From: Acerihabitans arboris
Lineage (GTDB): Bacteria; Pseudomonadota; Gammaproteobacteria; Enterobacterales; Enterobacteriaceae
DNA: 64,000 nt
Assembly: GCF_010131535.1 (NCBI RefSeq)
Contig: NZ_WUBS01000007.1
Coordinates: forward strand, 1 to 64,000
Direction: 5' to 3'
This document shows, in pieces, positions 1-64,000 of the stretch (position 1 is its first letter; the number at the start of each line of letters is the position of its first letter). The position numbers and the translations under genes are program-made. Below the pieces are notes generated by a model. That model did not search any database and had not been told where the DNA came from. It saw only the letters and a list, made by a program, of their open reading frames with translations.

Positions 1-68
1 ATGACCGGACCGGCAATGCCATGCAATCCCGGCGCATCGTCGGTGATAATGGTGAGCACTCTGGACAT
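1..68 (-). CDS. 5' end of an unidentified protein, cut by the window edge
   Basis: An ATG at 68 on the minus strand follows a strong ribosome binding site (GGAGG, about 6 nt upstream) and opens a frame with no stop to the window edge. The visible 22 residues begin MSRVLTIITDDAPGLHG. The start is a short hydrophobic beta strand followed by acidic and glycine-rich residues, as at the front of a nucleotide- or sugar-binding fold, but I do not recognise the family. It is divergent from the Lrp-type regulator at 163-690, with under 100 bp between the two starts, so it is the likeliest target of that regulator. The coding call rests on the binding site and open frame only. Confidence 0.55.
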   Translation of the reverse strand, partial: MSRVLTIITDDAPGLHGIAGPV

Positions 69-162
69 CTTTTCCCTCCGCCGTTAGTGTTAGCGTAGTT
101 TAACGGCGTTTCAGCGCCTGGTGACGTTATATTCAAGCACGATTTTGCGGACTAACGGATAA

Positions 163-690
163 ATGAACGATAAAAACGCGGCTAAACCGCAACAGAGCCA
201 CAACATAACCGTTATCGACGAGTTCGACCGCCGTATCCTGGCGCGTTATCAGGATAATACACGTCATATCGCACAACTTATCGGTGAAGAGGTCGGTCTG
301 TCGGCTGCCGCGGTGCAGCGACGGCTTAAACGGATGCGCGCGAGCGGCATCATCGAGCGGGAAACCGCCACGCTGGACGCCCGCGCACTTGGTTACCCGG
401 TAACCTGCCTGGTGGGTGTCGATTTGCTTGAAGAACGCAACGAACAGATCAAAGCGTTTAAACAAGCTATGCTCAAACAAGAGCAGGTCCAGCAGTGTTA
501 TTACGTCACCGGAGAATATGACTTTATCCTGGCCGTGGTTTGCCGCGACCTGCAGGATTACGAACGCTTCACCCAGGAAGCGATCATGGCCGAACCCAAC
601 GTGCGTAGTTTCACTACCTGGGTGGTGATGGACAAGGTAAAATACGGCACTGCCCTCCCCCTCGCGCCGGACCAGGCCCCGCAACGATAA
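163..690 (+). CDS. Lrp/AsnC family transcriptional regulator
   Basis: This 175-residue protein has the Lrp/AsnC layout and usual length. An N-terminal winged helix-turn-helix (residues about 20-70) carries the family pattern GLSAAAVQRRLKRM for the recognition helix, followed by the RETATLDARALGY hinge. A C-terminal RAM/AsnC effector-binding domain (about 75-160) includes VTGEYDFILAVV, the segment that helps form the amino-acid pocket between subunits. Members of this family bind DNA as dimers to octamers and often control a divergent amino-acid transport or catabolic gene. Here the divergent neighbour is the cut gene at the left edge. The ATG at 163 has only a weak binding site (ACGGA), but the domain begins soon after it and no better start is visible. 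Confidence 0.9.
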   Translation: MNDKNAAKPQQSHNITVIDEFDRRILARYQDNTRHIAQLIGEEVGLSAAAVQRRLKRMRASGIIERETATLDARALGYPVTCLVGVDLLEERNEQIKAFKQAMLKQEQVQQCYYVTGEYDFILAVVCRDLQDYERFTQEAIMAEPNVRSFTTWVVMDKVKYGTALPLAPDQAPQR

Positions 691-828
691 CAACCGCTAT
701 CAGCACGGCAAATAAGATGGATGTCCCATGCGGGTTAGCCGCCAATGCCCGGATCATGGCTAACAAGACCAGACCGCAGGATGCCAACGTCCCCCGCGCC
801 GCCTATAATGTCAAAGTTCGCAGATCAA

Positions 829-1443
829 CTACCTGCAACGATAATGGCTTATGATTATTCCTGACCCCAACTGCGGTAATAGCAATATAGTCATCTTCCA
901 TCCACTCAATTTTATCCATATCATCATGAATACTGCCGATAGCTTCAAAGAAACCCAAGTAAAATCAATGCAACCGGCCAGCAGATCTTCCAGCGCAACC
1001 TTCCGATCGTTGCCGAGCAGGCGCGCAAGCCTGAATTGCGGCAATTAAGGCGAGAAATACATAAAAAACCGTATAATCAGTTACGGAGAAAATAACTGCT
1101 CATGACTCTGCGCGGGCTTAAAGCGGGGATGTTTATCTATACCTTTTTCCAACGTTCGTAAGCTGTCGATAATAGTATCGGACAAGCCTACCGCAAATAC
1201 CGTTGGGCGCATTTCCTGACCGGAGCGATAAAACAAATCGCCATTGAACGTCTTGCGCAGCCGGCCCAACGCTTGGCGTAACACCGAATTGCTCATTGCA
1301 ACTTCACTGGCCGCGCGGGTGGCGGATTGATGTCGAAAAACAGTATCAAAGACTTATAACAGGTTGAGGTTGAGGCCGAGACGACGAAGAGCGGAATGCG
1401 TAATATTCACCTTAAATTGATAATATTGCACTTCATGCAGCAT
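829..1443 (-). pseudogene. LysR family regulator, degenerate
   Basis: Conceptual minus-strand translation from an ATG at 1443 gives a LysR N-terminus (LRRLGLNLNLL), then an in-frame TAA, then the helix-turn-helix in the same frame (VFDTVFRHQSATRAASEVAM, then SNSVLRQALGRLR). The frame closes near 1081. Sensor-domain sequence resumes in other frames: DYTVFYVFLALIAAIQ near 1075-1020, VALEDLLAGCIDF near 1000-961, and YLGFFEAIGSIHDDMDKIEW near 958-900. One nonsense mutation, most simply AAA to TAA, and at least three frame changes are therefore visible, so no working regulator can be made. Its former target may have been the GNAT gene at 1498, about 55 bp away and divergent. That the stretch is one decayed LysR gene is my reading of the pieces; the 3' boundary is approximate. 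Confidence 0.75.
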
Positions 1444-1497
1444 AAATAATCACTTATGATTTAGCCTCTTTTCTTCGTTGATCGTAGGACGTAAAGC

Positions 1498-1980
1498 ATG
1501 ACATTAACTATTCGCCCGGCTGAAAAGCGCGATTCGGCCATTATCCTGGCCTTTGTACGTGAATTGGCTGAGTATGAAAAAGCTCTACATGAAGTTAAAA
1601 CCAATCAGCAAGAAATAGAAAAAACGCTGTTTGGCGATTGTTCGCGTACCGAGGCGCTCATCTGCGAATGGAATGCTGAACCGGTCGGATTTGCTGTCTT
1701 TTTTACCAGTTACTCTACCTGGCTTGGTCGCAACGGCATTTACGTCGAAGATTTGTACGTATCACAACCGTATCGTGGTAAAGGCGCCGGAAAAGCGCTG
1801 CTTAAACATATTGCACAACTGGCCGTTGCGCGGGATTGTGGACGCCTGGAATGGAGTGTGCTCGACTGGAACCAACCTGCGATAAATTTTTATGATCGGC
1901 TTAGTGCAGAACCGGTGCCTGAATGGATCCGCTACCGACTGGAAGGGGCTTCCCTGCAACAAATCGCCCGTAGAGAGTAA
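1498..1980 (+). CDS. GNAT family N-acetyltransferase, diamine/thialysine acetyltransferase-like
   Basis: This 160-residue protein is a single GNAT domain that moves an acetyl group from acetyl-CoA to an amine. The N-terminus (LTIRPAEKRDSAIILAFVRE) is the usual beta1-alpha1. The acetyl-CoA pyrophosphate loop is seen as YRGKGAGKALLKHI (about residues 93-106), preceded by GIYVEDLYVSQPYRG. Motif B, EWSVLDWNQPAINFYDRL, matches the spermidine/spermine and thialysine acetyltransferase (SSAT) branch, where the WN..A..FY.. pattern is typical. A small polyamine or diamine is therefore the likely substrate. ATG at 1498 is preceded by TAGGA nine bases upstream. The gene stands alone between a decayed LysR gene and a non-coding stretch. 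Confidence 0.85.
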   Translation: MTLTIRPAEKRDSAIILAFVRELAEYEKALHEVKTNQQEIEKTLFGDCSRTEALICEWNAEPVGFAVFFTSYSTWLGRNGIYVEDLYVSQPYRGKGAGKALLKHIAQLAVARDCGRLEWSVLDWNQPAINFYDRLSAEPVPEWIRYRLEGASLQQIARRE

Positions 1981-2499
1981 CTCCTAAAGCTTTTTTCAAC
2001 CGCTATAGGTGACGAACAGTGATGGCGCGAAAATAGGGTGAAATGGAGCAATTTTAGACTTGTCAGCATCTCGCTAAGGATGTAGCACATTCTGGTGAGC
2101 GGAGACATGCTGTGAATATCGGGAAACAACGTCCAATAGGCAACCTATACGCACGTTATGCGATTTTGGTCTTACCCTGGCAGCCATTGGGCTGATGACC
2201 CTGGCATGGATAGATAAACTCTGCTTCGTCGGTCGCTGCTAGCAGAAACCCAAAATTTTTCTGGCAAGCGCGAAAAGATCCGCCGAAAATTGCTTCGCTA
2301 GAACGATGCGTTGCCAAACCGCTATCCCCGTGAGTTGCCCCATGGCGTTTTCCACAAGACCGTGAACCTCCGAAGCAGTGTTAAGGGTGCGATGCAATGA
2401 CTGCACGCAAAGTTAGCCAATCGCCAAGCGGCCCGAATGAAAAGAATTGGTATTGCCGTTTCCCCCACGGCAGGCGAAAGTTGGAGGTTTTTGTCGACG
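1981..2499. other. Gap without a supported gene, probably decayed coding DNA
   Basis: About 520 bases lie between the acetyltransferase and the methyltransferase. On the plus strand near 2155-2220 there is a short hydrophobic run (GLTLAAIGLMTLAW) that looks like one membrane helix of a transporter. On the minus strand near 2407-2245 there is an open stretch without a start that I cannot assign. No continuous gene, tRNA, repeat or clear terminator is visible. I read it as remnants of lost genes. Confidence 0.4.
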
Positions 2500-3168
2500 A
2501 TGAATATTTATGAACAGTGTTATCGGCAACTCAAACAGAGCGGTCAGCAGGCCTGGACCGGAGAGGGTTATGAGCGCGCCTGGAGGAAATTGACGGCGAT
2601 CCTTCAAGCACTGAGTAAGAAGCATGTGTTGCCGGCCCCAGGTAGCGTATGTCTGGAGCTGGGATGCGGTAATGGTGCCATGGCGTCACTGTTTATGGCG
2701 CGCGCGGGCTATCAAGTTTATGGTGTCGATATTTCACCTACCGCCATCGGCTGGGCACAGGAAACCTTTTCCACTGCCGGCTTAGCCGCTGATTTTCAGC
2801 AGGGTGACGTATGTACTCTGGGCATGTATCACGATCACCAGTTTGACCTGGTCTTTGACGGCAGTTGCCTGCACTGCTTGATCGGAGACCAGCGACAGCG
2901 CTGCTACCGGCAAATTAAGCGCATCCTGAAACCAAATGGGGTATTTATCGTCAGCAGCATGTGCGGCCAGCCGAAAAGACCGGAGGATCGCCAGCACTAT
3001 CGCGCAGAAAAGTATCAGTTAATGCGTCAAGGGCAGCCCTGGCGGACACTGATGCCTTTGCCGCGGCTGACAGCGGAACTGGCCGCCAGCGGTTTTATAG
3101 CGTTCAAAACTTCGGTCAGTGAAAACCCGTGGTGGGATCACGCAACGCTTTGCTGCCGGCTGATCTGA
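2500..3168 (+). CDS. Class I SAM-dependent methyltransferase
   Basis: The protein has a Rossmann-type methyltransferase domain. Motif I is CLELGCGNGAMASLF (S-adenosylmethionine glycine loop), the acidic end of beta 2 is YGVDIS, motif II is FDLVFDGSCLHCL, and the post-motif region KRILKPNGVFIVSSM has the usual beta 5. It resembles the Methyltransf_11/25 group that methylates small molecules. The acceptor cannot be told from sequence. I chose ATG 2500 because GGAGG lies at 2483-2487 and the domain begins just after. An in-frame ATG at 2437 would add 21 residues without family character. The gene stands alone and has no operon partner. Confidence 0.8.
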   Translation: MNIYEQCYRQLKQSGQQAWTGEGYERAWRKLTAILQALSKKHVLPAPGSVCLELGCGNGAMASLFMARAGYQVYGVDISPTAIGWAQETFSTAGLAADFQQGDVCTLGMYHDHQFDLVFDGSCLHCLIGDQRQRCYRQIKRILKPNGVFIVSSMCGQPKRPEDRQHYRAEKYQLMRQGQPWRTLMPLPRLTAELAASGFIAFKTSVSENPWWDHATLCCRLI

Positions 3169-3425
3169 ATAAAATTAATCGCCGTAAAACGCACGTCTTA
3201 CTGCAAAAATGTTCGCTGGTATGATGAGATCCCGTCAAATTGCGGAAGATTCGGATTTTAGCGTCCACACATAATGAACCAGTTCACTCATGCCGCTCTA
3301 TGGCGGAGAAATAATCGTAATCCCGATGATCTCAGCATCCTACCCCAGCGTTACCCAAAGAAAAAGAGAGCATTAGCCCTCTTACGCTCGTGAGGTAGCA
3401 TGTCAGTAAATAAGATCCGGTGAGT

Positions 3426-3881
3426 TCAGGCCTTTGATTGGCGGGAAGGGATTAAGGACGCATATTCATGAAAAATAAAATCTGACAATCTCGAGAAAAC
3501 TTCAACTAATTCATCCGATGGCGCCGCGGTTGTCAACGCCTTAATATTAAAAAAATATAACGCAGCATCACTTTCACCCTTGATACAGTGTTTTTTCCAG
3601 TCCTTACGGCATTCCTGAAGATAGTTATGGAGGTACTCATCACCATTGTTGACATCGGCATCATCGACAACATAGACACTAATATTGATATTCTGCTTTT
3701 TTCCTGCTCCCAATCTTCCTGACATGCAAGGTTAAAATCGCTTGACCCAATTAAAAAGGATCTCTTTCTTTTTTTCTTTATCGGGCTCATTGAAAAGAAG
3801 TTCATTGGCTTTGTCTATATCTTTACCGAAAGAGTCAAGATGGCTCCTCGGAATTTTACCGAGTCATTGTCGAATTTCCAT
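3426..3881 (-). pseudogene. Hypothetical protein with two in-frame stops
   Basis: An ATG at 3881 with an excellent ribosome binding site (AAGGAG, six bases upstream) begins a 151-codon frame that is interrupted by TGA at codon 6 and TAA at codon 50 and otherwise stays open to 3426. Between the stops the reading is LGKIPRSHLDSFGKDIDKAN and onward to NWVKRF; after the second stop it is PCMSGRLGAGKKQNINIS and onward. The whole has normal protein composition. It lies 38 bp downstream of the EamA gene and was probably the third gene of that operon. I do not recognise the family. The second half alone has an ATG (3725) and could still be translated as a 99-residue fragment, but without a good binding site. 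Confidence 0.6.
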
Positions 3882-3919
3882 ACTTTTCTCCTTACAGGAA
3901 TTTTCAGATTTACATTACA

Positions 3920-4822
3920 TTAATGTTCACCTTTCTTACTTAATAACATACTCATCATAAGCAACGCGCAGACTGTAATAAGACTTCCCACTATCTGAAT
4001 GCTTTCCATCTTTTCTCTCAGAAACAGGTATGCGCCGAAGATCCCAAAAACAGGCACCAAATTAAGAAACATCCCCGCCAATCCTGCACTGATATTTTTT
4101 AATGAAATTAAATAAAATGTGAATGCGAGAGCATATTGTAGAATGCCGGATGTAATCGCCAGCAATAGAATACCTATCGACGGCATAGAAAATGTATAAT
4201 CGGTAACGATATACTCAAAAGAAAAGGCTAATATTGTAGCCAGAAGTGCAGTAACCTGTTGAAAGGCAACTATGATAATGGCATCTGCAATCGCTATCGA
4301 TCGGGATGTCAACACAACATATACGGCAGCGGCAAGCATGCCTGAAATGATGAGAAGATTCCCTATCATACCATTATGTATCAATCCTGACAGACTACTT
4401 CCTATTGAAAAATAGAGTCCAATAAGAATGAAAAACGATAACATGATGAACAAGTTACCTATTTTTTCTTTAAAAATCAACGAGGCAATGATCACTATAA
4501 ATATTGATTCTAACGACTGTAATAGTGCCGCATCTGTTGCTCTGGCGAACGTGAGGCCAACCAACACCAGGATATAGGTCAAAAATGGCTCAAACAGACC
4601 GAGAGAACTGACCTTTTTTAATGATCGGATATCTGGGACTTTTATTTTTTTGATAAGGACAATACACCAAATAAAAATAACGCTGGCTGTAAGTTGTATT
4701 AATAAGAGCAATATCGGCGGAAAACTTTGCAATGCACCCTTTGACATGACTAATGCCATACCCCAGCAAAAAGCTGCCAGGATAGCAAACGCAGCGCCCT
4801 TAACATGAACGTTTGGTATCAT
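3920..4822 (-). CDS. EamA/DMT family transporter
   Basis: This 300-residue inner-membrane protein is made of two EamA repeats, each with about five hydrophobic helices. The family pattern at the start is FAILAAFCWGMALVMSKGAL, and the second repeat contains a long helix pair near GILLLAITSGILQYALAFTF and LVPVFGIFGAYLF. Members of the drug/metabolite transporter superfamily export amino acids, metabolites or drugs, mostly by proton exchange. It sits 34 bp downstream of a MarR-type regulator in the same direction, the usual arrangement for a regulated efflux gene. Its AT-rich composition differs from the GC-rich neighbours, which suggests transfer. The substrate is unknown. Confidence 0.88.
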   Translation of the reverse strand: MIPNVHVKGAAFAILAAFCWGMALVMSKGALQSFPPILLLLIQLTASVIFIWCIVLIKKIKVPDIRSLKKVSSLGLFEPFLTYILVLVGLTFARATDAALLQSLESIFIVIIASLIFKEKIGNLFIMLSFFILIGLYFSIGSSLSGLIHNGMIGNLLIISGMLAAAVYVVLTSRSIAIADAIIIVAFQQVTALLATILAFSFEYIVTDYTFSMPSIGILLLAITSGILQYALAFTFYLISLKNISAGLAGMFLNLVPVFGIFGAYLFLREKMESIQIVGSLITVCALLMMSMLLSKKGEH

Positions 4823-4856
4823 AAGTCCACCCGGTGTGTATTAAATTAAATAATAC

Positions 4857-5366
4857 CTATTTTAACGGTTCTGCTGGACAACACTCCTGCGGACAGGCAT
4901 CCAAATCGCAAAGGCGGCACACCGAATCTGACGTCTGGCGATCGGTTACTGTTTTTTCTAATATTTTTGAAATAAGCTCTAAAAAAATGTCTTTTTCTTC
5001 CTCTTTTAATGGGGAAATAAGCTGTTCTAACACGCTATATCGTTCTTTGAGGATTTTTTGCATTTTTCCCGAACCTTTATTGGTTAAATGCAACGTGGCT
5101 GAACGACTGTCCGTGACCGCGCGCTCTTTATAAACTAAACCCTGCTCTTCCAGCTTCTGAACCAGGCGCGTGGCAGCGGACTGTCCCAAAGTTAATGCGG
5201 ACTGTAAATTGCTCAGCTGATTAGAGAAAAGCCCAATTTGCACCAGCGCCGAAGGATAAGATGCATTCATTCCCAATGCTTCGCTTGTTGCGGCAGAGAT
5301 ACGATCGGAAACCGAGAGACAAAAAGCCCCCATGATGTTAAGTAGGCGTAGTTCGGACTGATTCAT
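4857..5366 (-). CDS. MarR family regulator with a cysteine-rich C-terminal tail
   Basis: This 169-residue protein has the MarR winged helix (about residues 20-140), with LGQSAATRLVQKLEEQGLVY as recognition helix and wing entry and DSRSATLHLTNKGSGK as the beta wing. After the last dimerisation helix comes a tail with CRLCDLDACPQECCPAE: six cysteines in a CxxC...C...CC pattern that could hold a metal or sense oxidants. MarR proteins usually repress a neighbouring efflux operon until a ligand or oxidation releases them, and here the EamA exporter is next in the operon. ATG 5366 is preferred (TGGGGTG about five bases upstream); an in-frame TTG at 5390 has no support. Palindromes lie just upstream. 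Confidence 0.88.
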   Translation of the reverse strand: MNQSELRLLNIMGAFCLSVSDRISAATSEALGMNASYPSALVQIGLFSNQLSNLQSALTLGQSAATRLVQKLEEQGLVYKERAVTDSRSATLHLTNKGSGKMQKILKERYSVLEQLISPLKEEEKDIFLELISKILEKTVTDRQTSDSVCRLCDLDACPQECCPAEPLK

Positions 5367-5390
5367 CAGCACACCCCAGTGGGTTAACAA

Positions 5391-5438
5391 TACTTAGCTT
5401 GCTATACATGTATCACTCATGCATTTACTTGGCAAGTA
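5391..5438 (-). promoter_or_regulatory. Probable operator region of the marR-eamA operon
   Basis: Three related elements lie 25-75 bp upstream of the marR start: TACTTAGCTTG at 5391-5401, the perfect 10-bp palindrome ATACATGTAT at 5404-5413, and TACTTGGCAAGTA at 5426-5438, a perfect 6+1+6 inverted repeat. The first element repeats the left half of the third. MarR dimers bind such inverted repeats, so autoregulation is likely. This is inferred from symmetry and position only. Confidence 0.5.
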
Positions 5439-5813
5439 TTATCCACTACCTTTGTAGGTGTTCTTATCCAATGCTGTTCTGCGGGATCTTCAACATCGCC
5501 CTCACCATCTAAACTGATCGGCATAGCGCCAGTGAGCAAACAACATCAGGCGCCGAACCCATTCAGCCCGGTTGGCTGCATGTCGATTTCTTTCAACGTG
5601 TCCAGCCATTCTCCTTGTTGCCAGCTGTGGCTCCTGAGCCCCCTGCTCTGCTGCGGCCGCCACTCTTTCAGCTTGGCCACTGCACGATCAACATGATGGG
5701 ATAAGTTAAGCCAAGGTTTGGGTGGTAATACTTTTATTATATTAATTTCTTTGAAATTCTCCTGCGGCATGTCTTGATTCATACTTGCTTTTCAATTACG
5801 AGGAGAAATGACG
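5439..5813. other. Gap with no supported gene; ends with a ribosome binding site for a truncated gene
   Basis: A minus-strand frame at 5546-5782 (78 codons) is open but has no ribosome binding site and no recognisable family, so I do not call it. At 5801-5805 AGGAG precedes ATG 5814 of the aldo/keto reductase fragment at a normal distance of 8 bases. Nothing else is seen. Confidence 0.35.
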
Positions 5814-5921
5814 ATGCGAATGAGAAAACCAGGTAAAGATTTTACCGTTTCGGCTATGGGGTATGGCGCCATGAGCTTGAGCGAATTCTACGGAGAGGCC
5901 AAGGATACTGATTCTCTTTGC
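5814..5921 (+). pseudogene. Aldo/keto reductase, N-terminal fragment only
   Basis: The first 35 or so codons are a typical aldo/keto reductase start (MRMRKPGKDFTVSAMGYGAM, then SLSEFYGEAKDTDSL), with a good ribosome binding site. In intact members this is followed by the catalytic Asp-Tyr region (DTA.MYG). Here the homology stops near 5921, and the next bases are the interior of gabD on the other strand. About 90 percent of the gene has been lost in the rearrangement that joined the two fragments. Confidence 0.8.
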
Positions 5922-6443
5922 AATGCCGGGGCCACTTTACGGGTTATCATGGCAATGGGAAAATTCCACGGCGTGATGGCGGCGGCAACGCCGACCGGCT
6001 GTTTCAGCACCAGAATGCGGCGATCGGCGGTCGGCGCCGGGATGGTGTCGCCATAAACGCGTCGCCCTTCCTCGGCGAACCATTTAACAAAACCGGCGCC
6101 ATACAGGACTTCTCCTTTGGCCTCGGCCAGCGGTTTGCCCTGCTCCGCGGTCATGATGATGGCCAAATCGCAGGCATTATCCAGGATCAGTTTGTGCCAT
6201 TTTTCCAGCAGCTCGGCCCGCTGCGCATGGGGCATGCTTGCGAAGTCGTGGCGCATCCCATCGGCCGTGGAAATCTCCGTCAGCGTCTCTCGCTCGCCCA
6301 GGGCCGGAACGGTGCCTATCTGTTGCTGTGTGGAGGGATTGAATACCGGCAGCGTTTCACCGCTAACTGCCGGTTACCATTTGACCGCCAAAGCAGACCA
6401 GCTGGCGCAGGAGGTATGGATCGTTCAAGCGTTGTTCTAGCAT
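5922..6443 (-). pseudogene. gabD: Succinate-semialdehyde dehydrogenase, truncated and frameshifted
   Basis: A minus-strand ATG at 6443, with AAGGGG upstream, starts a GabD-like N-terminus (MLEQRLNDPYLLRQL). One extra base near 6378 then shifts the frame into TAG/TGA, after which the correct sequence resumes in the next frame (SGETLPVFNPSTQQQIGTVP and onward). The NAD-binding segment QPVGVAAAITPWNFPIAM is intact, but homology ends at KVAPAL near 5922, against the aldo/keto reductase fragment. The catalytic glutamate and cysteine halves are absent. The intact enzyme would oxidise succinate semialdehyde to succinate with NAD(P) in GABA breakdown. The gene has both a frameshift and a 3' deletion, so it is certainly dead. 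Confidence 0.88.
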
Positions 6444-6844
6444 AGCGTCCCCTTTTTACGATAGTTCCACTCTACTAAAATCTGGCAATCGATGATGCTC
6501 AAGAGACCGTGCCAATATGCAGAAAAGAAGGTTTTACGCCTTATACCGACATTTTATGCCGCGGACGCGGGATGTCGCTGAATCATCACCGCATACAGGG
6601 ATCGGCACGGGTCAGAGATTGCTATTTACGACCAGGATAGGTGATAAATGCACAACCAAGGGAACAGGCATGCCGTAACCCAGTCGCACTCCCTGCCTCG
6701 TCAAATGGAGGTGAACTATGGATATCTGCTGCGTTTATTATTTATGCCATGGTGATGGCCGTCATTGCGGTCAACGTGCGGGATTGACCTCCTCCCAGCC
6801 GTGGATGACGGTATTTTAGCGTATCGGATAAGCCAAGGTAGGGT
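6444..6844. other. Gap; possible gene remnants
   Basis: These 400 bases hold the gabD promoter side and then, near 6715-6786 on the plus strand, a short frame reading ISAAFIIYAMVMAVIAVNVR. It looks like a lone membrane helix and is stopped by TGA, with GGAGG just upstream in another frame. It may be the remains of a membrane protein. No terminator, RNA or complete gene is evident. Confidence 0.3.
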
Positions 6845-8374
6845 TCAGTTGATTCCTTCAAGGCCGATAAACTGTCGAACACGACTCAAGCTTTGCCCAG
6901 ATGATGGCCGGCTGATGGCCTGCGGCGTGGCATCGGCTAAAATGTTGCCTTGCTCCATAAAGACCACCCGGTGTGAAATCGCCATGGCGAATTCCATTTC
7001 ATGGGTCACTATCAGCATAGTCATCCCCTCATTGGCCAAGTTCTGTATCACCTTGAGCACTTCGCCTACCAGTTCCGGGTCCAGCGCGGAGGTCGGTTCA
7101 TCAAATAACATAATATCCGGCGACAGCGCCAGGGCCCGAGCAATCGCCACCCGCTGCTGCTGGCCCCCGGAAAGCTGATGTGGATATTTCCCCGCATGGG
7201 CCAGCAGGCCGACTTTATCCAGCAGATGTAACGCCTGGGCCCGGTTGCGCGCCCGGTCCGGCGGTTGATGATGATAACGGGGCGCCAGCATCACGTTTTC
7301 CAATAGGGTGTAGTGCGGAAATAGATTAAATCCCTGGAATACCATGCCGATACGTCGGATGCCCTTTTGCATCGCGGAGCTAACCCGCGGATTGCCGGCG
7401 GAAATAAAGTCCTCGCCGAAAAGAACAATCTCGCCCTGATCAACGGATTCAAGACCGTTGACGCTACGGATCAGCGTGGTTTTCCCCGAGCCGGAAGGGC
7501 CGATAATGCTGACCACCTCGCCTGGCGCCAGCGCCAGGTTAACCCCTTTAAGTACCTGATGCCGGCCATAGGACTTGTGGATATTGGTCAGTTTCAGCGC
7601 GACGGGCTCGCCCGGCCGCGCCGCTTGTCGCCTGGCGGGTATAGGATGGGCAACCTGTCGCAGTCCCGCCAGCGCCACCTCGTCTAGGGTCTCGGTGCGA
7701 CTTGCCTGTACATCCATCTTTCGCTCGAATAGCTGGAACAACAGCGTAAATCCGGAAACGATCAACACGTAATACACCGCCACCGCCGCCAGAGTTTCCA
7801 TGACCAGAAAATTTTCCGCATACAGCCGCTGGCCGGTCATCAGCAGCTCCGGCAGGGAAATAACCGAAATCAGCGAGGTCTGTTTCACGATGGTGATAAA
7901 TTCATTGATAAGCGACGGCAGCGCGATACGAAATGCCTGGGGGATAACGATAAGCCGCTGCACGCCGAGAAAGCGGATGCCCAGCGCGCGTCCCGCCTCA
8001 TGCTGTCCTTTGTCCACTGAAATCAGGCCGCCGCGATGGATTTCGGCCATATAGGCGGTTTCCGCCGTCACCGTCGCCACCAAGCCGGCAAAAAAAGCGT
8101 TGCCGAGCACCACACCGGTAGATGGCAACATTTGCGGCAAGTTATAGATAAACACTACCAGCACCAGCAGCGGCACGCTGCGAAACAACCAGATATACAC
8201 TTTGCTGAGGGCACGCAGCCACCAGGGGCCGGACTGGCGGCTATTGGCCAGCACAAATCCCAGCACCAGGCTTATCAGCCAGGAAAGCACGCTGAGCTCC
8301 ACCACCGTCACGCACGCCTGCCAGAACGAACGCATGGAAAATAAGGAGAAAAAATAGGTCCAGTCAAAAATCAT
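6845..8374 (-). CDS. Polar amino-acid ABC transporter, permease and ATPase fused in one chain
   Basis: This 509-residue protein joins two subunits that are normally separate. Residues about 1-230 are a HisM/GlnP-type permease with several membrane helices and the EAA loop ([20 protein letters not shown]). After a linker, residues about 262-509 are the ATPase: Walker [10 protein letters not shown]-loop VFQGFNLFP, signature LSGGQQQR, Walker [15 protein letters not shown], and switch histidine in IVTHEMEFA. Two fused chains would make the full transporter. I chose ATG 8374 because GAGG lies six bases upstream; ATG 8395 has no binding site. The binding protein at 8446-9273 and the ureohydrolase precede it in the same operon. 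A basic or guanidino amino acid is the likely cargo. Permease-ATPase fusions of this kind are known but uncommon. Confidence 0.92.
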
Positions 8375-8445
8375 GGTATGCCTCAACGCGTCCATCAGCT
8401 GTTATATCTTTATCATGCCAAGCTGAGCCGTTATGCCGGCGCGCT

Positions 8446-9273
8446 TTATTGAGCGGCGGCCGTAATGCCGAATGCCTGGTATTTGGCGATAAGCTGTTCG
8501 TAGTCGCCGTTGGCGCGCAGCGCCGCCAGGGCGACGGTCAGGCGGTCAAGCAGCTCCCGGTTGCCTTTTTTGACATAAATACCGAGCGTCTGCGGATAAA
8601 TTATCGCCGGCGAACTGATCACCGCCCGATCGTGGCTGCGTCCGGCAAACAGACGCGCGGCGCCCGCCATATCCACCTGGGCCTGGATATGGTTGGCGAG
8701 CAGCGCCTGCAGCGTTTCCGGCGCGGTAGGGTATTCCTTTACCAGGATAGCCGGCTTACCGCTGGGCTCGCAGTAGGCCCCCGACAGCTCTCGCAACTGT
8801 TTAACCCAGGCGGTGCCCTGTTGCAGCCCCACTGTCAGGCCGCAAAGATCTTTTTCGGTCTTCGGCATCGCCTCGCTTCCACGGCGTACCAGGATATACG
8901 CGCCGGTACCGGCATAGGCGATGGCATCCGCCTGGGCGGTTCGCTCAGGCGTAACGTACAACGCCGAGATTACCGCGTCGTGCCGCGCGGAATTGAGCCC
9001 CAGGATCAGGCCGGAGAATTTCGTATCCGCCAACTGCAATGTCGCGTTCATTTGCTTACTGAGCAGGGCGGCCAGTTCGGCGTCAAACCCCACCACCTGA
9101 TCCTGTTGCCAAGACTCAAAAGGCGGATAGGCCACCTCGATGCCGACTTTGAATACCCCGGGAGTCAATGTGGCCGCCTGGCTGGCATGTGCCGGCGCGG
9201 CAGTGACGGCGCCTAGGGTCAGCGCGCACAGCGCGGCCGTGAAAATACCACGCAGCAATGGGATTAATGTCAT
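8446..9273 (-). CDS. Periplasmic substrate-binding protein of a polar amino-acid ABC transporter
   Basis: This 275-residue protein has a Sec signal peptide (about residues 1-30, ending near AAPAHA) and then a family 3 solute-binding fold. The first strand and ligand loop (FKVGIEVAYPPFESW), VGFDAELAALLSKQMN, and the aromatic and arginine positions of the amino-acid site are all recognisable. It delivers the amino acid from the periplasm to the fused permease-ATPase 71 bp downstream. The start has AAGGAG eight bases upstream. Position between the ureohydrolase and the permease suggests a guanidino compound or arginine-like ligand; this comes from context, not from residues. Confidence 0.9.
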   Translation of the reverse strand: MTLIPLLRGIFTAALCALTLGAVTAAPAHASQAATLTPGVFKVGIEVAYPPFESWQQDQVVGFDAELAALLSKQMNATLQLADTKFSGLILGLNSARHDAVISALYVTPERTAQADAIAYAGTGAYILVRRGSEAMPKTEKDLCGLTVGLQQGTAWVKQLRELSGAYCEPSGKPAILVKEYPTAPETLQALLANHIQAQVDMAGAARLFAGRSHDRAVISSPAIIYPQTLGIYVKKGNRELLDRLTVALAALRANGDYEQLIAKYQAFGITAAAQ

Positions 9274-9458
9274 GGGTGACTCCTTAAAATGTGGACGGCG
9301 CCGGTGAAGGGTACCGGCAGATTGGCAAAAGCGGATAAAAAGGACGACGGTACCGGCACCTCCGGCATTGACGGTTCATCTGCCGGGGCCCGCAACCAGC
9401 ATCACGCGGGCGGGGGCGGAATAACCCGTCCGCGCCTGGATCTGCCTGCCCGCTGCCA

Positions 9459-10409
9459 TCAGCGATACGCCACGCCGGGCAGTACGCAGAGCATTTCATA
9501 CAGCAGGTTGGCACCCAGTTGCGCGGTCACGCCGCTGATATCATAGGGCGGCGAGACTTCCACCAGATCGCAGCCCACCAGGTTAACCCCCCGGCAGCCT
9601 CGCACAATCTCCAACGCCTGGATTGAACTGAGCCCGCCCACCTCCGGTGTGCCGGTGCCGGGCGCCCAGGCGGGGTCGAGACTGTCGATATCAAAGGAGA
9701 GATAGACCGGACCACTGCCCATGGAACGACGAATATCCTCCATCAGCGGCGTCATGGAATGATGCCAGCACTGCTCCACCGGAATGAGGCGAAACCCCTG
9801 AGCCACTCCCCAGTTAAAATCATCTTTGGTATAGCCTTGCGCCCGCTGGCCTATCTGCACCACCCGGCGGCAGTCCAGCAGCCCCTCCTCCACCGCCCGG
9901 CGAAAAGTCGTGCCATGGGCAATTTTTTCACCGAACATCTCATCATTGGTATCGGTATGGGCATCGACATGGATAAGCCCAATCGGGCCATGTTTTTTGA
10001 CCAGCGCCCGCAATATCGGCAGAGTCAGTGTATGATCGCCGCCGAGCGTCAGCGGAACCAGCGGCCAGGTATTGAGTGCGGTATAGTAATTTTCGATGAT
10101 ATCGACAGATTTCAGCAGGCTGTAGGTATTGATCGGCACATCGCCGATATCGCCGACGCGCAGCGAATCGAACGGTGCTGCGCCGGTGGCCATATTATAA
10201 GGACGGATCATCACCGACTCGCTGCGGATATGGCGCGGACCGTAGCGGGTTCCCGCACGCTGGGAGGCGCCGATATCCAGCGGAATGCCGATAAACGCCG
10301 CATCCAGATCGGCCGGCCCGTCGCTATAAGGCAAGCGCATCATGGTCGCGCGGCCGGCAAAACGCGGCATGTCATTGCCGCCCTGAGGTTGATGATAGTG
10401 TTTTTGCAT
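9459..10409 (-). CDS. speB: Agmatinase/guanidino-acid hydrolase of the ureohydrolase family
   Basis: This 316-residue protein is a binuclear manganese ureohydrolase, splitting urea from a guanidino substrate. All metal ligands are visible: GGDHT (His126), DAHTD (Asp149, His151, Asp153) and SFDIDSLDP (two Asp near 240). Length and motifs fit agmatinase, which converts agmatine to putrescine. Relatives with this operon context often act on guanidinobutyrate or guanidinopropionate, so the symbol is only a family label. ATG 10409 is preferred because GGGGAAAACAG precedes it; a longer reading to 10574 would overlap the divergent LysR gene. It heads an operon with the amino-acid ABC transporter and is divergent from the LysR gene at 10568, its probable activator. 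Confidence 0.88.
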   Translation of the reverse strand: MQKHYHQPQGGNDMPRFAGRATMMRLPYSDGPADLDAAFIGIPLDIGASQRAGTRYGPRHIRSESVMIRPYNMATGAAPFDSLRVGDIGDVPINTYSLLKSVDIIENYYTALNTWPLVPLTLGGDHTLTLPILRALVKKHGPIGLIHVDAHTDTNDEMFGEKIAHGTTFRRAVEEGLLDCRRVVQIGQRAQGYTKDDFNWGVAQGFRLIPVEQCWHHSMTPLMEDIRRSMGSGPVYLSFDIDSLDPAWAPGTGTPEVGGLSSIQALEIVRGCRGVNLVGCDLVEVSPPYDISGVTAQLGANLLYEMLCVLPGVAYR

Positions 10410-10567
10410 CTGTTTTCCCCTGCAATATCGCATGGCCGCGGCTTTGAGCGCCGGCCTTTGTCGTCTCCGGATATTGCGGTACGCTGGGCAGCCGAAAAAT
10501 AGCAAAAAACAAAAAATCAGTTCAGGAATTTCTAAACTAACAGGCTCATCTCCGTGGACGCAGACAG

Positions 10568-11485
10568 ATGTCAATTGGAAAACTGCCCAACCTCAGATTG
10601 CTGCACATTTTCACCTCGGTGGCAAAACATCAGGGTTTTGCCCGTGCCCAGCAGGAACTCAACCTGACGGTATCCGCCATCAGCAACTATATGAGCGAAC
10701 TGGAGGAAAAACTGGGATTCGTGCTGTGCCAACGCGGGCGCGGCGGCTTTTCATTAACGGCAAAGGGCGAAGCTTTTTTGCAGCAAAGCCTGCAACTGCT
10801 CGAAAACCTGGACGATTTTGAAAATTATGCCTGTGCGCTGAAAGGCGATCAGGCCGGCACGCTAAGGCTGGGCATTATCGACTCCACCGTCACCGATCCC
10901 ATGTTATCCATCGCCGATTCAATCGGCCGTTTCAGTGAACATTTCCCAGCGGTGCATCTCAACCTGCTGATTCGCAGTCCGCATGCGTTGATCCAGGGCA
11001 TCCAGGATAATGAACTGGATCTGGCCGTGGGCAATTTTCCCATGAGCGGCAGTAATGTGATTTCCCATGCCCTCTATCGCGAACAACACTGGCTGTACTG
11101 CAGCGACTCACACGAGCTGTTCCGCGAACATCCCATTGGCGTTGATCGCATCGCGCAGATGCGCATGGTCAGCCGTAGCTACTGGAATTCCCTGGAGCTG
11201 GGCAAACGTGGCTTTAAACAGAGTATCGCCACAGTGGACAGCATGGAGGCGCAGCTTATCCTGATCCTGTCGGGCAAGTATATTGGCTATTTACCGGAAC
11301 ATTACGCCCTACCCTGGGTACGCGATCGCCGGCTCAGGGCGCTGTTGCCCACGGAGTACGGCTATCAGGCGCCTTTTTCGCTGATCTTTCGCCGCGGACG
11401 CAGCAAGGAAATCCTTATCCGCACTATGCGTGATTTGCTCAGGGCGGCATCCCGGCTGCGAAAAAACCGCACGCTGGCGTTGTAA
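10568..11485 (+). CDS. LysR family regulator, likely of the ureohydrolase/ABC operon
   Basis: This 305-residue protein has a LysR helix-turn-helix in residues about 5-65 (KHQGFARAQQELNLTVSAIS then YMSELEEKLGF) and a two-lobed sensor domain starting at GTLRLGIIDS. The end is full length. LysR proteins bind a divergent promoter and switch it on with an inducer that is a substrate or product of the target pathway. The 158-bp gap to the agmatinase-type gene is the obvious target, and a guanidino acid or agmatine is the probable inducer. No clear ribosome binding site precedes ATG 10568 (weak GTGGACG). Confidence 0.9.
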   Translation: MSIGKLPNLRLLHIFTSVAKHQGFARAQQELNLTVSAISNYMSELEEKLGFVLCQRGRGGFSLTAKGEAFLQQSLQLLENLDDFENYACALKGDQAGTLRLGIIDSTVTDPMLSIADSIGRFSEHFPAVHLNLLIRSPHALIQGIQDNELDLAVGNFPMSGSNVISHALYREQHWLYCSDSHELFREHPIGVDRIAQMRMVSRSYWNSLELGKRGFKQSIATVDSMEAQLILILSGKYIGYLPEHYALPWVRDRRLRALLPTEYGYQAPFSLIFRRGRSKEILIRTMRDLLRAASRLRKNRTLAL

Positions 11486-11537
11486 ACCTCATTATTCGCT
11501 TCGGTAGCGTTAATTATTCCCGTGTATTCGCTTGAAG

Positions 11538-11762
11538 TTAATTCGTCCTTAACGTAGTCGCGGTTTCGGTCTCATTATATGGAATCCGCACAGCGTACTG
11601 GGCTAAGGTATGGTTCATGGTATCTGCCAACAGCGTATGGGACAGATCCTCGCGGGCGTATCGCAACATACGAGCGACCTCACCTTTGCCCTTATCGTAG
11701 AAAAAGGTATGCGGCGCATTGTACAGGTAGGTGACGTTATCGCTGTGCTGCGATTTCACCAT
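11538..11762 (-). CDS. Small hypothetical protein
   Basis: The open frame encodes 74 residues starting MVKSQHSDNVTYLYN. The composition is normal and hydrophilic, with no signal peptide or membrane helix. AGGTGG lies about 11 bases before the start, which is rather far. I do not recognise it. It sits directly outside the left tRNA-Asn repeat and may be a fragment of an older insertion at this site. It could also be a chance frame. Confidence 0.35.
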   Translation of the reverse strand: MVKSQHSDNVTYLYNAPHTFFYDKGKGEVARMLRYAREDLSHTLLADTMNHTLAQYAVRIPYNETETATTLRTN

Positions 11763-11868
11763 AAATCTCTTGCCACCTTATTTAAATAAGTCCAGAATTG
11801 AGTCCAGTCGTATTTGATTAATATGTAAAATTGTTTATTCAACAAATGGTTAGTGCATAAATTCAGGT

Positions 11869-11885
11869 CCAGTCAGAGGAGCCAA
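11869..11885 (+). repeat. tRNA-Asn 3'-end repeat, left attachment-like site
   Basis: The 17 bases CCAGTCAGAGGAGCCAA match the 3' end of the enterobacterial tRNA-Asn (T-arm, acceptor stem and CCA) and the attachment core of islands that integrate in asn tRNA genes, such as the Yersinia high-pathogenicity island. The sequence to its left is not a tRNA, so only the tail is present. A terminator follows after eight bases, as behind a real tRNA gene. The second copy is at 16400-16416. Confidence 0.8.
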
Positions 11886-11893
11886 AATTCTAG

Positions 11894-11927
11894 AAAAGCC
11901 CGCCTTGGGAGACCAAGGCGGGCTTTT
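11894..11927 (+). terminator. Rho-independent terminator behind the left tRNA-Asn remnant
   Basis: A perfect 15-bp stem (AAAAGCCCGCCTTGG with its complement) closes a GAGA loop and is followed by a further T. Its place directly behind the tRNA 3' end indicates that it once ended a tRNA-Asn transcript. Confidence 0.85.
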
Positions 11928-12236
11928 TGCTTTCAGCGATTTCTGGTAGCCAGCTAAGAGCGAGAAGCGGAAGCTTAGCTGCGGCTTAAAAACCTCCTAG
12001 CAGTCTGGCTCATGCATAGTGTTTCTCTTGTCGTAATATTCTCATGTTATGAGATATGTTGACTATTTTACTTCAAATGTCATGATGATTCATATTAGGC
12101 TGACACGATCCGCATGTATTGTTAGTATTTTTATATTTGGACGATAAATTATATGGTTACATTAATTATGTCCATATTTTTAGCTTTGACAAATGCGGAC
12201 ACAGTCCGTTGAAAAAACACTGTTAGGAGTTATAGA
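11928..12236. other. AT-rich gap at the left end of the islet
   Basis: These 309 bases hold no gene. AT content rises sharply from about 12020, marking the start of foreign sequence. TAGGAG at 12224-12229 serves the TTG-initiated zinc-ribbon gene. A promoter for that gene is probably in the AT-rich part, but I cannot single out -35 and -10 boxes. Confidence 0.35.
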
Positions 12237-12458
12237 TTGAACAGTCCAATAAGATTATGTTTTAAGTGTGCAGAGTTGTACGAAGGCGATAAATGTCTTT
12301 TTTGCGGGGAAGCGTATCCTGATGATTATGAAGCTATACTTGAACGCTCAGAGCAAACGTATGAAATGGGGATTAGGTATAGACAATTTTTCGAAGAGCA
12401 AGTTAAATCAAAAGGCAAGGTTGACTGTTATGCTTCATTGGTACCTCCAGAACAATAG
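12237..12458 (+). CDS. Small zinc-ribbon protein of unknown function
   Basis: This 73-residue acidic protein begins with a treble-clef or ribbon-like pair of cysteine knuckles, CFKC (residues 8-11) and CLFC (about 20-23), joined by AELYEGDK. It continues as a charged helix. The start is TTG at 12237, supported by AGGAG seven bases upstream; no ATG is available before the first knuckle. It lies 24 bp before a second TTG-initiated small gene on the same strand, so the two probably form one transcript. A single zinc site, small size and island location suggest an adaptor or a regulator of its partner, but I recognise no family. Confidence 0.6.
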   Translation: MNSPIRLCFKCAELYEGDKCLFCGEAYPDDYEAILERSEQTYEMGIRYRQFFEEQVKSKGKVDCYASLVPPEQ

Positions 12459-12482
12459 TTAATATTTATCGGTGTTGCTGCT

Positions 12483-12869
12483 TTGAGCGGTGTTATTGGA
12501 AACGCTACATATGATTTAGTAAAAAGTGTAATCAAGAAGATTATCGAGAAAGCAAAAAGCGAAGGCGCAAATGAAATCGCAGACAAATATGACTCAGATG
12601 AAAAAATTGAAATATTAATAATTAAAATTAATGAATATGTTAACTTTCCCGAGAAAATTCATCCTGAGGTACTGCGAGGAATCAAAGAAGAGGAACGAGT
12701 TGATGACTATATGTATGGATTTTCAGAAATTATGGAGATTAAGGGTAATAAGAAGATTCCTCCCGAAGAAGTAGAGAAAAAAATTAAAAAAATAAAAGAT
12801 AGAAAATCAAAGGCGAAGTCAATTGATGAAAAAATCTTTGCCCATTTTTGGGATAATCACAAGAAATAA
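12483..12869 (+). CDS. Small charged helical protein, unknown
   Basis: This 128-residue lysine- and glutamate-rich protein is predicted by eye to be almost all helix. The start (MSGVIGNATYDLVKSVIKKI) is amphipathic. The middle (KINEYVNFPEKIHPEVLRGI) is more folded, and the tail (EEVEKKIKKIKDRKSKAK) may be a short coiled coil. TTG 12483 is the assumed start; no strong binding site is seen, so translation may be coupled to the zinc-ribbon gene ending 24 bp upstream. Base composition is far more AT-rich than the chromosome around it. I know no family for it. Confidence 0.55.
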   Translation: MSGVIGNATYDLVKSVIKKIIEKAKSEGANEIADKYDSDEKIEILIIKINEYVNFPEKIHPEVLRGIKEEERVDDYMYGFSEIMEIKGNKKIPPEEVEKKIKKIKDRKSKAKSIDEKIFAHFWDNHKK

Positions 12870-13092
12870 AACTCTTAACAAGGCGAGGCAATTGATAAAA
12901 TACATGTCACGAATTTTGGTTCCCCAAATATAGCTGACATTTGCCCGTAAACTAACATACCGCGATGCAAACAACGTCCGCTTATGGTATATTATGCTCT
13001 CTATAATTGACAAGATATATCGTCATTTAGGTTTTAAAAGTTTAGTATGTTTTATTTTTTTACAATAGGAGTGGGAGATGATGGGTATAAGA

Positions 13093-14085
13093 CTAGAACT
13101 GAACACTGGAGCGCCAAGATGAAACGAGAGTGATATTAGAATTTCTGACGGCAAGAGCAATTGCTGCTTGTCCTGCTTTAATACAGTCGTCAGGTGGGCA
13201 GACTGTTTCTGCGGGTTTATGCATAAGATTATTTCGGAGGCGTCGTAAATGGTCCAAACACAACTCAGTTTCTTCAGAAATTAGACCCTCAATACGAAGA
13301 AAGTCTATCATTTCGACTGTACGAGTTTTTTGTTTTCCAGGAGCTGAGGCATTGAATAACCACTGAATACTTGATTCGATCACAAACCATGAGAGGATAA
13401 ATGACATTCTGTAATCGTTTTCGGCGTAAGCTGTTTTTGCTTTGACTAAATAAGAAAGCCATCTGACTTGTTGTTCGTCATTAGCTACGACCGAAAAAGT
13501 CTCAAGTGCATTTTTGGCTGCTTCGATACTAATAAATTCATGTGGCAACCGCCATCCGTTGACTTCGAGAGGAGAAGGCCATGTAGCGCCCTTTGTAATC
13601 CATATCTTTAATTCATTCATGACGACAAACTGTGATTGTCCATATCTATGGTTGAAACTGCTGCTGCGGGGAGTGCCATTAAGCATACCTACTTTACATA
13701 TATCATTCGCTCTTGTTGCTGTTGATTGTATTTCGTATGAGTTAACACATTTAATTGATTCGGACTCGACGCAAAGTTGCATAGTATTTACATAGTCTAG
13801 ATATTTGTCCATCCAATGTGCTGAAAAATTATATTGAATTGGATCAGCTATGTATGGCATTGATCGAGCAAGATGTTCTATTCGCAACAGCATCAAACCG
13901 TTAACGCAAATCGCGGCTTTGAAGTATTCATTTTTCAGCTTGACAGCGAAATCAGGAATGATACCACGAAAAAGTTCAGCTTGTTCTGGATCATAAATAT
14001 CTATGTGATTTCCAACCCAAAATGGGTGGGCACCATAGGAACCGATGTAGAAATCCGTTAAGTTGAGCAATTCGAAGCCATCCAT
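13093..14085 (-). CDS. HEPN-domain protein, putative RNase or defence protein
   Basis: The 330-residue protein has an N-terminal part of unknown fold (residues about 1-200) and a helical C-terminal part with the HEPN signature. The helix YRMSFILSWFVIESSIQWLF is followed by RRLRNNLMHKP, which contains R(x4)H with Arg near 284 and His near 289. In HEPN RNases this pair, from two subunits, cuts RNA; such proteins are common in toxin-antitoxin and phage-defence loci. ATG 14085 is preferred over 14112 because AAAAGGA lies eight bases before it. The gene is alone on its strand inside the tRNA-Asn-bounded islet. Assignment to HEPN rests on the motif and helical context, not on a search. Confidence 0.65.
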   Translation of the reverse strand: MDGFELLNLTDFYIGSYGAHPFWVGNHIDIYDPEQAELFRGIIPDFAVKLKNEYFKAAICVNGLMLLRIEHLARSMPYIADPIQYNFSAHWMDKYLDYVNTMQLCVESESIKCVNSYEIQSTATRANDICKVGMLNGTPRSSSFNHRYGQSQFVVMNELKIWITKGATWPSPLEVNGWRLPHEFISIEAAKNALETFSVVANDEQQVRWLSYLVKAKTAYAENDYRMSFILSWFVIESSIQWLFNASAPGKQKTRTVEMIDFLRIEGLISEETELCLDHLRRLRNNLMHKPAETVCPPDDCIKAGQAAIALAVRNSNITLVSSWRSSVQF

Positions 14086-14617
14086 TGAGATTTTCCTTTT
14101 GTACAAGTTCATAGAGTCTTATTTATCTTGGTGTGTCGACCTGTATTCTTTAACTGATGATGGAAATGCCAGAATTGTAGCCCGGAGAATCGCTCTATCT
14201 CTCACACCTATAAATGCAAAAGATGTGTGCTTGCCTATAATATAGATTTAGATTGATCACGGTCATTTCCTTTAAATAAGCAGGGCGTGAGATTGTTGTG
14301 GGTGACAGATATGGCAATCTTTTCAGTAAGGTAACCTTCCGCTGACATACGCCTACGATAGTTTTGGTTCTGTAAAATAATTGCATGACAAACGTACAGC
14401 ATTTTCCCTTAAGTCGATAACGACACCTGCCCGAACGTTACCCCTAAACAGTTTTCAACAAATATTGGCAGATGACCTTGATGTCCATTTCTTTAACAGA
14501 CGGGCAACTATCATGGAAACTTCTTAGACTTAGACGGACCGGCGTTCAGGACCGCACCAGTTTTACTTTCAAGGGTTTAAGTTAAAGCCGATGCAGCTCG
14601 CACTTCAGTTAAAAGGG
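14086..14617. other. Gap between the HEPN gene and hipA
   Basis: About 530 bases, AT-rich at first and closer to average near hipA. Short frames occur on both strands, but none has a binding site plus recognisable family. The plus strand near 14490-14580 reads like a small piece of coding DNA (SWKLLRLRRTGVQDR) ending in TAA, possibly debris of an earlier element. No hairpin or RNA is apparent. Confidence 0.3.
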
Positions 14618-15907
14618 TCAAATAGAGAATTTTCGCGCTTCCTCCATTTGCTCATGTTCAAACGCCGCAGCAAAATCTTCCAGCTCATTCTCCCTAAGCC
14701 CCACCGCAGGGCTGACCGCTATTCTGCGCCATTGAGCAACCGCAGCATACACATCCGCCAACACAGCCAAAGCGGCGGTTTTACTCAGGGAAAAATAGGA
14801 ACTGCGGGCCAGCAGCATGCCCACATCGGTTATCGGCCCGTCCTCCTCGGACAACCATGTTTTGGATTCACGCTCTTTGTCAGGAAAGGGGTTAAGGTCG
14901 AAAGCCGGCGCCAATCGCCAGAGACCATTTTGCACATGCAGGAAACCGTGATTTTGCAAATGATCGTCAACGTTGGTAATCAACAGGTTAAAAACCAACC
15001 TACGCCATAACTGCTGCAAATCCGCAGTCGGCGCAAGTCCGATTGATCGTATGGCATCGGCGATTTCGGTATAGCTGCGCTCTTCCTCCCGCGAAGCTTG
15101 GAGTATGGTGGCGGCTGATTGATAGGGAATACGTCCATCGGCGCCGTCGCGATCAAATCGGCGAATGATCGCAACCGGGATTCCCTCAAATTCAACAATA
15201 CGCGCAGGGGCAGACTCAATGCCGGCCTGTTGTGCAAGGCATAGGGCAAGCACTTCACCACGGGTCACACTTCGCGTGTCACCTACGCTCGGGAATTTTC
15301 CAAGAGCAAGTGAACCATCCTCATCTATCACCGTGCTTTTCGGCCGCATGCCGCCCAGAGAGGTACCTTTACCCTGGAGATAGCGCAAATCCTGAAGACT
15401 TTCCCGTCCTTGCTCAACAGCGCGACTGGCTTGATAAATACGGTTCAATTCAACCAGCGGCGGCGTACTACGTCGCCCCTCCTCTACGGTGCGATAATAT
15501 CGTCCATCCAGGTCGCGCAGACGCAGGGCCCCTACCCGGCTGAAATCATCCACCGCGAGCAGATAATCCATTTCGGTCAGCGGTGCTATCACGTGATTAT
15601 CTTTGCGGCGTTTTGCATGATCGCGCGCGATAACCCGCCGACCCCAGGCGTCGGGGGCCGTATCGGCAATGGCGCTATGAAAGGCGGAATCCTGGGCTGA
15701 CAGTGCCTTATGCGGCTGATATCCAGCGACCAGATTCAGATCGGCGGAAACATTGAATCGTTCCGGATTGGTGAGCCAATCATAATGATAGGCAAAGGCG
15801 GTATTCTCACGGCGACCTTGTTTGACATAAACCAGAGTACCGATTGCAATGCCTGCATTGCCCAAACAGACCTGTATTTGCTGGCGGATCGAGGTCAACG
15901 CTTTCAT
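14618..15907 (-). CDS. hipA: HipA serine/threonine kinase toxin
   Basis: This 429-residue protein is a full-length HipA. The N-subdomain-1 (about 1-100) precedes the kinase core. The core carries the glycine-rich loop GTSLGGMRPK with Lys190, the catalytic loop LLITNVDDHLQNHGF (Asp314/315, Asn319) and the metal-binding APAFDLNP (Asp337). HipA toxins phosphorylate glutamyl-tRNA synthetase or another aminoacyl-tRNA synthetase, stall translation and favour persistence. The catalytic set looks intact, so the toxin is probably active unless held by HipB. The start overlaps the hipB stop by four bases, giving translational coupling. It lies inside the tRNA-Asn-bounded segment, near its right end. 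Confidence 0.94.
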   Translation of the reverse strand: MKALTSIRQQIQVCLGNAGIAIGTLVYVKQGRRENTAFAYHYDWLTNPERFNVSADLNLVAGYQPHKALSAQDSAFHSAIADTAPDAWGRRVIARDHAKRRKDNHVIAPLTEMDYLLAVDDFSRVGALRLRDLDGRYYRTVEEGRRSTPPLVELNRIYQASRAVEQGRESLQDLRYLQGKGTSLGGMRPKSTVIDEDGSLALGKFPSVGDTRSVTRGEVLALCLAQQAGIESAPARIVEFEGIPVAIIRRFDRDGADGRIPYQSAATILQASREEERSYTEIADAIRSIGLAPTADLQQLWRRLVFNLLITNVDDHLQNHGFLHVQNGLWRLAPAFDLNPFPDKERESKTWLSEEDGPITDVGMLLARSSYFSLSKTAALAVLADVYAAVAQWRRIAVSPAVGLRENELEDFAAAFEHEQMEEARKFSI

Positions 15908-16272
15908 AACGCTCCCGAAGAGGATGATTTAGCCCGTATCCGTTTGGGGAGATCCTCATCCATCATCGTCAAGCCAATATCATCACGCACCGTGTCCAAA
16001 ATATCCGCCAGGACTTGTATCTCGCCAAACACATGCAAAGCCCGAGCGAAAAAGTGTATCGGCACCCGGACATCGCCTTTTTCCATACGCCGCACAGTCG
16101 ATACAGACGCCCCCATACGTTCGGCCAGCGATGCCTGGGACAGATGCCTGCGTCTACGCGCCAGCGCCAGATCGCTACCTAACTTGTAAATGGCGCGTTC
16201 CACCGGCAGCGGTATAGGAACTTCTGCTTTATCGTTCCGTTGAGAATGCTTATCGACTTTATCTGTCTTCAT
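15904..16272 (-). CDS. hipB: HipB antitoxin, XRE-type repressor
   Basis: This 122-residue protein has a Cro/C1 helix-turn-helix at about residues 32-90 (SDLALARRRRHLSQASLAER then SVSTVRRMEKGD). It binds HipA and its own promoter, so free antitoxin represses the operon and toxin activity stays low. The C-terminal tail (LPKRIRAKSSSSGAL) is disordered-looking, as in HipB proteins that are cleared by proteases. The order hipB-hipA with a four-base overlap is the classical arrangement. The promoter should lie between 16273 and 16399, close to the right tRNA-Asn repeat. Confidence 0.92.
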   Translation of the reverse strand: MKTDKVDKHSQRNDKAEVPIPLPVERAIYKLGSDLALARRRRHLSQASLAERMGASVSTVRRMEKGDVRVPIHFFARALHVFGEIQVLADILDTVRDDIGLTMMDEDLPKRIRAKSSSSGAL

Positions 16273-16399
16273 GAAGATGATTATAACCGCTCAGATGCTC
16301 AATTTCAATATCTGCGAAATGGTGGTCATTTTGGTGGTCTTGACATGATAGCTATTTCCCTTTAGCTTAATTATTAGCCAGTTACTGGCAAAGGCGATC

Positions 16400-16416
16400 C
16401 CAGTCAGAGGAGCCAA
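16400..16416 (+). repeat. tRNA-Asn 3'-end repeat, right attachment-like site
   Basis: This is an exact second copy of CCAGTCAGAGGAGCCAA, in the same orientation as the one at 11869. The bases just downstream are nearly the same (AAATGCTAG against AAATTCTAG) and then lead into a different terminator stem. The sequence to its left is not tRNA. The two copies bound about 4.5 kb. Confidence 0.8.
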
Positions 16417-16424
16417 AATGCTAG

Positions 16425-16458
16425 AAAAGCCCGCTTCAGTTCCCTGAAGCGGGCTTTT
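16425..16458 (+). terminator. Rho-independent terminator behind the right tRNA-Asn remnant
   Basis: A perfect 15-bp stem (AAAAGCCCGCTTCAG with its complement) closes a TTCC loop, and one more T follows. It has the same layout as the terminator at 11894 but another stem sequence, so the two remnants come from two different tRNA-Asn gene copies or elements. From here to 16682 no gene is supported. Confidence 0.85.
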
Positions 16459-16682
16459 TGGTTGCCGGACAGCTGCCGCTTCAGGAGCAGAAGATTGCGC
16501 TAGAACACGTGGCGAACCGTGCAAAAGATCGTGCTCAGAAGCGTAAGATTTACGCAAGGCGGTCCGGCGAGCATTGCAAAGAGGTCAGGTTCAGGGTCTG
16601 AGGCTAATTCCCGTTTCCTGGCGCAGCCTGCGTCTGTTATTGCTGATGCGGCGAGGTTAAGAATGACCTCGCCTTGCGCCAC

Positions 16683-17444
16683 TCAGATTGTCTGACCACC
16701 GGAAACTTCAATCCTTTGTGCGTTCACCCAACGATTGTCACTGCCCAGGAGGGAGGCGATCATCGGCCCGATATCGTCGGGAACGCCCACCCGGCCAAGC
16801 GCGGTCATGTCAGCAAATTGCTGATTCAGATCGGGAATATCGCGTACGGCGCCGCCAAGGAAATCCGTTTCAATGGCTCCCGGCGCAACGGTGTTTGCCG
16901 TAATGCCGCGGCTGCCAAGCTCTTTGGCCAGATATACCGTTAGGATTTCAACGGCGCCTTTCGCCGCTGAGTAGGCGGAGAAGCCCGGGAAAGAGATACG
17001 GGTCAGACCGGATGAGAAATTAACAATACGACCGCCGTCGGCGATTAAAGGCAGCAGCGCCTGGGTCAGAAAGAATACGCCCTTCACATGTGTATTGAAC
17101 AGCGCATCAAATTGTTCCTCCGTGGTTTCATCAAAACTGGCCATTACGCCCTGACCCGCATTATTAATCAGATGGTTAAAGCAATTCCTGTTCCAGACGG
17201 AAGAGAGCGCGGCGCTGACCTCGTCGGTGAAGCGTTTTAAGGACGAGAACTGGGTAACGTCAAGATGCAGCGCCACCGACTTTTGACCCAGCGCCTCAAT
17301 TTCCGCCACCACGGCTTGCGCGCTCTGTGCGTCGCTGCGATAGGTAAGGATGACATCACCGCCATGTCGGGCGATACTCAGTGCCGTATTACGACCCAGA
17401 CCACGATTGGCCCCGGTAACGAGGGCGATTTTTGCCGTTGTCAT
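16683..17444 (-). CDS. Short-chain dehydrogenase/reductase
   Basis: This 253-residue classical SDR has the cofactor loop TGANRGLG (residues 10-17), NNAG at 94-97, the catalytic Ser near 144 and the YSAAK pair (Tyr158, Lys162). A Thr-Tyr-Arg after beta 2 (ILTYRSD) favours NADP(H) over NAD(H). It reduces a ketone or oxidises an alcohol; the substrate is not evident. It is divergent from the AraC gene at 17710 across 265 bp. SDR genes next to AraC regulators of this type are a common bacterial pair, so the AraC protein probably controls it. Confidence 0.92.
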   Translation of the reverse strand: MTTAKIALVTGANRGLGRNTALSIARHGGDVILTYRSDAQSAQAVVAEIEALGQKSVALHLDVTQFSSLKRFTDEVSAALSSVWNRNCFNHLINNAGQGVMASFDETTEEQFDALFNTHVKGVFFLTQALLPLIADGGRIVNFSSGLTRISFPGFSAYSAAKGAVEILTVYLAKELGSRGITANTVAPGAIETDFLGGAVRDIPDLNQQFADMTALGRVGVPDDIGPMIASLLGSDNRWVNAQRIEVSGGQTI

Positions 17445-17709
17445 TTGGCTATCCTTCTTAAGGGTTAAATGTGTGACTATGATGTGTCTGTTAAACCCTT
17501 TATGGAATACCTGAAACCGCCCTGTTTTTTGCCTAATCGTTCAATATTTTCTCGTGTCAACCGGCCGAAAAAAAATGCAATTTTCCTCCCTGCTTTCCCG
17601 ATACTTTAATTATTACATATAAATTAATGAGTTATTATGTTTCATTGCCAGCGTGGGGAAAGTAATGATAAGGTTGTTCCATTCCTCCACTTACCTTTTT
17701 TCCTGACAT

Positions 17710-18603
17710 ATGCAGGGTCAACTCCTCAACGACGTCCGGCAATATGCTGAGACACATTCGCCTGGCGCCTCGGTTATCCAGACGCCCATTGCCGGCATGG
17801 TGATTTTGCGGGAACTGCGGCCCGGCGAGTTGCAGTATGCTGTATCGAAACCGCTGATTGCCGTGGTCCTGCAGGGCGGTAAATACGTTTCCATCGGCAA
17901 TCTGGCATTTGATTTTGGCGCGGGGGAGTCGCTGTTGATTACCGCAGAAGTTCCCACAGTTAGCCAGATAACCCATGCCACACCCGCCGCGCCTTACTAT
18001 TCGCTGGTTTTAGAACTGGATATTATGGTGATTGAAAGCCTACTGGCCGAGATCAGCTCATCTTCCGCTAAGTTGAATGGCGCGCTGCAGGTTGAGAGAA
18101 CTGAGGATGAGGTGGTAGATGTGTTATCGCGGATGTTGAAGCTATTCAGGCGTCCTGCGGCATTGCCAATCCTGCAACAGTCGCTGGTGCGTGAACTCCA
18201 TTATTGGTTACTCACGGGCAGCCATGGCGGAGCCATTCAGGCGCTTGGGGCGATCGATAGCCATACCCAAAGGTTGGGACGCGCAATTGGGCTGATAAGG
18301 GCAGAATATGCCAGCCCGCTACGCATGGAGCGTCTGGCGGCCTGTGCCGGAATGAGCCTTTCTGGTTTTCATACCCACTTTCGCGCGTTAACTTCGCTTA
18401 CGCCGCTGCAGTTCCAAAAACAGCTGCGGCTGATTGAGGCCAGACGGATTATGCTGGCGGACGGCGCGACAGCCAGTGACGCCGCGTTTGCCGTCGGCTA
18501 CGAGAGCATTCCCCACTTTACCCGCGAATATAGCCGGATGTTTGGCAATTCTCCCGGACGCGATATCCGTGAGGCGCGCGGTCGTAGGGCGAACGCGGCT
18601 TAA
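17710..18603 (+). CDS. AraC family regulator with AraC-type N-terminal cupin domain
   Basis: This 297-residue protein has an N-terminal effector-binding domain (about 20-180) with the pattern PLIAVVLQGGKYVSIGN typical of the AraC_N family. The C-terminal tandem helix-turn-helix (about 195-290) contains RMERLAACAGMSLSGFHTHF, LTPLQFQKQLRLIEARRIML and AFAVGYESIPHFTREYSRMF. It is full length. The divergent SDR gene is the likely target; the aldo/keto reductase operon behind it is convergent and less likely. No strong ribosome binding site is visible before ATG 17710. Confidence 0.92.
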   Translation: MQGQLLNDVRQYAETHSPGASVIQTPIAGMVILRELRPGELQYAVSKPLIAVVLQGGKYVSIGNLAFDFGAGESLLITAEVPTVSQITHATPAAPYYSLVLELDIMVIESLLAEISSSSAKLNGALQVERTEDEVVDVLSRMLKLFRRPAALPILQQSLVRELHYWLLTGSHGGAIQALGAIDSHTQRLGRAIGLIRAEYASPLRMERLAACAGMSLSGFHTHFRALTSLTPLQFQKQLRLIEARRIMLADGATASDAAFAVGYESIPHFTREYSRMFGNSPGRDIREARGRRANAA

Positions 18604-18608
18604 ATCGG

Positions 18609-18848
18609 CTATTTCTCGCGATAAAAGACCATGCCACCGTGGTGGAGCTCGTCATCCTCGACAAAAGTACCGTCGGCCGTGAACCCTGTATCGTCCCAAT
18701 AGTCAATGTGATTACCCTTGACGTCATAACGGCCCTGGTAGGCATTGCGGCGATGACCTCTGGCCTCCTCATACCGGCCGTTCGGCAGAAGCTCCTGGCG
18801 GACGTGACCGTCAGCGGTGACCCACATGCCGGTATAGAGATGTTTCAT
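18609..18848 (-). CDS. Atu4866-domain protein
   Basis: This 79-residue protein is almost entirely an Atu4866 domain, a small beta-barrel-like fold. The hallmark stretches TGMWVTADGHVRQELLPNG, YQGRYDVKGNHIDYWDDTGF and GGMVFYREK are all present. The family is often encoded beside aldo/keto reductases and AraC regulators, but no enzyme activity is established to my knowledge. ATG 18848 has AGGAG eight bases upstream; upstream in-frame codons to 18920 lack a binding site. It follows the aldo/keto reductase by 37 bp in the same operon. Confidence 0.85.
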   Translation of the reverse strand: MKHLYTGMWVTADGHVRQELLPNGRYEEARGHRRNAYQGRYDVKGNHIDYWDDTGFTADGTFVEDDELHHGGMVFYREK

Positions 18849-18885
18849 TTTGCTCTCCTGCCGATTCGCGGTGCCTTTCATCCCG

Positions 18886-19959
18886 TCACGCCCGTCGGCC
18901 CGGAACTGTCGCGCCGCCAAACATCAGCTGCTGCGCCATCGGGCGCCCCATGAACCGTTCCGGAAAGATTGGGGCCTGAGCGCTGGCGTTGTCGAGACGC
19001 TCGAGTTGCTCGTGAGTGAAAGCGATGGCCAGGGCGCCAAAATTGTCCTCGGCCTGGGCGACAGTGCGGGCACCCACAATCGGCGAGACCACGGCTGGAT
19101 TCAGTAACGTCCAGGCAAGCGCCGCTTGCGAACTCGTGGCGCCCAGTTCTTCGGCGATCTCGCCCACCACGTCAGCAATATTCAGCGCGCGCCCGGTCAG
19201 GCGCCCGGTGGATGCGATGACTCCCTTGCGGGTCGGCGAGACGTCGGCCACATTCTCGTCCGATAGGTCGGCGCGGCTGTATTTGCCGCTCAGGATGCCG
19301 CCGCCAAGCGGGGACCAGGGTAATACGGCAAGACCCAGCGCCCGCGCCATCGGGATCAGCTCATGTTCGACGGAGCGCTCAACCAGGCTGTACTCAATCT
19401 GCAGCGCGACGAACGGGGACCAACCGCGCAAATCCGCGATAGTCTGCATCTGCGCGACGCGCCAGGCGGGTGTATTGCAGATCGCTACATACAGAATCTT
19501 TCCGGCACGTACCAGATCATCGAGCGCCCGCATCACCTCCTCGGGCGTTGTGGTGAAGTCCCAGGCATGGACGTGCAGGAGATCAATACGATCCGTATCG
19601 AGTTGGCGCAGGCTGGCCTCGACCGAGCGGACGAGGTTGAAGCGATGATTACCGCCCGAGTTAGGATTACCCTGCTCGCGCGCCATGGTGAACTTCGTGG
19701 AAAGGACGATACGATCCCGCTTATCCTTGATGAAGCCTCCCAGGATTTTCTCGGCGCTGCCATTGGTGTAGTTGACGGCAGTGTCGATGAAGTTTCCACC
19801 ACGATCGACATAAGCGTCAAAGATACGCTTCGCCTCAGCCTTGTCGGCCCCCCAACCCCATTCGGAGCCAAAGGTCATGGTGCCGAGCGCAAGGGGCGAC
19901 ACGCGAAGGCCAGAGCGTCCGAGTAAGCGATACTGGTCAAGAGATGTTGATTTCATCAT
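18886..19959 (-). CDS. Aldo/keto reductase
   Basis: The protein has 357 residues and the (alpha/beta)8 barrel motifs of the superfamily. GLRVSPLALGTMTFG is at the start, FIDTAVNYTNGSAEKILG carries the catalytic Asp and Tyr, STKF the Lys, and DLLHVHAWD the His. The NADPH-binding end is QAALAWTLLNPAVVSPIVGA. Family members reduce aldehydes and ketones with NADPH. ATG 19959 has AGGAG eight bases upstream. It is the first gene of a pair with the Atu4866-domain gene and runs away from the AraC pseudogene at 20128, whose intact ancestor probably controlled it. Confidence 0.92.
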   Translation of the reverse strand: MMKSTSLDQYRLLGRSGLRVSPLALGTMTFGSEWGWGADKAEAKRIFDAYVDRGGNFIDTAVNYTNGSAEKILGGFIKDKRDRIVLSTKFTMAREQGNPNSGGNHRFNLVRSVEASLRQLDTDRIDLLHVHAWDFTTTPEEVMRALDDLVRAGKILYVAICNTPAWRVAQMQTIADLRGWSPFVALQIEYSLVERSVEHELIPMARALGLAVLPWSPLGGGILSGKYSRADLSDENVADVSPTRKGVIASTGRLTGRALNIADVVGEIAEELGATSSQAALAWTLLNPAVVSPIVGARTVAQAEDNFGALAIAFTHEQLERLDNASAQAPIFPERFMGRPMAQQLMFGGATVPGRRA

Positions 19960-20127
19960 TCTTCGCTCTCCTTAATGACTGCGTACGGTTTGCGGTAGGT
20001 TCGCTTAATCTTCGTCTGTTTTCAGTCGCGGCAGGTAGCCTGCTAGTCCACATAACTTGCACGATCGTCCAGGATTATATAGCGTTGGGTTTTATGTTTT
20101 ACCGTTGCCGCTATAACAAGAAGGCGT

Positions 20128-20555
20128 ATGAACAGACTCGATATGCTCGTTGACATCATCGGCCGTCATGCTCCGGCCGATGGCGCCTATGTAAGCGCCA
20201 TTGCAGGGGTGAAACTGCTTCGCGCGTCTTTGCCTACAATGCCAATGCCGACAATCTATGTGCCAACGCTCTGCCTTGGCGCCGATCACCATTCGCGAAA
20301 TTCTCTACCGCCTCCTGACCGGGCCGGGCGGCGGCTTCATCCGGCATATGGCGCGGGCAGACAGTCGGCTCAATCAGATCGCCCGTGCGATTGTCTGGAT
20401 CAAGACACACTTTCGGGAATCTTGTCGCATCGAACAAGCCGTCGGGATTGCCGGCATGAGTCGCTCCGCATTTCACCTTCACTTCAAGGCCATCACCACC
20501 CCATCACCACCATGAGCCCCGTCAAGTTCCGCACTCATTTGCGAATCCAATCATC
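20128..20555 (+). pseudogene. AraC family regulator, internally deleted and frameshifted
   Basis: Translation from ATG 20128 gives an AraC_N-type start (MNRLDMLVDIIGRHAPADGA to IYVPTLCL). Most of the cupin domain is then missing. In another frame the end of the cupin and the first helix-turn-helix follow (SRLNQIARAIVWIKTHFRES, then IAGMSRSAFHLHFKAI). An 11-bp tandem duplication at 20490-20511 shifts the frame again. If one copy is removed, the reading continues ITTMSPVKFRTHLRIQ, which matches the usual MSPLQFQK.LRLQ linker. The second helix-turn-helix is absent. Three independent lesions make it a dead gene. It is divergent from the aldo/keto reductase operon, like an ancestral regulator of it. 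Confidence 0.82.
20490..20511 (+). repeat. 11-bp tandem duplication inside the AraC pseudogene
   Basis: CCATCACCACC occurs twice head to tail (20490-20500 and 20501-20511). One copy is expected from the protein family; the second shifts the frame by two. It is the mark of replication slippage. Confidence 0.85.
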
Positions 20556-20701
20556 AAACGCAAACTCGCGAGCTTGCCCATATCGGTGAAAGCCGCTTCT
20601 TTTGCATAAAAGCTTCATATCGGTTAACTTTCCTATTACAAAATCACCATGCCCCGTGGTTTAGCCCACGCAAAAGACAAAAATATCAAGGGAGTTTGTA
20701 C

Positions 20702-21856
20702 GTGTCGCAACAACAACCGCGCATTTTAACCACCCATGTAGGCAGCCTGCCGCGCCCAACCCGATTGCTTGATCTGATGAAGGCCAATATTGAAGGCGCC
20801 GGCAATCAGGCCGAACTTGAAACCTGTATGCGGGAATCGGTCATCGAATCAGTTCAACAACAATTGGCCGACGGTATTGATATTGTCACCGATGGCGAAA
20901 TGTCCAAAGTCGGTTTTTTTGCCTATGTACGCGATCGTATCTCTGGTTTCGAGCCTCGTCCGGGCATGGGCTATTCAGCCTTTGACGCTGAAGTGGAAGC
21001 GTTCCCCGAGTATTATAGGGAGTATTTTGGCGCGGCGATGCTGGGCGGCAACCTGGTGCCTTTCGTTCCGGTAGTCTGCACCGGGCCGGTGTCATACCAT
21101 GGCGTCGCGCAGCTCAAGCGCGACCTCGCCAATCTGGCGCAGGCGCTGAAAATAACGCCCGCAACGGCTGCGTTTGTCCCTTCCGTCGCGCCTACAGGCG
21201 TTGGCGGCAATGCTTTTTATCAAAAAGAAGGTGACTACCTGTCAGCCGTGGCCGAAGCCCTGCGCGTGGAATATAACGCCATTATCGATGCCGGGTTTCT
21301 GTTGCAGATTGACGACCCCTTTTTGCCCGATCTTTTCGCGGACCGAAATCTCACCAGCGCCCAGATCCGCCAGAAAGCAACCGATTATGTCGGTATCCTG
21401 AACCATGCGCTGCGCGGCATCCCGCAGGAGAAAATACGCTATCATACCTGCTATAGCATCAATGAAGGCCCACGTATCCATGATGTGCCTTTTATTGAAT
21501 TTGTACGTTATATGCTGGACATCAATGTAGCGGATTACTCATTTGAAGCCGGAAATGTTCGTCATGAGCACGAATACCATATATGGGAACAGGTCAAATT
21601 ACCGCAAGGAAAACGCCTGATCCCCGGCGTCATCTGCCACGCGAGCAATACCGTGGAACACCCGGAATTGATCGCGGAACGCTTGATTCGCTTCGCTGAA
21701 CGGGTTGGCCGGGAAAATGTGATAGCCGGCGCTGATTGTGGTTTTTCCTCACAGGCAACCTATAAAACCGAGGTGCACCCGACCATAGTCCGGGAGAAGT
21801 TCAGGGCATTACGCGCCGGGGCGGATATCGCCAGCAAGAAATTATGGCAACGCTAA
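20702..21856 (+). CDS. MetE C-terminal-domain-like methyltransferase (cobalamin-independent methionine synthase family)
   Basis: The 384-residue protein matches only the catalytic half of MetE (which is about 750 residues), with TTHVGSLPRP at the start. The zinc ligands are visible: His and Cys in RYHTCYS, Glu in the SFEAGN segment and Cys in GADCGFSS. Stand-alone members of this family move methyl or alkyl groups between thiols; some transfer from methylated sulfur compounds, and related ones process epoxyalkane-coenzyme M adducts. GTG 20702 is chosen since GGGAG lies seven bases upstream; TTG 20696 would sit too close. It is alone and convergent with the iron alcohol dehydrogenase. Its substrate is unknown. 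Confidence 0.85.
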   Translation: MSQQQPRILTTHVGSLPRPTRLLDLMKANIEGAGNQAELETCMRESVIESVQQQLADGIDIVTDGEMSKVGFFAYVRDRISGFEPRPGMGYSAFDAEVEAFPEYYREYFGAAMLGGNLVPFVPVVCTGPVSYHGVAQLKRDLANLAQALKITPATAAFVPSVAPTGVGGNAFYQKEGDYLSAVAEALRVEYNAIIDAGFLLQIDDPFLPDLFADRNLTSAQIRQKATDYVGILNHALRGIPQEKIRYHTCYSINEGPRIHDVPFIEFVRYMLDINVADYSFEAGNVRHEHEYHIWEQVKLPQGKRLIPGVICHASNTVEHPELIAERLIRFAERVGRENVIAGADCGFSSQATYKTEVHPTIVREKFRALRAGADIASKKLWQR

Positions 21857-21905
21857 GCGTCCATGACGCGGGCTCGCGGCGGCATTCGCCCGCTTGATTA
21901 CGCCG

Positions 21906-23033
21906 TCATTCAATGCGGAATGCCTGTTCGATCATCTTCCGGCGCTGCGCCGGCGGATACTCAAGCAGTGAATTCTTACTATTGGATTTTTCCAGGCTGA
22001 CCGCCAGCTCCCGCCGGCTGAGCGGCAGATCGTCCCGCCAGAATGGGGCGATGGCGTGGCGGGTGATAAATTCAAGCAGATAACGCGCCGGGTTGTCCCG
22101 CCGGTCGGGGAACAGCCGGGCGGCCAATCCGGCCATCAGCGCCCGCTGCCGCGGCTGTTCGCTTTCCGCCAGCAGCGCCAGGAACGGCAGCAGCAGGCGG
22201 CCGCATACCTGCCCATGGTGATAGCTGCGCAGGGCGCCGACTTCGCCGGCGATGCCGTGGATCACCCCCAGCCCCGCCATGCTCAGCGTCAGGCCGCCCA
22301 GGTAGGACGCCTGCATGATAGCTTCGCGGGCATCATCATCGCGGTTTAACGCCGGCCAGGCCTCCAGGAAAAGACGGATGCCGGTCAGCGACATCTCACG
22401 CGACAGGGCGCTCGCCGTTTTGGACAAATAAGCCTCGAATAGATGGGTGAAGGCGTCGATGGCGCAATAGGCCAGGACGCGATCAGGCGCGCCGGCCAGC
22501 AGCTGCGGATCGAGGATTGCCACCTGCGGCACGAAGTTGTTGTGGCGCAGCGAGGCCTTGACCATATTGACCCGGGTGTCGGTGACAACGGCGTTCTGCG
22601 TGACTTCACTGCCGGTTCCGGCCGTGGTGGGTATGGCGATCACCGGCAGCGTTGCGCCGCTCACCCTGCTGTCGCCGACTTTTTCCATATAGCGCAGCGT
22701 CGGCAGCGGGTGCTCCACCAGGGCGGCAAACGCCTTGGCGGCATCCAGCACGCTACCGCCGCCGATGGCCACCACGCGCCGCACTTTACCGCGCCAGCGC
22801 GCAACCCACTGGTCAATATCCCGCGGCGACGCCTCGTGACCGACGGTCTCGGTGCCCACCAGCAACAATGCCAGCGTTTCCGCCAGCCCCGCGTGTACCG
22901 CGCCGCCAAGGAACGAACGGCAGCTGAACAATAGCGTCGGCTGCGGATCGGCCTCCAGCAAGGGAATCAGCTGGTTAATGCTGCCGGCGCCGAACCAGGT
23001 TTGCCGGTTGGCGATCATCAGGCTGGTAGTCAT
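21906..23033 (-). CDS. Iron-containing alcohol dehydrogenase
   Basis: The protein has 375 residues and the two domains of the group III (iron-activated) dehydrogenases. The N-terminal NAD(P)-binding part contains AIGGGSVLDAAKAFA and the pyrophosphate loop PTTAGTGSEVT. The C-terminal helical part contains the metal ligands Asp and His in CAIDAFTHLFEAYL, then His in GVIHGIAGEVGAL and His in RSYHHGQ. It oxidises an alcohol or reduces an aldehyde or ketone. ATG 23033 has AGGAAAGAAC upstream. It is the last gene of the minus-strand catabolic set but is separated by 357 bp from the thiolase, so it may have its own promoter. It could oxidise a hydroxy intermediate to the ketone that feeds the beta-keto acid cleavage enzyme. 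Confidence 0.9.
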   Translation of the reverse strand: MTTSLMIANRQTWFGAGSINQLIPLLEADPQPTLLFSCRSFLGGAVHAGLAETLALLLVGTETVGHEASPRDIDQWVARWRGKVRRVVAIGGGSVLDAAKAFAALVEHPLPTLRYMEKVGDSRVSGATLPVIAIPTTAGTGSEVTQNAVVTDTRVNMVKASLRHNNFVPQVAILDPQLLAGAPDRVLAYCAIDAFTHLFEAYLSKTASALSREMSLTGIRLFLEAWPALNRDDDAREAIMQASYLGGLTLSMAGLGVIHGIAGEVGALRSYHHGQVCGRLLLPFLALLAESEQPRQRALMAGLAARLFPDRRDNPARYLLEFITRHAIAPFWRDDLPLSRRELAVSLEKSNSKNSLLEYPPAQRRKMIEQAFRIE

Positions 23034-23390
23034 GTTCTTTCCTCGGCGCGCGGTAAAACCACAGCATAATGCAGCGTTGTCAGGCAGACCAGGGCTTTTG
23101 TCATCGACGGCGACCCTGGCCGGCGATGTTTTCCCGGCAGCTTTGCTAGGGCGCGATGGCATGCCGCAGTGAAATTTGCCATCGGGGCTGAGACTCGCCG
23201 CACCCATGAAAGCGGGTCATGGACATGTGATCATCGGGTTCGTTACCGATATCGGTTAACACAAACACGCGGGGCCTGGAACGGAAAGGTTTTGGCGGCT
23301 GAGGCGGTAAATAAGCTAAGAAAGGTAATTACAATGATTTTTTGGACGCAGGCGCATTATTACCGCGATGATTCCTGCGGTTAACCGCGG
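23034..23390. other. Gap between iron alcohol dehydrogenase and thiolase
   Basis: These 357 bases contain no supported gene. A perfect 12-bp palindrome GCGGTTAACCGC lies at 23379-23390, right behind the thiolase stop, and a second symmetric patch ACCGATATCGGT lies near 23250. Either may be an operator for the alcohol dehydrogenase. No T-run terminator is seen. Confidence 0.35.
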
Positions 23391-24569
23391 CTACAAACGC
23401 TCGATAATCATCGCCACGCCCTGCCCGCCGCCGACGCAAAGCGTGGCCAGCCCCAGCGTTTTGTCCCTGGCGGCCAGCGCATGCAGCAGCGTCACCAGGA
23501 TGCGGGCGCCGGACGCGCCGATGGGGTGGCCGAGCGCGATGGCGCCGCCGTTAACGTTGGTGTTAGCCATATCCAGCTTCAGTTCGCGGCTGACGGCGAT
23601 AAACTGGGCGGCAAAGGCCTCGTTGGCCTCAATCAGATCGAGATCCCCGACCGTCAGCCCCGCCTTGCTTAACGCCAGCCGGGTCGCCGGCACCGGGCCC
23701 ATCCCCATCACCGCGGGATCGACCCCGCAGGCGGCATAGCTGAGGATGCGCGCCAGGGGTTTAACCCCCTGGGACCGCGCCCAGTCCTCGCTCATCACCA
23801 CCAGCGCCGCGGCGCCGTCGTTAACGCCGGACGCATTGCCGGCGGTTACCGAGCCGGCGGGATCAAATGCCGGCGGCAGCGCGGCCAGGCTTTCCGCCGA
23901 GGTATTCGCGCGCGGATGCTCATCCACGGCAAAAATGCTGTCGCCCCGCTTGCCTTTCACCGTAACCGGGATAATTTCTCGCCGGAAGGCGCCACTCTCA
24001 ATCGCCGCCGCGGCCCGCCGCTGCGAAAGCAACGCCGCCTCATCCTGATCCTGGCGGCTGATATGCCAGCGTTTGGCGACATTCTCCGCGGTGATCCCCA
24101 TATGGTAATGGTTGATGGCGCAGAACAGGCCGTCGTTGACCATGACGTCGGTCACCGACTGGTCGCCCATGCGGTATCCCCAGCGGACATTGTTCAGTAC
24201 ATAAGGCGCCGCCGACATGTTTTCCATCCCACCCGCCAGCGCCACATTCGCGTTACCGGCGGCGATGCCCTGCGCCGCGTAAATCACGCTGTTCAGGCCG
24301 GACCCGCATACCATGTTAACGCTGGTCGCCGGCGTGGCATCCGGCAGCCCCGCCAGCAGCAGCGCCTGGCGGGCGGGGTTTTGTCCCAGTCCCGCCTGCA
24401 GTACGTTACCCAAAATCACCTCATCGACCGCCGAGGGCTCAAGGCCGGCCCGGCCGACCGCTTCCCTTATCACCAGCGCCCCCAGCTCGGGCGCGGTGAT
24501 GGCGCCCAGGCTGCCGCCAAATTTGCCGATAGCGGTACGCACCGCGCTGGCGATAACAAGTGATGTCAT
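23391..24569 (-). CDS. Acetyl-CoA acetyltransferase (thiolase), first of two
   Basis: This 392-residue thiolase has the acyl-enzyme cysteine in [11 protein letters not shown] (Cys88), the His in [15 protein letters not shown] (near 349) and the second Cys in LCVGGGQG (near 379). Length and motifs fit biosynthetic or degradative acetoacetyl-CoA thiolases. It splits acetoacetyl-CoA with CoA into two acetyl-CoA, or the reverse. Fifteen bases separate it from the MFS gene upstream. Together with the CoA transferase it gives the standard acetoacetate-to-acetyl-CoA route. The set has another thiolase at 27273, which may handle a different acyl chain. Confidence 0.93.
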
Positions 24570-24583
24570 AATTGCCTCTTAAG

Positions 24584-25942
24584 TTAGCTATTATCAGCGG
24601 CGGTACCGGCTTCAACCGGCGTCACGTCGGTCAGCCAGATCAGCAGCAGCGCCACGGCCCCGACCGCCACCAGCAGCAGGTAGGCGCCGGTATAGCCGCC
24701 CAGATACGCCAGGCCGAAGGCCAGGATGGAAAATGCAAAGCAACGCACCACGGATTGAATGGGATGCACGATGCCGAGGGCGCGAACGTAGAGACGGCGC
24801 GGGAACTTGGTGGCGATAAGCGATGTGCTTAAATTGGTGGCGCCGGGCAGGCTGAAGCCAATCATCAGCAGCGAGACCCACAGCGTCACGCCCTGGTGGG
24901 CGAACAGGTTGATCACCACCGCCGCCATCCACCAGCCGGTGTAGGCCAGCAGCGCGCGCTTGACCCCGATCCGTTGATTGAGCCAACCCCAGCCGTAGGC
25001 CCCCAGGGTGCCGAACAGCGCCGACACGGACATATAAAAGATGGCGGTGTTCAATTCGTAGCCCAGCGCCATCAGCCGGGGCACGATCTGGCTGACCACG
25101 CCGACCAGCATGATGTAGATGGCGCCGGTAGAGAGCCCCATAAACCAGACGTCGCGCATGCGCAGCAATTGCCAGACGCCCAGCGGACAAACATAGCTGT
25201 CGTGCCGGCGCACCCGCTCGCCCACTTCGGCGGCGGTGACCCGATCGTTATCCGGGGCCAGGCCGACGTCCTCGGGTTTATTGGCGACGAACAGCAGCAC
25301 CAGCGCGGCCATGATAAACATCAGCAGCGAGATACCCCAAAAGCCACGGCTCACCCCCAGCCAGATAAACAGCGCGGCCAGCGCGGGGACAAAAAAAGCG
25401 CTGGAAAAGGTCTGACCCACCGTGCACCAGCCCAACGCCAGCCCGGCCTTGCGCACAAACCAACTGGTCATCACGGCGGTGCCGCCCACGTAGGCAAAAC
25501 CGGTGCCGAAGAAACATACGCCGGCGAACAGCAGGGTAAAGCCGATCAGCGATCCGCAGTGCCCCAGCAGGCCGAAGCATATTCCGCAGGCGATTAAGCA
25601 AAGGATGATATTGAATTTGGCCCCTTTCTTCTCGCACAGCCAGGCGCACAGGGGGCCGGCGGGAATAGATGCCCAGGAGGCCGGCGTCGCCAGCGCCAGC
25701 AGTGTGTTGTAGTCCAGGCCGTAAGTGCGCGACAGCGCGGGCAGCATCACGTTCAGGCCATGGGTCACCGCGCCGGCGGCCAGCCAGAACATTACCGCCT
25801 GGAAGACGATAAGGACCCAGCCGCGCGCGCCGAAACCGTTGCCGGCGGCGGTGCAGGGAGGCAAATCCTCCCGGCTGGGACAGTCTGCGATTTTTTCTAA
25901 CACAATGTTATCTAACGCAATATTATTTTTGTTCCCAGTCAT
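24584..25942 (-). CDS. MFS transporter, probably uptake of the pathway substrate
   Basis: This 452-residue protein has twelve hydrophobic segments after a hydrophilic N-terminal tail of about 40 residues. The MFS loop pattern is seen in GYELNTAIFYMSVSALFG then WGWLNQRIGVKRALL, and the first half has AWLCEKKGAKFNIILCL. The general look is of an organic-anion symporter or antiporter. It lies 22 bp behind the CoA-transferase beta subunit and 15 bp before a thiolase, so it belongs to the catabolic operon and most likely imports its carboxylate or ketone substrate. Confidence 0.88.
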   Translation of the reverse strand: MTGNKNNIALDNIVLEKIADCPSREDLPPCTAAGNGFGARGWVLIVFQAVMFWLAAGAVTHGLNVMLPALSRTYGLDYNTLLALATPASWASIPAGPLCAWLCEKKGAKFNIILCLIACGICFGLLGHCGSLIGFTLLFAGVCFFGTGFAYVGGTAVMTSWFVRKAGLALGWCTVGQTFSSAFFVPALAALFIWLGVSRGFWGISLLMFIMAALVLLFVANKPEDVGLAPDNDRVTAAEVGERVRRHDSYVCPLGVWQLLRMRDVWFMGLSTGAIYIMLVGVVSQIVPRLMALGYELNTAIFYMSVSALFGTLGAYGWGWLNQRIGVKRALLAYTGWWMAAVVINLFAHQGVTLWVSLLMIGFSLPGATNLSTSLIATKFPRRLYVRALGIVHPIQSVVRCFAFSILAFGLAYLGGYTGAYLLLVAVGAVALLLIWLTDVTPVEAGTAADNS

Positions 25943-25964
25943 AAAATTCCATCCCCGCGGCGTA

Positions 25965-26609
25965 TCACGCCGGCATAACGGCCAATCGCCCGGCGACGAT
26001 CAGCCGGGGTTCGACCTGGCGCTGGATATCTTCGGGCGTTAGCCCTTCCAGCAGTTCAACCAGCACCAACCCATCCTGCGTGACGTCAATCACACACTGC
26101 TCGGTGACGATATGATCCACGCAGCCTTTGCCCGTCAGGGGGTAGCTGCATGCGTTGACGATTTTCGGCTCGCCCTGCCGGGTACGGAGTTCCATGGTGA
26201 TGATCACCTTGCGGGCGCCGTTGACCAGATCCATCGCCCCGCCCATGCCGAAGACCCGACCGGGCTGCGCCCAGTTGGCCAGATCGCCGTTTTCCGCCAC
26301 CTGCAGCCCGCCCAGCACCGCGGCGGCCAGCTTGCCGGAGCGAACCAGGGCGAAGGATTCGGCGCTGTCAAACGCGCTGGCGCCGGGCGCCGGCCTAAAG
26401 CGCATGGCGGTGGCATTGGAAAACCCTTCCACCGCCAGCATTCCCGAGACCAGAGGCCCCATGCCCACCAGGCCGTTTTCCGTGTGGATCATGACGCCGG
26501 GCAAGGCGTAATCACTGCACAGGCTGGGAATGCCGATGCCCAGGTTAACCACGTCGCCGGCCGAGAAATAGCCGGCGGCGCGCCGGGCTATCCTGTCACG
26601 CGCGTTCAT
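25965..26609 (-). CDS. 3-oxoacid CoA-transferase, beta subunit
   Basis: This 214-residue protein is the B subunit of a SCOT/AtoA/PcaJ-type CoA transferase. It carries VNLGIGIPSL (residues 21-30) and the catalytic glutamate in HTENGLVGMGP (Glu44), which forms the glutamyl-CoA thioester. The enzyme moves CoA from succinyl-CoA or acetyl-CoA to acetoacetate or another 3-oxo acid. AAGGAG is eight bases upstream of ATG 26609. The gene overlaps the alpha subunit by 14 bases, so the two are translated together. Confidence 0.94.
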   Translation of the reverse strand: MNARDRIARRAAGYFSAGDVVNLGIGIPSLCSDYALPGVMIHTENGLVGMGPLVSGMLAVEGFSNATAMRFRPAPGASAFDSAESFALVRSGKLAAAVLGGLQVAENGDLANWAQPGRVFGMGGAMDLVNGARKVIITMELRTRQGEPKIVNACSYPLTGKGCVDHIVTEQCVIDVTQDGLVLVELLEGLTPEDIQRQVEPRLIVAGRLAVMPA

Positions 26610-27270
26610 TGGCGAGCTCCTTGGTTGTCAAAATGTTGCTTACATAAACGCCGGGAGTGACAATGCTATCCAGGCTCATCTCATCCACGTCCATCAGCAT
26701 GTCGGCCTCCACCAGCGTCAGGCCTGCCGCTTTCGCCACCAGCGGGTTAAAGTTGCGCATGGTGCCGCGATAGGTCAGGTTGCCCAGCGGATCGGCCGTA
26801 CGGGCGCGGACCAGGCTGATATCCGCCCGCAGCGCCGTTTCCAGCAGATAGGCCTCGCCGTCCACCATGATCAGCTGTTTGCCTTTCTCCACCACCGTGC
26901 CGATGCCGGTTTTGGTCAACACCCCGCCCAGCCCCGCGCCGCCGCAGCGTATGCGCTCAGCCAGGCTGCCCTGCGGCACCAGTTCCAGTTCAATTTTTCC
27001 GGCGTCCACCAGCGCCACCGTTTCGGTATTACGGCCGATATGCGACGCAATCAGCTTGTCCACCAGGCCGAGATGGATCAGGCGGCCCACGGTCAGATCC
27101 GCGTCGCCGGAATCGTTGGATATCAGCGTAAAATGCCTAGCGCCGCTGTCTATCACACATTGAAGCAGGCGATTCGGGACGCCGTGGTTGGCGAAACCGC
27201 CGCACATCAGCGTCTGTCCGTCTTTAAACAGACGGGTGATATCGTCCGCGGACGTTAATTTTCCCAACAT
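26596..27270 (-). CDS. 3-oxoacid CoA-transferase, alpha subunit
   Basis: This 224-residue protein is the A subunit of the same CoA transferase. CGGFANHGVPNRLLQCV is the oxyanion and CoA-binding loop (GGF.. ..P), NDSGDADLTVGRLIHLGLV is the usual second element, and GSLAERIRCGGAGLGGVLT is the family signature near the middle. Alone it is inactive; it pairs with the beta subunit encoded next. ATG 27270 has GAGGG six to seven bases upstream and begins right at the end of the second thiolase gene. In this context it should activate the acetoacetate released by the beta-keto acid cleavage enzyme. Confidence 0.94.
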   Translation of the reverse strand: MLGKLTSADDITRLFKDGQTLMCGGFANHGVPNRLLQCVIDSGARHFTLISNDSGDADLTVGRLIHLGLVDKLIASHIGRNTETVALVDAGKIELELVPQGSLAERIRCGGAGLGGVLTKTGIGTVVEKGKQLIMVDGEAYLLETALRADISLVRARTADPLGNLTYRGTMRNFNPLVAKAAGLTLVEADMLMDVDEMSLDSIVTPGVYVSNILTTKELANERA

Positions 27271-27272
27271 GA

Positions 27273-28442
27273 TTATTCCCTCGTCAGCAGCACCGCCACA
27301 CCCTGCCCGCCGCCGACACAAAACGTGATAACGGCGTTGTTCAGATGGCGACGCCGCATCTCATAAACGGTTTTCGCCGTCAGGATGGCGCCGGTACCGG
27401 CCAGCGGATGCCCCAGGGCGATAGCGCCGCCGTTGGGATTAACGCGTTCCGGATCCATGCCGATCTCGTGAATACAGGCCAATGACTGGGCGGCGAAGGC
27501 TTCGTTCAATTCCCATAAATCAATGTCCTTGACGGCGCGGCCGGTCTGTTTCAGCAGCTTCGCGGTGGCGGGAATCGGGCCAAGGCCCATGACGTTGGGA
27601 TCGACACCTACCGCCGCGTAGCCGCGGAATACGGCCAGGATATCCAGGCCGGCTTTTTCCGCCGCGCCGCGTTCCATTAACACCAGCGCGCCTGAGCCGT
27701 CGCTCATGGGCGAACTGTTGCCGGCGGTGACCACCCCGTCGCTGCTGAAACTCGGCCGCAGGGCGGCCAGGGTAGCCAGGGAACAATCGGCGCGCACCGA
27801 TTCGTCACGGGTAACAAGGGTTTCCCGTCCCTTTTTGTCCATCAGCGGCACCGGGACAATTTGCTCGTCAAAGCGCCCCGCCTGCCAGGCGGCGCTGGCG
27901 AGCCGGTGGCTGCGCACGGAAAATTCATCCAGCTGCGTACGGGTGATTTCATAACGCCGGGCGATATTCTCGGCGGTTATGCCCATGGAGGGGTTGCCGA
28001 TGCGGTCCGGCGACGTGTGGATGTCGACAAAGCGCGGCGGTAGTACCGACCAGGCGGTGTCGGTCTTTTCCAGCGACCAGGTACGGCGCGAGTCGCTTTC
28101 CACCCCGCCGGCGACAATGACCTCGGCGAAACCGGCCATGATTTGCATCGCGCCGTAAGCCAGGGCATTGAGCGAGGCGGCGCACTGACGGTCGAGCGTA
28201 ATTCCCGGCACCGCCAGGGGCAGTCCGGCCTCCAGCGCCACCATACGGCCCATATTATTGATTTCGTTATTCATTAAATTGGCATAAATAACATCATCGA
28301 TGCGCGCCGGATCGATTTTCGCCCGGCGCACCGCCTCCTTGACGGTCAGCGCGCCGAGAACATGCGCCGGCACCGGCGCCAGCGCGCCGCGACAGCGGCC
28401 AATAGGCGTACGAACCGCGGAAACAATGACTGCTTCTCTCAT
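27273..28442 (-). CDS. Thiolase, acetyl-CoA or beta-ketoadipyl-CoA type, second of two
   Basis: This 389-residue thiolase has Cys87 in ITLDRQCAASLNA, the His in [16 protein letters not shown] and the second Cys in FCVGGGQG. The LDRQC.AS pattern differs from the first thiolase (VNMVCGSG) and is seen in degradative thiolases that accept longer 3-oxoacyl-CoAs. ATG 28442 has AAGGTGG close upstream. The stop is two bases from the CoA-transferase alpha start, so translation is coupled. Two distinct thiolases in one operon suggest that the pathway makes acetoacetyl-CoA and another 3-oxoacyl-CoA, or acetoacetyl-CoA from two branches. Confidence 0.92.
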   Translation of the reverse strand: MREAVIVSAVRTPIGRCRGALAPVPAHVLGALTVKEAVRRAKIDPARIDDVIYANLMNNEINNMGRMVALEAGLPLAVPGITLDRQCAASLNALAYGAMQIMAGFAEVIVAGGVESDSRRTWSLEKTDTAWSVLPPRFVDIHTSPDRIGNPSMGITAENIARRYEITRTQLDEFSVRSHRLASAAWQAGRFDEQIVPVPLMDKKGRETLVTRDESVRADCSLATLAALRPSFSSDGVVTAGNSSPMSDGSGALVLMERGAAEKAGLDILAVFRGYAAVGVDPNVMGLGPIPATAKLLKQTGRAVKDIDLWELNEAFAAQSLACIHEIGMDPERVNPNGGAIALGHPLAGTGAILTAKTVYEMRRRHLNNAVITFCVGGGQGVAVLLTRE

Positions 28443-28489
28443 AACCACCTTCTTTATCCAGATTCAATCCGCCCGCCGGAACGGGTTCG

Positions 28490-29335
28490 CTAGCGCCGCA
28501 GCGCGGGGATGCCCAGCATGGCCCTGGCCTGGGCGGAGGTGGCCACCTGTTTGCCGGATAAGCGCACGGCCTGCGCCGCGCGTTCCACCAGCTGTGCATT
28601 GGTGGCCTTGATGCCTTTGCTGAAATAGACATTGTCTTCCAGTCCCACCCGCACATGCCCTCCCAGCGCCAGGGCGGCAAACAGGATCGGCAGATGGTGC
28701 CTGCCGACGCCGAAGGCTGACCAGGTGGCGTCGGCCGGAATATGCGCGACCAGGTAGAGCAGGTTCTCCACCGTGGCGGGCATGCCGCCCGGCACGCCGA
28801 GGCAGAATTGATAATGCAGGGGGGACGACAGTTTGCCCTGCCCGGCGAAATAGTCGGTTATGCCCAACATGCCGCTATCGAAGATTTCGATCTCCGGCTT
28901 GATCGCCCGCTCCGTCAGGATTTCACCCAGTTGCCCCAGGAACTGGGGCGAGTTGATAAATACGCCCCCGGGCATCCAGTTAAACGACCCGGCGTCCCAG
29001 GACGCCATTTCGATGCCATCCAGACCGGCGACATGCGCCATCCGCTGCGCGTCGCTGGCCCGACTGTCGCCGGAGGTGGTGCAGTTGATGATCACGTCGC
29101 AGTCGTGGTGGCCGCGCAGCAGGCGGATCGTGTGGGCAAACTTATCGCGGTCCATGGTGCCCAACCCGCGATCGTCGCGCATATGGAGATGCACGATGGC
29201 GGCGCCCCGCTGCCAGCACTGATAAGCGTCCGCGGCAATTTCTTCCGGTGTCAGGGGAATATGTTCATTGATATCTTTTGGAGTTACCGCGCCGGTCAGG
29301 GCGGCGGAAATAATAACGTCGTTTCCTGTGTTCAT
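28490..29335 (-). CDS. Beta-keto acid cleavage enzyme (BKACE, DUF849 family)
   Basis: This 281-residue protein is a TIM-barrel beta-keto acid cleavage enzyme. VIISAALTGAVTPKDINEH begins strand 1; IVHLHMRDDRG (the zinc-binding His-x-His), VIINCTTSGD, FDSGMLG and HVRVGLEDNVYFSKGI are family signatures. Known members use acetyl-CoA to split a beta-keto acid into acetoacetate and a shorter acyl-CoA, as with 3-keto-5-aminohexanoate, dehydrocarnitine and triacetate. ATG 29335 has GGAG seven bases upstream. Within the operon it is followed by a thiolase and a CoA transferase, exactly what is needed to recover the acetoacetate. The side-chain specificity cannot be read by eye. Confidence 0.93.
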   Translation of the reverse strand: MNTGNDVIISAALTGAVTPKDINEHIPLTPEEIAADAYQCWQRGAAIVHLHMRDDRGLGTMDRDKFAHTIRLLRGHHDCDVIINCTTSGDSRASDAQRMAHVAGLDGIEMASWDAGSFNWMPGGVFINSPQFLGQLGEILTERAIKPEIEIFDSGMLGITDYFAGQGKLSSPLHYQFCLGVPGGMPATVENLLYLVAHIPADATWSAFGVGRHHLPILFAALALGGHVRVGLEDNVYFSKGIKATNAQLVERAAQAVRLSGKQVATSAQARAMLGIPALRR

Positions 29336-29570
29336 AGACCCACTCCCGCGCATAGCCATTAATGTTAAATAAGCCGGCATCGCGCAATATGCAGGCTGTA
29401 AATTTAGTTTCGCCACCTATTTCATGGTCCGGCGGTTTTTATTTACCGCCGCCTGCTTGAGAAAGATGTTGAATTTTACATGTGACGATCCCCGGCGATT
29501 AAAATAAATAATCGGCCCATGGCGATAAGCGATCTTTATTATTTCCCGGGTCTGCCGGGACCGTCGGCCC

Positions 29571-30566
29571 TTACTTTATTTCGTTTTCTTCCTGTCCGCC
29601 GCCCAGCCGTGGACGAACGACCTTGCCTTTTTTCTCGGCGGCCATGACAAGTTCGGCCTCTTCATGCGCCCAGTTCCAGTAGTTGACTTCATGAGGCGAG
29701 TGCTCGGTGGCGGTCACGAACATTTCGGTGGCGAAGGCGTTGCGCAGCTCGTTGGCGATGTCTTCCTTCCAGGCCTTGCGCAGTTGCTGCGTGGTGATGC
29801 GCCGGGTAACGCGGGTGCCGGTGCGCATGATAAGCTCGGCGATTTCCCGGGCCCGGTCATAGCATGCTTCCGTGTCAGGGCAAATTTCGTTGACCATGCC
29901 GAGGGACAAGGCCTTGCGGGCGGTGATGATCTCGCCGGTCAGCTCGGCGTAGGCAAATCTCTTGCGGCCCATCAGCTCGCGCCAGGCAATCTGGATGCCG
30001 TCGCCGGGCACCATGTTGACCCGAAAGTGCATGTCGGTGGTCCAGGCGTCCTCGGTGCACAGGGTGATATCGCTGAACAGCACCAGGTCGGTGTGGAAGG
30101 CGGCGCCGTTCCATACGCCGATGGTGGGAACCTCGATATCGAAGACCTGGCCTTCGATGTCGTTGGTGCCATCATAATATTGATACTCGTACATCTTCCA
30201 CGCTTCTTCCGGCGCGGAGGCGAACTCGGTGGCCGGCTGCCATTTCCCCTGCCCATCCAGCCGGCCGATGCCCTTCATAAAGTCCTTGCCGGTTCCGCCG
30301 AGGATGATGACCTCGTTTTCCGGATCCCGTCCGGCCCAGTCGAAGAAATAATGCAGGGCCTGGTGCGCGGGGGCTCCCCACTGCAGGCTGTCGCCGTTGG
30401 TATGCAGCCGGGCTTCGAGGATGCCGTTCGTGCGCTTCATGGTGAAACAGTGTTTGAGTTTTTCCGCATATTCTTCAAATGGCATAGGGGGAATGGTGCC
30501 CAATTCCTTATGTGACATTTCTTTGCGTTTTCCGTGATCAGATTCATAATTGGCTCTAATCGTCAT
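29571..30566 (-). CDS. Crotonase-superfamily hydrolase resembling 6-oxocamphor hydrolase (beta-diketone hydrolase)
   Basis: The 331-residue protein has a crotonase core at about residues 42-240: VIILGGTGKDFMKG, IEVPTIGVWNGAAFHTDL, VPGDGIQIAWRELMG and ITARKALSLGMVNEI. It lacks the enoyl-CoA hydratase oxyanion and glutamate pattern and instead follows Rhodococcus 6-oxocamphor hydrolase. Its catalytic His45, His122, His145 and Asp154 (as I recall them) align with His68, His158, His180 and Asp189 here, with the same nine-residue step between the last two. Such enzymes break a C-C bond between two keto groups by hydrolysis, without CoA. A strong AAGGAG precedes ATG 30566. It is the first gene of the catabolic set, 235 bp before the BKACE start. 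The C-terminal extension (about 60 residues) is charged. Confidence 0.82.
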   Translation of the reverse strand: MTIRANYESDHGKRKEMSHKELGTIPPMPFEEYAEKLKHCFTMKRTNGILEARLHTNGDSLQWGAPAHQALHYFFDWAGRDPENEVIILGGTGKDFMKGIGRLDGQGKWQPATEFASAPEEAWKMYEYQYYDGTNDIEGQVFDIEVPTIGVWNGAAFHTDLVLFSDITLCTEDAWTTDMHFRVNMVPGDGIQIAWRELMGRKRFAYAELTGEIITARKALSLGMVNEICPDTEACYDRAREIAELIMRTGTRVTRRITTQQLRKAWKEDIANELRNAFATEMFVTATEHSPHEVNYWNWAHEEAELVMAAEKKGKVVRPRLGGGQEENEIK

Positions 30567-30901
30567 GATTGACTCCTTTTTTATTAAAGTTTAGTGAAGC
30601 GCATCCGACCCTTTCATCAACGTTGGCGATCCATTTTTTGCCTGACGCGAATTAAGTGATGTCTTTTATATGTTAGGGTTGGGTGCTTCCCGACGGGAAA
30701 AACATATCATCGCCCATCAAACCCCAGAAATTCTTTTAATTTTTTCGGTTATGCTGTTTCAACATAACCCGGTAGGCGCAGGCGCGGGATAATAAAAAAT
30801 AAACCAGCGTTATGAATGTTTTGTGCTCTCCACCCCATTTCCCCGGCCGTGCCTCTGACAAAATCCTTATCTATAACCTCAAGATTCTCCAGGGATGCTT
30901 A
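30567..30901. promoter_or_regulatory. Divergent promoter region with an inverted repeat
   Basis: This 335-bp region separates the catabolic operon (minus) from yidE (plus). GGTTATG at 30747-30753 and CATAACC at 30763-30769 form a 7-bp inverted repeat with a 9-bp spacer whose inner bases are also partly symmetric. It is a fair candidate operator for a dimeric repressor. No regulator gene is adjacent. The rest is AT-rich, and no terminator or RNA is visible. Confidence 0.4.
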
Positions 30902-32557
30902 ATGAGTGATATTGCACTAACGGTCAGTATGCTGGCATTGGTGGCGGTGGTCGGGTTATGGATAGGCAACTGGCGAATCTACGGGGTGGGCCTGGGCATC
31001 GGCGGCGTACTGTTCGGCGGCATTATCGTCGGCCACTTCGCCCAAACGGCGGGGTTGAGCCTCAATGGCGATATGCTGCATTTTATCCAGGAATTCGGCC
31101 TTATCCTGTTTGTCTATACCATCGGCATCCAGGTCGGGCCGGGGTTTTTCTCCTCGTTGCGCGTGTCCGGCCTGCGCCTCAACCTGTTCGCCATGCTGGT
31201 GGTGGTATTGGGAATGCTATTGGCGGCCGTTATCCATAAAGCATTCGACGTGCCGTTGCCCGTGGTCCTCGGGGTGTTTTCCGGCGCGATAACCAATACG
31301 CCGGCCCTGGGCGCCGGACAGCAGATCCTGGCCGATCTCGGCACCGAGATGGTACAGATTAACCAGATGGGGATGGGGTACGCCATGGCATACCCCTTCG
31401 GCATTTGCGGCATTCTGCTGACCATGTGGCTTATCCGCTTTGCGCTGCGCATCAATATCGATCGCGAAGCCGAGCAATACGACACCGACAGCGGCGCCAG
31501 CCACGCCCAGCTGCAGACCATGAATATCCGCGTCATCAACGCCAACCTAGAAGGGCTGGCGATCCAGGATGTCCCGGTGCTGAACGGTAGTGAAATCGTC
31601 TGTTCACGCTTAAAACGCGGCGAGGCGTTGATTGTGCCGCTGCCCACCACCGTTATCCAAGGCGACGATCTGCTGCATCTGGTCGGTTTGAAAACCGATT
31701 TGGAAAAAGCGCGCCTGGTGATCGGCCAGCAGGTCGATACCTCGCTTTCCATGCAGGGCACCGACCTGCGCATGGAACGGGTGGTGGTGACTAACGAGAA
31801 AGTTCTGGGCAAAAAGATCCGCGACCTGAATTTTAAACAGAAATACGACGTGGTGGTATCGCGCCTGAACCGCGCGGGAGTGGAACTGGTGGCCGGCAGC
31901 AACGCCAGCCTGCAATTCGGCGATATACTCAACCTGGTGGGCAGGCTGGAGTCGATTAACGCCGTGGCCGCTGTGGTGGGCAACGCGCGGCAAAAACTTC
32001 AGCAGGTGCAGATGCTGCCGGTATTTATCGGCATTGGCCTTGGGGTGGTGCTGGGATCGCTGCCTTTGTATGTTCCGGGGTTCCCCGCAGCGCTGCGCCT
32101 GGGCTTGGCGGGCGGGCCGCTGGTGGTGGCGATTATCCTGGGACGCATCGGCAGCATCGGCAAGCTGTATTGGTTTATGCCGCCGAGCGCCAACCTGGCG
32201 CTGCGCGAGCTGGGCATCGTGCTGTTCCTGGCCGTGGTGGGACTTAAATCCGGTGGGGATTTTGTGCATACCTTGATAAACGGCGACGGATTATCGTGGC
32301 TGGGTTACGGGGCGTTGATGACCGCCATCCCGCTGATTAGCGTCGGTTTGCTGGCGCGGGTGGTGTTCAGGATGAATTATCTCAGCCTGTGCGGCATGCT
32401 TGCCGGCTCGATGACCGACCCACCGGCGCTGGCTTTCGCCAACGCCCTCCACGGCACCAGCGGCGCGGCGGCGCTCTCCTACGCCACCGTTTATCCGATG
32501 GTCATGTTCTTGCGTATCCTGTCGCCCCAGTTGCTAGCGTTGATTTTTTGGGTATAG
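30902..32557 (+). CDS. yidE: YidE family putative transporter (AspT/YidE duplication domain)
   Basis: This 551-residue protein has the size and order of enterobacterial YidE. About five N-terminal membrane helices ([20 protein letters not shown] and on) with the [12 protein letters not shown] motif come first. Two central RCK_C/TrkA-C regulatory domains follow (around [16 protein letters not shown] and [17 protein letters not shown]). A second membrane half has [13 protein letters not shown] near the end. The two motif copies show the internal duplication of the aspartate:alanine exchanger superfamily; the substrate of YidE is not known. ATG 30902 has AGGG eight bases upstream and begins [11 protein letters not shown] as in relatives; a longer reading to 30812 has no support. 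In enterics yidE stands alone, as here. Confidence 0.93.
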
Positions 32558-32995
32558 CGGCGGCGGGTTCCCAGCAACGGCATCGGCCGCGTCCTCCCCG
32601 GCGGGAATTTTTTGTGGCAATTTCTGGCGTTGGCTGACGGGAATGTCAGGAAAATGTCAGCCTGGCGTTGGTGATAAGCGGCTACACTGGCAAAAAAAAC
32701 GGATACCGGGCATTAACGTCGCCATGATTAACTTAATCATTTTCCTACTTCACCTCGCTTAAGTGAGCCGGCCAGGGTGTTTGCCGGTTTAAACAGTCTA
32801 TCGGCGGGCACCTGACCCCAGCATGACGCGAAGATAACATTTTTGTCAGATAGTCCATTTACGCATCACGTCCGGATATTATTCGCCGCGCAGGCGCCAT
32901 TTCTGACAGTGATGTCAGCCCGCGGTAAGCATCATGACCAGATAATTGCCATAAAATAGCGCCACGGCGCGCCTCCGGGTACAGGAACCACGACT
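32558..32995. promoter_or_regulatory. Upstream region of the chimeric regulator gene, with repeated TGTCAG motifs
   Basis: In these 438 bases TGTCAG occurs at 32644, 32655, 32844 and 32913. The last forms the perfect dyad CTGACA-GTGA-TGTCAG (32903-32918), and the second forms GGCTGAC/GTCAGCC with 32632-32638. The dyad lies about 80 bp before the start of the AraC/Rob-like gene and could be an operator. No gene is present. Meaning is unproven. Confidence 0.35.
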
Positions 32996-34537
32996 ATGCA
33001 TGTCAATATCATTCATGAAATGCTTCAATGGCTGGAATTATATTTGGAAAAGGGCCTGTCGCTGGATGCGGTCTCCGAAAAGGTAGGCTACTCCAAATGG
33101 CATTTGCAGCGGGAATTCAAAAAAAAGACCGGCCGGGTACTCGGCCACTATATCCGCGAACGCAGGCTGTCCAAAACCGCGCTGGCGCTGCGCCTGACGC
33201 ATCGTTCGGTATTGAACATCGCGCTGCACTATAACTTCGATTCGCAACAGACGTTTACCCGTGCGTTTAAACGGCAGTTCGGCATGCCCCCCGGCAGCTA
33301 CCGCCGGGGAAATATCGCGGATATGACCGAGATGTGCCCGCCGATTCAACTGCCGGCGATTGCTCCCCCGGAACCTGAGTTTATCCATTTGCCCGGCAAG
33401 CAATTACAGGGCGTGACGCATCGGTTTTCCAGCACATTGGAGCAGTATCATCATCAGCAGGAGCGACAACGCCGGCTATTCTGGGAAAGCTACCTGGCTA
33501 AAATGGATAGCCTACCGCCGGTAGTTTATGGCCTGCGCCGTTCGCAGCCCAGCAGGGACAAGGATGATGAACTGGTTACGCAGTTTGCCACCGCGCTATC
33601 GGCAGACGAGACCCTGGGCGACGCATCCTCCGGCGACGCTATCTATATCCAGCCAGGACAATATGCCCTGTTTCGTTATGTTGGCGGCCTCGACCGATTG
33701 CAGGATTTCATTTTGTCGCTGTATAAAAGCAGCCTCCCGTCCTATCAGCTGATTGGCACCGGGTGTTCATACAAGTTCGGCGGCAAAGGCGGCAACCAGG
33801 CCATCGCCGCGGCCAAGGCGGGGGCCGGCGTGGCGTTCCTGGGCGCCGTGGGCGCGGACGACAACGGCCGGTTCCTGATCGCAACGCTGCGGGATTGCGG
33901 CGTCGACACCACGCATATCGAAACTATCGGCTCGATAGCGTCCGGCATGAGCGTGGCCATGACCGACGCCGAAGGTGATTATGGCGCGATAGTGGTCTCC
34001 GCCGCCAATACCCGCATCAATACGGACAGATTAGCGCATGATGACGTCTGGTCGGGCGTCGGCATGCTGATTTTACAAAACGAAGTGCCGGAAAGCGTCA
34101 ATTTATCCGCCGCGCGGGAAGCCCGCAGGCGTAAGATCATGGTGTGTCTAAATGCCGCGCCCGCCACCGCGCTTTCCGCTGATTTCGAACGATGCATCGA
34201 CGTATTGGCGGTCAATTCGGTGGAGGCGCGCGATATGTCCGGCGTGGCGGTAAACGACCTTGATTCAGCCGGCGAGGCGGTCTTAGCCTTAAAAGCGCGG
34301 TTCCCCATCGTGATGGTCACCGCCGGCGGGCATGGAGTCGCATTTTCCGATATCGCTGATGCTTATGCGTTTTTTCCAGCGGAACCCGTAGAACTGGTCA
34401 GCACTCACGGCGCCGGCGATTGTTTTATGGGCACATTTTGCCAGGCGTTTAATGACGGCGCACCGCTCGGCGAGGCGATTAAGGCCGCCAACCACGCGGC
34501 GGCAAAACACGTTTCCCAGCCCAAGACCGATTCGTAG
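32996..34537 (+). CDS. Chimeric protein: AraC/Rob-type regulator fused to an N-terminally truncated PfkB sugar kinase
   Basis: The single 513-residue frame has two unrelated parts. Residues 1-105 are a MarA/SoxS/Rob-type tandem helix-turn-helix (LSLDAVSEKVGYSKWHLQRE, FDSQQTFTRAFKRQFGMPPG), and 120-255 are a GyrI-like effector domain that breaks off at SSLPSYQLIGTG. From about residue 261 the sequence is a PfkB/ribokinase (FGGKGGNQAIAAAKAGAGVA) running to the catalytic THGAGDCFMG and the C-terminus. About 40 N-terminal kinase residues, including the first strand and the Asn/Asp that hold the sugar, are missing. The layout is best explained by a deletion that joined two neighbouring genes in frame near 33755-33780. 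The DNA-binding part may still work; the kinase probably does not. Confidence 0.8.
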   Translation: MHVNIIHEMLQWLELYLEKGLSLDAVSEKVGYSKWHLQREFKKKTGRVLGHYIRERRLSKTALALRLTHRSVLNIALHYNFDSQQTFTRAFKRQFGMPPGSYRRGNIADMTEMCPPIQLPAIAPPEPEFIHLPGKQLQGVTHRFSSTLEQYHHQQERQRRLFWESYLAKMDSLPPVVYGLRRSQPSRDKDDELVTQFATALSADETLGDASSGDAIYIQPGQYALFRYVGGLDRLQDFILSLYKSSLPSYQLIGTGCSYKFGGKGGNQAIAAAKAGAGVAFLGAVGADDNGRFLIATLRDCGVDTTHIETIGSIASGMSVAMTDAEGDYGAIVVSAANTRINTDRLAHDDVWSGVGMLILQNEVPESVNLSAAREARRRKIMVCLNAAPATALSADFERCIDVLAVNSVEARDMSGVAVNDLDSAGEAVLALKARFPIVMVTAGGHGVAFSDIADAYAFFPAEPVELVSTHGAGDCFMGTFCQAFNDGAPLGEAIKAANHAAAKHVSQPKTDS

Positions 34538-34605
34538 CGGCTTTACCCTGCCCTGCCGGCGGCAGGTTATGCCTGGCATTCCCCAGTCATGACCGGCAGG
34601 CCCGT

Positions 34606-35298
34606 TTAGCCCGGCAACGCCGCCACAAAACGTTCGGTGATCTGCCTTGGGCGCGTAATCGCCCCGCCCACCACCACCGCATGGGCGCCGAGCCGTAGGC
34701 AGCGCGCCATCATCTCCGGCGTGGTGATATTGCCCTCCGCAATCACCGGTTTATCCACGGCGGCCAGGACCGCGCCGAGAAAGGCGAAATCATCCATCGG
34801 CAGCGTGCGGCCCCGGGTTTCCGCGGTATAGCCGTGCAGGGTGGTGCCGATACAGTCGAAATCCAGCGCCGCCGCGGCGCGCGCCTCGTCCACGGTGGCG
34901 ATATCCGCCATTAACAGCAACTGCGGATAGCGCAGGCGAATGGTGCGCACCAGGTCGCCGAGCGTGACCCCGTCCGGGCGCGGATGCGCCGTGGCATCCA
35001 GGGCTATCATCGCGGGGGCGGCGGCCATCAACTCATCTACCTCGGCTATGGTCGCGGTGATATAGACATCGCAGCCGGGATAATCGCGTTTGAGAATGGC
35101 GATCACCGGTAACTCCACGCCGGCCATAATCGCGCGCACATCCGCCAGGCTGTTGGCGCGGATCGCCGCGGCGCCGCCCTGTTTCGCCGCCAGGGCCATG
35201 CGGCCCATGATAAAGTCGCTGTGTAAGGGCTCATCTTCCAGCGCCTGGCACGACACCACCAGTTGTCCTCTAATTGCCTCCAGCATGGAACGACTCAT
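34606..35298 (-). CDS. nanE: N-acylglucosamine/N-acetylmannosamine-6-phosphate 2-epimerase
   Basis: This 230-residue TIM barrel has the NanE signatures: [20 protein letters not shown] at the start, [29 protein letters not shown] (catalytic Lys/Asp region), [13 protein letters not shown] and [13 protein letters not shown]. It converts ManNAc-6-phosphate to GlcNAc-6-phosphate, which then enters the Nag route. Its start overlaps the stop of the PTS gene by four bases (ATGA), so import and epimerisation are coupled. This points to N-acetylmannosamine as the PTS sugar. No sialate lyase or ManNAc kinase is nearby, consistent with uptake and phosphorylation by the PTS. Confidence 0.94.
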
Positions 35299-36857
35299 AA
35301 CGCCAATATCTCCTCAATTTCATTTTTAATCACCGTCACGTGCGGCCCGTAGATAACCTGTATGCCTTTACCATGCCGCACCACCGCCCGCGCGCCGGTC
35401 TGTTTCAGCACCGCTTCGTTGACCCGCAGGCCATCCTTCACCGTTACCCGCAGGCGGGTGGCGCAGCAGTCCAGCTCGCTGATATTGTCCCTGCCGCCCA
35501 GCGCGCTGATGACCAGCGCCGCCCGCGAGCCTCGTTCGGCAGGCTCTCCGTCGGCTATCGCCGCATCGTCTTCGCGTCCCGGGGTTTTCAACTGAAAGCG
35601 GGTAATCAGGTAGCGGAACGAGAAGTAGTAAAGGAAGAACCAGGGCACGCCCACCAGCGGCACCAACAGCCAATGGGTTTTCGCTTCGCCTTGCAAAATA
35701 CCGAACAGGATAAAATCGATAAACCCGCCCGAAAACGTCTGGCCGATGGTGATGTGCAGCATGTGCGCCAGCATAAAGGCCAGCCCGTCGAATACCGCGT
35801 GCAGCACATATAGGAACGGGGCGATAAACAGGAACGAGAATTCAATAGGCTCGGTGATGCCGGTCAGGAACGAGGTCAGCGCCGCGGAAAGCAGCAGGCC
35901 GCCGACCCGACTTTTATTTTCCGGTTTCGCCGTGTGGTACATCGCCAAACAGGCGCCCAGCAGGCCAAACATCATGGTAATAAAGCGGCCGGACATAAAA
36001 CGCGACGTGCCGGCATAGAATTGCGCGGTATGCGGATCGGCCAACTGGGCAAAAAAGATGCGCTGCGTGCCCTCCACCAGCTGTCCGTTGATGATTTCAC
36101 TGCCGCCCAGCGCCGTGGTCCAGAACGGCAGGTAGAAGATATGATGCAGCCCGAACGGCCCCAGCATGCGCAGGATAAAACCATACAGGAAGGTGCCCGG
36201 GTAGCCGGTTTGATCGACCAGTGCGCCCAAACCGAAAATCACCTTCTGGAAGTGCGGCCACACCACCACCATCACGCCGCCGAGCACGATCCCCGCCAGG
36301 GAACAGACGATGGGCACAAAGCGCGAGCCGCCAAAAAAACCGAGGAACTGCGGCAGGGCGATCTTATGGTAGCGCTGATGCAGCCAGGCGCTGGCCAGCC
36401 CCACCACCACGCCGCCGAACACGCCGGTTTCCAGGGTTTGGATACCCAGCGACATTCCCTGTCCCACGGCGCCGGGATTGCCGGCGGCCAGCTGGCCGGA
36501 CAGGGTCAGCAGCGCGTTGATGGTGGCGTTCATGATAAGGAAGGCCAGCAGCGCGGCGAGGCCGGCGGTGCCTTTATCGTTACGCGCCAGGCCAACGGCC
36601 ACCCCCACGGCAAACAGCACCGCCAGGTTGGCGAAGACAATGGTGCCGGCGCTGCTCATCACGGCAAAAATACCCTGCAGCCAGGCAATGTTGAGGAACG
36701 GATACGCGGTGATGGTGTTGGGATTTGAGAGCGCGCCGCCAATGCCCAGTAATAATCCCGCCGCCGGCAATATCGCGATCGGCAACATAAAGGATTTGCC
36801 GAAGCGCTGGGCTTTCTCGAACCAGGCGCTCTCGCCGCCGCTGTGAAATAGGGACAT
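35295..36857 (-). CDS. PTS glucose/N-acetylglucosamine-family EIIBC, probably for N-acetylmannosamine
   Basis: The protein has 520 residues. Residues about 1-415 are a multi-helix EIIC membrane domain ([39 protein letters not shown] with the GITEP sugar motif), and about 440-518 are EIIB with the phosphocysteine in [11 protein letters not shown]. No EIIA domain is present, so phosphate must come from a EIIA such as Crr encoded elsewhere. The protein imports a sugar and delivers it as the 6-phosphate. Neighbouring nanE indicates N-acetylmannosamine, although GlcNAc or MurNAc cannot be excluded. The divergent RpiR regulator at 37030 most likely controls it. Confidence 0.93.
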
Positions 36858-37029
36858 GAAAATTTCCTTCGGGAATCCAAGTATTGATGATAATTTTTAC
36901 CACTATAAAATAAAAAAGAAATAATTATCGTCATAGCATTTAATTATCCGCCCGGGACAAGAATCGGCTGGTGAAAGTCCCGCCGTCAGGCCAAACTACG
37001 CTTCCAGGCCAGGAACCAACGAGGATCGG

Positions 37030-37860
37030 ATGAACGAAAAAGAGAATCTGCTGCTGAATCTCAGGCTGGATATGCCGGGCCTGAGCCCGGCGCTGCAAAA
37101 ACTGGGGGGCTTTGTGATGCAGCAGGCGGAACGCGTGCTGTATATGACCATCACTGAACTGGCGCGGGAAAGCGACACCAGTGAGGCGACCATCACCCGT
37201 TTTTGCCGTCACCTCGGCTGCAAGGGTTTCACCGAATTTAAAATGGCGCTGGCCATCAACCTGCAGCAGGCGGCGCCGGCGCAGCCCGATGAAAGCCGCG
37301 ACGATATCGCCACGCTTATCGACGAGTGCGCGCTGGCGCTGCGCGATACCGGCAGGTTAATCAAGCGCGGCAATCTGGACGCGGCGGCGGACCTGCTGCA
37401 CCATGCGCGCCATATACAGATCTTCGGCGTCGCCGCCAGCGCCACCATGGGGGATTACCTGCACTATAAGCTGCTGCGGCTCGGCATGCCGGCCCAGGTA
37501 TTCACCGACGCCCATCTGGCCGCCATGAACAGCGTCAGCTTTGCCGCCGGCGATGTCACGCTGGCCATTTCCAGCTCGGGCTCGACCCGCGATGTGCTCT
37601 ATGTCGTTGAACAGGCGCGCAAACGCGGTAGCCGCATCATCGTGCTGAGCAACACCTCGCGCAGTCCGCTGGCCGCCATGGCGGATGTGCTGCTGGTGGC
37701 CGCTAAACCGGAAGGGCCCTTCACCGCCGGCGCCCTGCATTCCAAGGTGGGCGTCATGCTGTTGGTGGAGCTGGTGATTATGTCGCTGCTGAAGTGCGAC
37801 CCGCGTTACGCGCGACGTAGCCGGGAAACGGCCGGCGTCACCCTGCCCATGCTGCTGTAG
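37030..37860 (+). CDS. RpiR/MurR family regulator of the nanE-PTS operon
   Basis: The protein has 276 residues with an N-terminal RpiR helix-turn-helix (about 1-77; SDTSEATITRFCRHLGCKGF) and a C-terminal SIS sugar-phosphate domain (about 120-260; IQIFGVAASATMGDYLHYKL, VTLAISSSGSTRDVLYVVEQ). SIS domains bind phosphorylated sugars, here probably ManNAc-6-P or GlcNAc-6-P. GAGGATCGG lies just before ATG 37030. The divergent position, 172 bp from the PTS start, makes regulation of that operon very likely. Confidence 0.93.
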   Translation: MNEKENLLLNLRLDMPGLSPALQKLGGFVMQQAERVLYMTITELARESDTSEATITRFCRHLGCKGFTEFKMALAINLQQAAPAQPDESRDDIATLIDECALALRDTGRLIKRGNLDAAADLLHHARHIQIFGVAASATMGDYLHYKLLRLGMPAQVFTDAHLAAMNSVSFAAGDVTLAISSSGSTRDVLYVVEQARKRGSRIIVLSNTSRSPLAAMADVLLVAAKPEGPFTAGALHSKVGVMLLVELVIMSLLKCDPRYARRSRETAGVTLPMLL

Positions 37861-37879
37861 GCGGTCATATTTATTTCCT

Positions 37880-37910
37880 ATGACGGTTTTCCCGCGCATA
37901 AAACCGTCAT
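37880..37910. terminator. Bidirectional terminator between rpiR-type gene and GMC oxidoreductase
   Basis: ATGACGGTTTT (37880-37890) and AAAACCGTCAT (37900-37910) make a perfect 11-bp stem with a nine-base loop. It lies between convergent genes, 20 bp after one stop and 65 bp from the other. T-rich arms on each strand fit a two-way terminator. Confidence 0.75.
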
Positions 37911-37974
37911 TTCACGCCCAGTCCAAACCGCGCCATGCCGTAATCCCTGATTTCTCCCGCGCGCCGCCCCGCCG

Positions 37975-39576
37975 CTAGATGCGATAGTCGGCCTTGATCA
38001 TTTCCGCCGCCCTTTCGCCGATAACCACGCACGGTGCCATCGTATTGCCGCTGGTGACATCGGGCAGGATCGAGGCATCGGCGAGGCGTAGCCGATCGAC
38101 GCCGTAGACTTTCAACCGGCCGTTGACCACCGACATCGAATCACGCCCCATCTTGGCCGTGCAGCACTGGTGCCAGTAGGTAACCGCCGAGTTACGCACA
38201 TAGGCTTTCATCGCCTGGGGACTGAGTTTGCCCGGCAGGACCTCACCCTTTACCAGGGTGTCGAAGACGGGGGCGTTGCCAAGTTCACGGCAAAGCTCGA
38301 TATTGGCAAACGCCATCCTGAGATCGTCCGGATGCGAGAGCGTATTGGCTTCTATCCGGATCGGATCGTCCACATCTGGACCGGAAAGCAGAAGCAATCC
38401 CCGGCTCTTGGGGTGGGCAAGGCCCGCGAACATCGTCCATCCGTGCTCGGGCACGCCCAGGGCCGCCGTTTCCGCGCTCGGCACCGGGAACTCGACCTGG
38501 CAATGGAACATATCGGGACGCGCCAGGCCGGCATCGCTTTTCCAGTACAGCGTGGCTTCGGAACCGCCATGTCCGATCGGCTGCGGTTCGCGGTACTCGA
38601 AGATGCAGCCGAATGAAACGTGGTCCTGGTGGTTCCGACCCACGCCCGGCAAATGCTGCAACACCGGGATGCCGTGCCGTTGCAACTCTTGCGCGGGTCC
38701 GATGCCGGACTGCATCAATACCTTGGGCGTTTGGATCGCGCCCAGGGAGAGAATGACTTCATGCTCCGCCATATAACGACGCGTCGTCGAGCCCTCGATC
38801 GCCTCCACGCCGACGACCGCTTTGCCCTGGAAAATCAGCCTGCTCACTAGGGTCCGCGTCAGTACCGTCAGGTTGGGCTGCCCCATTAGCGGATACACAT
38901 ACGAACGGAAAATAGAGGAGCGCCGCCCGTCCTTGATGATCAGATCGTTGATCGCCACGCCCCCCCGGCCTTCCATCATTTCCCCGTTGGGACTTTCGAA
39001 AGCCGGTAGGCCCAGGGACTGGGCCGCTTCCACCATCGCCCTGGCGATCGGCTGCGGTTTGGCGGCGGACTGCACGTGCACCGGTCCCCCCACGCCGCGA
39101 CGTAACGGATCGGGGATGCCCTGCCAGTCCTCGATACGGCGATAGATCCCGAGGACCGATTCGTAGCCCCACCCCTTATCCCCCGCTTCCGCGGCGTAGT
39201 GTTCCCAGTCGTTTCGATGCCCGCGCGCCCACACACAGACATTGATACTCGACCCGCCGCCGAGCACCTTGCCCATGTTAAGGGGGATGGCCCGGCCGTT
39301 CAAATGCGAGTTAGGCTGCGCGAAAAATGCCCAGTCACGCTCCGATCCCAGGTTCAGGGGCCATTGGGCCGGGTTCATGACTTCCGACACATCGTCGCTG
39401 CCGCCGGCCTCGATCAGGAGCACGCGCACCTGCGGGTTCTCCGCCAGCCGCGCCGCGACGACCGAGCCGGAAGGCCCGGTCCCGCAAACGATGAAGTCGT
39501 ATCGTCCATGCACATCGCTGCCGTCCATGTCCACTGTCATGGTGGTGGAATTTTTCTCAGGGGTAGAATGGGTCAT
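37975..39576 (-). CDS. GMC family FAD-dependent oxidoreductase, choline-dehydrogenase-like
   Basis: The 533-residue protein begins its FAD domain near residue 27 with YDFIVCGTGPSGSVVAARL and the EAGG that binds the ribose. The GMC signature GKVLGGGSSINVCVWARGHR and the second one HEVILSLGAIQTPKVLMQSG are both clear. The C-terminal catalytic segment has WHQCCTAKMG (the His of the active pair) and LADASILPDVTSGNTMAP. It oxidises an alcohol, passing electrons to a quinone or oxygen. It is divergent from the HTH-GAF protein at 39841, its likely regulator. It lacks betaine-aldehyde dehydrogenase or betI neighbours, so choline is not a safe substrate call. Confidence 0.92.
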   Translation of the reverse strand: MTHSTPEKNSTTMTVDMDGSDVHGRYDFIVCGTGPSGSVVAARLAENPQVRVLLIEAGGSDDVSEVMNPAQWPLNLGSERDWAFFAQPNSHLNGRAIPLNMGKVLGGGSSINVCVWARGHRNDWEHYAAEAGDKGWGYESVLGIYRRIEDWQGIPDPLRRGVGGPVHVQSAAKPQPIARAMVEAAQSLGLPAFESPNGEMMEGRGGVAINDLIIKDGRRSSIFRSYVYPLMGQPNLTVLTRTLVSRLIFQGKAVVGVEAIEGSTTRRYMAEHEVILSLGAIQTPKVLMQSGIGPAQELQRHGIPVLQHLPGVGRNHQDHVSFGCIFEYREPQPIGHGGSEATLYWKSDAGLARPDMFHCQVEFPVPSAETAALGVPEHGWTMFAGLAHPKSRGLLLLSGPDVDDPIRIEANTLSHPDDLRMAFANIELCRELGNAPVFDTLVKGEVLPGKLSPQAMKAYVRNSAVTYWHQCCTAKMGRDSMSVVNGRLKVYGVDRLRLADASILPDVTSGNTMAPCVVIGERAAEMIKADYRI

Positions 39577-39728
39577 CAGGGCACTCCGTCTTCAAGTCTT
39601 ATAGGTGGACCGGGAGGCAGCGCGAGATTCGGACGAACCATGTAATGAAGAGACGACAACTCCGGCGCCCGCTGCCAGCGAACATGATCGCCGCGGTTTG
39701 CGCGGCGCGGAGAAACTATATGATCGGG

Positions 39729-39791
39729 TATCAATTATGTCAAATATATCAAATTTTACCGATTTTTCATAAAAAATTGATATTTTATCAA
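39729..39791 (+). promoter_or_regulatory. AT-rich promoter/operator region with repeated TATCAA motif
   Basis: TATCAA occurs at 39729, 39747 and 39786 and inverted (TTGATA) at 39777. Around the middle copies ATATCAAATTT and AAATTGATAT form an imperfect inverted repeat (39746-39783). The stretch is strikingly AT-rich between GC-rich genes and lies 50-112 bp before the HTH-GAF gene. It is a good candidate operator for that protein or binding site for a nucleoid protein. Confidence 0.4.
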
Positions 39792-39840
39792 AAATGGACC
39801 AAGCTTCGGAAAGAACCCAGCCCCCAAGCGTTAGAGACCT

Positions 39841-40950
39841 ATGGAAAAAGATATACTGACTACGTCCCAGGCCGCGCATTTGCTCGGTATTTCTGTACGC
39901 ACCGCCCAGTTGTTCATGGAAGGCGGGACCTTAACCTCGTGGAAGACCCCTGGGGGTCATCGCCGCGTGTACCGCGCCGATGTCCTGGCCTTTATGGCGA
40001 AGAAGAAAGATCATTCGCCGGCGTTTTCATCAGCGCGGGTCGTCCTGCTCGCTTCGCCGGCGCGCCGCCCGCTGCTTGAAGGGCTGCTGTCCACGGTCGG
40101 CGAATGCGCCGTCGAGGCCTACGGGGACGTCTACGCGACCTCTTTCGCCATCGGCTACCGCTTACCGGCGGTGGTGGTGGTCGATCTGGCCGACGCGCGC
40201 GCTGAGCGGCGATCCTTGTTGTATCACCTGGCCGACCATCCCGCCCTGGGACAGACGCGGCTGGTGGCCGTGGGCCGCGCCGACGCCATGGCAATGGCAC
40301 CGGATCGCGCCCCGTTGCCCGTCCGGGTTGTGCCGCCCGAGCAGCTCCCGGACGCGATTCTCACCGCCTTAACTGATGCCGACGCCCCCTTGGAGCACTT
40401 TGAATTCCCGTTGTCTTTCCCCCTGGCGGACAATGAAGGCCAGCGCCTCGTGGCGGTGGATCGTTCCGGTTTGGTGGATACGGCGCCCGAGGAAGCTTTC
40501 GATCGTCTGACCTGGCTTGCCGGTCAGAATTTGCGGATGCCCATCGCGCTGATGACGCTGCTGACCCCTACGCGCCAGTGGTTTAAGTCACGCCAGGGGC
40601 TGGAACTCACGCAAACTCCGCGCAGCTGGGCTTTCTGCAATCACACCGTCCTGCAAAAAGGGGTCTTCGCAGTAGAGGACCTGTCGCGCGCGACGCTTTT
40701 TGCCGACAACCCGGCGGTCGCGAACTCCCCCCACTTCCGGTTCTATGCCGGCGCTCCGGTAGTCGATCCCGATGGCTTTGCGTTGGGGTCATTGTGTGTA
40801 ATGGATTACCAACCGCGCGCGCTGAACGCCACGCAGGAGCAAACGCTGCTCGCGCTGGCGGGGTTGGCTTCCGACGAGGTCAGGCTGCGCGCCGCCAATC
40901 GCCAGTTCCGCTGGGCCCGTGATATGCTGGAGCGCCGGCAGCAACATTGA
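39841..40950 (+). CDS. HTH_17 (excisionase-type) regulator with receiver-like and GAF domains
   Basis: The protein has 369 residues and three parts. Residues 1-52 are a MerR/excisionase-type winged helix (TTSQAAHLLGISVRTAQLFM, ending in TPGGHRRVYRADVLAFM). Residues about 64-180 look like a response-regulator receiver fold (ARVVLLASPARRPLLEGLLS; AVVVVDLADAR with a possible Asp; VRVVPPEQL where the usual Lys-Pro pair is changed). Residues about 215-355 are a GAF domain of the type found near signalling kinases (SWAFCNHTVLQKGVFAVEDL, YAGAPVVDPDGFALGSLCVM). It could sense a small molecule or redox state and directly bind DNA. It is divergent from the GMC oxidoreductase, the probable target. The receiver assignment is tentative. 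Confidence 0.78.
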   Translation: MEKDILTTSQAAHLLGISVRTAQLFMEGGTLTSWKTPGGHRRVYRADVLAFMAKKKDHSPAFSSARVVLLASPARRPLLEGLLSTVGECAVEAYGDVYATSFAIGYRLPAVVVVDLADARAERRSLLYHLADHPALGQTRLVAVGRADAMAMAPDRAPLPVRVVPPEQLPDAILTALTDADAPLEHFEFPLSFPLADNEGQRLVAVDRSGLVDTAPEEAFDRLTWLAGQNLRMPIALMTLLTPTRQWFKSRQGLELTQTPRSWAFCNHTVLQKGVFAVEDLSRATLFADNPAVANSPHFRFYAGAPVVDPDGFALGSLCVMDYQPRALNATQEQTLLALAGLASDEVRLRAANRQFRWARDMLERRQQH

Positions 40951-41495
40951 GCAGTGGCGCGATCGCCGGACGATCGCGTTTTCACACGGCTGGCTATCGC
41001 CGCGCATCTTCGCCCATCATGCCATGCCCTGCGCCGACGGGCTGGACCGCCAATCGCTGTATGTGTGGCTGGAGCAACGGTGCGGCTGCCGGATCGTCGG
41101 CGCATGGCCCAGCCCCTGGAATTCGGCCAGGGGAGCGTACGGGATCGTTTTTGCCGCCTGCCCCACCCTCCGGCGGCAACGCTGAAAATACCCATGGCAT
41201 CACCAGACCCTTTCATTAAATAAATGTTATTGATTTGTGATGTCGCTCATCCACACCTTTCTGTCACTGCCATGATCGGACAAGAGCTGGCAATGGCATA
41301 AAGGCGGCGTACCGCCCTTGGTCCTAGAGTCATGATAACGCCTTCCCGGGAGGTTAATGCTTGTGATTACCGGCCATAACCTCGCAGCAACCCCGTCCCC
41401 GCGATCGCAAGTGCGCCGGGCGTCACGATCGTGCCGCATCAGTTTTAATACCCTGTATTTTCCATGCATTATTATGATCAGCTGGAGTACATACG
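40951..41495. other. Gap upstream of the LsrB/RhaS-type ABC operon
   Basis: These 545 bases contain open stretches in several frames, as expected of GC-rich DNA, but none has a good start with a known family. The part from about 41220 to 41495 is less GC-rich and should hold the promoter of the sugar transporter operon. I see no terminator or clear operator. Confidence 0.35.
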
Positions 41496-42488
41496 ATGAA
41501 ATTAAAACGAATTCTCAGTTGTACCCTGATGTTGTCCTGCCTGGCGCTGGCGGGCACGGCCTACGCCGAAGTCAAAATCGCGCTGGTGGCCAAATCGCTG
41601 GGCAACGGCTTCTTCGAGGCGGCGAACGTCGGCGCGCAGCAGGCCGCCAAAGAGCTTGGCGATGTCAAAGTGATTTATACCGGCCCCACCACCACCACGG
41701 CGGAAGCGCAGATTGAAGTGCTTAACGGCCTGATTGCGCAAGGGGTGGATGCTATCGCGGTGTCCGCCAACGACCCGGACGCCCTGGTGCCGGTGCTGAA
41801 AAAAGCCATGCAGCGCGGCATCAAAGTAGTGTCCTGGGATTCCGGCGTGGCCAAGGAAGGCCGTCAGATACATCTCAATCCGTCCAGTAACGACCTGATC
41901 GGCCAAATGAATATCCAGCTGGCGGCGGATGCCGTCGCGGCGCTGGGCCTGCAAAAAGGGGACGCGGCGATATTAAGCGCCACCCCTACGTCGACTAACC
42001 AGAACCTGTGGATTGCCGAAATGAAAAAGGTGTTGCCGAAGTACCCTTCGGTGAACCTGGTCACGGTCGCCTACGGCGATGACCTGTCGGATAAAAGCTA
42101 CCGCGAGACCATCGGCCTGCTGAAGACCTACCCCAACCTGAAGGTCATTATTTCCCCTTCGTCGGTGGGTATCGTGGCCGCGGCCCAGGCGGTCAAGGAC
42201 CAGGGTAAAATCGGCCAGGTGTATGTGACCGGCCTTGGCCTGCCGTCGGAAATGGCCGGCGCGGTGAAATCCGGGGCGACCAAAAGTTTCGCCATCTGGA
42301 ATCCTATCGACCTCGGTTATGCCGCTACCTATATCGCCTATGATTTGGTCAAGGGCAAGACCAAGCCCACGCAGGCCAATATGGGACGGCTGGGTCAGGT
42401 GCAGCTGGATGCGGACGGCAATGGCGCGATGTCCAAGCCGTTTGTCTACGACGCCAGTAATATCGATCAGTATTCTAAAATATTCTGA
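41496..42488 (+). CDS. Periplasmic sugar-binding protein of the LsrB/RhaS type
   Basis: This 330-residue protein has a Sec signal peptide (residues 1-24, ending AGTAYA) and a periplasmic-binding-protein-like I fold. IALVAKSLGNGFFEAANVGA, IYTGPTTTTAEAQIEVLNGL, DAIAVSANDPDALVPVLKKA and VVSWDSG correspond closely to the autoinducer-2 binder LsrB and the rhizobial rhamnose binder RhaS. A rhamnose-like deoxysugar, another pentose-like sugar or AI-2 could be the ligand. It is the first gene of a four-gene ABC operon. A hairpin behind it (42497-42530) may keep its level above that of the membrane parts. Confidence 0.9.
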   Translation: MKLKRILSCTLMLSCLALAGTAYAEVKIALVAKSLGNGFFEAANVGAQQAAKELGDVKVIYTGPTTTTAEAQIEVLNGLIAQGVDAIAVSANDPDALVPVLKKAMQRGIKVVSWDSGVAKEGRQIHLNPSSNDLIGQMNIQLAADAVAALGLQKGDAAILSATPTSTNQNLWIAEMKKVLPKYPSVNLVTVAYGDDLSDKSYRETIGLLKTYPNLKVIISPSSVGIVAAAQAVKDQGKIGQVYVTGLGLPSEMAGAVKSGATKSFAIWNPIDLGYAATYIAYDLVKGKTKPTQANMGRLGQVQLDADGNGAMSKPFVYDASNIDQYSKIF

Positions 42489-42496
42489 TGCGCTCG

Positions 42497-42530
42497 CCGG
42501 CTCGCCCCCGCCGGGGATGGGCCGGTTTTT
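42497..42530 (+). terminator. Intercistronic hairpin after the binding-protein gene
   Basis: CCGGC (42497-42501) pairs with GCCGG (42521-42525), and CCCC/GGGG extends the stem. Five T follow directly. Such partial terminators behind binding-protein genes reduce read-through to the ATPase and permease genes, and stabilise the upstream message. Confidence 0.6.
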
Positions 42531-42559
42531 AATGCCGGGAGGGTAATACGGGGGACGTG

Positions 42560-44071
42560 ATGACCGATACCACACCATTATTGTCATTAAAAGGGATCAC
42601 CAAAAAGTTTCCGGGGGTCCGGGCGCTGGAAAACGTCCGGGTCGACCTTTATCCCGGCAGGGTGACGGCGCTGATTGGCGAAAACGGCGCGGGTAAATCG
42701 ACGCTGGTCAAGGTAATGACCGGGATTTACCAGCCGGAGGAAGGCGAGATCCTGTATAAAGATATCCCGATAAAGCTGGCGAACCCGGAGTCCGCCCATA
42801 AGCTCGGCATTACCGCCATCCATCAGGAAACCGTGCTGTTTGACGAGCTGTCGGTTACGGAGAATATTTTTGCCGGGCACTACCTGTATAGCGGGATATT
42901 CAAACGCCTCGATTGGCCGGCGATGCGGCAAAAAACCACGGAGATCCTGGCCCGGCTGGACGTGCAGATTGACCCGCGCGCCGTATTAAAAGAGCTGAGT
43001 ATCGCCCAGCGCCATATGGTGGCGATTGCCCGCGCCCTGTCCTTCGAGGCCCAGGTGGTGATCCTCGACGAACCCACCGCCGCGCTGTCCCAGCACGAAA
43101 TCAGCGAATTCTACCAAATCGTTGCCCGCCTGAAGCAGGAAAGAAAAGCCATCCTGTTTATTTCACATAAGTTCGACGAGATTTTCGCCATTTCGGACTA
43201 TTACACCGTGCTGCGCGACGGCAGTTATATCGGGTCGGGCCATATCAGCGACATGACCGAGGCAAAAATGGTCACCATGATGGTCGGCCGTGAAATCAGC
43301 CAGGCCTATCCCCGCCCTTCCCATATGCCGGGCGAAACCCTGCTGGAGGTCCGCGACCTGTGCCATCCCACCGAGTTTTCGGCCATCGGTTTTTCGCTGC
43401 GTAAAGGTGAAATCCTCGGCTTTTACGGCCTGGTCGGCGCCGGACGCACGGAGTTAATGAAAGCCTTGTTCGGCGTCACCAAACCCAGCCATGGGCAGAT
43501 CATCATCAATGGTAAAGCGCGGCATTTTTCCCACCCCGCCGAGGCCATCGGCGCCGGGATCGTTTACGTGCCCGAAGAGCGCCAGCAGCAGGGGGCGATT
43601 ATCGAATTGCCTATCTACCAGAATATCAGCCTGCCGCAGCTCAGCCACCTTAACCCAACCGGCATCCTCAATGAAAAGAAGGAGTGGGCCCTGGCGGATG
43701 AATACGCCAGGCGCCTGCAGGTCAAGGCGTTCAGCTGGCGGCAATCGGTGGAGACCTTATCCGGCGGCAACCAGCAAAAGGTGGTGATTGGCAAATGGCT
43801 GGCGACGCAGCCGCAGATCATCATTCTTGACGAGCCCACCAAAGGGATTGATATCGGCTCAAAAGCGGCGGTGCATCAGTTTATGGCCGAACTGGTGGGC
43901 CTTGGGCTGGCGGTGATCATGGTGTCGTCGGAGCTGCCTGAAATCATGGGCATGGCCAACCGCATTATCGTGATGCATGAAGGATTGATGGTTGGGGAAT
44001 TCAACGCCGCCGACGTGACGGCGGAGATGATTGTCAGCGTCGCCAGCGGTAGCGGCGAGGAGGCCGCGTAA
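42560..44071 (+). CDS. Sugar ABC transporter ATPase with two nucleotide-binding domains
   Basis: This 503-residue protein is a double-cassette ATPase of the ribose/rhamnose (RbsA/RhaT) type. The first cassette has Walker A IGENGAGKS, signature LSIAQRHMV and Walker B VVILDEPTAALS. The second has a degenerate A loop (FYGLVGAGRTELMKALFG), signature LSGGNQQKVVIGKW and Walker B IIILDEPTKGIDIG. It powers import by the two permeases encoded directly downstream. ATG 42560 follows GGGGGAC by a few bases and is preferred over GTG 42557. The gap to the first permease is two bases. Confidence 0.92.
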   Translation: MTDTTPLLSLKGITKKFPGVRALENVRVDLYPGRVTALIGENGAGKSTLVKVMTGIYQPEEGEILYKDIPIKLANPESAHKLGITAIHQETVLFDELSVTENIFAGHYLYSGIFKRLDWPAMRQKTTEILARLDVQIDPRAVLKELSIAQRHMVAIARALSFEAQVVILDEPTAALSQHEISEFYQIVARLKQERKAILFISHKFDEIFAISDYYTVLRDGSYIGSGHISDMTEAKMVTMMVGREISQAYPRPSHMPGETLLEVRDLCHPTEFSAIGFSLRKGEILGFYGLVGAGRTELMKALFGVTKPSHGQIIINGKARHFSHPAEAIGAGIVYVPEERQQQGAIIELPIYQNISLPQLSHLNPTGILNEKKEWALADEYARRLQVKAFSWRQSVETLSGGNQQKVVIGKWLATQPQIIILDEPTKGIDIGSKAAVHQFMAELVGLGLAVIMVSSELPEIMGMANRIIVMHEGLMVGEFNAADVTAEMIVSVASGSGEEAA

Positions 44072-44073
44072 TC

Positions 44074-45096
44074 ATGAAAAACCTACTTAAGCACCGCGAG
44101 CTATTCCTGGCCGTGGTTATCCTGTTGATGATACTCGGGGTCGGCAGCCGGTCGCCGGAGTTTTTATACCCCGGCAACGTACTGGACATGTTCAACGATA
44201 CCGCGATCCTGATTATCCTGGCCCTCGGCCAGATGATGGTCCTGCTGACCAAAGGCATCGATTTATCGATGGCCGCCAACCTGGCGCTAACCGGCATGAT
44301 TGTGGCGCTGCTGAATTTCCATTACCCGGATCTGCCCATCTGGCTGCTGGTGGCCGTCGCCACCCTCACCGGTTTGCTGATGGGCGCCATCAACGGCGCG
44401 CTGGTGTGGAAACTCGGCATCCCGTCGATTGTCGTAACGCTCGGCACCATGAGCATTTACCGCGGCATCATCTTTTTGCTGTCCGGCGGCGGCTGGATCA
44501 ACGCCCACCAAATGAGTTCCGCCTTTCTCAGCCTGCCGCGCGCCGTGTTCCTGCATTTGCCGGTGCTGGGATGGTGCGCGCTGGCCGTGCTGGCGGCGGT
44601 CGGCTATTTTATGCGCTACAGCCGTACCGGGCGCGCGCTGTATACCGCCGGCGGCAACCCCACGGCGGCGTACTACGCCGGCATCAATGCCGGGAAAATG
44701 CAGTTTATCAGCTTCTGTTTATCGGGAACGCTGGCCGGGTTCAGCGGCTATCTGTGGATCACCCGCTTCGCGGTGGCTTATGTCGACGTCGCCAACGGGT
44801 TCGAACTGCAGATTGTCGCCGCCTGCGTGATAGGCGGCATCAGCACCATGGGCGGCATCGGCACCGTGCCGGGCTGCCTGCTGGGCGCGTTGTTCCTGGG
44901 CGTCATCAATAATGCCCTGCCGGTCATCGGCGTATCGCCGTTTTGGCAAATGGCGATTTCCGGCGGCGTCATCGTCATCGCCGTCATCATGAATGAACGC
45001 GCCAATAAGCGTAGGGGACGCCTGATCCTGCGCGATGTAGCCCTTGCGCAACAGTCCTTACAACAGGACGGACCGACTAAAGGGACCGGTTTATGA
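44074..45096 (+). CDS. Sugar ABC transporter permease 1 (RbsC/RhaP type)
   Basis: This 340-residue membrane protein has about eight to ten helices. It has the family signature GLLMGAINGALVWKLGIPSI then VTLGTMSIYRG, and the cytoplasmic loop ALYTAGGNPTAAYYAGIN. FLGVINNALPVIGVSPFWQM is near the end. It forms one half of the channel together with the next gene. It starts two bases behind the ATPase stop and overlaps the next permease by four bases, so the operon is tightly coupled. Confidence 0.92.
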   Translation: MKNLLKHRELFLAVVILLMILGVGSRSPEFLYPGNVLDMFNDTAILIILALGQMMVLLTKGIDLSMAANLALTGMIVALLNFHYPDLPIWLLVAVATLTGLLMGAINGALVWKLGIPSIVVTLGTMSIYRGIIFLLSGGGWINAHQMSSAFLSLPRAVFLHLPVLGWCALAVLAAVGYFMRYSRTGRALYTAGGNPTAAYYAGINAGKMQFISFCLSGTLAGFSGYLWITRFAVAYVDVANGFELQIVAACVIGGISTMGGIGTVPGCLLGALFLGVINNALPVIGVSPFWQMAISGGVIVIAVIMNERANKRRGRLILRDVALAQQSLQQDGPTKGTGL

Positions 45097-46100
45097 ACAA
45101 GACCTTATCCTCGCACCCGCATCCAGAGCCGGCCCCGCTGCGCCAGAACCCGTTTATCCGCTGCCTGCTGAGCTGGGAAGGTTTCCTGCTGGCCGTGACG
45201 GTGGCGGTGTTCGCCCTTAACGCCGCCGCCTCACCTTATTTCCTGAATATCTGGAACCTGTCGGACGCTACGTTTAATTTCACCGAAAAAGCGATTATCG
45301 TCCTGCCGATGGCAATGCTGATCATCGCCCGGGAAATTGATCTGTCGGTGGCGTCGATCATGGCGCTCAGCTCCACCATCATGGGATTTTGCGCCCAGGC
45401 CGGATTGGCGACGCCCGGTCTGGTGTGCGTCGGATTGGGTGTCGGGCTGCTGTGCGGCATGATTAACGGCCTGCTGGTGACGCGGCTGAATCTGTCCTCC
45501 ATCGTTATCACCATCGGCACCATGAGTTTGTTTCGCGGCATCACCTATGTATTGCTGGGCGATCGGTCCATTAACCGCTATCCGCCGGATTTTGCCTGGT
45601 TCGGCCAGGGTTATGTGTTCGGCGCGCTGTCGTTCGAGTTTGCGTTATTTATCCTGCTGGCGCTGATGTTTTACTTTCTGCTGCATAAAACCAACTTTGG
45701 CCGCCGCACCTTCGCCATCGGCAATAATCCGGTCGCCGCCTATTACTCCGGCATAAATGTAAAACGCCATAACCTGGTGCTATTTATGCTGGTGGGCGTA
45801 TTGTCCGGCCTGGCCGCGGTGCTGCTTACCTCGCGCCTGGGCAGCACCCGCCCCACCCTAGCCCTGGGCTGGGAGCTAAGCGTCATCACCATGGTGGTAT
45901 TAGGCGGGGTTAACGTGCTCGGCGGTTCAGGCAGCATGACCGGGGTGATTATCGCCGCCTTCCTGATGGGACTGGTGACCTTTGGACTGAGCCTGCTGAA
46001 CGTGCCGGGCATCGTGATGTCCATTATCGTCGGCCTGATGCTGATTGCGGTAATCTCGCTGCCGATCCTGGCCCGGCGTTTTATGGCGCGCGGCCGCTAA
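45093..46100 (+). CDS. Sugar ABC transporter permease 2 (RbsC/RhaQ type)
   Basis: The second permease has 335 residues, with a hydrophilic N-terminal tail of about 25 residues and then eight to ten helices. Signatures are GLGVGLLCGMINGLLVTRLN, SSIVITIGTMSLFRGITYVL and the loop TFAIGNNPVAAYYSGINVKR. Two different permeases with one double ATPase and an LsrB-like binding protein is the arrangement of the Lsr and Rha importers. The lsr genes for AI-2 processing (lsrK, F, G) and rhamnose kinase/aldolase genes are not in the window, so the cargo stays open. Confidence 0.92.
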   Translation: MNKTLSSHPHPEPAPLRQNPFIRCLLSWEGFLLAVTVAVFALNAAASPYFLNIWNLSDATFNFTEKAIIVLPMAMLIIAREIDLSVASIMALSSTIMGFCAQAGLATPGLVCVGLGVGLLCGMINGLLVTRLNLSSIVITIGTMSLFRGITYVLLGDRSINRYPPDFAWFGQGYVFGALSFEFALFILLALMFYFLLHKTNFGRRTFAIGNNPVAAYYSGINVKRHNLVLFMLVGVLSGLAAVLLTSRLGSTRPTLALGWELSVITMVVLGGVNVLGGSGSMTGVIIAAFLMGLVTFGLSLLNVPGIVMSIIVGLMLIAVISLPILARRFMARGR

Positions 46101-46160
46101 CAACTGCGGGGTGGAACAAAAATTGCATGATCTTCCTGCCGGTTTTGGCCAGGAGAACCC

Positions 46161-47048
46161 ATGCGCCACCTTGATAACGATACCCTGGCCGCGTTTATCG
46201 CGGTCTACGAGTGCGGCAGCTTCACCATCGCCGCCGAACAGCTGGGCAAAACCCAGGCCGCCGTCAGCATCATGTTAAGCCGGCTGGAAAAACATGTGGG
46301 CCAGCGATTGCTGGAGCGTTCGCGCCAGGGCATCTCCCTCTCCGCGTCCGGCGAAAAGCTGATTGGTTATGCCCGCCGCATGCTGGCGCTCGAGCAAGAG
46401 GCCCTGACCGCGCTGGGCTGCTTCGCGGCAAAGTCACGCATCCGCATCGGGATGCCGGATGACTATCTGGACACCATCGGCGCCAGGCTGATCGAACGGT
46501 TCTCCGAGCCCAACCCGCATTTGCAGGTGGAGATCGTCAGCGATTTTTCCTGCAAGCTGGAAAAACTACTCGGCGACGGCCATCTGGAACTGGCCATTGT
46601 TACCCGCCAGCCCGGCGAGGCCAACGGCGAATTTTTGCGCCAGGAGCCGCAGCTGTGGTGCACCGCACCAGGATGCTCCCCCGAACGGCAAGGCACGTTG
46701 CCGCTGGTGTTGTTCCCGGAAGGTTGCCGCGCCCGGCCGCAGGTGGTGACGGCGCTGGACCACGCCGGGCTGCGCTGGCGCATCGTTTGTACCTCATCCC
46801 ATCTGTCCGGGGTGCAGACGGCGGTCAGGATCGGCCGGGCGCTGACGGTGTTGCCCGCGTCGGTGATCCCCGCCGACTGGCGCATTTTGGGCCCCAATGA
46901 GCACCTGCCCACCCTAAGGCCGCTCGATCTGGCGCTGCTGGTGCCGGAAGACGCGCATGTCGGCACTCGCCGCCTGGCCCAGTGCCTGCGCGACTGGGTG
47001 ACCCGGCCCTGCGCGGACCAGGCCGTGCCTATGCTCACAGCGCCATAA
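46161..47048 (+). CDS. LysR family regulator downstream of the sugar ABC operon
   Basis: This 295-residue LysR protein has the helix-turn-helix in residues about 1-60 (TLAAFIAVYECGSFTIAAEQ, then KTQAAVSIMLSRLEKHVGQR). The sensor domain starts at SRIRIGMPDD. CCAGGAGAACCC precedes ATG 46161. It follows the ABC permease by 60 bp in the same direction and overlaps the end of the convergent aminotransferase by 14 bases. Its target could be the ABC operon or the convergent TRAP/aminotransferase operon; position does not decide between them. Confidence 0.9.
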   Translation: MRHLDNDTLAAFIAVYECGSFTIAAEQLGKTQAAVSIMLSRLEKHVGQRLLERSRQGISLSASGEKLIGYARRMLALEQEALTALGCFAAKSRIRIGMPDDYLDTIGARLIERFSEPNPHLQVEIVSDFSCKLEKLLGDGHLELAIVTRQPGEANGEFLRQEPQLWCTAPGCSPERQGTLPLVLFPEGCRARPQVVTALDHAGLRWRIVCTSSHLSGVQTAVRIGRALTVLPASVIPADWRILGPNEHLPTLRPLDLALLVPEDAHVGTRRLAQCLRDWVTRPCADQAVPMLTAP

Positions 47049-48261
47049 TCGACGCGCCGCACGCCGCGGCCAGCAGGTCAACCGACTGCTGGTCATGGCT
47101 GAACGACAGATAAAACCGGCCGAAGACAAACGGCATGGTTAAGATAAGCCGGCGGCGCAGGGCGATATGCAGGTCGAGACTCCACTGTTTATCGGCCGCC
47201 GCCAGCGCCTGTGGATAATCCTCCGGGGCCGACGCCCGGGGCCACAGCGTGAATACCGTGCCGTAGCCGGAGCTGGATAGCGCCACGCCCCGCGCCCGGC
47301 ATTCCGCCGTCACCCGTTGGCGCAGCGCGTCCCCGCGCGCCAGCAGCTGCCGGTAATCCTGCCGGCGCAGTTCGGCCAGGGTGGCAATCACCGCGGCGCA
47401 GACCGGCGGGTTGCCGCTGTAGGTTCCCGCCCGCACCGCCCGCCCGTCGTCAAACACCGCCATATGCCGCGCTTTGCCCACCAGCGCCGCGACCACGGTC
47501 CCGCTGCCGATGGCTTTGCCGACGGTGGCGAAATCGGCGTCCACGCCGAGCAGATGCCCGGCCAACCCCGCATGCAAACGAAAACCCATCAGCACTTCGT
47601 CCAGGATAACCAGGGCGCCCGCCTGATGCGCGCGTTCGGCCAGGTATTGCAAGTATCCCGCGGCGGGTTCAATGCAACCCGCGTTGGCCATTACCGGTTC
47701 GACAATAATGGCGGCGATATCCCGATATGCGGCGAACAGGGCGTCGACATCCTGGAAATCGTTGTAGCGCAGCAGCAGCATGCCTTCTTTTTCCGGGCGC
47801 GCGGTCCCCGGCATCTCCGCCGGCGCCGACCCCGCGTTGCCGAAGGCGACGTTATCGAACCAGCCGTCATAACCGGCGGCAAACTTTACCACCAGGCGCC
47901 GTCCGGTGGCGGCGCGGGCGGCGCGGGCGGCCAGATGCACCGCCTCGCTGCCCGAGTTGACAAAAATGACTTTATCCAGCTCGCCGGTGAGGTCGCTTAA
48001 CCGGGCGGCCGCCTCTTCTTCCAGCGCATGCGGAAACGCCGGCATCAGCATATCCTGCTGAGTTTGCCGCACGGCATCCACCACCGACGGCGGATTATGG
48101 CCGAGCAGCGTCGCGCCGAAACCCAGCGCGGTATCCAGGTAGCGTTGACCGCGCTGATCCCATAGCCAGGCCCCCGCCGCTTTTTCAATCACCGGCGTGT
48201 AACCGTCGATTTCAGGCAAAGCGCGGCCTGCGCTGGATATACCACCGACTAAATGTTTCAT
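47035..48261 (-). CDS. Class III aminotransferase, glutamate-1-semialdehyde-aminomutase-like
   Basis: The protein has 408 residues and PLP fold type I. The phosphate-binding VNSGSEAVHLAARAARAATG, the Asp of VILDEVLMGFR and the PLP lysine in TVGKAIGSG are in order, as in glutamate-1-semialdehyde aminomutase and beta-amino-acid transaminases. It is the last gene in an operon with a TRAP transporter, 22 bp behind DctM. The most likely role is first step in use of the imported amino acid or amine. It should not be taken for HemL, which is a housekeeping gene without such neighbours. The substrate is unknown. Confidence 0.88.
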   Translation of the reverse strand: MKHLVGGISSAGRALPEIDGYTPVIEKAAGAWLWDQRGQRYLDTALGFGATLLGHNPPSVVDAVRQTQQDMLMPAFPHALEEEAAARLSDLTGELDKVIFVNSGSEAVHLAARAARAATGRRLVVKFAAGYDGWFDNVAFGNAGSAPAEMPGTARPEKEGMLLLRYNDFQDVDALFAAYRDIAAIIVEPVMANAGCIEPAAGYLQYLAERAHQAGALVILDEVLMGFRLHAGLAGHLLGVDADFATVGKAIGSGTVVAALVGKARHMAVFDDGRAVRAGTYSGNPPVCAAVIATLAELRRQDYRQLLARGDALRQRVTAECRARGVALSSSGYGTVFTLWPRASAPEDYPQALAAADKQWSLDLHIALRRRLILTMPFVFGRFYLSFSHDQQSVDLLAAACGASIMAL

Positions 48262-48283
48262 TCAGTTCTCGTCCAAGTGCGCG

Positions 48284-49570
48284 TCAGTAACCCATCAGGC
48301 CGGGCAACCACAGGGTTAATGAAGGAAAAAAGATCAGTAGCGCAATGGCGAACGCCGTGGCGAACCAGAACGGGATCAGCCTGCGCGATACCGGACCGAT
48401 GTCGATTTTGGCCACATTGCACACCACGAAGATATTGGTGCCGATGGGTGGGGTAAACAACCCCCAGCCCAGGGTCAGCGTGAAGATAAGGCCAATCTGG
48501 TAAGGCTCGAACCCAGCCGCTTTGGCGATCGGCACCAGGATCGGCGCCAGGATAATCATCGCCGGCCCCAGATCGATCCAGAAGCCCACCACTTTGAGCA
48601 CCAGGATCACCAGCAGCATGGTGACCACTGGCCCGGTCTGCAGCGCTCCAATCCATGCCGCCGCCATATGGGGCACCTGGGTCACGGTCAACAGCCAGCC
48701 GAAAGGAACCGCCACCGCCATGATAATCATCACCGACCCGGTCAGCGCCACGGACTCGATAATCGCCGGGATCAGATCGCGCCAGCCCAGCTCGCGATAA
48801 AATAACCCGCCAATCAACAGCGCATACACCACCGACAGACCCGCCGCTTCCGTGGCGGTAACGAACCCGGTGACAATGGCGCCCAGCACGAATACCGGCA
48901 TAAACATGGCCGGCAATGCGCGCCACAAATCGCGCCGGAACAGGGCGAAATCAAATTTACCCTCCACGCGCGGGAAGTTTTCCCGCACGCCGATAATCCA
49001 CGCCGTCGCCATAAACACCAGCGCCAGCATGCCGCCCGGAATAACCCCGGCGACAAACAACCCGCCGATGGAGGTATTGGTTAATACGCCGTACAGCAGC
49101 AGGATCACGCTCGGCGGCACTATAATCCCCAGAGTGCCGGACGCGGCGGTGACCGCTGCGGAGAAGTCGCGCGGATACCCCTTTTTCTCCATGATCGGGA
49201 TCATGACCTTGGCCACCGTGCTGGTATCGGCGGTGGCCGAACCGGTCAGACCGCCGTAGACAAACGCCGTGGCGACATTTACCAGCCCCAGCCCGCCGCG
49301 GAAGCGGCCGAACACATGCTCCGCCACCTGCATGATGCGGTGCGTTAACCCGCCGCGATTCATCAGCTCCCCGGCAAACAGGAATAACGGAATGGCGATA
49401 AGCGTATAGGTGTCGGCGCCGCGAATGGTTTGCTGCGCCAGCCAGGCGACCGGCATCGGAAAATCGCCGAACATCAGCGCCGCGATACTGCCGCCGGCAA
49501 TGGCCCAGGCAATCGGCACGCCGGCGCACAGAAGGATCAGAAAAGCGCACACCAGGATCAGGACGGTCAT
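48284..49570 (-). CDS. TRAP transporter large membrane subunit (DctM type)
   Basis: This 428-residue membrane protein has about twelve helices, with the DctM pattern GGLTGSATADTSTVAKVMIP and ASGTLGIIVPPSVILLLYGV. It provides the sodium-coupled transport pathway for a solute carried by the DctP-type binding protein. It overlaps the small subunit gene by four bases. The complete TRAP set (50073-51074 DctP, 49567-50067 DctQ, this gene) is followed by the aminotransferase, which suggests an amino-group-containing carboxylate as substrate. Confidence 0.93.
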   Translation of the reverse strand: MTVLILVCAFLILLCAGVPIAWAIAGGSIAALMFGDFPMPVAWLAQQTIRGADTYTLIAIPLFLFAGELMNRGGLTHRIMQVAEHVFGRFRGGLGLVNVATAFVYGGLTGSATADTSTVAKVMIPIMEKKGYPRDFSAAVTAASGTLGIIVPPSVILLLYGVLTNTSIGGLFVAGVIPGGMLALVFMATAWIIGVRENFPRVEGKFDFALFRRDLWRALPAMFMPVFVLGAIVTGFVTATEAAGLSVVYALLIGGLFYRELGWRDLIPAIIESVALTGSVMIIMAVAVPFGWLLTVTQVPHMAAAWIGALQTGPVVTMLLVILVLKVVGFWIDLGPAMIILAPILVPIAKAAGFEPYQIGLIFTLTLGWGLFTPPIGTNIFVVCNVAKIDIGPVSRRLIPFWFATAFAIALLIFFPSLTLWLPGLMGY

Positions 49571-50067
49571 AAAGCCTCACCGGAACGCGGATAAAAGAAC
49601 CGCCGGATGCGCCATGCCGCAAGCCACATCAGCATGGCGGCAAAACTGACCAGCGACAGCGTAATCACGCCGTTCGGCAACCGCAGCACCGGCGTGGGGA
49701 CCCAGGCGGAGGTTTGCACAATCTTCAGGCCGCTGGCCAGCAGCCAGAGGCTGATGCCCAGCAAGACCAGCGAGGATAATAACTGTAGCCCGCGCCGGAC
49801 CGCCGGCGGGCACAGCGCCACCAGGCTTAGGAAACGCACGTTTTCGCCGCGGATTTCCGCCAGCACCGCGCCGAGAAAGGTCACCCAGATAAACGAGATT
49901 TCCGCGGTTTCAAACGTCCACTCCAGGCCGGACCAGCCGAAGTAGCGGGCGATGATACCCAGCAGCGTGGATAACAACGTCACCATGAACAGCGCGCCGC
50001 CGGCCCACATCAATAAGCGGGTCAGCCAGGCGGGTCCGTTGGTGGCGGCATAATGAACGGCGGTCAT
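49567..50067 (-). CDS. TRAP transporter small membrane subunit (DctQ type)
   Basis: This 166-residue protein has four hydrophobic helices and the DctQ pattern WTFETAEISFIWVTFLGAVL followed by NVRFLSLV. It is a partner of the large subunit; its stop overlaps the large subunit start. Five bases separate it from the binding-protein gene upstream. Size and order are those of a standard three-gene TRAP operon. Confidence 0.9.
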   Translation of the reverse strand: MTAVHYAATNGPAWLTRLLMWAGGALFMVTLLSTLLGIIARYFGWSGLEWTFETAEISFIWVTFLGAVLAEIRGENVRFLSLVALCPPAVRRGLQLLSSLVLLGISLWLLASGLKIVQTSAWVPTPVLRLPNGVITLSLVSFAAMLMWLAAWRIRRFFYPRSGEAL

Positions 50068-50072
50068 GCGGG

Positions 50073-51074
50073 CTACTCCCGGCCGACGCCGGCGCGCAAC
50101 TGTTTAATAAAATCCGCGCCCCAGGCCTTGCCGAACCGATCGTAGACCGGCGCCACTTTTGCCAGGAATGCCGCCCGGTCCACGTCGTTGAACACCACTT
50201 TTTTGGCTTTAAGCTGGTCGGTAAGCTTGCCGTAGACTTCGTCGAGCCGGCCGCGATACCAGGCGGTGGTATCGGCCGCGGCCGACCGCAGCACCTGCTG
50301 GTTTTCCGGGCTTAACGCGTCAAAGGCCGCTTTATTCATATACCAATAGTTCGCCGACCAGATGTAATTGGCCATGGAGACGTGTTTCACCACCTCATAC
50401 CAACGCTGGTCGCTGAAATCACGCAGCTCGGGCTCGACGCCATCGACCACGCCGGACTGGAGCGAGGTATAGACCTCGCCAAACGGGATGGACTGCGGCA
50501 GCCCGCCCAGTTGCCTGATGGTGTCCAGGATCACCGGATTAGGCGGCGTACGGATCTTCAGGCCGTTGAGGTCCGCCGGTTCCACGATGGCGCGCTTGTT
50601 GTTGGCGAACTGGCGGAAACCGGAATCCAGCGCGGACAGCATTACGTAGCCGCGCGGTTCACCCATGGCTAAAAATTTTTTACCCGCGTCGCTGTCCAGG
50701 AAACGATGCACCGCGCCGGCGTCTTTGAACAGGAACGGTAACGACACGGCGTTCAGGCGTGGATCGATGGCGTCCACCACCCCGCCCAGCCCCATGGTAA
50801 TGGCGCCGGAGCCGGTTGACTCCGCGATGGCGCCCTCGTCCCCCAACTGTCCGTCGGGGAACACCTGGATTTCAAGCGCATCATTGGATTGCTGTTTCAC
50901 CTCGGCGGCGAAACGCATTACCGCCTGGTTGATCAGGCTATCGCTGCTGGAGGCATGGGCCAGCCGCAGCGTGTCGGCGGCCAGCGCGCCCGCCGGATGC
51001 AGCCCGCAACCCGCGCCCAACATGGCCAAAGCGATAAAATGCCGGCGGAATAGGTTATCCGGGGATGAAGCCAT
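50073..51074 (-). CDS. TRAP transporter periplasmic binding protein (DctP type)
   Basis: The protein has 333 residues. A signal peptide (about 1-33, ending GALAA, with basic RRHFIA at its start and a possible lipobox-like GAGC inside) precedes the DctP fold. The fold shows LRLAHASSSDSLINQAVMRF, SALDSGFRQFANNKRAI and LKIRTPPNPVILDTIRQLGG, in which the Arg binds the ligand carboxylate. ATG 51074 has AAGGA nine bases upstream; longer readings lack a binding site. It is the first gene of the TRAP-aminotransferase operon. The carboxylate-binding Arg is standard; specificity is not readable. Confidence 0.92.
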   Translation of the reverse strand: MASSPDNLFRRHFIALAMLGAGCGLHPAGALAADTLRLAHASSSDSLINQAVMRFAAEVKQQSNDALEIQVFPDGQLGDEGAIAESTGSGAITMGLGGVVDAIDPRLNAVSLPFLFKDAGAVHRFLDSDAGKKFLAMGEPRGYVMLSALDSGFRQFANNKRAIVEPADLNGLKIRTPPNPVILDTIRQLGGLPQSIPFGEVYTSLQSGVVDGVEPELRDFSDQRWYEVVKHVSMANYIWSANYWYMNKAAFDALSPENQQVLRSAAADTTAWYRGRLDEVYGKLTDQLKAKKVVFNDVDRAAFLAKVAPVYDRFGKAWGADFIKQLRAGVGRE

Positions 51075-51286
51075 GGTCGGTTTCCTTGTTACTGGTTTGC
51101 GTGGAGTTTGATCCCAGCATAAGGATTTTGCCGCCGATGAGAAATAAAGAGTTTTAATGGCGGACGACAAATATTTATGCAAAAAATCGCCCGCGGGGAC
51201 AGACATCCCTCGCGCGGCTAAATCTTCTTTTGGCTGAATGCTACACTGTGAGGATAATCCTTTTCACTATAAGGCAGCCCCGCATC

Positions 51287-52156
51287 ATGTCAGAAAACAG
51301 CTATCAGCCACCCAAGGTCTGGACCTGGACGCCTAAAGATGGCGGCGCGTTCGCCAATATCAACCGCCCGATTGCCGGGCCGACGCACGAAAAAACGCTG
51401 CCGGTCGGCAAACATCCGCTGCAGCTATACTCGTTGGGCACCCCTAACGGCCAGAAAATCACGATACTGCTGGAAGAACTGCTGGCGTTGGGCGAACAGG
51501 GCGCGGAATACGACGCGCATCTGATCCGCATCGGCGAAGGCGATCAGTTCTCCAGCGGTTTTGTGGCCGTGAACCCCAACTCCAAAATTCCCGCGTTGCT
51601 CGATCGTTCGGCCTCACCGGCCGTTCGTGTATTTGAATCCGGCGCCATCCTGCTTTACCTGGCGGAGAAATTCGGCCGCTTCCTGCCGCAGGATCGCGCC
51701 GCGCGCACCGAAACGCTGAACTGGCTGTTCTGGCTGCAAGGCTCGGCGCCTTATCTGGGCGGGGGTTTCGGCCATTTCTATAATTACGCGCCGGTGAAAA
51801 TCGAATACGCCATCGATCGCTTCGCCATGGAAGCCAAACGCCAGCTCGACGTGCTGGACCGGCAGTTGGCCGATCATCGCTTTATCGCCGGCGATAGCTA
51901 TTCGATTGCCGATATCGCCATCTGGCCGTGGTACGGCAGCCTGGTTACCGGCGGCCTGTACGACGCGGGGGAATTTCTGGACGTGGCGTCGTATAAAAAC
52001 TTCACGCGCTGGGCCGAGGAGATCGGCAAACGCCCTGCCGTGCAGCGTGGACGCAGGGTAAACCGCACATGGGGCGATCCCTCGGAGCAGTTGCGTGAAC
52101 GCCACGGCGCGTCCGACTTTGAGCACCAAGCCGCGGACAAACGCAGCCCGTCTTGA
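51287..52156 (+). CDS. yghU: Glutathione-dependent disulfide-bond oxidoreductase
   Basis: This 289-residue protein matches YghU of enterics in length and in the unusual N-terminal extension (YQPPKVWTWTPKDGGAFANI, then NRPIAGPTHEKTLPVGKHPL). A thioredoxin-like glutathione S-transferase domain follows (LYSLGTPNGQKITILLEELL, NPNSKIPALLD) and then the helical domain (FIAGDSYSIADIAIWPW). YghU binds two glutathione molecules and reduces disulfides; it has Asn/Thr rather than Cys at the active site, as here (TPNGQK). ATG 51287 follows AAGGCAG. The gene stands alone. Confidence 0.95.
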   Translation: MSENSYQPPKVWTWTPKDGGAFANINRPIAGPTHEKTLPVGKHPLQLYSLGTPNGQKITILLEELLALGEQGAEYDAHLIRIGEGDQFSSGFVAVNPNSKIPALLDRSASPAVRVFESGAILLYLAEKFGRFLPQDRAARTETLNWLFWLQGSAPYLGGGFGHFYNYAPVKIEYAIDRFAMEAKRQLDVLDRQLADHRFIAGDSYSIADIAIWPWYGSLVTGGLYDAGEFLDVASYKNFTRWAEEIGKRPAVQRGRRVNRTWGDPSEQLRERHGASDFEHQAADKRSPS

Positions 52157-52162
52157 TAAAAA

Positions 52163-52207
52163 AACGCCCCGCCGGCGCCAGTGTCACCCGGGCGACGGCG
52201 GGGCGTT
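52163..52207 (-). terminator. Terminator between yghU and the MHS transporter
   Basis: AACGCCCCGCCG (52163-52174) and CGGCGGGGCGTT (52196-52207) form a perfect 12-bp stem with a 21-base loop that itself can pair in part. On the minus strand it is followed by a run of seven T, so it chiefly ends the MFS transcript. It can also serve yghU, whose stop is a few bases away. Confidence 0.8.
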
Positions 52208-52247
52208 AAACGGCGCGGACCGCGCCTGCATGCCCAATCAATATCCG

Positions 52248-53597
52248 TCAGGCCGCATCGTTCAGGATGCTCAGTTCCCGGTCTTTCACTTCCGGCATTA
52301 ACAGGGCGGAGATTAAACCGATACACGAATAGAGGATGATCATCGCGGTAATCGGCCACCAGGAACCGGTCATATTGCAGAAAATCCCCGCCAATACCGG
52401 GCCGAATCCCACCGCGACCAACCCACCCGCCTCTTTGGAAATCGCCATTCGGGTAAAGCGGTTACGCGAGCCGAACAATTCCGCCAGGGTGATATTTTCC
52501 AGCGCAAACAGCCCCAATACGGCGAAATTATGGATAATAATGATGGAAGCCATAATGGTATTCACATCGTTATTTTTATCCACAATCATCGACAGCATCG
52601 GGTAAGCGAGGATGATGGCTGAGATATTCAGCAGGATATACGGAATGCGGCGGCCAATTTTATCCGAGATCCAGCCAAGCAGGGGTATGGTCATAAACCC
52701 GATGATGGAACTGATCATCAGCGCATCGGTGGGAATACGCTTTTCAAACAACAGCGTCTGCACTAAATACCCGGCCAGGAATGTTTGGATCAGTCCTGAA
52801 TTGCCCGCCTGGCCAAAACGCAGCCCCGTCGCCAGCCAAAATGCTTTACTGCCGAACATCGCGCCCAGTGAATGGGTTTGGTCGACGGCGTAAGTAACCG
52901 CCGCCCCGCCGTCGCTTTCCTTGGCTCCTTCAAACACCGGGCTTTCCTTCAGGTTCAATCGTAACCATATGGCAAAGATCATGACCACGATGCTGGACAA
53001 AAACGGGATACGCCAGCCCCACGCCAGCAGTTGATCTTTATCCAGCACAAAAAACATCAGGGCCCATATGGCGGTGGCCGACAGCGTGCCGCAGTTGGTG
53101 CCCATGGCGACCAGGGACGAAATAAGCCCGCGTTTGCCCCTTGGGGCATATTCGGCCAGCATGGTGCCGGCGCCGGATATTTCCGCGCCCGCGCCTAGCC
53201 CCTGGATAATACGTAGGGTTATCAACAGCAGGGGCGCAAAAATACCGATTTGGGCATAGGTCGGCAACACCCCGATTAATGTGGTACAGATACCCATCAT
53301 CGCGATGGTGATAAAAAGCACTCTTTTTCTGCCGACGGTATCGCCCATCCGGCCAAAAACGAACGCCCCGACAATACGGGCGACATACCCCGCGCCGTAG
53401 GTTCCCATGGCCAGGATTAGCGCCATGGCCGCGGATTGCTCCGGGAAAAACACTTCATGAAACACTAATGCCGCGCCAAGCGAATAGAGCTGGAAATCCA
53501 TAAATTCCAGGGCGGTGCCCAACCAGCCGGATACGGAGACTTTTACCAGATCAGAGGTACTTCTTTCAGGCTGTATTATTTCTGTTTTTATACTCAT
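52248..53597 (-). CDS. MFS transporter of the metabolite:H+ symporter (MHS) type
   Basis: The protein has 449 residues and twelve helices. The start (VSGWLGTALEFMDFQLYSLG) and the loops GRMGDTVGRKRVLF and RIIQGLGAGAEISGAG are those of the MHS group (KgtP, ShiA, ProP-like), which import organic acids or osmolytes with protons. The N-terminal GTALEFMDF with its acidic residue is typical. ATG 53597 has only a weak binding site (GAGAA). It runs alone, divergent from the zinc alcohol dehydrogenase with about 260 bp between. The substrate is unknown. Confidence 0.9.
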   Translation of the reverse strand: MSIKTEIIQPERSTSDLVKVSVSGWLGTALEFMDFQLYSLGAALVFHEVFFPEQSAAMALILAMGTYGAGYVARIVGAFVFGRMGDTVGRKRVLFITIAMMGICTTLIGVLPTYAQIGIFAPLLLITLRIIQGLGAGAEISGAGTMLAEYAPRGKRGLISSLVAMGTNCGTLSATAIWALMFFVLDKDQLLAWGWRIPFLSSIVVMIFAIWLRLNLKESPVFEGAKESDGGAAVTYAVDQTHSLGAMFGSKAFWLATGLRFGQAGNSGLIQTFLAGYLVQTLLFEKRIPTDALMISSIIGFMTIPLLGWISDKIGRRIPYILLNISAIILAYPMLSMIVDKNNDVNTIMASIIIIHNFAVLGLFALENITLAELFGSRNRFTRMAISKEAGGLVAVGFGPVLAGIFCNMTGSWWPITAMIILYSCIGLISALLMPEVKDRELSILNDAA

Positions 53598-53860
53598 AGC
53601 GTTGTTCTCGGCCAGTAGTCTTGGAGGAAAGGACAGGGTTGCGTTATGTGGTGAAAAGATAAGCAGATGACTACTACCATACAAGTATTTTTTAGCGGAT
53701 TACCGATCCCCATCACATTTATTTTACATTCGGCCTAGGCCGCGCCAGGCCGCTTTCCCTGTACATGCCTTAGTTTCATAAGTCCTTGCCAGCGACTTCA
53801 CCTGGCGCTCGGGGTTTATCACGCCTACAGTAACTGTACGCATGCTATAGGAGAAACAAC

Positions 53861-54916
53861 ATGACCATGAACGTACTGGGTTACGCGGCCCAATCGGCGA
53901 CAGCCCCGCTCGCGCCGTTCGAATTTACCCGCCGCGATCCACGACCCGATGATGTGGTGATTGAGGTGCTGTATTGCGGCGTCTGCCATTCCGATTTGCA
54001 TCAGGCTCGCAACGATTGGGGTTTCAGCGCTTATCCGGTGGTGCCCGGTCATGAGGCGATCGGCCGCGTTATCTCGGTGGGAAAAGAGGTGACGAAATTC
54101 AAGCCAGGCGATTACGCGGGGATTGGCTGCATGGTGGATTCCTGCCGCGAGTGTTCGCCCTGCCGGCACGGCCTGGAGCAATATTGCGAAGAAGGCAATA
54201 TACAAACCTACAACGGCATTGACCGCCACGATCGCATGCCCACCTACGGCGGTTATTCCCAGACCATCCTGGCATCGCAGGATTTTGTGCTGAAGATGCC
54301 GGCCGGGATAGATCTCAAGGCCGCCGCGCCGCTGTTGTGCGCGGGCATCACCACCTGGTCCCCGCTGCGCCACTGGAAAATAGGCAAAGGCAGCAAGGTG
54401 GCGGTGGTCGGCCTGGGCGGTTTAGGCCATATGGCGCTCAAGCTGGCAAACGCCCTGGGCGCCGGCGTCACCCTGTTTACCCGTTCAGCGGATAAAGAAC
54501 AGGATGCCCGCCGCCTGGGGGCGCACCATATCGTGCTGTCGACCGACGACGCGCAGGTAGCGGCCGCGAAGGGCCAGTTCGACTTGATTATCGACACCGT
54601 ACCCTACGTGCATGACATCAACCCCTATATGCCGACGCTGAACCTGGACGGCACGCTGGTGTTTGTCGGCTTCCTGGGGGATATCAGCCCGATGCTCAAT
54701 ACCGTATCGATGATCTTGGGACGCCGTTCCGTGGCGGGCTCATGCATCGGCGGCATTGCCGAAACCCAGGAAATGCTCGATTTCTGCGCTGAACACGGCA
54801 TTGCGTCCGATATTGAGATGATCAGGATGCAGGATATCAACGACGCCTATGAACGTATGCTGAAAAGCGATGTTAAATACCGCTTTGTCATTGATATGGC
54901 CTCGCTGAAGGCATAG
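53861..54916 (+). CDS. Zinc-dependent NADP alcohol dehydrogenase, YahK/cinnamyl-alcohol type
   Basis: The 351-residue protein has the medium-chain dehydrogenase plan. Catalytic zinc ligands lie in YCGVCHSDLHQ and PGHEAIGRV. The structural zinc has four cysteines in DSCRECSPCRHGLEQYC, and the Rossmann loop is VVGLGGLGHMALKLA. The C-terminal GGIAETQEMLDFCAEHGI is shared with E. coli YahK, an aldehyde reductase preferring NADPH. It reduces broad aldehydes to alcohols. GGAG seven to eight bases before ATG 53861 supports the start. The gene is alone and followed by the convergent receptor gene. Confidence 0.93.
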   Translation: MTMNVLGYAAQSATAPLAPFEFTRRDPRPDDVVIEVLYCGVCHSDLHQARNDWGFSAYPVVPGHEAIGRVISVGKEVTKFKPGDYAGIGCMVDSCRECSPCRHGLEQYCEEGNIQTYNGIDRHDRMPTYGGYSQTILASQDFVLKMPAGIDLKAAAPLLCAGITTWSPLRHWKIGKGSKVAVVGLGGLGHMALKLANALGAGVTLFTRSADKEQDARRLGAHHIVLSTDDAQVAAAKGQFDLIIDTVPYVHDINPYMPTLNLDGTLVFVGFLGDISPMLNTVSMILGRRSVAGSCIGGIAETQEMLDFCAEHGIASDIEMIRMQDINDAYERMLKSDVKYRFVIDMASLKA

Positions 54917-54998
54917 TCAGCGGCTCATGGCGCGCGCAGATACCCTGCCATATCCCCGCGCCGCCAGGAGCCTGACGCCCGCGACGGCGCCACGCCGT

Positions 54999-57191
54999 TC
55001 AGAACGAGGTGGTCAAGCCGGCATAATAGGCCCGTCCCGGTTCGTTATAGGTTAATGCCCCTTCGTTTTCACGATAAACGCGTTTATCCAGCAAATTGCT
55101 GATGCCCACGTTAACCCGGACATTTTTCGTCACGTCGTAATTCAGGCCGGCGCCCACCACGGAGTAGGCGCCCAGCTCTTTGCTGGACAGCGTGCCGACT
55201 TCATTGCGGATGTCGGCGTACCCACGCGGTTTCTGGCGGCCGTACATCGTCCAGGCCACATTGGCGGACAGCCTGTCGTTGACCTGCCAGTCGAGCATGG
55301 TATTGACGGTGTATTCGGGAATGACCGACAGCGGATTGCCGGTTTCCTTATTCTCGGAGGTGATCATATAGGTTGCGTTGGTGCGCCAGTTCAGCGTATC
55401 GGGCATCACCGGCACCACCAGGTTGGCCTCCAGCCCTTCCACCAGGGCCTTGCCGCCGTTTTCCCAGCGCAGGATATTGCCGCTGTCGGACGCGGTGCCG
55501 ATAACATCGGTGCCGGCCACGATTTTATTGCGGTAGTCGTTACGGAAATAGGTAATGCCGGCGTCATAGCCGTTGGCGGTAAATTCCAGGCCGATCTCTT
55601 TATTGATACTGATTTCCGGATCCAAATCGTCGTTGCCGAGCAGGTAGCAGGCGCCGGTGGCGACCCCCGCCGGGCAGCCGTTGCCGTTGGTGCGCAATAG
55701 ATAGCCCTCGCTGGACTGGTACAGGTTAGGCGCCTTGAATACCCGGGCGATGCCCGCCTTAAGCTGGAAAAATTCGCCGAGTTCCTGCGACATGTTCAGG
55801 CTCGGGCTCCAGTTGGCGCCGAATTTGCTGTGATAATCGAAACGCAGGCCGGGGATCAGGTCGGTGCCGGGCAAGGCTTCGATATTGTCCTCGAAATACA
55901 GCGCGCTTAATTCCGCGCTGTTTTTACTGCTGCGCTGCGCCGGATCGCCCGACACGCCGCCGATGGTGACGTTGGTCTGGCTGGTGGCACGCATCGAGGC
56001 CGGGTCGTTCAGCGCTTCGCGGTTCCATTCGGCGCCCAGCGTCGCGGTTTGATCCACCGGCAGGTCAAGCGGGATATTCAGCTCCGTGTTGGCTTTGTAG
56101 TTCTCCAGCCGGCTGGTGGAGAAAGTGTTGCTGTTGATCATGCCCTCGACGCGCCCCGTCGATCCCTCCATCAAACGGGTATTATTGGTTTTTTCATAAT
56201 AGAAGCCGGTGCGTGACTGGCCCCAGTCCCATACGCCGTTATGGGTTACGCCATAATTCTGGCGGTACATACGGTTGGTTTCCTGGCCATACAGGGTGGG
56301 CACCAGGCTGCTGACGTTACCGTTGCTGTACTGGGTATCGCCGGTGTAGATATTACCCTGGCGGCTGTAGCCGTATTCCACGTCCAGGCTTTGCCGGGGA
56401 TCGATTTTCCATGACAGCAGCGTATTGATGTCCCTGTTGCGCACCCCTTCGCGGCCGGCGGCATAGGAACCGTTCTGCTGGGTGTTGATATCGGGGCTGT
56501 CGGCGTCGGTTTTATTGATATTGCCGTATAGCCGCATGGTCAGCACATCATCGATCAGCGGGCCGCTCAGGCTGAAGTTGGCCCGTTTGGTGGCGCCCTC
56601 TTTATCATCCTCCGGCTGGTTGGTGTACAGGGATAACGACCCGTGCCAATCGTCGGTCGGCCGCTTGGTGATAATGTTTACCACGCCGCCCGCGGCGCCG
56701 GAACCGTAGCGCGCGGCCGCCGGCCCCCTCAACACTTCGATACGTTCGACCATCTCCACCGGCACCCAGTTGGCATCGCCGCGGGTATCCCGTTCTCCCC
56801 GCCAGCTATAGCGTACCGCGTTGCGCGAGGTGACCGGTTTGCCGTCAATCAGGATCAGCGTGTTTTCCGGCCCCATGCCGCGGATATCGATTTGGCGATT
56901 ATTGCCGCGGCTGCCCGAGGCGCTGTTGCCGGTCAGGTTGACGCCGGGCATTTTACGGATGATCTCCGACAGGTCGTTGACCGGCGGGGACTTTTTGATA
57001 TCTTCAGCCGTGATAATGGATACGCCGGGCTGTTGTTTCAGTTCTTCCTCGGCCGTCGCCTTGACGACCATCACGTCCTCGCCTTCGTTTTCGTCTGTTT
57101 TATCTGTGGTTTCGGCGCCGGCGCCGCTGCTGAGCATAGCGGTCAACAGTAATGCAAGGGGGCTATTGGTGAAATTTTTAGTTACACACAT
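54999..57191 (-). CDS. TonB-dependent catecholate-siderophore receptor (FepA/PfeA/IroN type)
   Basis: The protein has 730 residues. A signal peptide (about 1-26, ending SSGAGA) is followed by a TonB box region (EDVMVVKA), the plug (about 45-200) and a 22-strand barrel ending in the terminal Phe (YYAGLTTSF). The plug reads GVSIITAEDIKKSPPVNDLS, NNRQIDIRGMGPENTLILID and RIEVLRGPAAARYGSGAAGG, nearly the FepA/IroN/PfeA consensus, so enterobactin-like or salmochelin-like ferric catecholates are the expected ligands. Fur boxes lie just upstream. No siderophore synthesis genes are near, so it may take up foreign siderophores. Confidence 0.94.
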   Translation of the reverse strand: MCVTKNFTNSPLALLLTAMLSSGAGAETTDKTDENEGEDVMVVKATAEEELKQQPGVSIITAEDIKKSPPVNDLSEIIRKMPGVNLTGNSASGSRGNNRQIDIRGMGPENTLILIDGKPVTSRNAVRYSWRGERDTRGDANWVPVEMVERIEVLRGPAAARYGSGAAGGVVNIITKRPTDDWHGSLSLYTNQPEDDKEGATKRANFSLSGPLIDDVLTMRLYGNINKTDADSPDINTQQNGSYAAGREGVRNRDINTLLSWKIDPRQSLDVEYGYSRQGNIYTGDTQYSNGNVSSLVPTLYGQETNRMYRQNYGVTHNGVWDWGQSRTGFYYEKTNNTRLMEGSTGRVEGMINSNTFSTSRLENYKANTELNIPLDLPVDQTATLGAEWNREALNDPASMRATSQTNVTIGGVSGDPAQRSSKNSAELSALYFEDNIEALPGTDLIPGLRFDYHSKFGANWSPSLNMSQELGEFFQLKAGIARVFKAPNLYQSSEGYLLRTNGNGCPAGVATGACYLLGNDDLDPEISINKEIGLEFTANGYDAGITYFRNDYRNKIVAGTDVIGTASDSGNILRWENGGKALVEGLEANLVVPVMPDTLNWRTNATYMITSENKETGNPLSVIPEYTVNTMLDWQVNDRLSANVAWTMYGRQKPRGYADIRNEVGTLSSKELGAYSVVGAGLNYDVTKNVRVNVGISNLLDKRVYRENEGALTYNEPGRAYYAGLTTSF

Positions 57192-57238
57192 TTATTATGT
57201 ACCTTTACATAATTACCTCTTTTAATATGAATGAGAAT

Positions 57239-57257
57239 AGTAATAATAATCGTTATC
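57239..57257 (-). promoter_or_regulatory. Fur box upstream of the siderophore receptor
   Basis: The 19-mer at 57239-57257 matches the Fur consensus GATAATGATAATCATTATC at 15 of 19 positions, including ATAATC and TTATC around the centre. A second AT-rich half-match (GAAAATGATT) lies at 57271-57280, and another (AATGAGAAT) at 57230-57238. It is 48-66 bp upstream of the receptor start. With iron-loaded Fur bound, transcription would stop. The rest of the 57192-57599 gap shows no gene. Confidence 0.8.
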
Positions 57258-57599
57258 ATTGTATATGATTGAAAATGATTCTTCACACTTTCTCCACAAT
57301 GTGCGGGAAAAGCGCCTTCCGCGTGGGTTTGGCTAAGACCCCGGCGTGCTGGGAATAATCATTATTAATTGTTTTTTAACAAAAATATTGGCTACGTTGT
57401 TTATTGCGTCATCAGGCGAACGCGTGAAACGGGGATGTCGTTTCCATAGCCGGGGACACGATAGGGGTAGCGGCGGACGAGGGTTCACAGGCTAAAACCA
57501 CGGGATATAAATGTAATTTTATATGACGGCGTGTCTGGATATTACCGCCAGGCACGCCCGGGCGCGGCCACGAACCGATCGCCCGGACGCCTTCATCAT

Positions 57600-58889
57600 T
57601 CAGATCACAAAAAAACCGTGGGTACCGTCTTTGTCCAGCTGCGCCACCAAACCGGCCTCCCAGTCCAGGTAGGCCTGCATGGCCTGCGTGGAATTATCCA
57701 GTCCTTCATAAGGACGGCGATAACGATCGTGGCGAGGGGACGGCAATCCCCCCGCCCCCCGCTCCGGCGCGGGCACCGGGGGAACCCAGGCCCCATACTC
57801 GGCATCATCGCCGCCGGACGACCCGTCCAGCACCCACACCCGCCAGCCCATTTGCGCCAGCCACGAGGCGGTCATATTGGCGCGCGTCAGGTCGGCGTCA
57901 TCCACCAGCACGATGCGCGCCCCGCGCACGGCGGCGTAATGGTCGGTTTCCTGTACCAACTGGCCGCCGGGCGCCGGGCGCGACGCGGGAAAATGGCCGG
58001 CCGCGTACTCCTCCTCCGACCTGACATCAAACACATAGGTGGTGTAATCCGCCCGGGCAAGCCAGCGCCGCAGGTCGGCCGCGGTTATCTCCCCCGCGCC
58101 GGCGCGTTGCGCGACCCCCCTGGCGGCGGCGGCGGCCGCGCGGCGCGCGGCGTCACTGGCCGGGCCATAGCGACGCGATTGATGTTGTTCAAGCCGTTGC
58201 CCGGCCAGCATCCAGCCGATGGTGCCGTTGCGCAGCGCCGCCACCGGGTTGGGCACCCCCGCGTTGATCAGGGACTGCGTCCCGATGATGCTGCGCGTGC
58301 GCCCGGCGCAGTTGACCAGGATCAGGGTGTTCGGCGACGGCGCCATGTCGCCGGCCCGTAATACCAGCTCCGCTCCGGGCACGCTGATACTGCCGGGAAT
58401 ACTCATGGTGTGGTATTCGTCAAAGCGCCGGACGTCCAGCACCACCAGATCCGCCCGCTCATCCAGCAGCCGTTGCAGCGCCGGCGCCGCCATGGACGGC
58501 GTCCGCCGGTGATGTTCCACCAGTTCGCCGAAGGCCTTGCTGGGCGAATTGACGTCGGCAAACAGCTCGCCGCCCGCCGCCTTCCAGCCCGCCAGCCCGT
58601 CCTTCAGCAAGGCCACGTCCCGGTAGCCCAGCGCCGTTAAACGACGCGCGGCGGCGAGCGCGAGACCGCCGCCATTATCATACAGGGTGACCGGCGCGCC
58701 CAGGCGGGGAATGCGCGACAGCGCCTCGGTGACCAGCCGCTCCAGGGGCATATTCACCGCAAACAGCGGATGGCCTTCGGCAAACAGCGCCTCCGCGCGC
58801 ACATCCACCAATGCCGTTTCCCGCCGGTCCAGCAGCGCCCGGCGGATATCCCGGTAATCCCGGTAAGGGACGCTAAAAGATTCGGTCAC
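57600..58889 (-). CDS. Multi-domain rhodanese-like sulfurtransferase with one active-site cysteine
   Basis: The 429-residue protein has three rhodanese-like domains: about 5-115, 125-250 and 275-370. Only the middle one has the catalytic loop, NCAGRTRS with Cys194. The first has DNGGG and the third DDADLTR in place of the cysteine loop, so these are structural or regulatory. A proline-rich linker and a C-terminal region of about 55 residues follow. The start is GTG 58889, with GGAGGG six bases upstream. It follows the SsuA-like gene by 36 bp and forms an operon with it. It may move sulfane sulfur in assimilation of organosulfur compounds. Confidence 0.88.
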   Translation of the reverse strand: MTESFSVPYRDYRDIRRALLDRRETALVDVRAEALFAEGHPLFAVNMPLERLVTEALSRIPRLGAPVTLYDNGGGLALAAARRLTALGYRDVALLKDGLAGWKAAGGELFADVNSPSKAFGELVEHHRRTPSMAAPALQRLLDERADLVVLDVRRFDEYHTMSIPGSISVPGAELVLRAGDMAPSPNTLILVNCAGRTRSIIGTQSLINAGVPNPVAALRNGTIGWMLAGQRLEQHQSRRYGPASDAARRAAAAAARGVAQRAGAGEITAADLRRWLARADYTTYVFDVRSEEEYAAGHFPASRPAPGGQLVQETDHYAAVRGARIVLVDDADLTRANMTASWLAQMGWRVWVLDGSSGGDDAEYGAWVPPVPAPERGAGGLPSPRHDRYRRPYEGLDNSTQAMQAYLDWEAGLVAQLDKDGTHGFFVI

Positions 58890-58925
58890 GATTATCCCTC
58901 CGGTTAGCAAGCGGCGGACGCCGGT

Positions 58926-59894
58926 TCATTTCAACGGCGCCGGCTGCCAGGTCGGCACCGCCTGCGTGTCGATGCGCTTGGGCAACAGCCCGGCGGCAAA
59001 AAAAGCGTCGGCGATGCGCTGCTGCTCGCCAAGACTGTCGCGGGTCACCGGTTTAACCTGGTAGGTGCGATGTCCGTTGGCCTGCTCGACGGTGGCGACA
59101 TCCAGGTTTCCCCATAACGGCCCCAGCAACGCCGCCGCCTGCGCGGGATTGGCCTTGACCCAGGCGCCGGTCTGATCCAGTTGCCGGTAGATCAGGTTAA
59201 GGATATCGGGATGCTGTTTAGCGTAGCCGGTGGACGCCAGGTAATAGCGCTGATAGCTGGCCAGGCCCTCCCCGCCGGCCAGGACGCGCGCATGATGCCG
59301 GCGCTGCGCGCTGGCGACGAAGGGTTCCCAGGTTACCCAGGCATCGACTTTGCCGGTTTCGAATGCCGCCAGGCCGTCGGCGGGCGTCAGGTAGGCCGGC
59401 GTGATGTCCTTGAAGGTCAGGTGCGCTTTCTCCAGGGCGGCAATCAGCAGATAATGGCTGCCAGCCGCTTTGGTGACCGCGACGCGCTTGCCTTTCAGGT
59501 CGGCGAGAGTTTGCAGCGGCGAGTTTTGCGGCACCAGGATCGCCTGCGCCGCGGGCGACGGTTCCTCGCGGGCAAAATAGGTAAGATCCGCGCCGGCGGC
59601 CTGGGCAAATACCGGCACGGTGTCCGCCACGTCGGCGGAGATATCGACGTTGCCGATATTCAGGGCTTCCAGCAGCGGCAATCCGCTGGAAAATTCGTAC
59701 CAGCTGACGTTAATACCCTGCTGGCTAAGATTTTTTTCCAGCACCCCTTGTAACTTCAGCAGGGTAAATAAGGTCGAGGATTTTTGATAACCGATACGCA
59801 GCTCGGTTTCGGCGCGGGCGCTAAATTGCATCAGCAACGTCAACAACGTGACGGCCGTGAGAATAAGACGGCCAAAGGTAAATTTAGGCGACAT
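58926..59894 (-). CDS. Sulfonate/taurine-type ABC transporter binding protein (SsuA family)
   Basis: The 322-residue protein has a signal peptide (about 1-28, ending FSARA) followed by the SsuA/TauA fold. ELRIGYQKSSTLFTLLKLQG, YEFSSGLPLLEALNIGNVDI, DLKGKRVAVTKAAGSHYLL and VDAWVTWEPFVA are typical of aliphatic-sulfonate binders. ATG 59894 has GGAAAA five bases upstream, better than TTG 59906. It is divergent from the permease and ATPase genes at 60056-61632 and makes the complete importer with them. The divergence itself is unlike the E. coli ssuEADCB order. No sulfonate monooxygenase is encoded nearby. Confidence 0.9.
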   Translation of the reverse strand: MSPKFTFGRLILTAVTLLTLLMQFSARAETELRIGYQKSSTLFTLLKLQGVLEKNLSQQGINVSWYEFSSGLPLLEALNIGNVDISADVADTVPVFAQAAGADLTYFAREEPSPAAQAILVPQNSPLQTLADLKGKRVAVTKAAGSHYLLIAALEKAHLTFKDITPAYLTPADGLAAFETGKVDAWVTWEPFVASAQRRHHARVLAGGEGLASYQRYYLASTGYAKQHPDILNLIYRQLDQTGAWVKANPAQAAALLGPLWGNLDVATVEQANGHRTYQVKPVTRDSLGEQQRIADAFFAAGLLPKRIDTQAVPTWQPAPLK

Positions 59895-60055
59895 GACATT
59901 TTCCAATATTAATAAGAGACATTAAGCTCTAAAACTTTCCATGGGCTGTCAAAGGATAAAATCGGCATTGGATAGGCGTTTTTATTGTTTAACCCGCGCG
60001 CCCGTGCCGGCGCATTATTAATACCCGCATATCCATCCCGGTTCAGGAGCAGGTC

Positions 60056-60847
60056 ATGAAACGCATCACCACCGGCTTAATGGAACGACTGGCGCCCTGG
60101 CTGCTGCCGGTGTCGCTGCTGGCCGCCTGGCAATTGGCGGTCGCCACCGGCTGGCTGTCCAGCCGGATCCTGCCGGCGCCCAGCGCCGTAATTGCCGCGG
60201 GTTGGCGGTTAACCTATAGCGGCGAACTCTGGCAGCATCTGGCCATCAGCAGCTGGCGGGCGGCGGTCGGTTTCGCCATCGGCGGGTCGATTGGCCTGTT
60301 GCTGGGTTTTATCACCGGCCTGTCGCGCTGGGGCGCGCTGCTGCTGGACAGCACCGTACAGATGATCCGCAACGTACCGCACCTGGCGCTGATCCCCCTG
60401 GTGATCCTGTGGTTCGGTATCGACGAGACGGCCAAGATTTTCCTGGTGGCGCTCGGGACCCTGTTCCCTATCTACCTCAATACCTACCATGGCGTGCGCA
60501 ACGTCGACGCCGGGCTGGTGGAAATGGCGCGCAATTACGGCCTGTCGGGCCTGTCGTTGTTTTATCAGGTCATCCTGCCCGGGGCCCTGCCGTCGATACT
60601 GGTCGGCGTGCGTTTCGCGCTCGGTTTCATGTGGCTGACGCTGATTGTCGCCGAGACCATTTCCGCCAATTCCGGTATCGGCTACCTGGCGATGAACGCC
60701 CGTGAGTTTCTGCAGACCGACGTGGTGGTGGTGGCGATTATCCTTTACGCCATGCTCGGCAAGGCGGCGGATACCGCCGCCCGCGCCCTGGAACGGCTCT
60801 GGCTGCGCTGGCACCCGGCCTACCAGAAAACAGGAGTTGCCGCATGA
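60056..60847 (+). CDS. ssuC: Aliphatic sulfonate-type ABC transporter permease
   Basis: The 263-residue permease has six or so helices and the SsuC/TauC motif [20 protein letters not shown] (EAA-like loop) preceded by [20 protein letters not shown]. It inserts in the inner membrane with the ATPase encoded next, whose start overlaps its stop by four bases. GGAGCAGGTC precedes ATG 60056. Family and order indicate import of alkane sulfonates or related sulfur compounds. The symbol is based on family similarity. Confidence 0.88.
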
Positions 60848-61632
60848 GCCTTAACGTGTACCCGGTGAATCGCGGGGTCGCCCTGACGGTAGGCCAGCTG
60901 GACAAGTCGTTTAACGGCCGCCGGGTGCTCGGCGATATCGATTTATCCATCCCGGCCGGCCAGTGCGTGGCCATCGTCGGGCGCAGCGGCTGCGGTAAAA
61001 GCACGCTGCTGCGGCTGCTGGCCGGACTGGAGCGGCCCGATCGCGGGCAATTAACCGCCGGCAACGGTCCGTTGCGCGACCTACGCGGCGAAATGCGCTT
61101 GATGTTCCAGGATGCGCGGTTGCTACCCTGGAAAAAAGTATTGAATAACGTCGGCCTGGGACTAAACAACGGCTGGCGGGACGCGGCCCTGGCCGCGCTG
61201 GCAACCGTCGGGCTGGCCGATCGGGCCGATGAGTGGCCGGCGGCGCTGTCGGGCGGGCAGAAGCAGCGGGTGGCGCTTGCCCGGGCGTTAATCCACCGCC
61301 CGCGCCTGCTGTTGCTCGATGAACCCCTGGGCGCGCTGGACGCGCTGACCCGGATTGACATGCAGCGGCTAATCGAAACCCTATGGCAGCAGCAAGGCTT
61401 TACCCTGCTGCTGGTGACCCACGATGTGCATGAAGCCGTGACCCTGGCCGACCGGGTTATTGTGCTGGAAAACGGCCATATCGGCCTGGATATCGCCGTC
61501 GATCTGCCCCGGCCGCGCCGGCACGGCGAGGCCCGCCTGGCCGCGCTTGAACGCCGGATACTGGACCGTATTTTCTCCAGCGGCGATCGCGGGGCGCGCG
61601 ACGCCGCCGCGCTGCGTTCCGGCATTAACTGA
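60844..61632 (+). CDS. ssuB: Aliphatic sulfonate-type ABC transporter ATPase
   Basis: This 262-residue ATPase has Walker [17 protein letters not shown]-loop [12 protein letters not shown] (the LPW pattern is typical of SsuB/TauB), signature [16 protein letters not shown], Walker [17 protein letters not shown] and switch histidine in [10 protein letters not shown]. It drives the SsuC permease. The N-terminal 20 residues are a short extension as in SsuB. It is convergent with the GH31 gene, whose stop lies about 30 bp beyond. Confidence 0.92.
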
Positions 61633-61663
61633 ATATCGCTGGCGGGCGGGCGGACAACCGCCG

Positions 61664-64000
61664 TCAAATCAGCCGATAGGCGGTGCTCCGCGTCCCATCG
61701 ATATAAAGATCGCGCGTTTCGCCTGCGGGCAGCAGCAGCGATAGCTCGCGCCAGGCCGGGCGGTAATCGCCCCGCTGCCGAAAACGAATATCGATACGCT
61801 GTGGATCGCAGCACATCTCCCACTCCAGCCAGAGCGCGTGCCCGTCCCGCCATTCATGGCTCTCCCCATCATCCTCATACAGCAAACCCGTTCCCCGCCC
61901 CGCCCCCGGCCAGGGGAACAGCGCCAGCCGGCGCTCATCGTCCGTGCTAGGGTCTTGGCATTGACAGCACCCGGAGAGGGGGATGGCGGCGCCGGCCCGC
62001 GCCAGCATCGGCAGGCGTTCCAACGGCGCGTCCAGCACGATATCCCGGCCGCCGGCAAACCATTGCCCGCTGTGCCAGTCATACCAGCCGCCGGCGTTGT
62101 CGGGCAGGTAAACCGCCCGGGTGCGCGCCCCCGGCTCCACCACGCTTGCGATCAGGAGATCGCGTCCCAGCATAAAATCATCGGTTTCAGCAAACGTGCG
62201 CTCATCCCGTTCATGGTCAAGGAACGTAGGACGCAGCATCGGCTCGTCGTCGTCGCATGCCTGCCAGAATAAGGTATACAGGTAGGGCATCAGCCGGTAG
62301 CGCAGGCGGATCGCCTCGCGCACCATGGCCGTCACCGCCGGATACATCCAGGGTTCGTTGACCGTGCCGTCGTCGTTCCAGGAATGGATGGTAAAACGCG
62401 GATGCATCACGCCGTTTTGCACCCAACGGACAAACAGCTCCGCATCCGGCCGGTCACCGGCGAAACCACCGACGTCGTGCCCGATGTTATATAACCCGGA
62501 CAGGCTCATGCCCAGCCCCATACGGGTATTAAAACGCAGCGTTTGCCAATCGGTACGGTTATCCCCGCTCCAGGTCTGCACATAGCGCTGCATGCCCGCG
62601 CAGCCGGAACGGGAGATCAGGTACGGCCGTTTCCGCGGCGCAAAGCGCTGCTGGGCTTCCAGCGAAGCGCGCATCATCAGCAACGGCATCACCGGCCGGA
62701 TATGCTTGATGGCTATCTCACGGCCAAACCCCCGGCAGCGCGCCTCGCCGTCCCACAGTTCATACTCGTTATTGTCGTTCCAGGTGGCGTCGATGCCGAC
62801 CTCCAGCAGCTGCCGCGTAACATTGCGCTGCCACCAGGCCAGGGTATCCGGGTTGGTGAAATCGAGATTGGCGCCCTCGTCGTCCCAAAACGCCGAGCCA
62901 GCCGGGCCGTCATGCTGCGAATCACGGATAAACAGCCCCTGCGCCGCCGCCGCGTCATACTGGGGATGGTCCCGCAGCAGGCATGGCTTGATATTGGCGG
63001 CCAATTTGATCCCCGCCTGGTGAAAAGCCTGCGTCATCGCCGCGGGACGGGGAAATTTTTCCCGATTCCAGTTAAAGACGTAGCGCTTGTCATTGATCGA
63101 CGTATAACCGGAGGAGAGCTGGAACGAATCGCAGGGAATGGCGTGTTCGCGACATAAGGCGATAAAAGCCAGCAGTTGCCGCTGCGCGTCCGGGGCGTCG
63201 GTGTAATGCATGGTCGAACCGCTGTAGCCGAGACTCCATTTGGGACCAAACAGCGTTTTGCCCGTCAGCCGCACCAAAGCCTTGGTGACGTCCAGCACCC
63301 GCGGGCCCAGGAACAGGTAATAGTCCAGATCCCCCGCCTCGGCGCGATAGCGCCGATAGGCCGGATGGTAGTTATCCAGCTCGTTGCCCAAATCAAACCA
63401 GCTGCTGCTGAGATTATCGTAGAACAGGCCGAAGCTGGCGTCGCTGCGCTGCGTGATGGTGAACGGAATATGTTTATACAGCGGATCGGTGGACGCCGCG
63501 TTATACCCCATGGCGTCGAGATTGCGCATTTCAAAGCGCTTGCCCCGGCGATTCAGGTCGCCCGCCTTTTCGCCCAGCCCATAGTAGCGTTCCTGTCCAT
63601 ACCGGCGCTGATAGTGCTCTATGCCGTCGCCGTGGGCGTTAAGCAGGTAGGCGCCGGTGGGGCGATCGCTGGCTAACGGCAGCCAGTTGCCCGGCGCTGC
63701 CCGGTATTCCCATTCCAGCCACAGCGGCTGGTGAACCGTCACCCTGAGACGGTCGGTGCTCAGGCGCAAGGCGGCGCCGTCGCGTTCCAGCCGATAGCCG
63801 GGCAGGGAAAAATCATCGACGCGCTCGCGCTCGCGCCCTTCCCACGGAACGTCCCCCTGCGGCGCGATGCTCCAGGTGCGATCGAGCGCCAGCTCCCCCC
63901 CTCGTTTGATCAGTACGCGGAACAGGCCGCTCTCCAGCACATACAGGCGAAATAGATGTAAACCATCCACCTTGAGCTCGATAAAATGGGCGGTTTGCCG
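61664..64000 (-). CDS. Glycoside hydrolase family 31 alpha-glucosidase/alpha-xylosidase, cut at its 5' end
   Basis: Over 770 residues are visible, and the frame stays open to the window edge (the upstream codons read HFIELKVDGLHLFRL), so the start lies outside. The GH31 core has the nucleophile Asp in WNDNNEYELWDG (about residue 399 of the visible frame) and the general acid/base Asp in TWSGDNRTDW. SGSTMHYTDAPDAQ and GHDVGGFAGDRPD are near the barrel. An N-terminal beta domain and a C-terminal beta domain flank it. The enzyme removes alpha-linked glucose or xylose from oligosaccharides; WNDNNE instead of the common WNDMNE is a minor variation. Transporters for the sugars are not in the window. 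Confidence 0.9.
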   Translation of the reverse strand, partial: RQTAHFIELKVDGLHLFRLYVLESGLFRVLIKRGGELALDRTWSIAPQGDVPWEGRERERVDDFSLPGYRLERDGAALRLSTDRLRVTVHQPLWLEWEYRAAPGNWLPLASDRPTGAYLLNAHGDGIEHYQRRYGQERYYGLGEKAGDLNRRGKRFEMRNLDAMGYNAASTDPLYKHIPFTITQRSDASFGLFYDNLSSSWFDLGNELDNYHPAYRRYRAEAGDLDYYLFLGPRVLDVTKALVRLTGKTLFGPKWSLGYSGSTMHYTDAPDAQRQLLAFIALCREHAIPCDSFQLSSGYTSINDKRYVFNWNREKFPRPAAMTQAFHQAGIKLAANIKPCLLRDHPQYDAAAAQGLFIRDSQHDGPAGSAFWDDEGANLDFTNPDTLAWWQRNVTRQLLEVGIDATWNDNNEYELWDGEARCRGFGREIAIKHIRPVMPLLMMRASLEAQQRFAPRKRPYLISRSGCAGMQRYVQTWSGDNRTDWQTLRFNTRMGLGMSLSGLYNIGHDVGGFAGDRPDAELFVRWVQNGVMHPRFTIHSWNDDGTVNEPWMYPAVTAMVREAIRLRYRLMPYLYTLFWQACDDDEPMLRPTFLDHERDERTFAETDDFMLGRDLLIASVVEPGARTRAVYLPDNAGGWYDWHSGQWFAGGRDIVLDAPLERLPMLARAGAAIPLSGCCQCQDPSTDDERRLALFPWPGAGRGTGLLYEDDGESHEWRDGHALWLEWEMCCDPQRIDIRFRQRGDYRPAWRELSLLLPAGETRDLYIDGTRSTAYRLI

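Follow-up and report, generated by a model that had tools for sequence, protein, structure and literature searches.

How tannin and flavonoid rings are degraded when oxygen is absent matters for the carbon stored in peat and for what becomes of polyphenols in the gut, as argued in PMC10470551. The anaerobic phloroglucinol route of Clostridium scatologenes presented there consists of PGR, DPGC, TfD and TAL, and its ring opener is a metal-dependent cyclase (PMC10470551). The operon analysed here shares with that route a BKACE acting on a proposed 3,5-dioxo acid, a CoA transferase, a thiolase and an MFS transporter, but differs from it in the ring opener, which is a crotonase here and the Mn-dependent, cyclase-family DPGC there, and in an extra thiolase that the C. 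scatologenes-type route lacks. The crotonase in turn has its fold and catalytic residues in common with 6-oxocamphor hydrolase (CamK, 1o8u) and the Anabaena beta-diketone hydrolase (ABDH, 2j5g), from which its BKACE neighbourhood sets it apart. Judging from sequence, we put at about even the chance that the products of this operon degrade, independently of O2, a six-membered ring of the phloroglucinol type, oxygenated at positions 1, 3 and 5; on our best reading the pathway would be a second one, non-orthologous to PGR-DPGC-TfD-TAL, which follows an analogous logic with a non-homologous ring opener. Among the matches listed from open-licence PubMed Central, no paper joins such a crotonase with a BKACE. 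If the proposal is true, more organisms would be predicted to degrade polyphenol rings anaerobically via a second, non-homologous route, and the crotonase and BKACE, two small soluble enzymes, make the substrate directly testable.

The operon and its conserved neighbours

Within the window, the 64,000-nucleotide stretch of Acerihabitans arboris DNA that was analysed, the seven collinear genes described in the earlier note are borne out on the minus strand from 30566 to 23391, with start codons chosen inside each ORF. These encode the OCH-like crotonase (331 aa, 29571..30566; hereafter OCH), a candidate for the retro-Claisen hydrolysis of a C-C bond in a cyclic 1,3-diketone; the BKACE (DUF849; 28490..29335, likely start 29335; PF05853, 313 bits), which may use acetyl-CoA to cleave a 3,5-dioxo acid; thl2, an extra thiolase paralogue after the BKACE (27273..28442; TIGR01930, 429.7 bits, cut-off 240.55); CoA transferase subunits A (26596..27270; TIGR02429, 205.8 bits, above the cut-off of 128.5) and B (25965..26609; PF01144; TIGR02428, 237.8 bits, slightly under the cut-off of 243.55); an MFS transporter (24584..25942; PF07690, 103 bits), presumably the substrate importer; and thlA, a thiolase of the acetoacetyl-CoA type (23391..24569; TIGR01930, 492.3 bits). 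A gap of 235 bases separates OCH from the BKACE, and the successive spacings downstream of the BKACE are 47 and 2 bases, an overlap of 14, and 22 and 14 bases. The host genome carries the operon a second time, as a larger copy (C23, L056) that lay outside the view of the earlier note. Comparison of the two copies, which took in OCH, BKACE, thl2, ctB and thlA, indicates purifying selection, with dN and dS of 0.044 and 0.80 for OCH, 0.110 and 0.86 for BKACE, 0.113 and 0.89 for thl2, 0.105 and 0.64 for ctB, and 0.213 and 1.39 for thlA.

A pattern-based scan yielded 37 OCH loci from at least four phyla, in 35 of which the OCH relative is full length and 75-94% identical; the two exceptions are a partial 89% match (L054) and a broken 45% match (L055). 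Bearers of the operon belong to the Enterobacterales, the Pasteurellaceae (including Lonepinella koalarum, a koala isolate), Telmatospirillum and other Alphaproteobacteria, the spirochaetes and the actinomycetes; in plasmid records, the best OCH match stays below 60% identity in all 154 records with a match. OCH is followed directly by the BKACE in 15 of the 37 loci and the BKACE by thl2 in 18, and an MFS relative of at least 50% identity is found in 18. Genome-wide, a BKACE is present in 35 of the 36 OCH genomes searched (fragmented in G094), and in a set of 60 genomes related to that of the window it occurs in 6/6 with OCH versus 5/54 without; five of those six belong to one genus, and the sixth, G033, has fragments only. 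In the sole OCH genome without a BKACE, a 1.3 Mb MAG (G070), the OCH gene run also encodes an acetoacetate-CoA ligase (898.5 bits, cut-off 639) and another OCH-like enzyme. Both the co-occurrence with BKACE and this gene run argue for the phloroglucinol-type route.

The iron alcohol dehydrogenase (21906..23033, minus strand), which had been counted as a member of the set, is judged a bystander. It is found in none of the 37 OCH loci and in all five other genomes of the genus, never within an OCH cluster: it lies ~630 kb from OCH in G005, ~15 kb away on the same contig in G004 and on a different contig in G001 and G002, and is present in G003, where OCH is absent. The 357 bases between it and thlA hold the remnant of a PF07632 gene (23185..23289, minus strand; 27.2 bits, cut-off 26.8, profile positions 1-21 of 268), which we regard as junction debris outside the pathway. 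Given its genus-wide occurrence without OCH linkage, the intervening debris and its absence from the 37 loci, the enzyme was rejected as a hydroxy-acid dehydrogenase, and the dehydrogenase step as drawn in the earlier note falls. The core of that proposal, in which an OCH-like crotonase opens a 1,3-diketone ring and BKACE, CoA transferase and thiolases follow a phloroglucinol logic, is strengthened by the BKACE tree, a pocket residue, the fold search and the shared porin and thiolase families described below.

The crotonase as a putative ring opener

The best PDB match of the crotonase is 6-oxocamphor hydrolase 1o8u (E 1.9e-32), with ABDH 2j5g at E 5.5e-30 in the PDB sequence search. In the alignment, W63, H68, H158, H180 and D189 correspond to W40, H45, H122, H145 and D154 of CamK and are invariant across 38 aligned rows; His45, His122, His145 and Asp154 are the residues of CamK that we take to be catalytic. 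With the AF2 model of the crotonase (pLDDT 87), Foldseek ranks 1-12 are all OCH or ABDH, and the predicted fold gives TM-scores by target length of 0.91 to CamK (1o8u) and 0.88 to ABDH (2j5g). The window protein differs from both in overall identity (~31%), in insertions near residues 100-125 and in a conserved C-terminal extension. Sequence and fold together place it nearest CamK and ABDH, not the enoyl-CoA hydratases, and the ordinary acyl-CoA hydratase raised as an alternative in the earlier note thus loses ground, as the OCH catalytic residues are kept. Invariance of 150 of the 331 positions over the 38 rows, together with the spread over at least four phyla, suggests that the OCH relatives have one conserved, specific function. 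Identity, residues, fold and conservation all favour the phloroglucinol-type route. The structure 1szo is titled as the His122Ala mutant of 6-oxocamphor hydrolase.

This kinship would also suit some other cyclic 1,3-diketone, such as resorcinol-derived cyclohexane-1,3-dione or a terpenoid resembling camphor, since 6-oxocamphor hydrolase is the nearest characterised relative and an ABDH structure has, by its title, a 3-oxocyclohexyl ligand. We consider such substrates unlikely, as hydrolysis of cyclohexane-1,3-dione would give 5-oxohexanoate, which is no beta-keto acid and would leave the BKACE idle, and as the crotonase is the only camphor-type enzyme among ten scanned proteins. In the favoured phloroglucinol-type route, the crotonase would hydrolyse, in a retro-Claisen reaction, one of the C-C bonds that link two ketones of the ring, giving a 5-oxo acid that is itself, or would become after oxidation, a 3,5-dioxo acid. 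The BKACE would convert this acid and acetyl-CoA to a 3-oxoacyl-CoA plus acetoacetate, which the CoA transferase would activate, and the thiolases would yield acetyl-CoA.

The BKACE pocket and the paired thiolases

The window BKACE (AF2 model, pLDDT 92.6) is of the same fold family as Kce, the BKACE of lysine fermentation, and shares with it the positions that we presume to be catalytic and the equivalents of His46, His48 and Glu230, which we take to be the metal ligands. It differs at Glu14 of Kce, which is Val in the window. According to PMC10470551, Glu14 of Kce binds the amino group, and C. scatologenes TAL has Trp16 in its place. The BKACEs of L116-L119 likewise have Trp at this position, and every OCH-linked BKACE whose N-terminus was inspected, a set that L032 and L054 stand outside, has Val or Met. 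The position thus favours the phloroglucinol-type route, and a lysine-type BKACE, the other alternative of the earlier note, recedes. In the tree, the window BKACE clade stands beside the BKACEs of cyclase (DPGC-type) clusters with Kce outside, on a long branch, though support for the wider group is modest (87/80).

The window BKACE falls under the cut-off of the lysine Kce model NF052387 (284.2 versus 382), which is still its best NCBIfam model, and reaches 175.9 bits on NF053538 (3,5-dioxohexanoate:acetyl-CoA acetone transferase; cut-off 430); these scores and the modest tree support count against the phloroglucinol-type route. L032 and L054 count for it, as in both loci the BKACE directly after OCH matches NF053538 best, with 374.9 and 373.4 bits, still short of the cut-off of 430. 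Kce as the best, sub-threshold model would accord with a BKACE of the lysine or carnitine type that is partnered by an ordinary enoyl-CoA hydratase, but the Val or Met at Glu14 and the crotonase's OCH residues and Foldseek ranks make such a module very improbable.

The canonical-type clusters L116 and L117, which lie in genomes that also carry OCH, have a single thiolase each, whereas the OCH operon has two. In the thiolase tree, thl2 falls in a separate half from thlA and the canonical-cluster thiolases, while thlA groups with Brenneria thlA (99/96) and not with its own second copy. Relatives of a Phenol_MetA_deg porin occur in 10 of the 37 OCH loci, and the porin beside L117 is 60% identical to that of L021, a sharing that again favours the phloroglucinol-type route.

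Redox partners and the nature of the ring

With L116 proteins as queries, the 37 OCH loci contain no relative of DPGC, TfD or PGR (>=40%). A linked SDR (c7) is present in 15 loci and a flavoprotein in 14, both in four and either in 25; over whole genomes, with a threshold of E 1e-60, the SDR occurs in 20 and a c14-type flavoprotein in 10 of 36 OCH genomes, and the window's genome has neither at that threshold. This partial occurrence implies that neither step is universal. The c7 SDRs, considered as candidate phloroglucinol reductases, find general SDRs in the PDB (best 60 and 51 rows, E 1e-30) and are ~34% identical to the SDR of a canonical-type cluster, and the flavoproteins, which are accompanied by NrfC/NrfD-like partners near OCH, come nearest the vinyl phenol reductase VprA (291.7, 283.7 and 374.8 bits, below the cut-off of 600). 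In many other lineages, the linked flavoprotein, SDR or both may reduce the ring or a side chain and oxidise an alcohol. The window copy, which is without flavoprotein, SDR or regulator, might rely on the flavoproteins of the second copy or act on a ring that needs no reduction. The lack of a dehydrogenase or ring reductase in this copy weighs against the phloroglucinol-type route.

The same lack would be accounted for if a single hydrolysis by the crotonase took the triketo tautomer of phloroglucinol to 3,5-dioxohexanoate (C6H6O3 + H2O = C6H8O4), rendering a redox enzyme superfluous and the seven genes complete. The conserved core without a redox enzyme, the absence of PGR, TfD and DPGC relatives and the placing of OCH right ahead of a 3,5-dioxohexanoate-type BKACE in L032 and L054 agree with this. 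Nevertheless, it has in our judgement only a small chance of being correct, since the linked flavoprotein or SDR would be left unexplained and we know of no enzyme that hydrolyses free phloroglucinol in this manner.

A cyclase and BKACE cluster occurs in 5/36 OCH genomes, with relatives of the L116 cyclase close in three and weaker in two, and G000 has no such relative at E 1e-20. Plain phloroglucinol may already be served in those five genomes, which counts against the phloroglucinol-type route, and a canonical-type cluster in three to five of the 36, together with the second thiolase, hints at a substituted ring. The substrate could be an alkyl-phloroglucinol, for example a 1,3-diarylpropan-2-ol from flavan-3-ols: the BKACE would form a long 3-oxoacyl-CoA, thl2 would cleave it, and the CoA transferase would free the shortened acid. 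Consistent with this are thl2 as a separate paralogue directly after the BKACE, the coexistence with canonical-type clusters, the Val where TAL has Trp, and the flavoproteins with their NrfC/NrfD-like partners, given that in Eggerthella lenta the C ring of catechin is opened by a flavin enzyme, Cber, and that Flavonifractor plautii degrades the A ring to a hydroxyvaleric acid (PMC11887054). Yet no aryl-chain enzyme was identified, the operon has marine and actinomycete members, and the 37 loci of the pattern-based scan include no Firmicutes, so that F. plautii seems to use other means; we rate this substrate as a minor possibility. Unlikely, too, is a scheme in which the operon makes up the lower half of a widely distributed pathway for A-ring fission of alkyl-phloroglucinols (catechin- or condensed-tannin-derived diarylpropanols): the crotonase would open the ring once it is dearomatised, or even while it is still aromatic, as the triketo tautomer, the BKACE would take off acetoacetate and thl2 acetyl-CoA, and a shortened hydroxyvaleric-type acid would be left. 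Were this true, it would account for where phenyl-valeric acids and valerolactones come from.

Two molybdenum enzymes linked to OCH were considered as transhydroxylases and rejected: that of L124 (Lonepinella) is nearest TMAO reductase 7l5i (1451.6 bits, versus 198.6 for pyrogallol hydroxytransferase), and that of L030 is nearest acetylene hydratase 2e7z (391.1). The DAPG/phloretin hydrolase family PF18089 is found in 4/36 OCH genomes, with two copies in Lonepinella, and in 0/14 control genomes, which weakly suggests a companion of the operon.

The operon and its putative ring-opening hydrolase

The seven collinear genes claimed by the earlier note are present and occupy 30566-23391 of the minus strand, where our scan of ten proteins around the operon gives the order OCH-like crotonase (OCH, 6-oxocamphor hydrolase), beta-keto acid cleavage enzyme (BKACE), thiolase thl2, CoA transferase subunits A and B, MFS transporter and thiolase thlA. 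Close packing begins at the BKACE gene, and a strong ribosome-binding site (aaggag) precedes the start codon of the crotonase. No regulator directly adjoins the window copy, and an upstream promoter-like match (30816-30789) is no better than chance, with five found in the region against 3.7 expected. By eye, a single ORF at 32996-34537 (plus strand) appears to join an AraC-type regulator start to a ribokinase-like end. The operon is real and conserved, and is probably catabolic.

Sequence and structural comparisons both point to an OCH-like crotonase, as had been proposed. In the PDB the protein matches 6-oxocamphor hydrolase best (1.9e-32), then ABDH, the Anabaena beta-diketone hydrolase (5.5e-30), with an enoyl-CoA hydratase next at 1.7e-12, and a Foldseek search with the AlphaFold model (pLDDT 87) places only OCH and ABDH at ranks 1-12 (TM by target 0.88-0.91), ahead of the hydratases. 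Residues W40, H45, H122, H145 and D154 of the 6-oxocamphor hydrolase CamK, which we take to be catalytic (1szo is the solved His122Ala mutant), correspond to W63, H68, H158, H180 and D189 of the window protein and are invariant in an alignment of 38 rows, as are 150 of its 331 positions overall. In ABDH all three histidines and the aspartate are retained, with Phe in place of Trp40; insertions near residues 100-125 and a C-terminal extension set the window protein apart from both enzymes.

In the proposed route the hydrolase would split a 1,3-diketone. BKACE could act only if this yields a beta-keto acid, directly or after oxidation, and closure of the operon without beta-oxidation genes would require the acyl-CoA released by BKACE to be again a 3-oxoacyl-CoA. 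Because both are required, a 1,3,5-oxygenated ring fits best among the simple rings considered; it may be reduced beforehand, as in the known pathway, by a linked flavoprotein or SDR, or its triketo tautomer may be hydrolysed directly. The second thiolase and a Val in the BKACE pocket suggest that the ring is substituted. We give an even chance to the operon being a novel variant route of phloroglucinol-type ring degradation. PMC11887054 describes opening of the catechin C ring by a flavin enzyme and cleavage of the A ring to a hydroxyvaleric acid by F. plautii; that the present operon performs such cleavage is conjecture.

Conservation of the gene neighbourhood

A single pattern-based scan of contigs from GTDB species yielded 37 OCH loci, 35 of them full length (75-94% identity), one partial (L054, 89%) and one broken (L055, 45%). 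Many of the loci are in MAGs. They come from Brenneria, Sodalis, Klebsiella indica, Kosakonia, Telmatospirillum, Cohaesibacter, Breoghania, Rhodoplanes, Tolumonas and Pasteurellaceae (Necropsobacter, Lonepinella koalarum), and from Spirochaetes, Chloroflexi, Deltaproteobacteria and Actinomycetota; no Firmicute was found among them, a result that counts against the reading. Within at most 9 kb per side, frequently cut by contig ends, and with queries from the window and relatives, BKACE lies near OCH at 26 of the 37 loci, thl2 at 25, thlA at 23 (both thiolases at 20), each CoA transferase subunit at 24, LysR at 20, SDR c7 at 15, a flavoprotein at 14, a Phenol_MetA_deg-type porin at 10, HpaB at 6 and OYE at 5, while PGR, TfD and DPGC, the SDR, HADH and cyclase of canonical-type phloroglucinol clusters, each occur at none. 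Five spirochaete loci (L034, L042, L043, L048, L049) carry HpaB-family and BaiCD/OYE-type flavin enzymes beside OCH. Decay or sequencing errors are seen in G005, whose BKACE lies in two frames (G005:C1:2206814-2207621), and in the fragmented operon of Enterobacter sp. EA-1 (L055).

Genome-wide, BKACE is present in 35 of 36 OCH genomes (L021 not included), and among 60 relatives in 6/6 genomes with OCH (in fragments in G033; five of these six belong to a single genus) versus 5/54 without. The sole exception, a deltaproteobacterial genome in which no BKACE was found, is a small MAG, so that this absence is weak evidence; its locus (L030:7929-16097) groups OCH with another crotonase of OCH type (36-37%), a molybdenum enzyme resembling acetylene hydratase and an acetoacetate-CoA ligase. 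At E 1e-60, SDR c7 occurs in 20/36 OCH genomes and the c14 flavoprotein in 10/36, with neither in the window's genome; this occurrence is patchy and counts against the reading.

The iron alcohol dehydrogenase (21906-23033, minus strand), which the earlier note had made the oxidising step, is a bystander. All five other genomes of the genus carry it (79-85% identity) apart from OCH clusters: G003 has no OCH match, G005 has some 630 kb between the two genes, G001 and G002 have them on different contigs, and G004 has them about 15 kb apart on one contig (OCH 24503-25495, dehydrogenase 40868-41995). Other OCH cluster genes are unmatched around it in G002, G003 and G005, and it occurs at 0/37 OCH loci. 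The phloroglucinol-like logic is strengthened for hydrolase, BKACE, CoA transferase and thiolases, and falls for the dehydrogenase.

The BKACE and coexisting cyclase clusters

PMC10470551 reports that Glu14 of Kce, the lysine-fermentation BKACE, binds the substrate amine, and that TAL of Clostridium scatologenes has Trp there. The window BKACE has Val, so the lysine-type signature named as a refuting sign is absent; OCH-linked relatives inspected have Val or Met, and BKACEs adjoining cyclase genes (L116-L119) have Trp. The window BKACE stays below every curated NCBIfam cut-off, which counts against the reading. In the tree, 24 of a group of 25 rows (91/85) come from OCH-bearing contigs; a wider group (31 rows, 87/80), for which support is modest, adds the L116-L119 BKACEs and two unlinked rows and leaves out Kce, which has a long branch. 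A different BKACE type directly follows OCH in L032 and L054; its nearest model is that for 3,5-dioxohexanoate, whose cut-off of 430 it does not reach (374.9 and 373.4); the Rhodoplanes cyclase-cluster BKACEs (L121) are also of this type (409.3, 407.2).

Five OCH genomes also hold a cyclase and BKACE cluster, which counts against the reading. Two, L116 (Brenneria izbisi, G061) and L117 (G066, an Enterobacterales MAG), look complete, their genomes holding OCH clusters too, and comprise MFS, CtfA, CtfB, a cupin-like protein (assigned by eye), SDR, HADH, cyclase, thiolase and BKACE, a set much like that described for the C. scatologenes phloroglucinol cluster, with PGR, TfD, DPGC and TAL identities based on layout and family. 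They lack a second thiolase, whereas the present operon has two. The others (L118, G083; L119, G091; L121, G075) have cyclase and BKACE with the remainder only in part. Close relatives of the L116 cyclase occur in 3/36 OCH genomes and weaker ones in two, with none in the window's genome. Coexistence in the same genomes, 60% identity between the L117 porin and that of an OCH locus, and placement of the L116 and L117 thiolases among thlA suggest that the two systems take related substrates and, in addition, that they divide the work between them.

A second copy and the origin of the window copy

The 5.64 Mb assembly, in which the window is part of contig 54, holds a second OCH-BKACE operon (C23:88999-91078; locus L056, G000:C23:76000-95500), ordered LysR, OCH to thlA, flavoprotein, NrfC-like iron-sulphur protein, NrfD protein, a further MFS-like protein (assigned by eye) and OprB-type porin, with a second FAD flavoprotein across LysR on its other side. 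The first flavoprotein's domains, FMN_bind and FAD_binding_2, were read on a 90% identical L024 protein. The flavoproteins and NrfC/NrfD-like module suggest that an organic acceptor is reduced outside the cytoplasm with quinol as the driving electron donor.

The window copy was probably acquired by transfer, since it is nearer Brenneria than its own second copy in MFS (83% vs 70%) and thlA (83% vs 72%), and in the thlA tree it joins Brenneria (99/96) and the second copy joins Sodalis. In the gap that separates thlA from the iron alcohol dehydrogenase, a 35-codon stretch (23185-23289, minus strand) matches the first 21 positions of PF07632, and fits debris at an insertion junction downstream of the operon.
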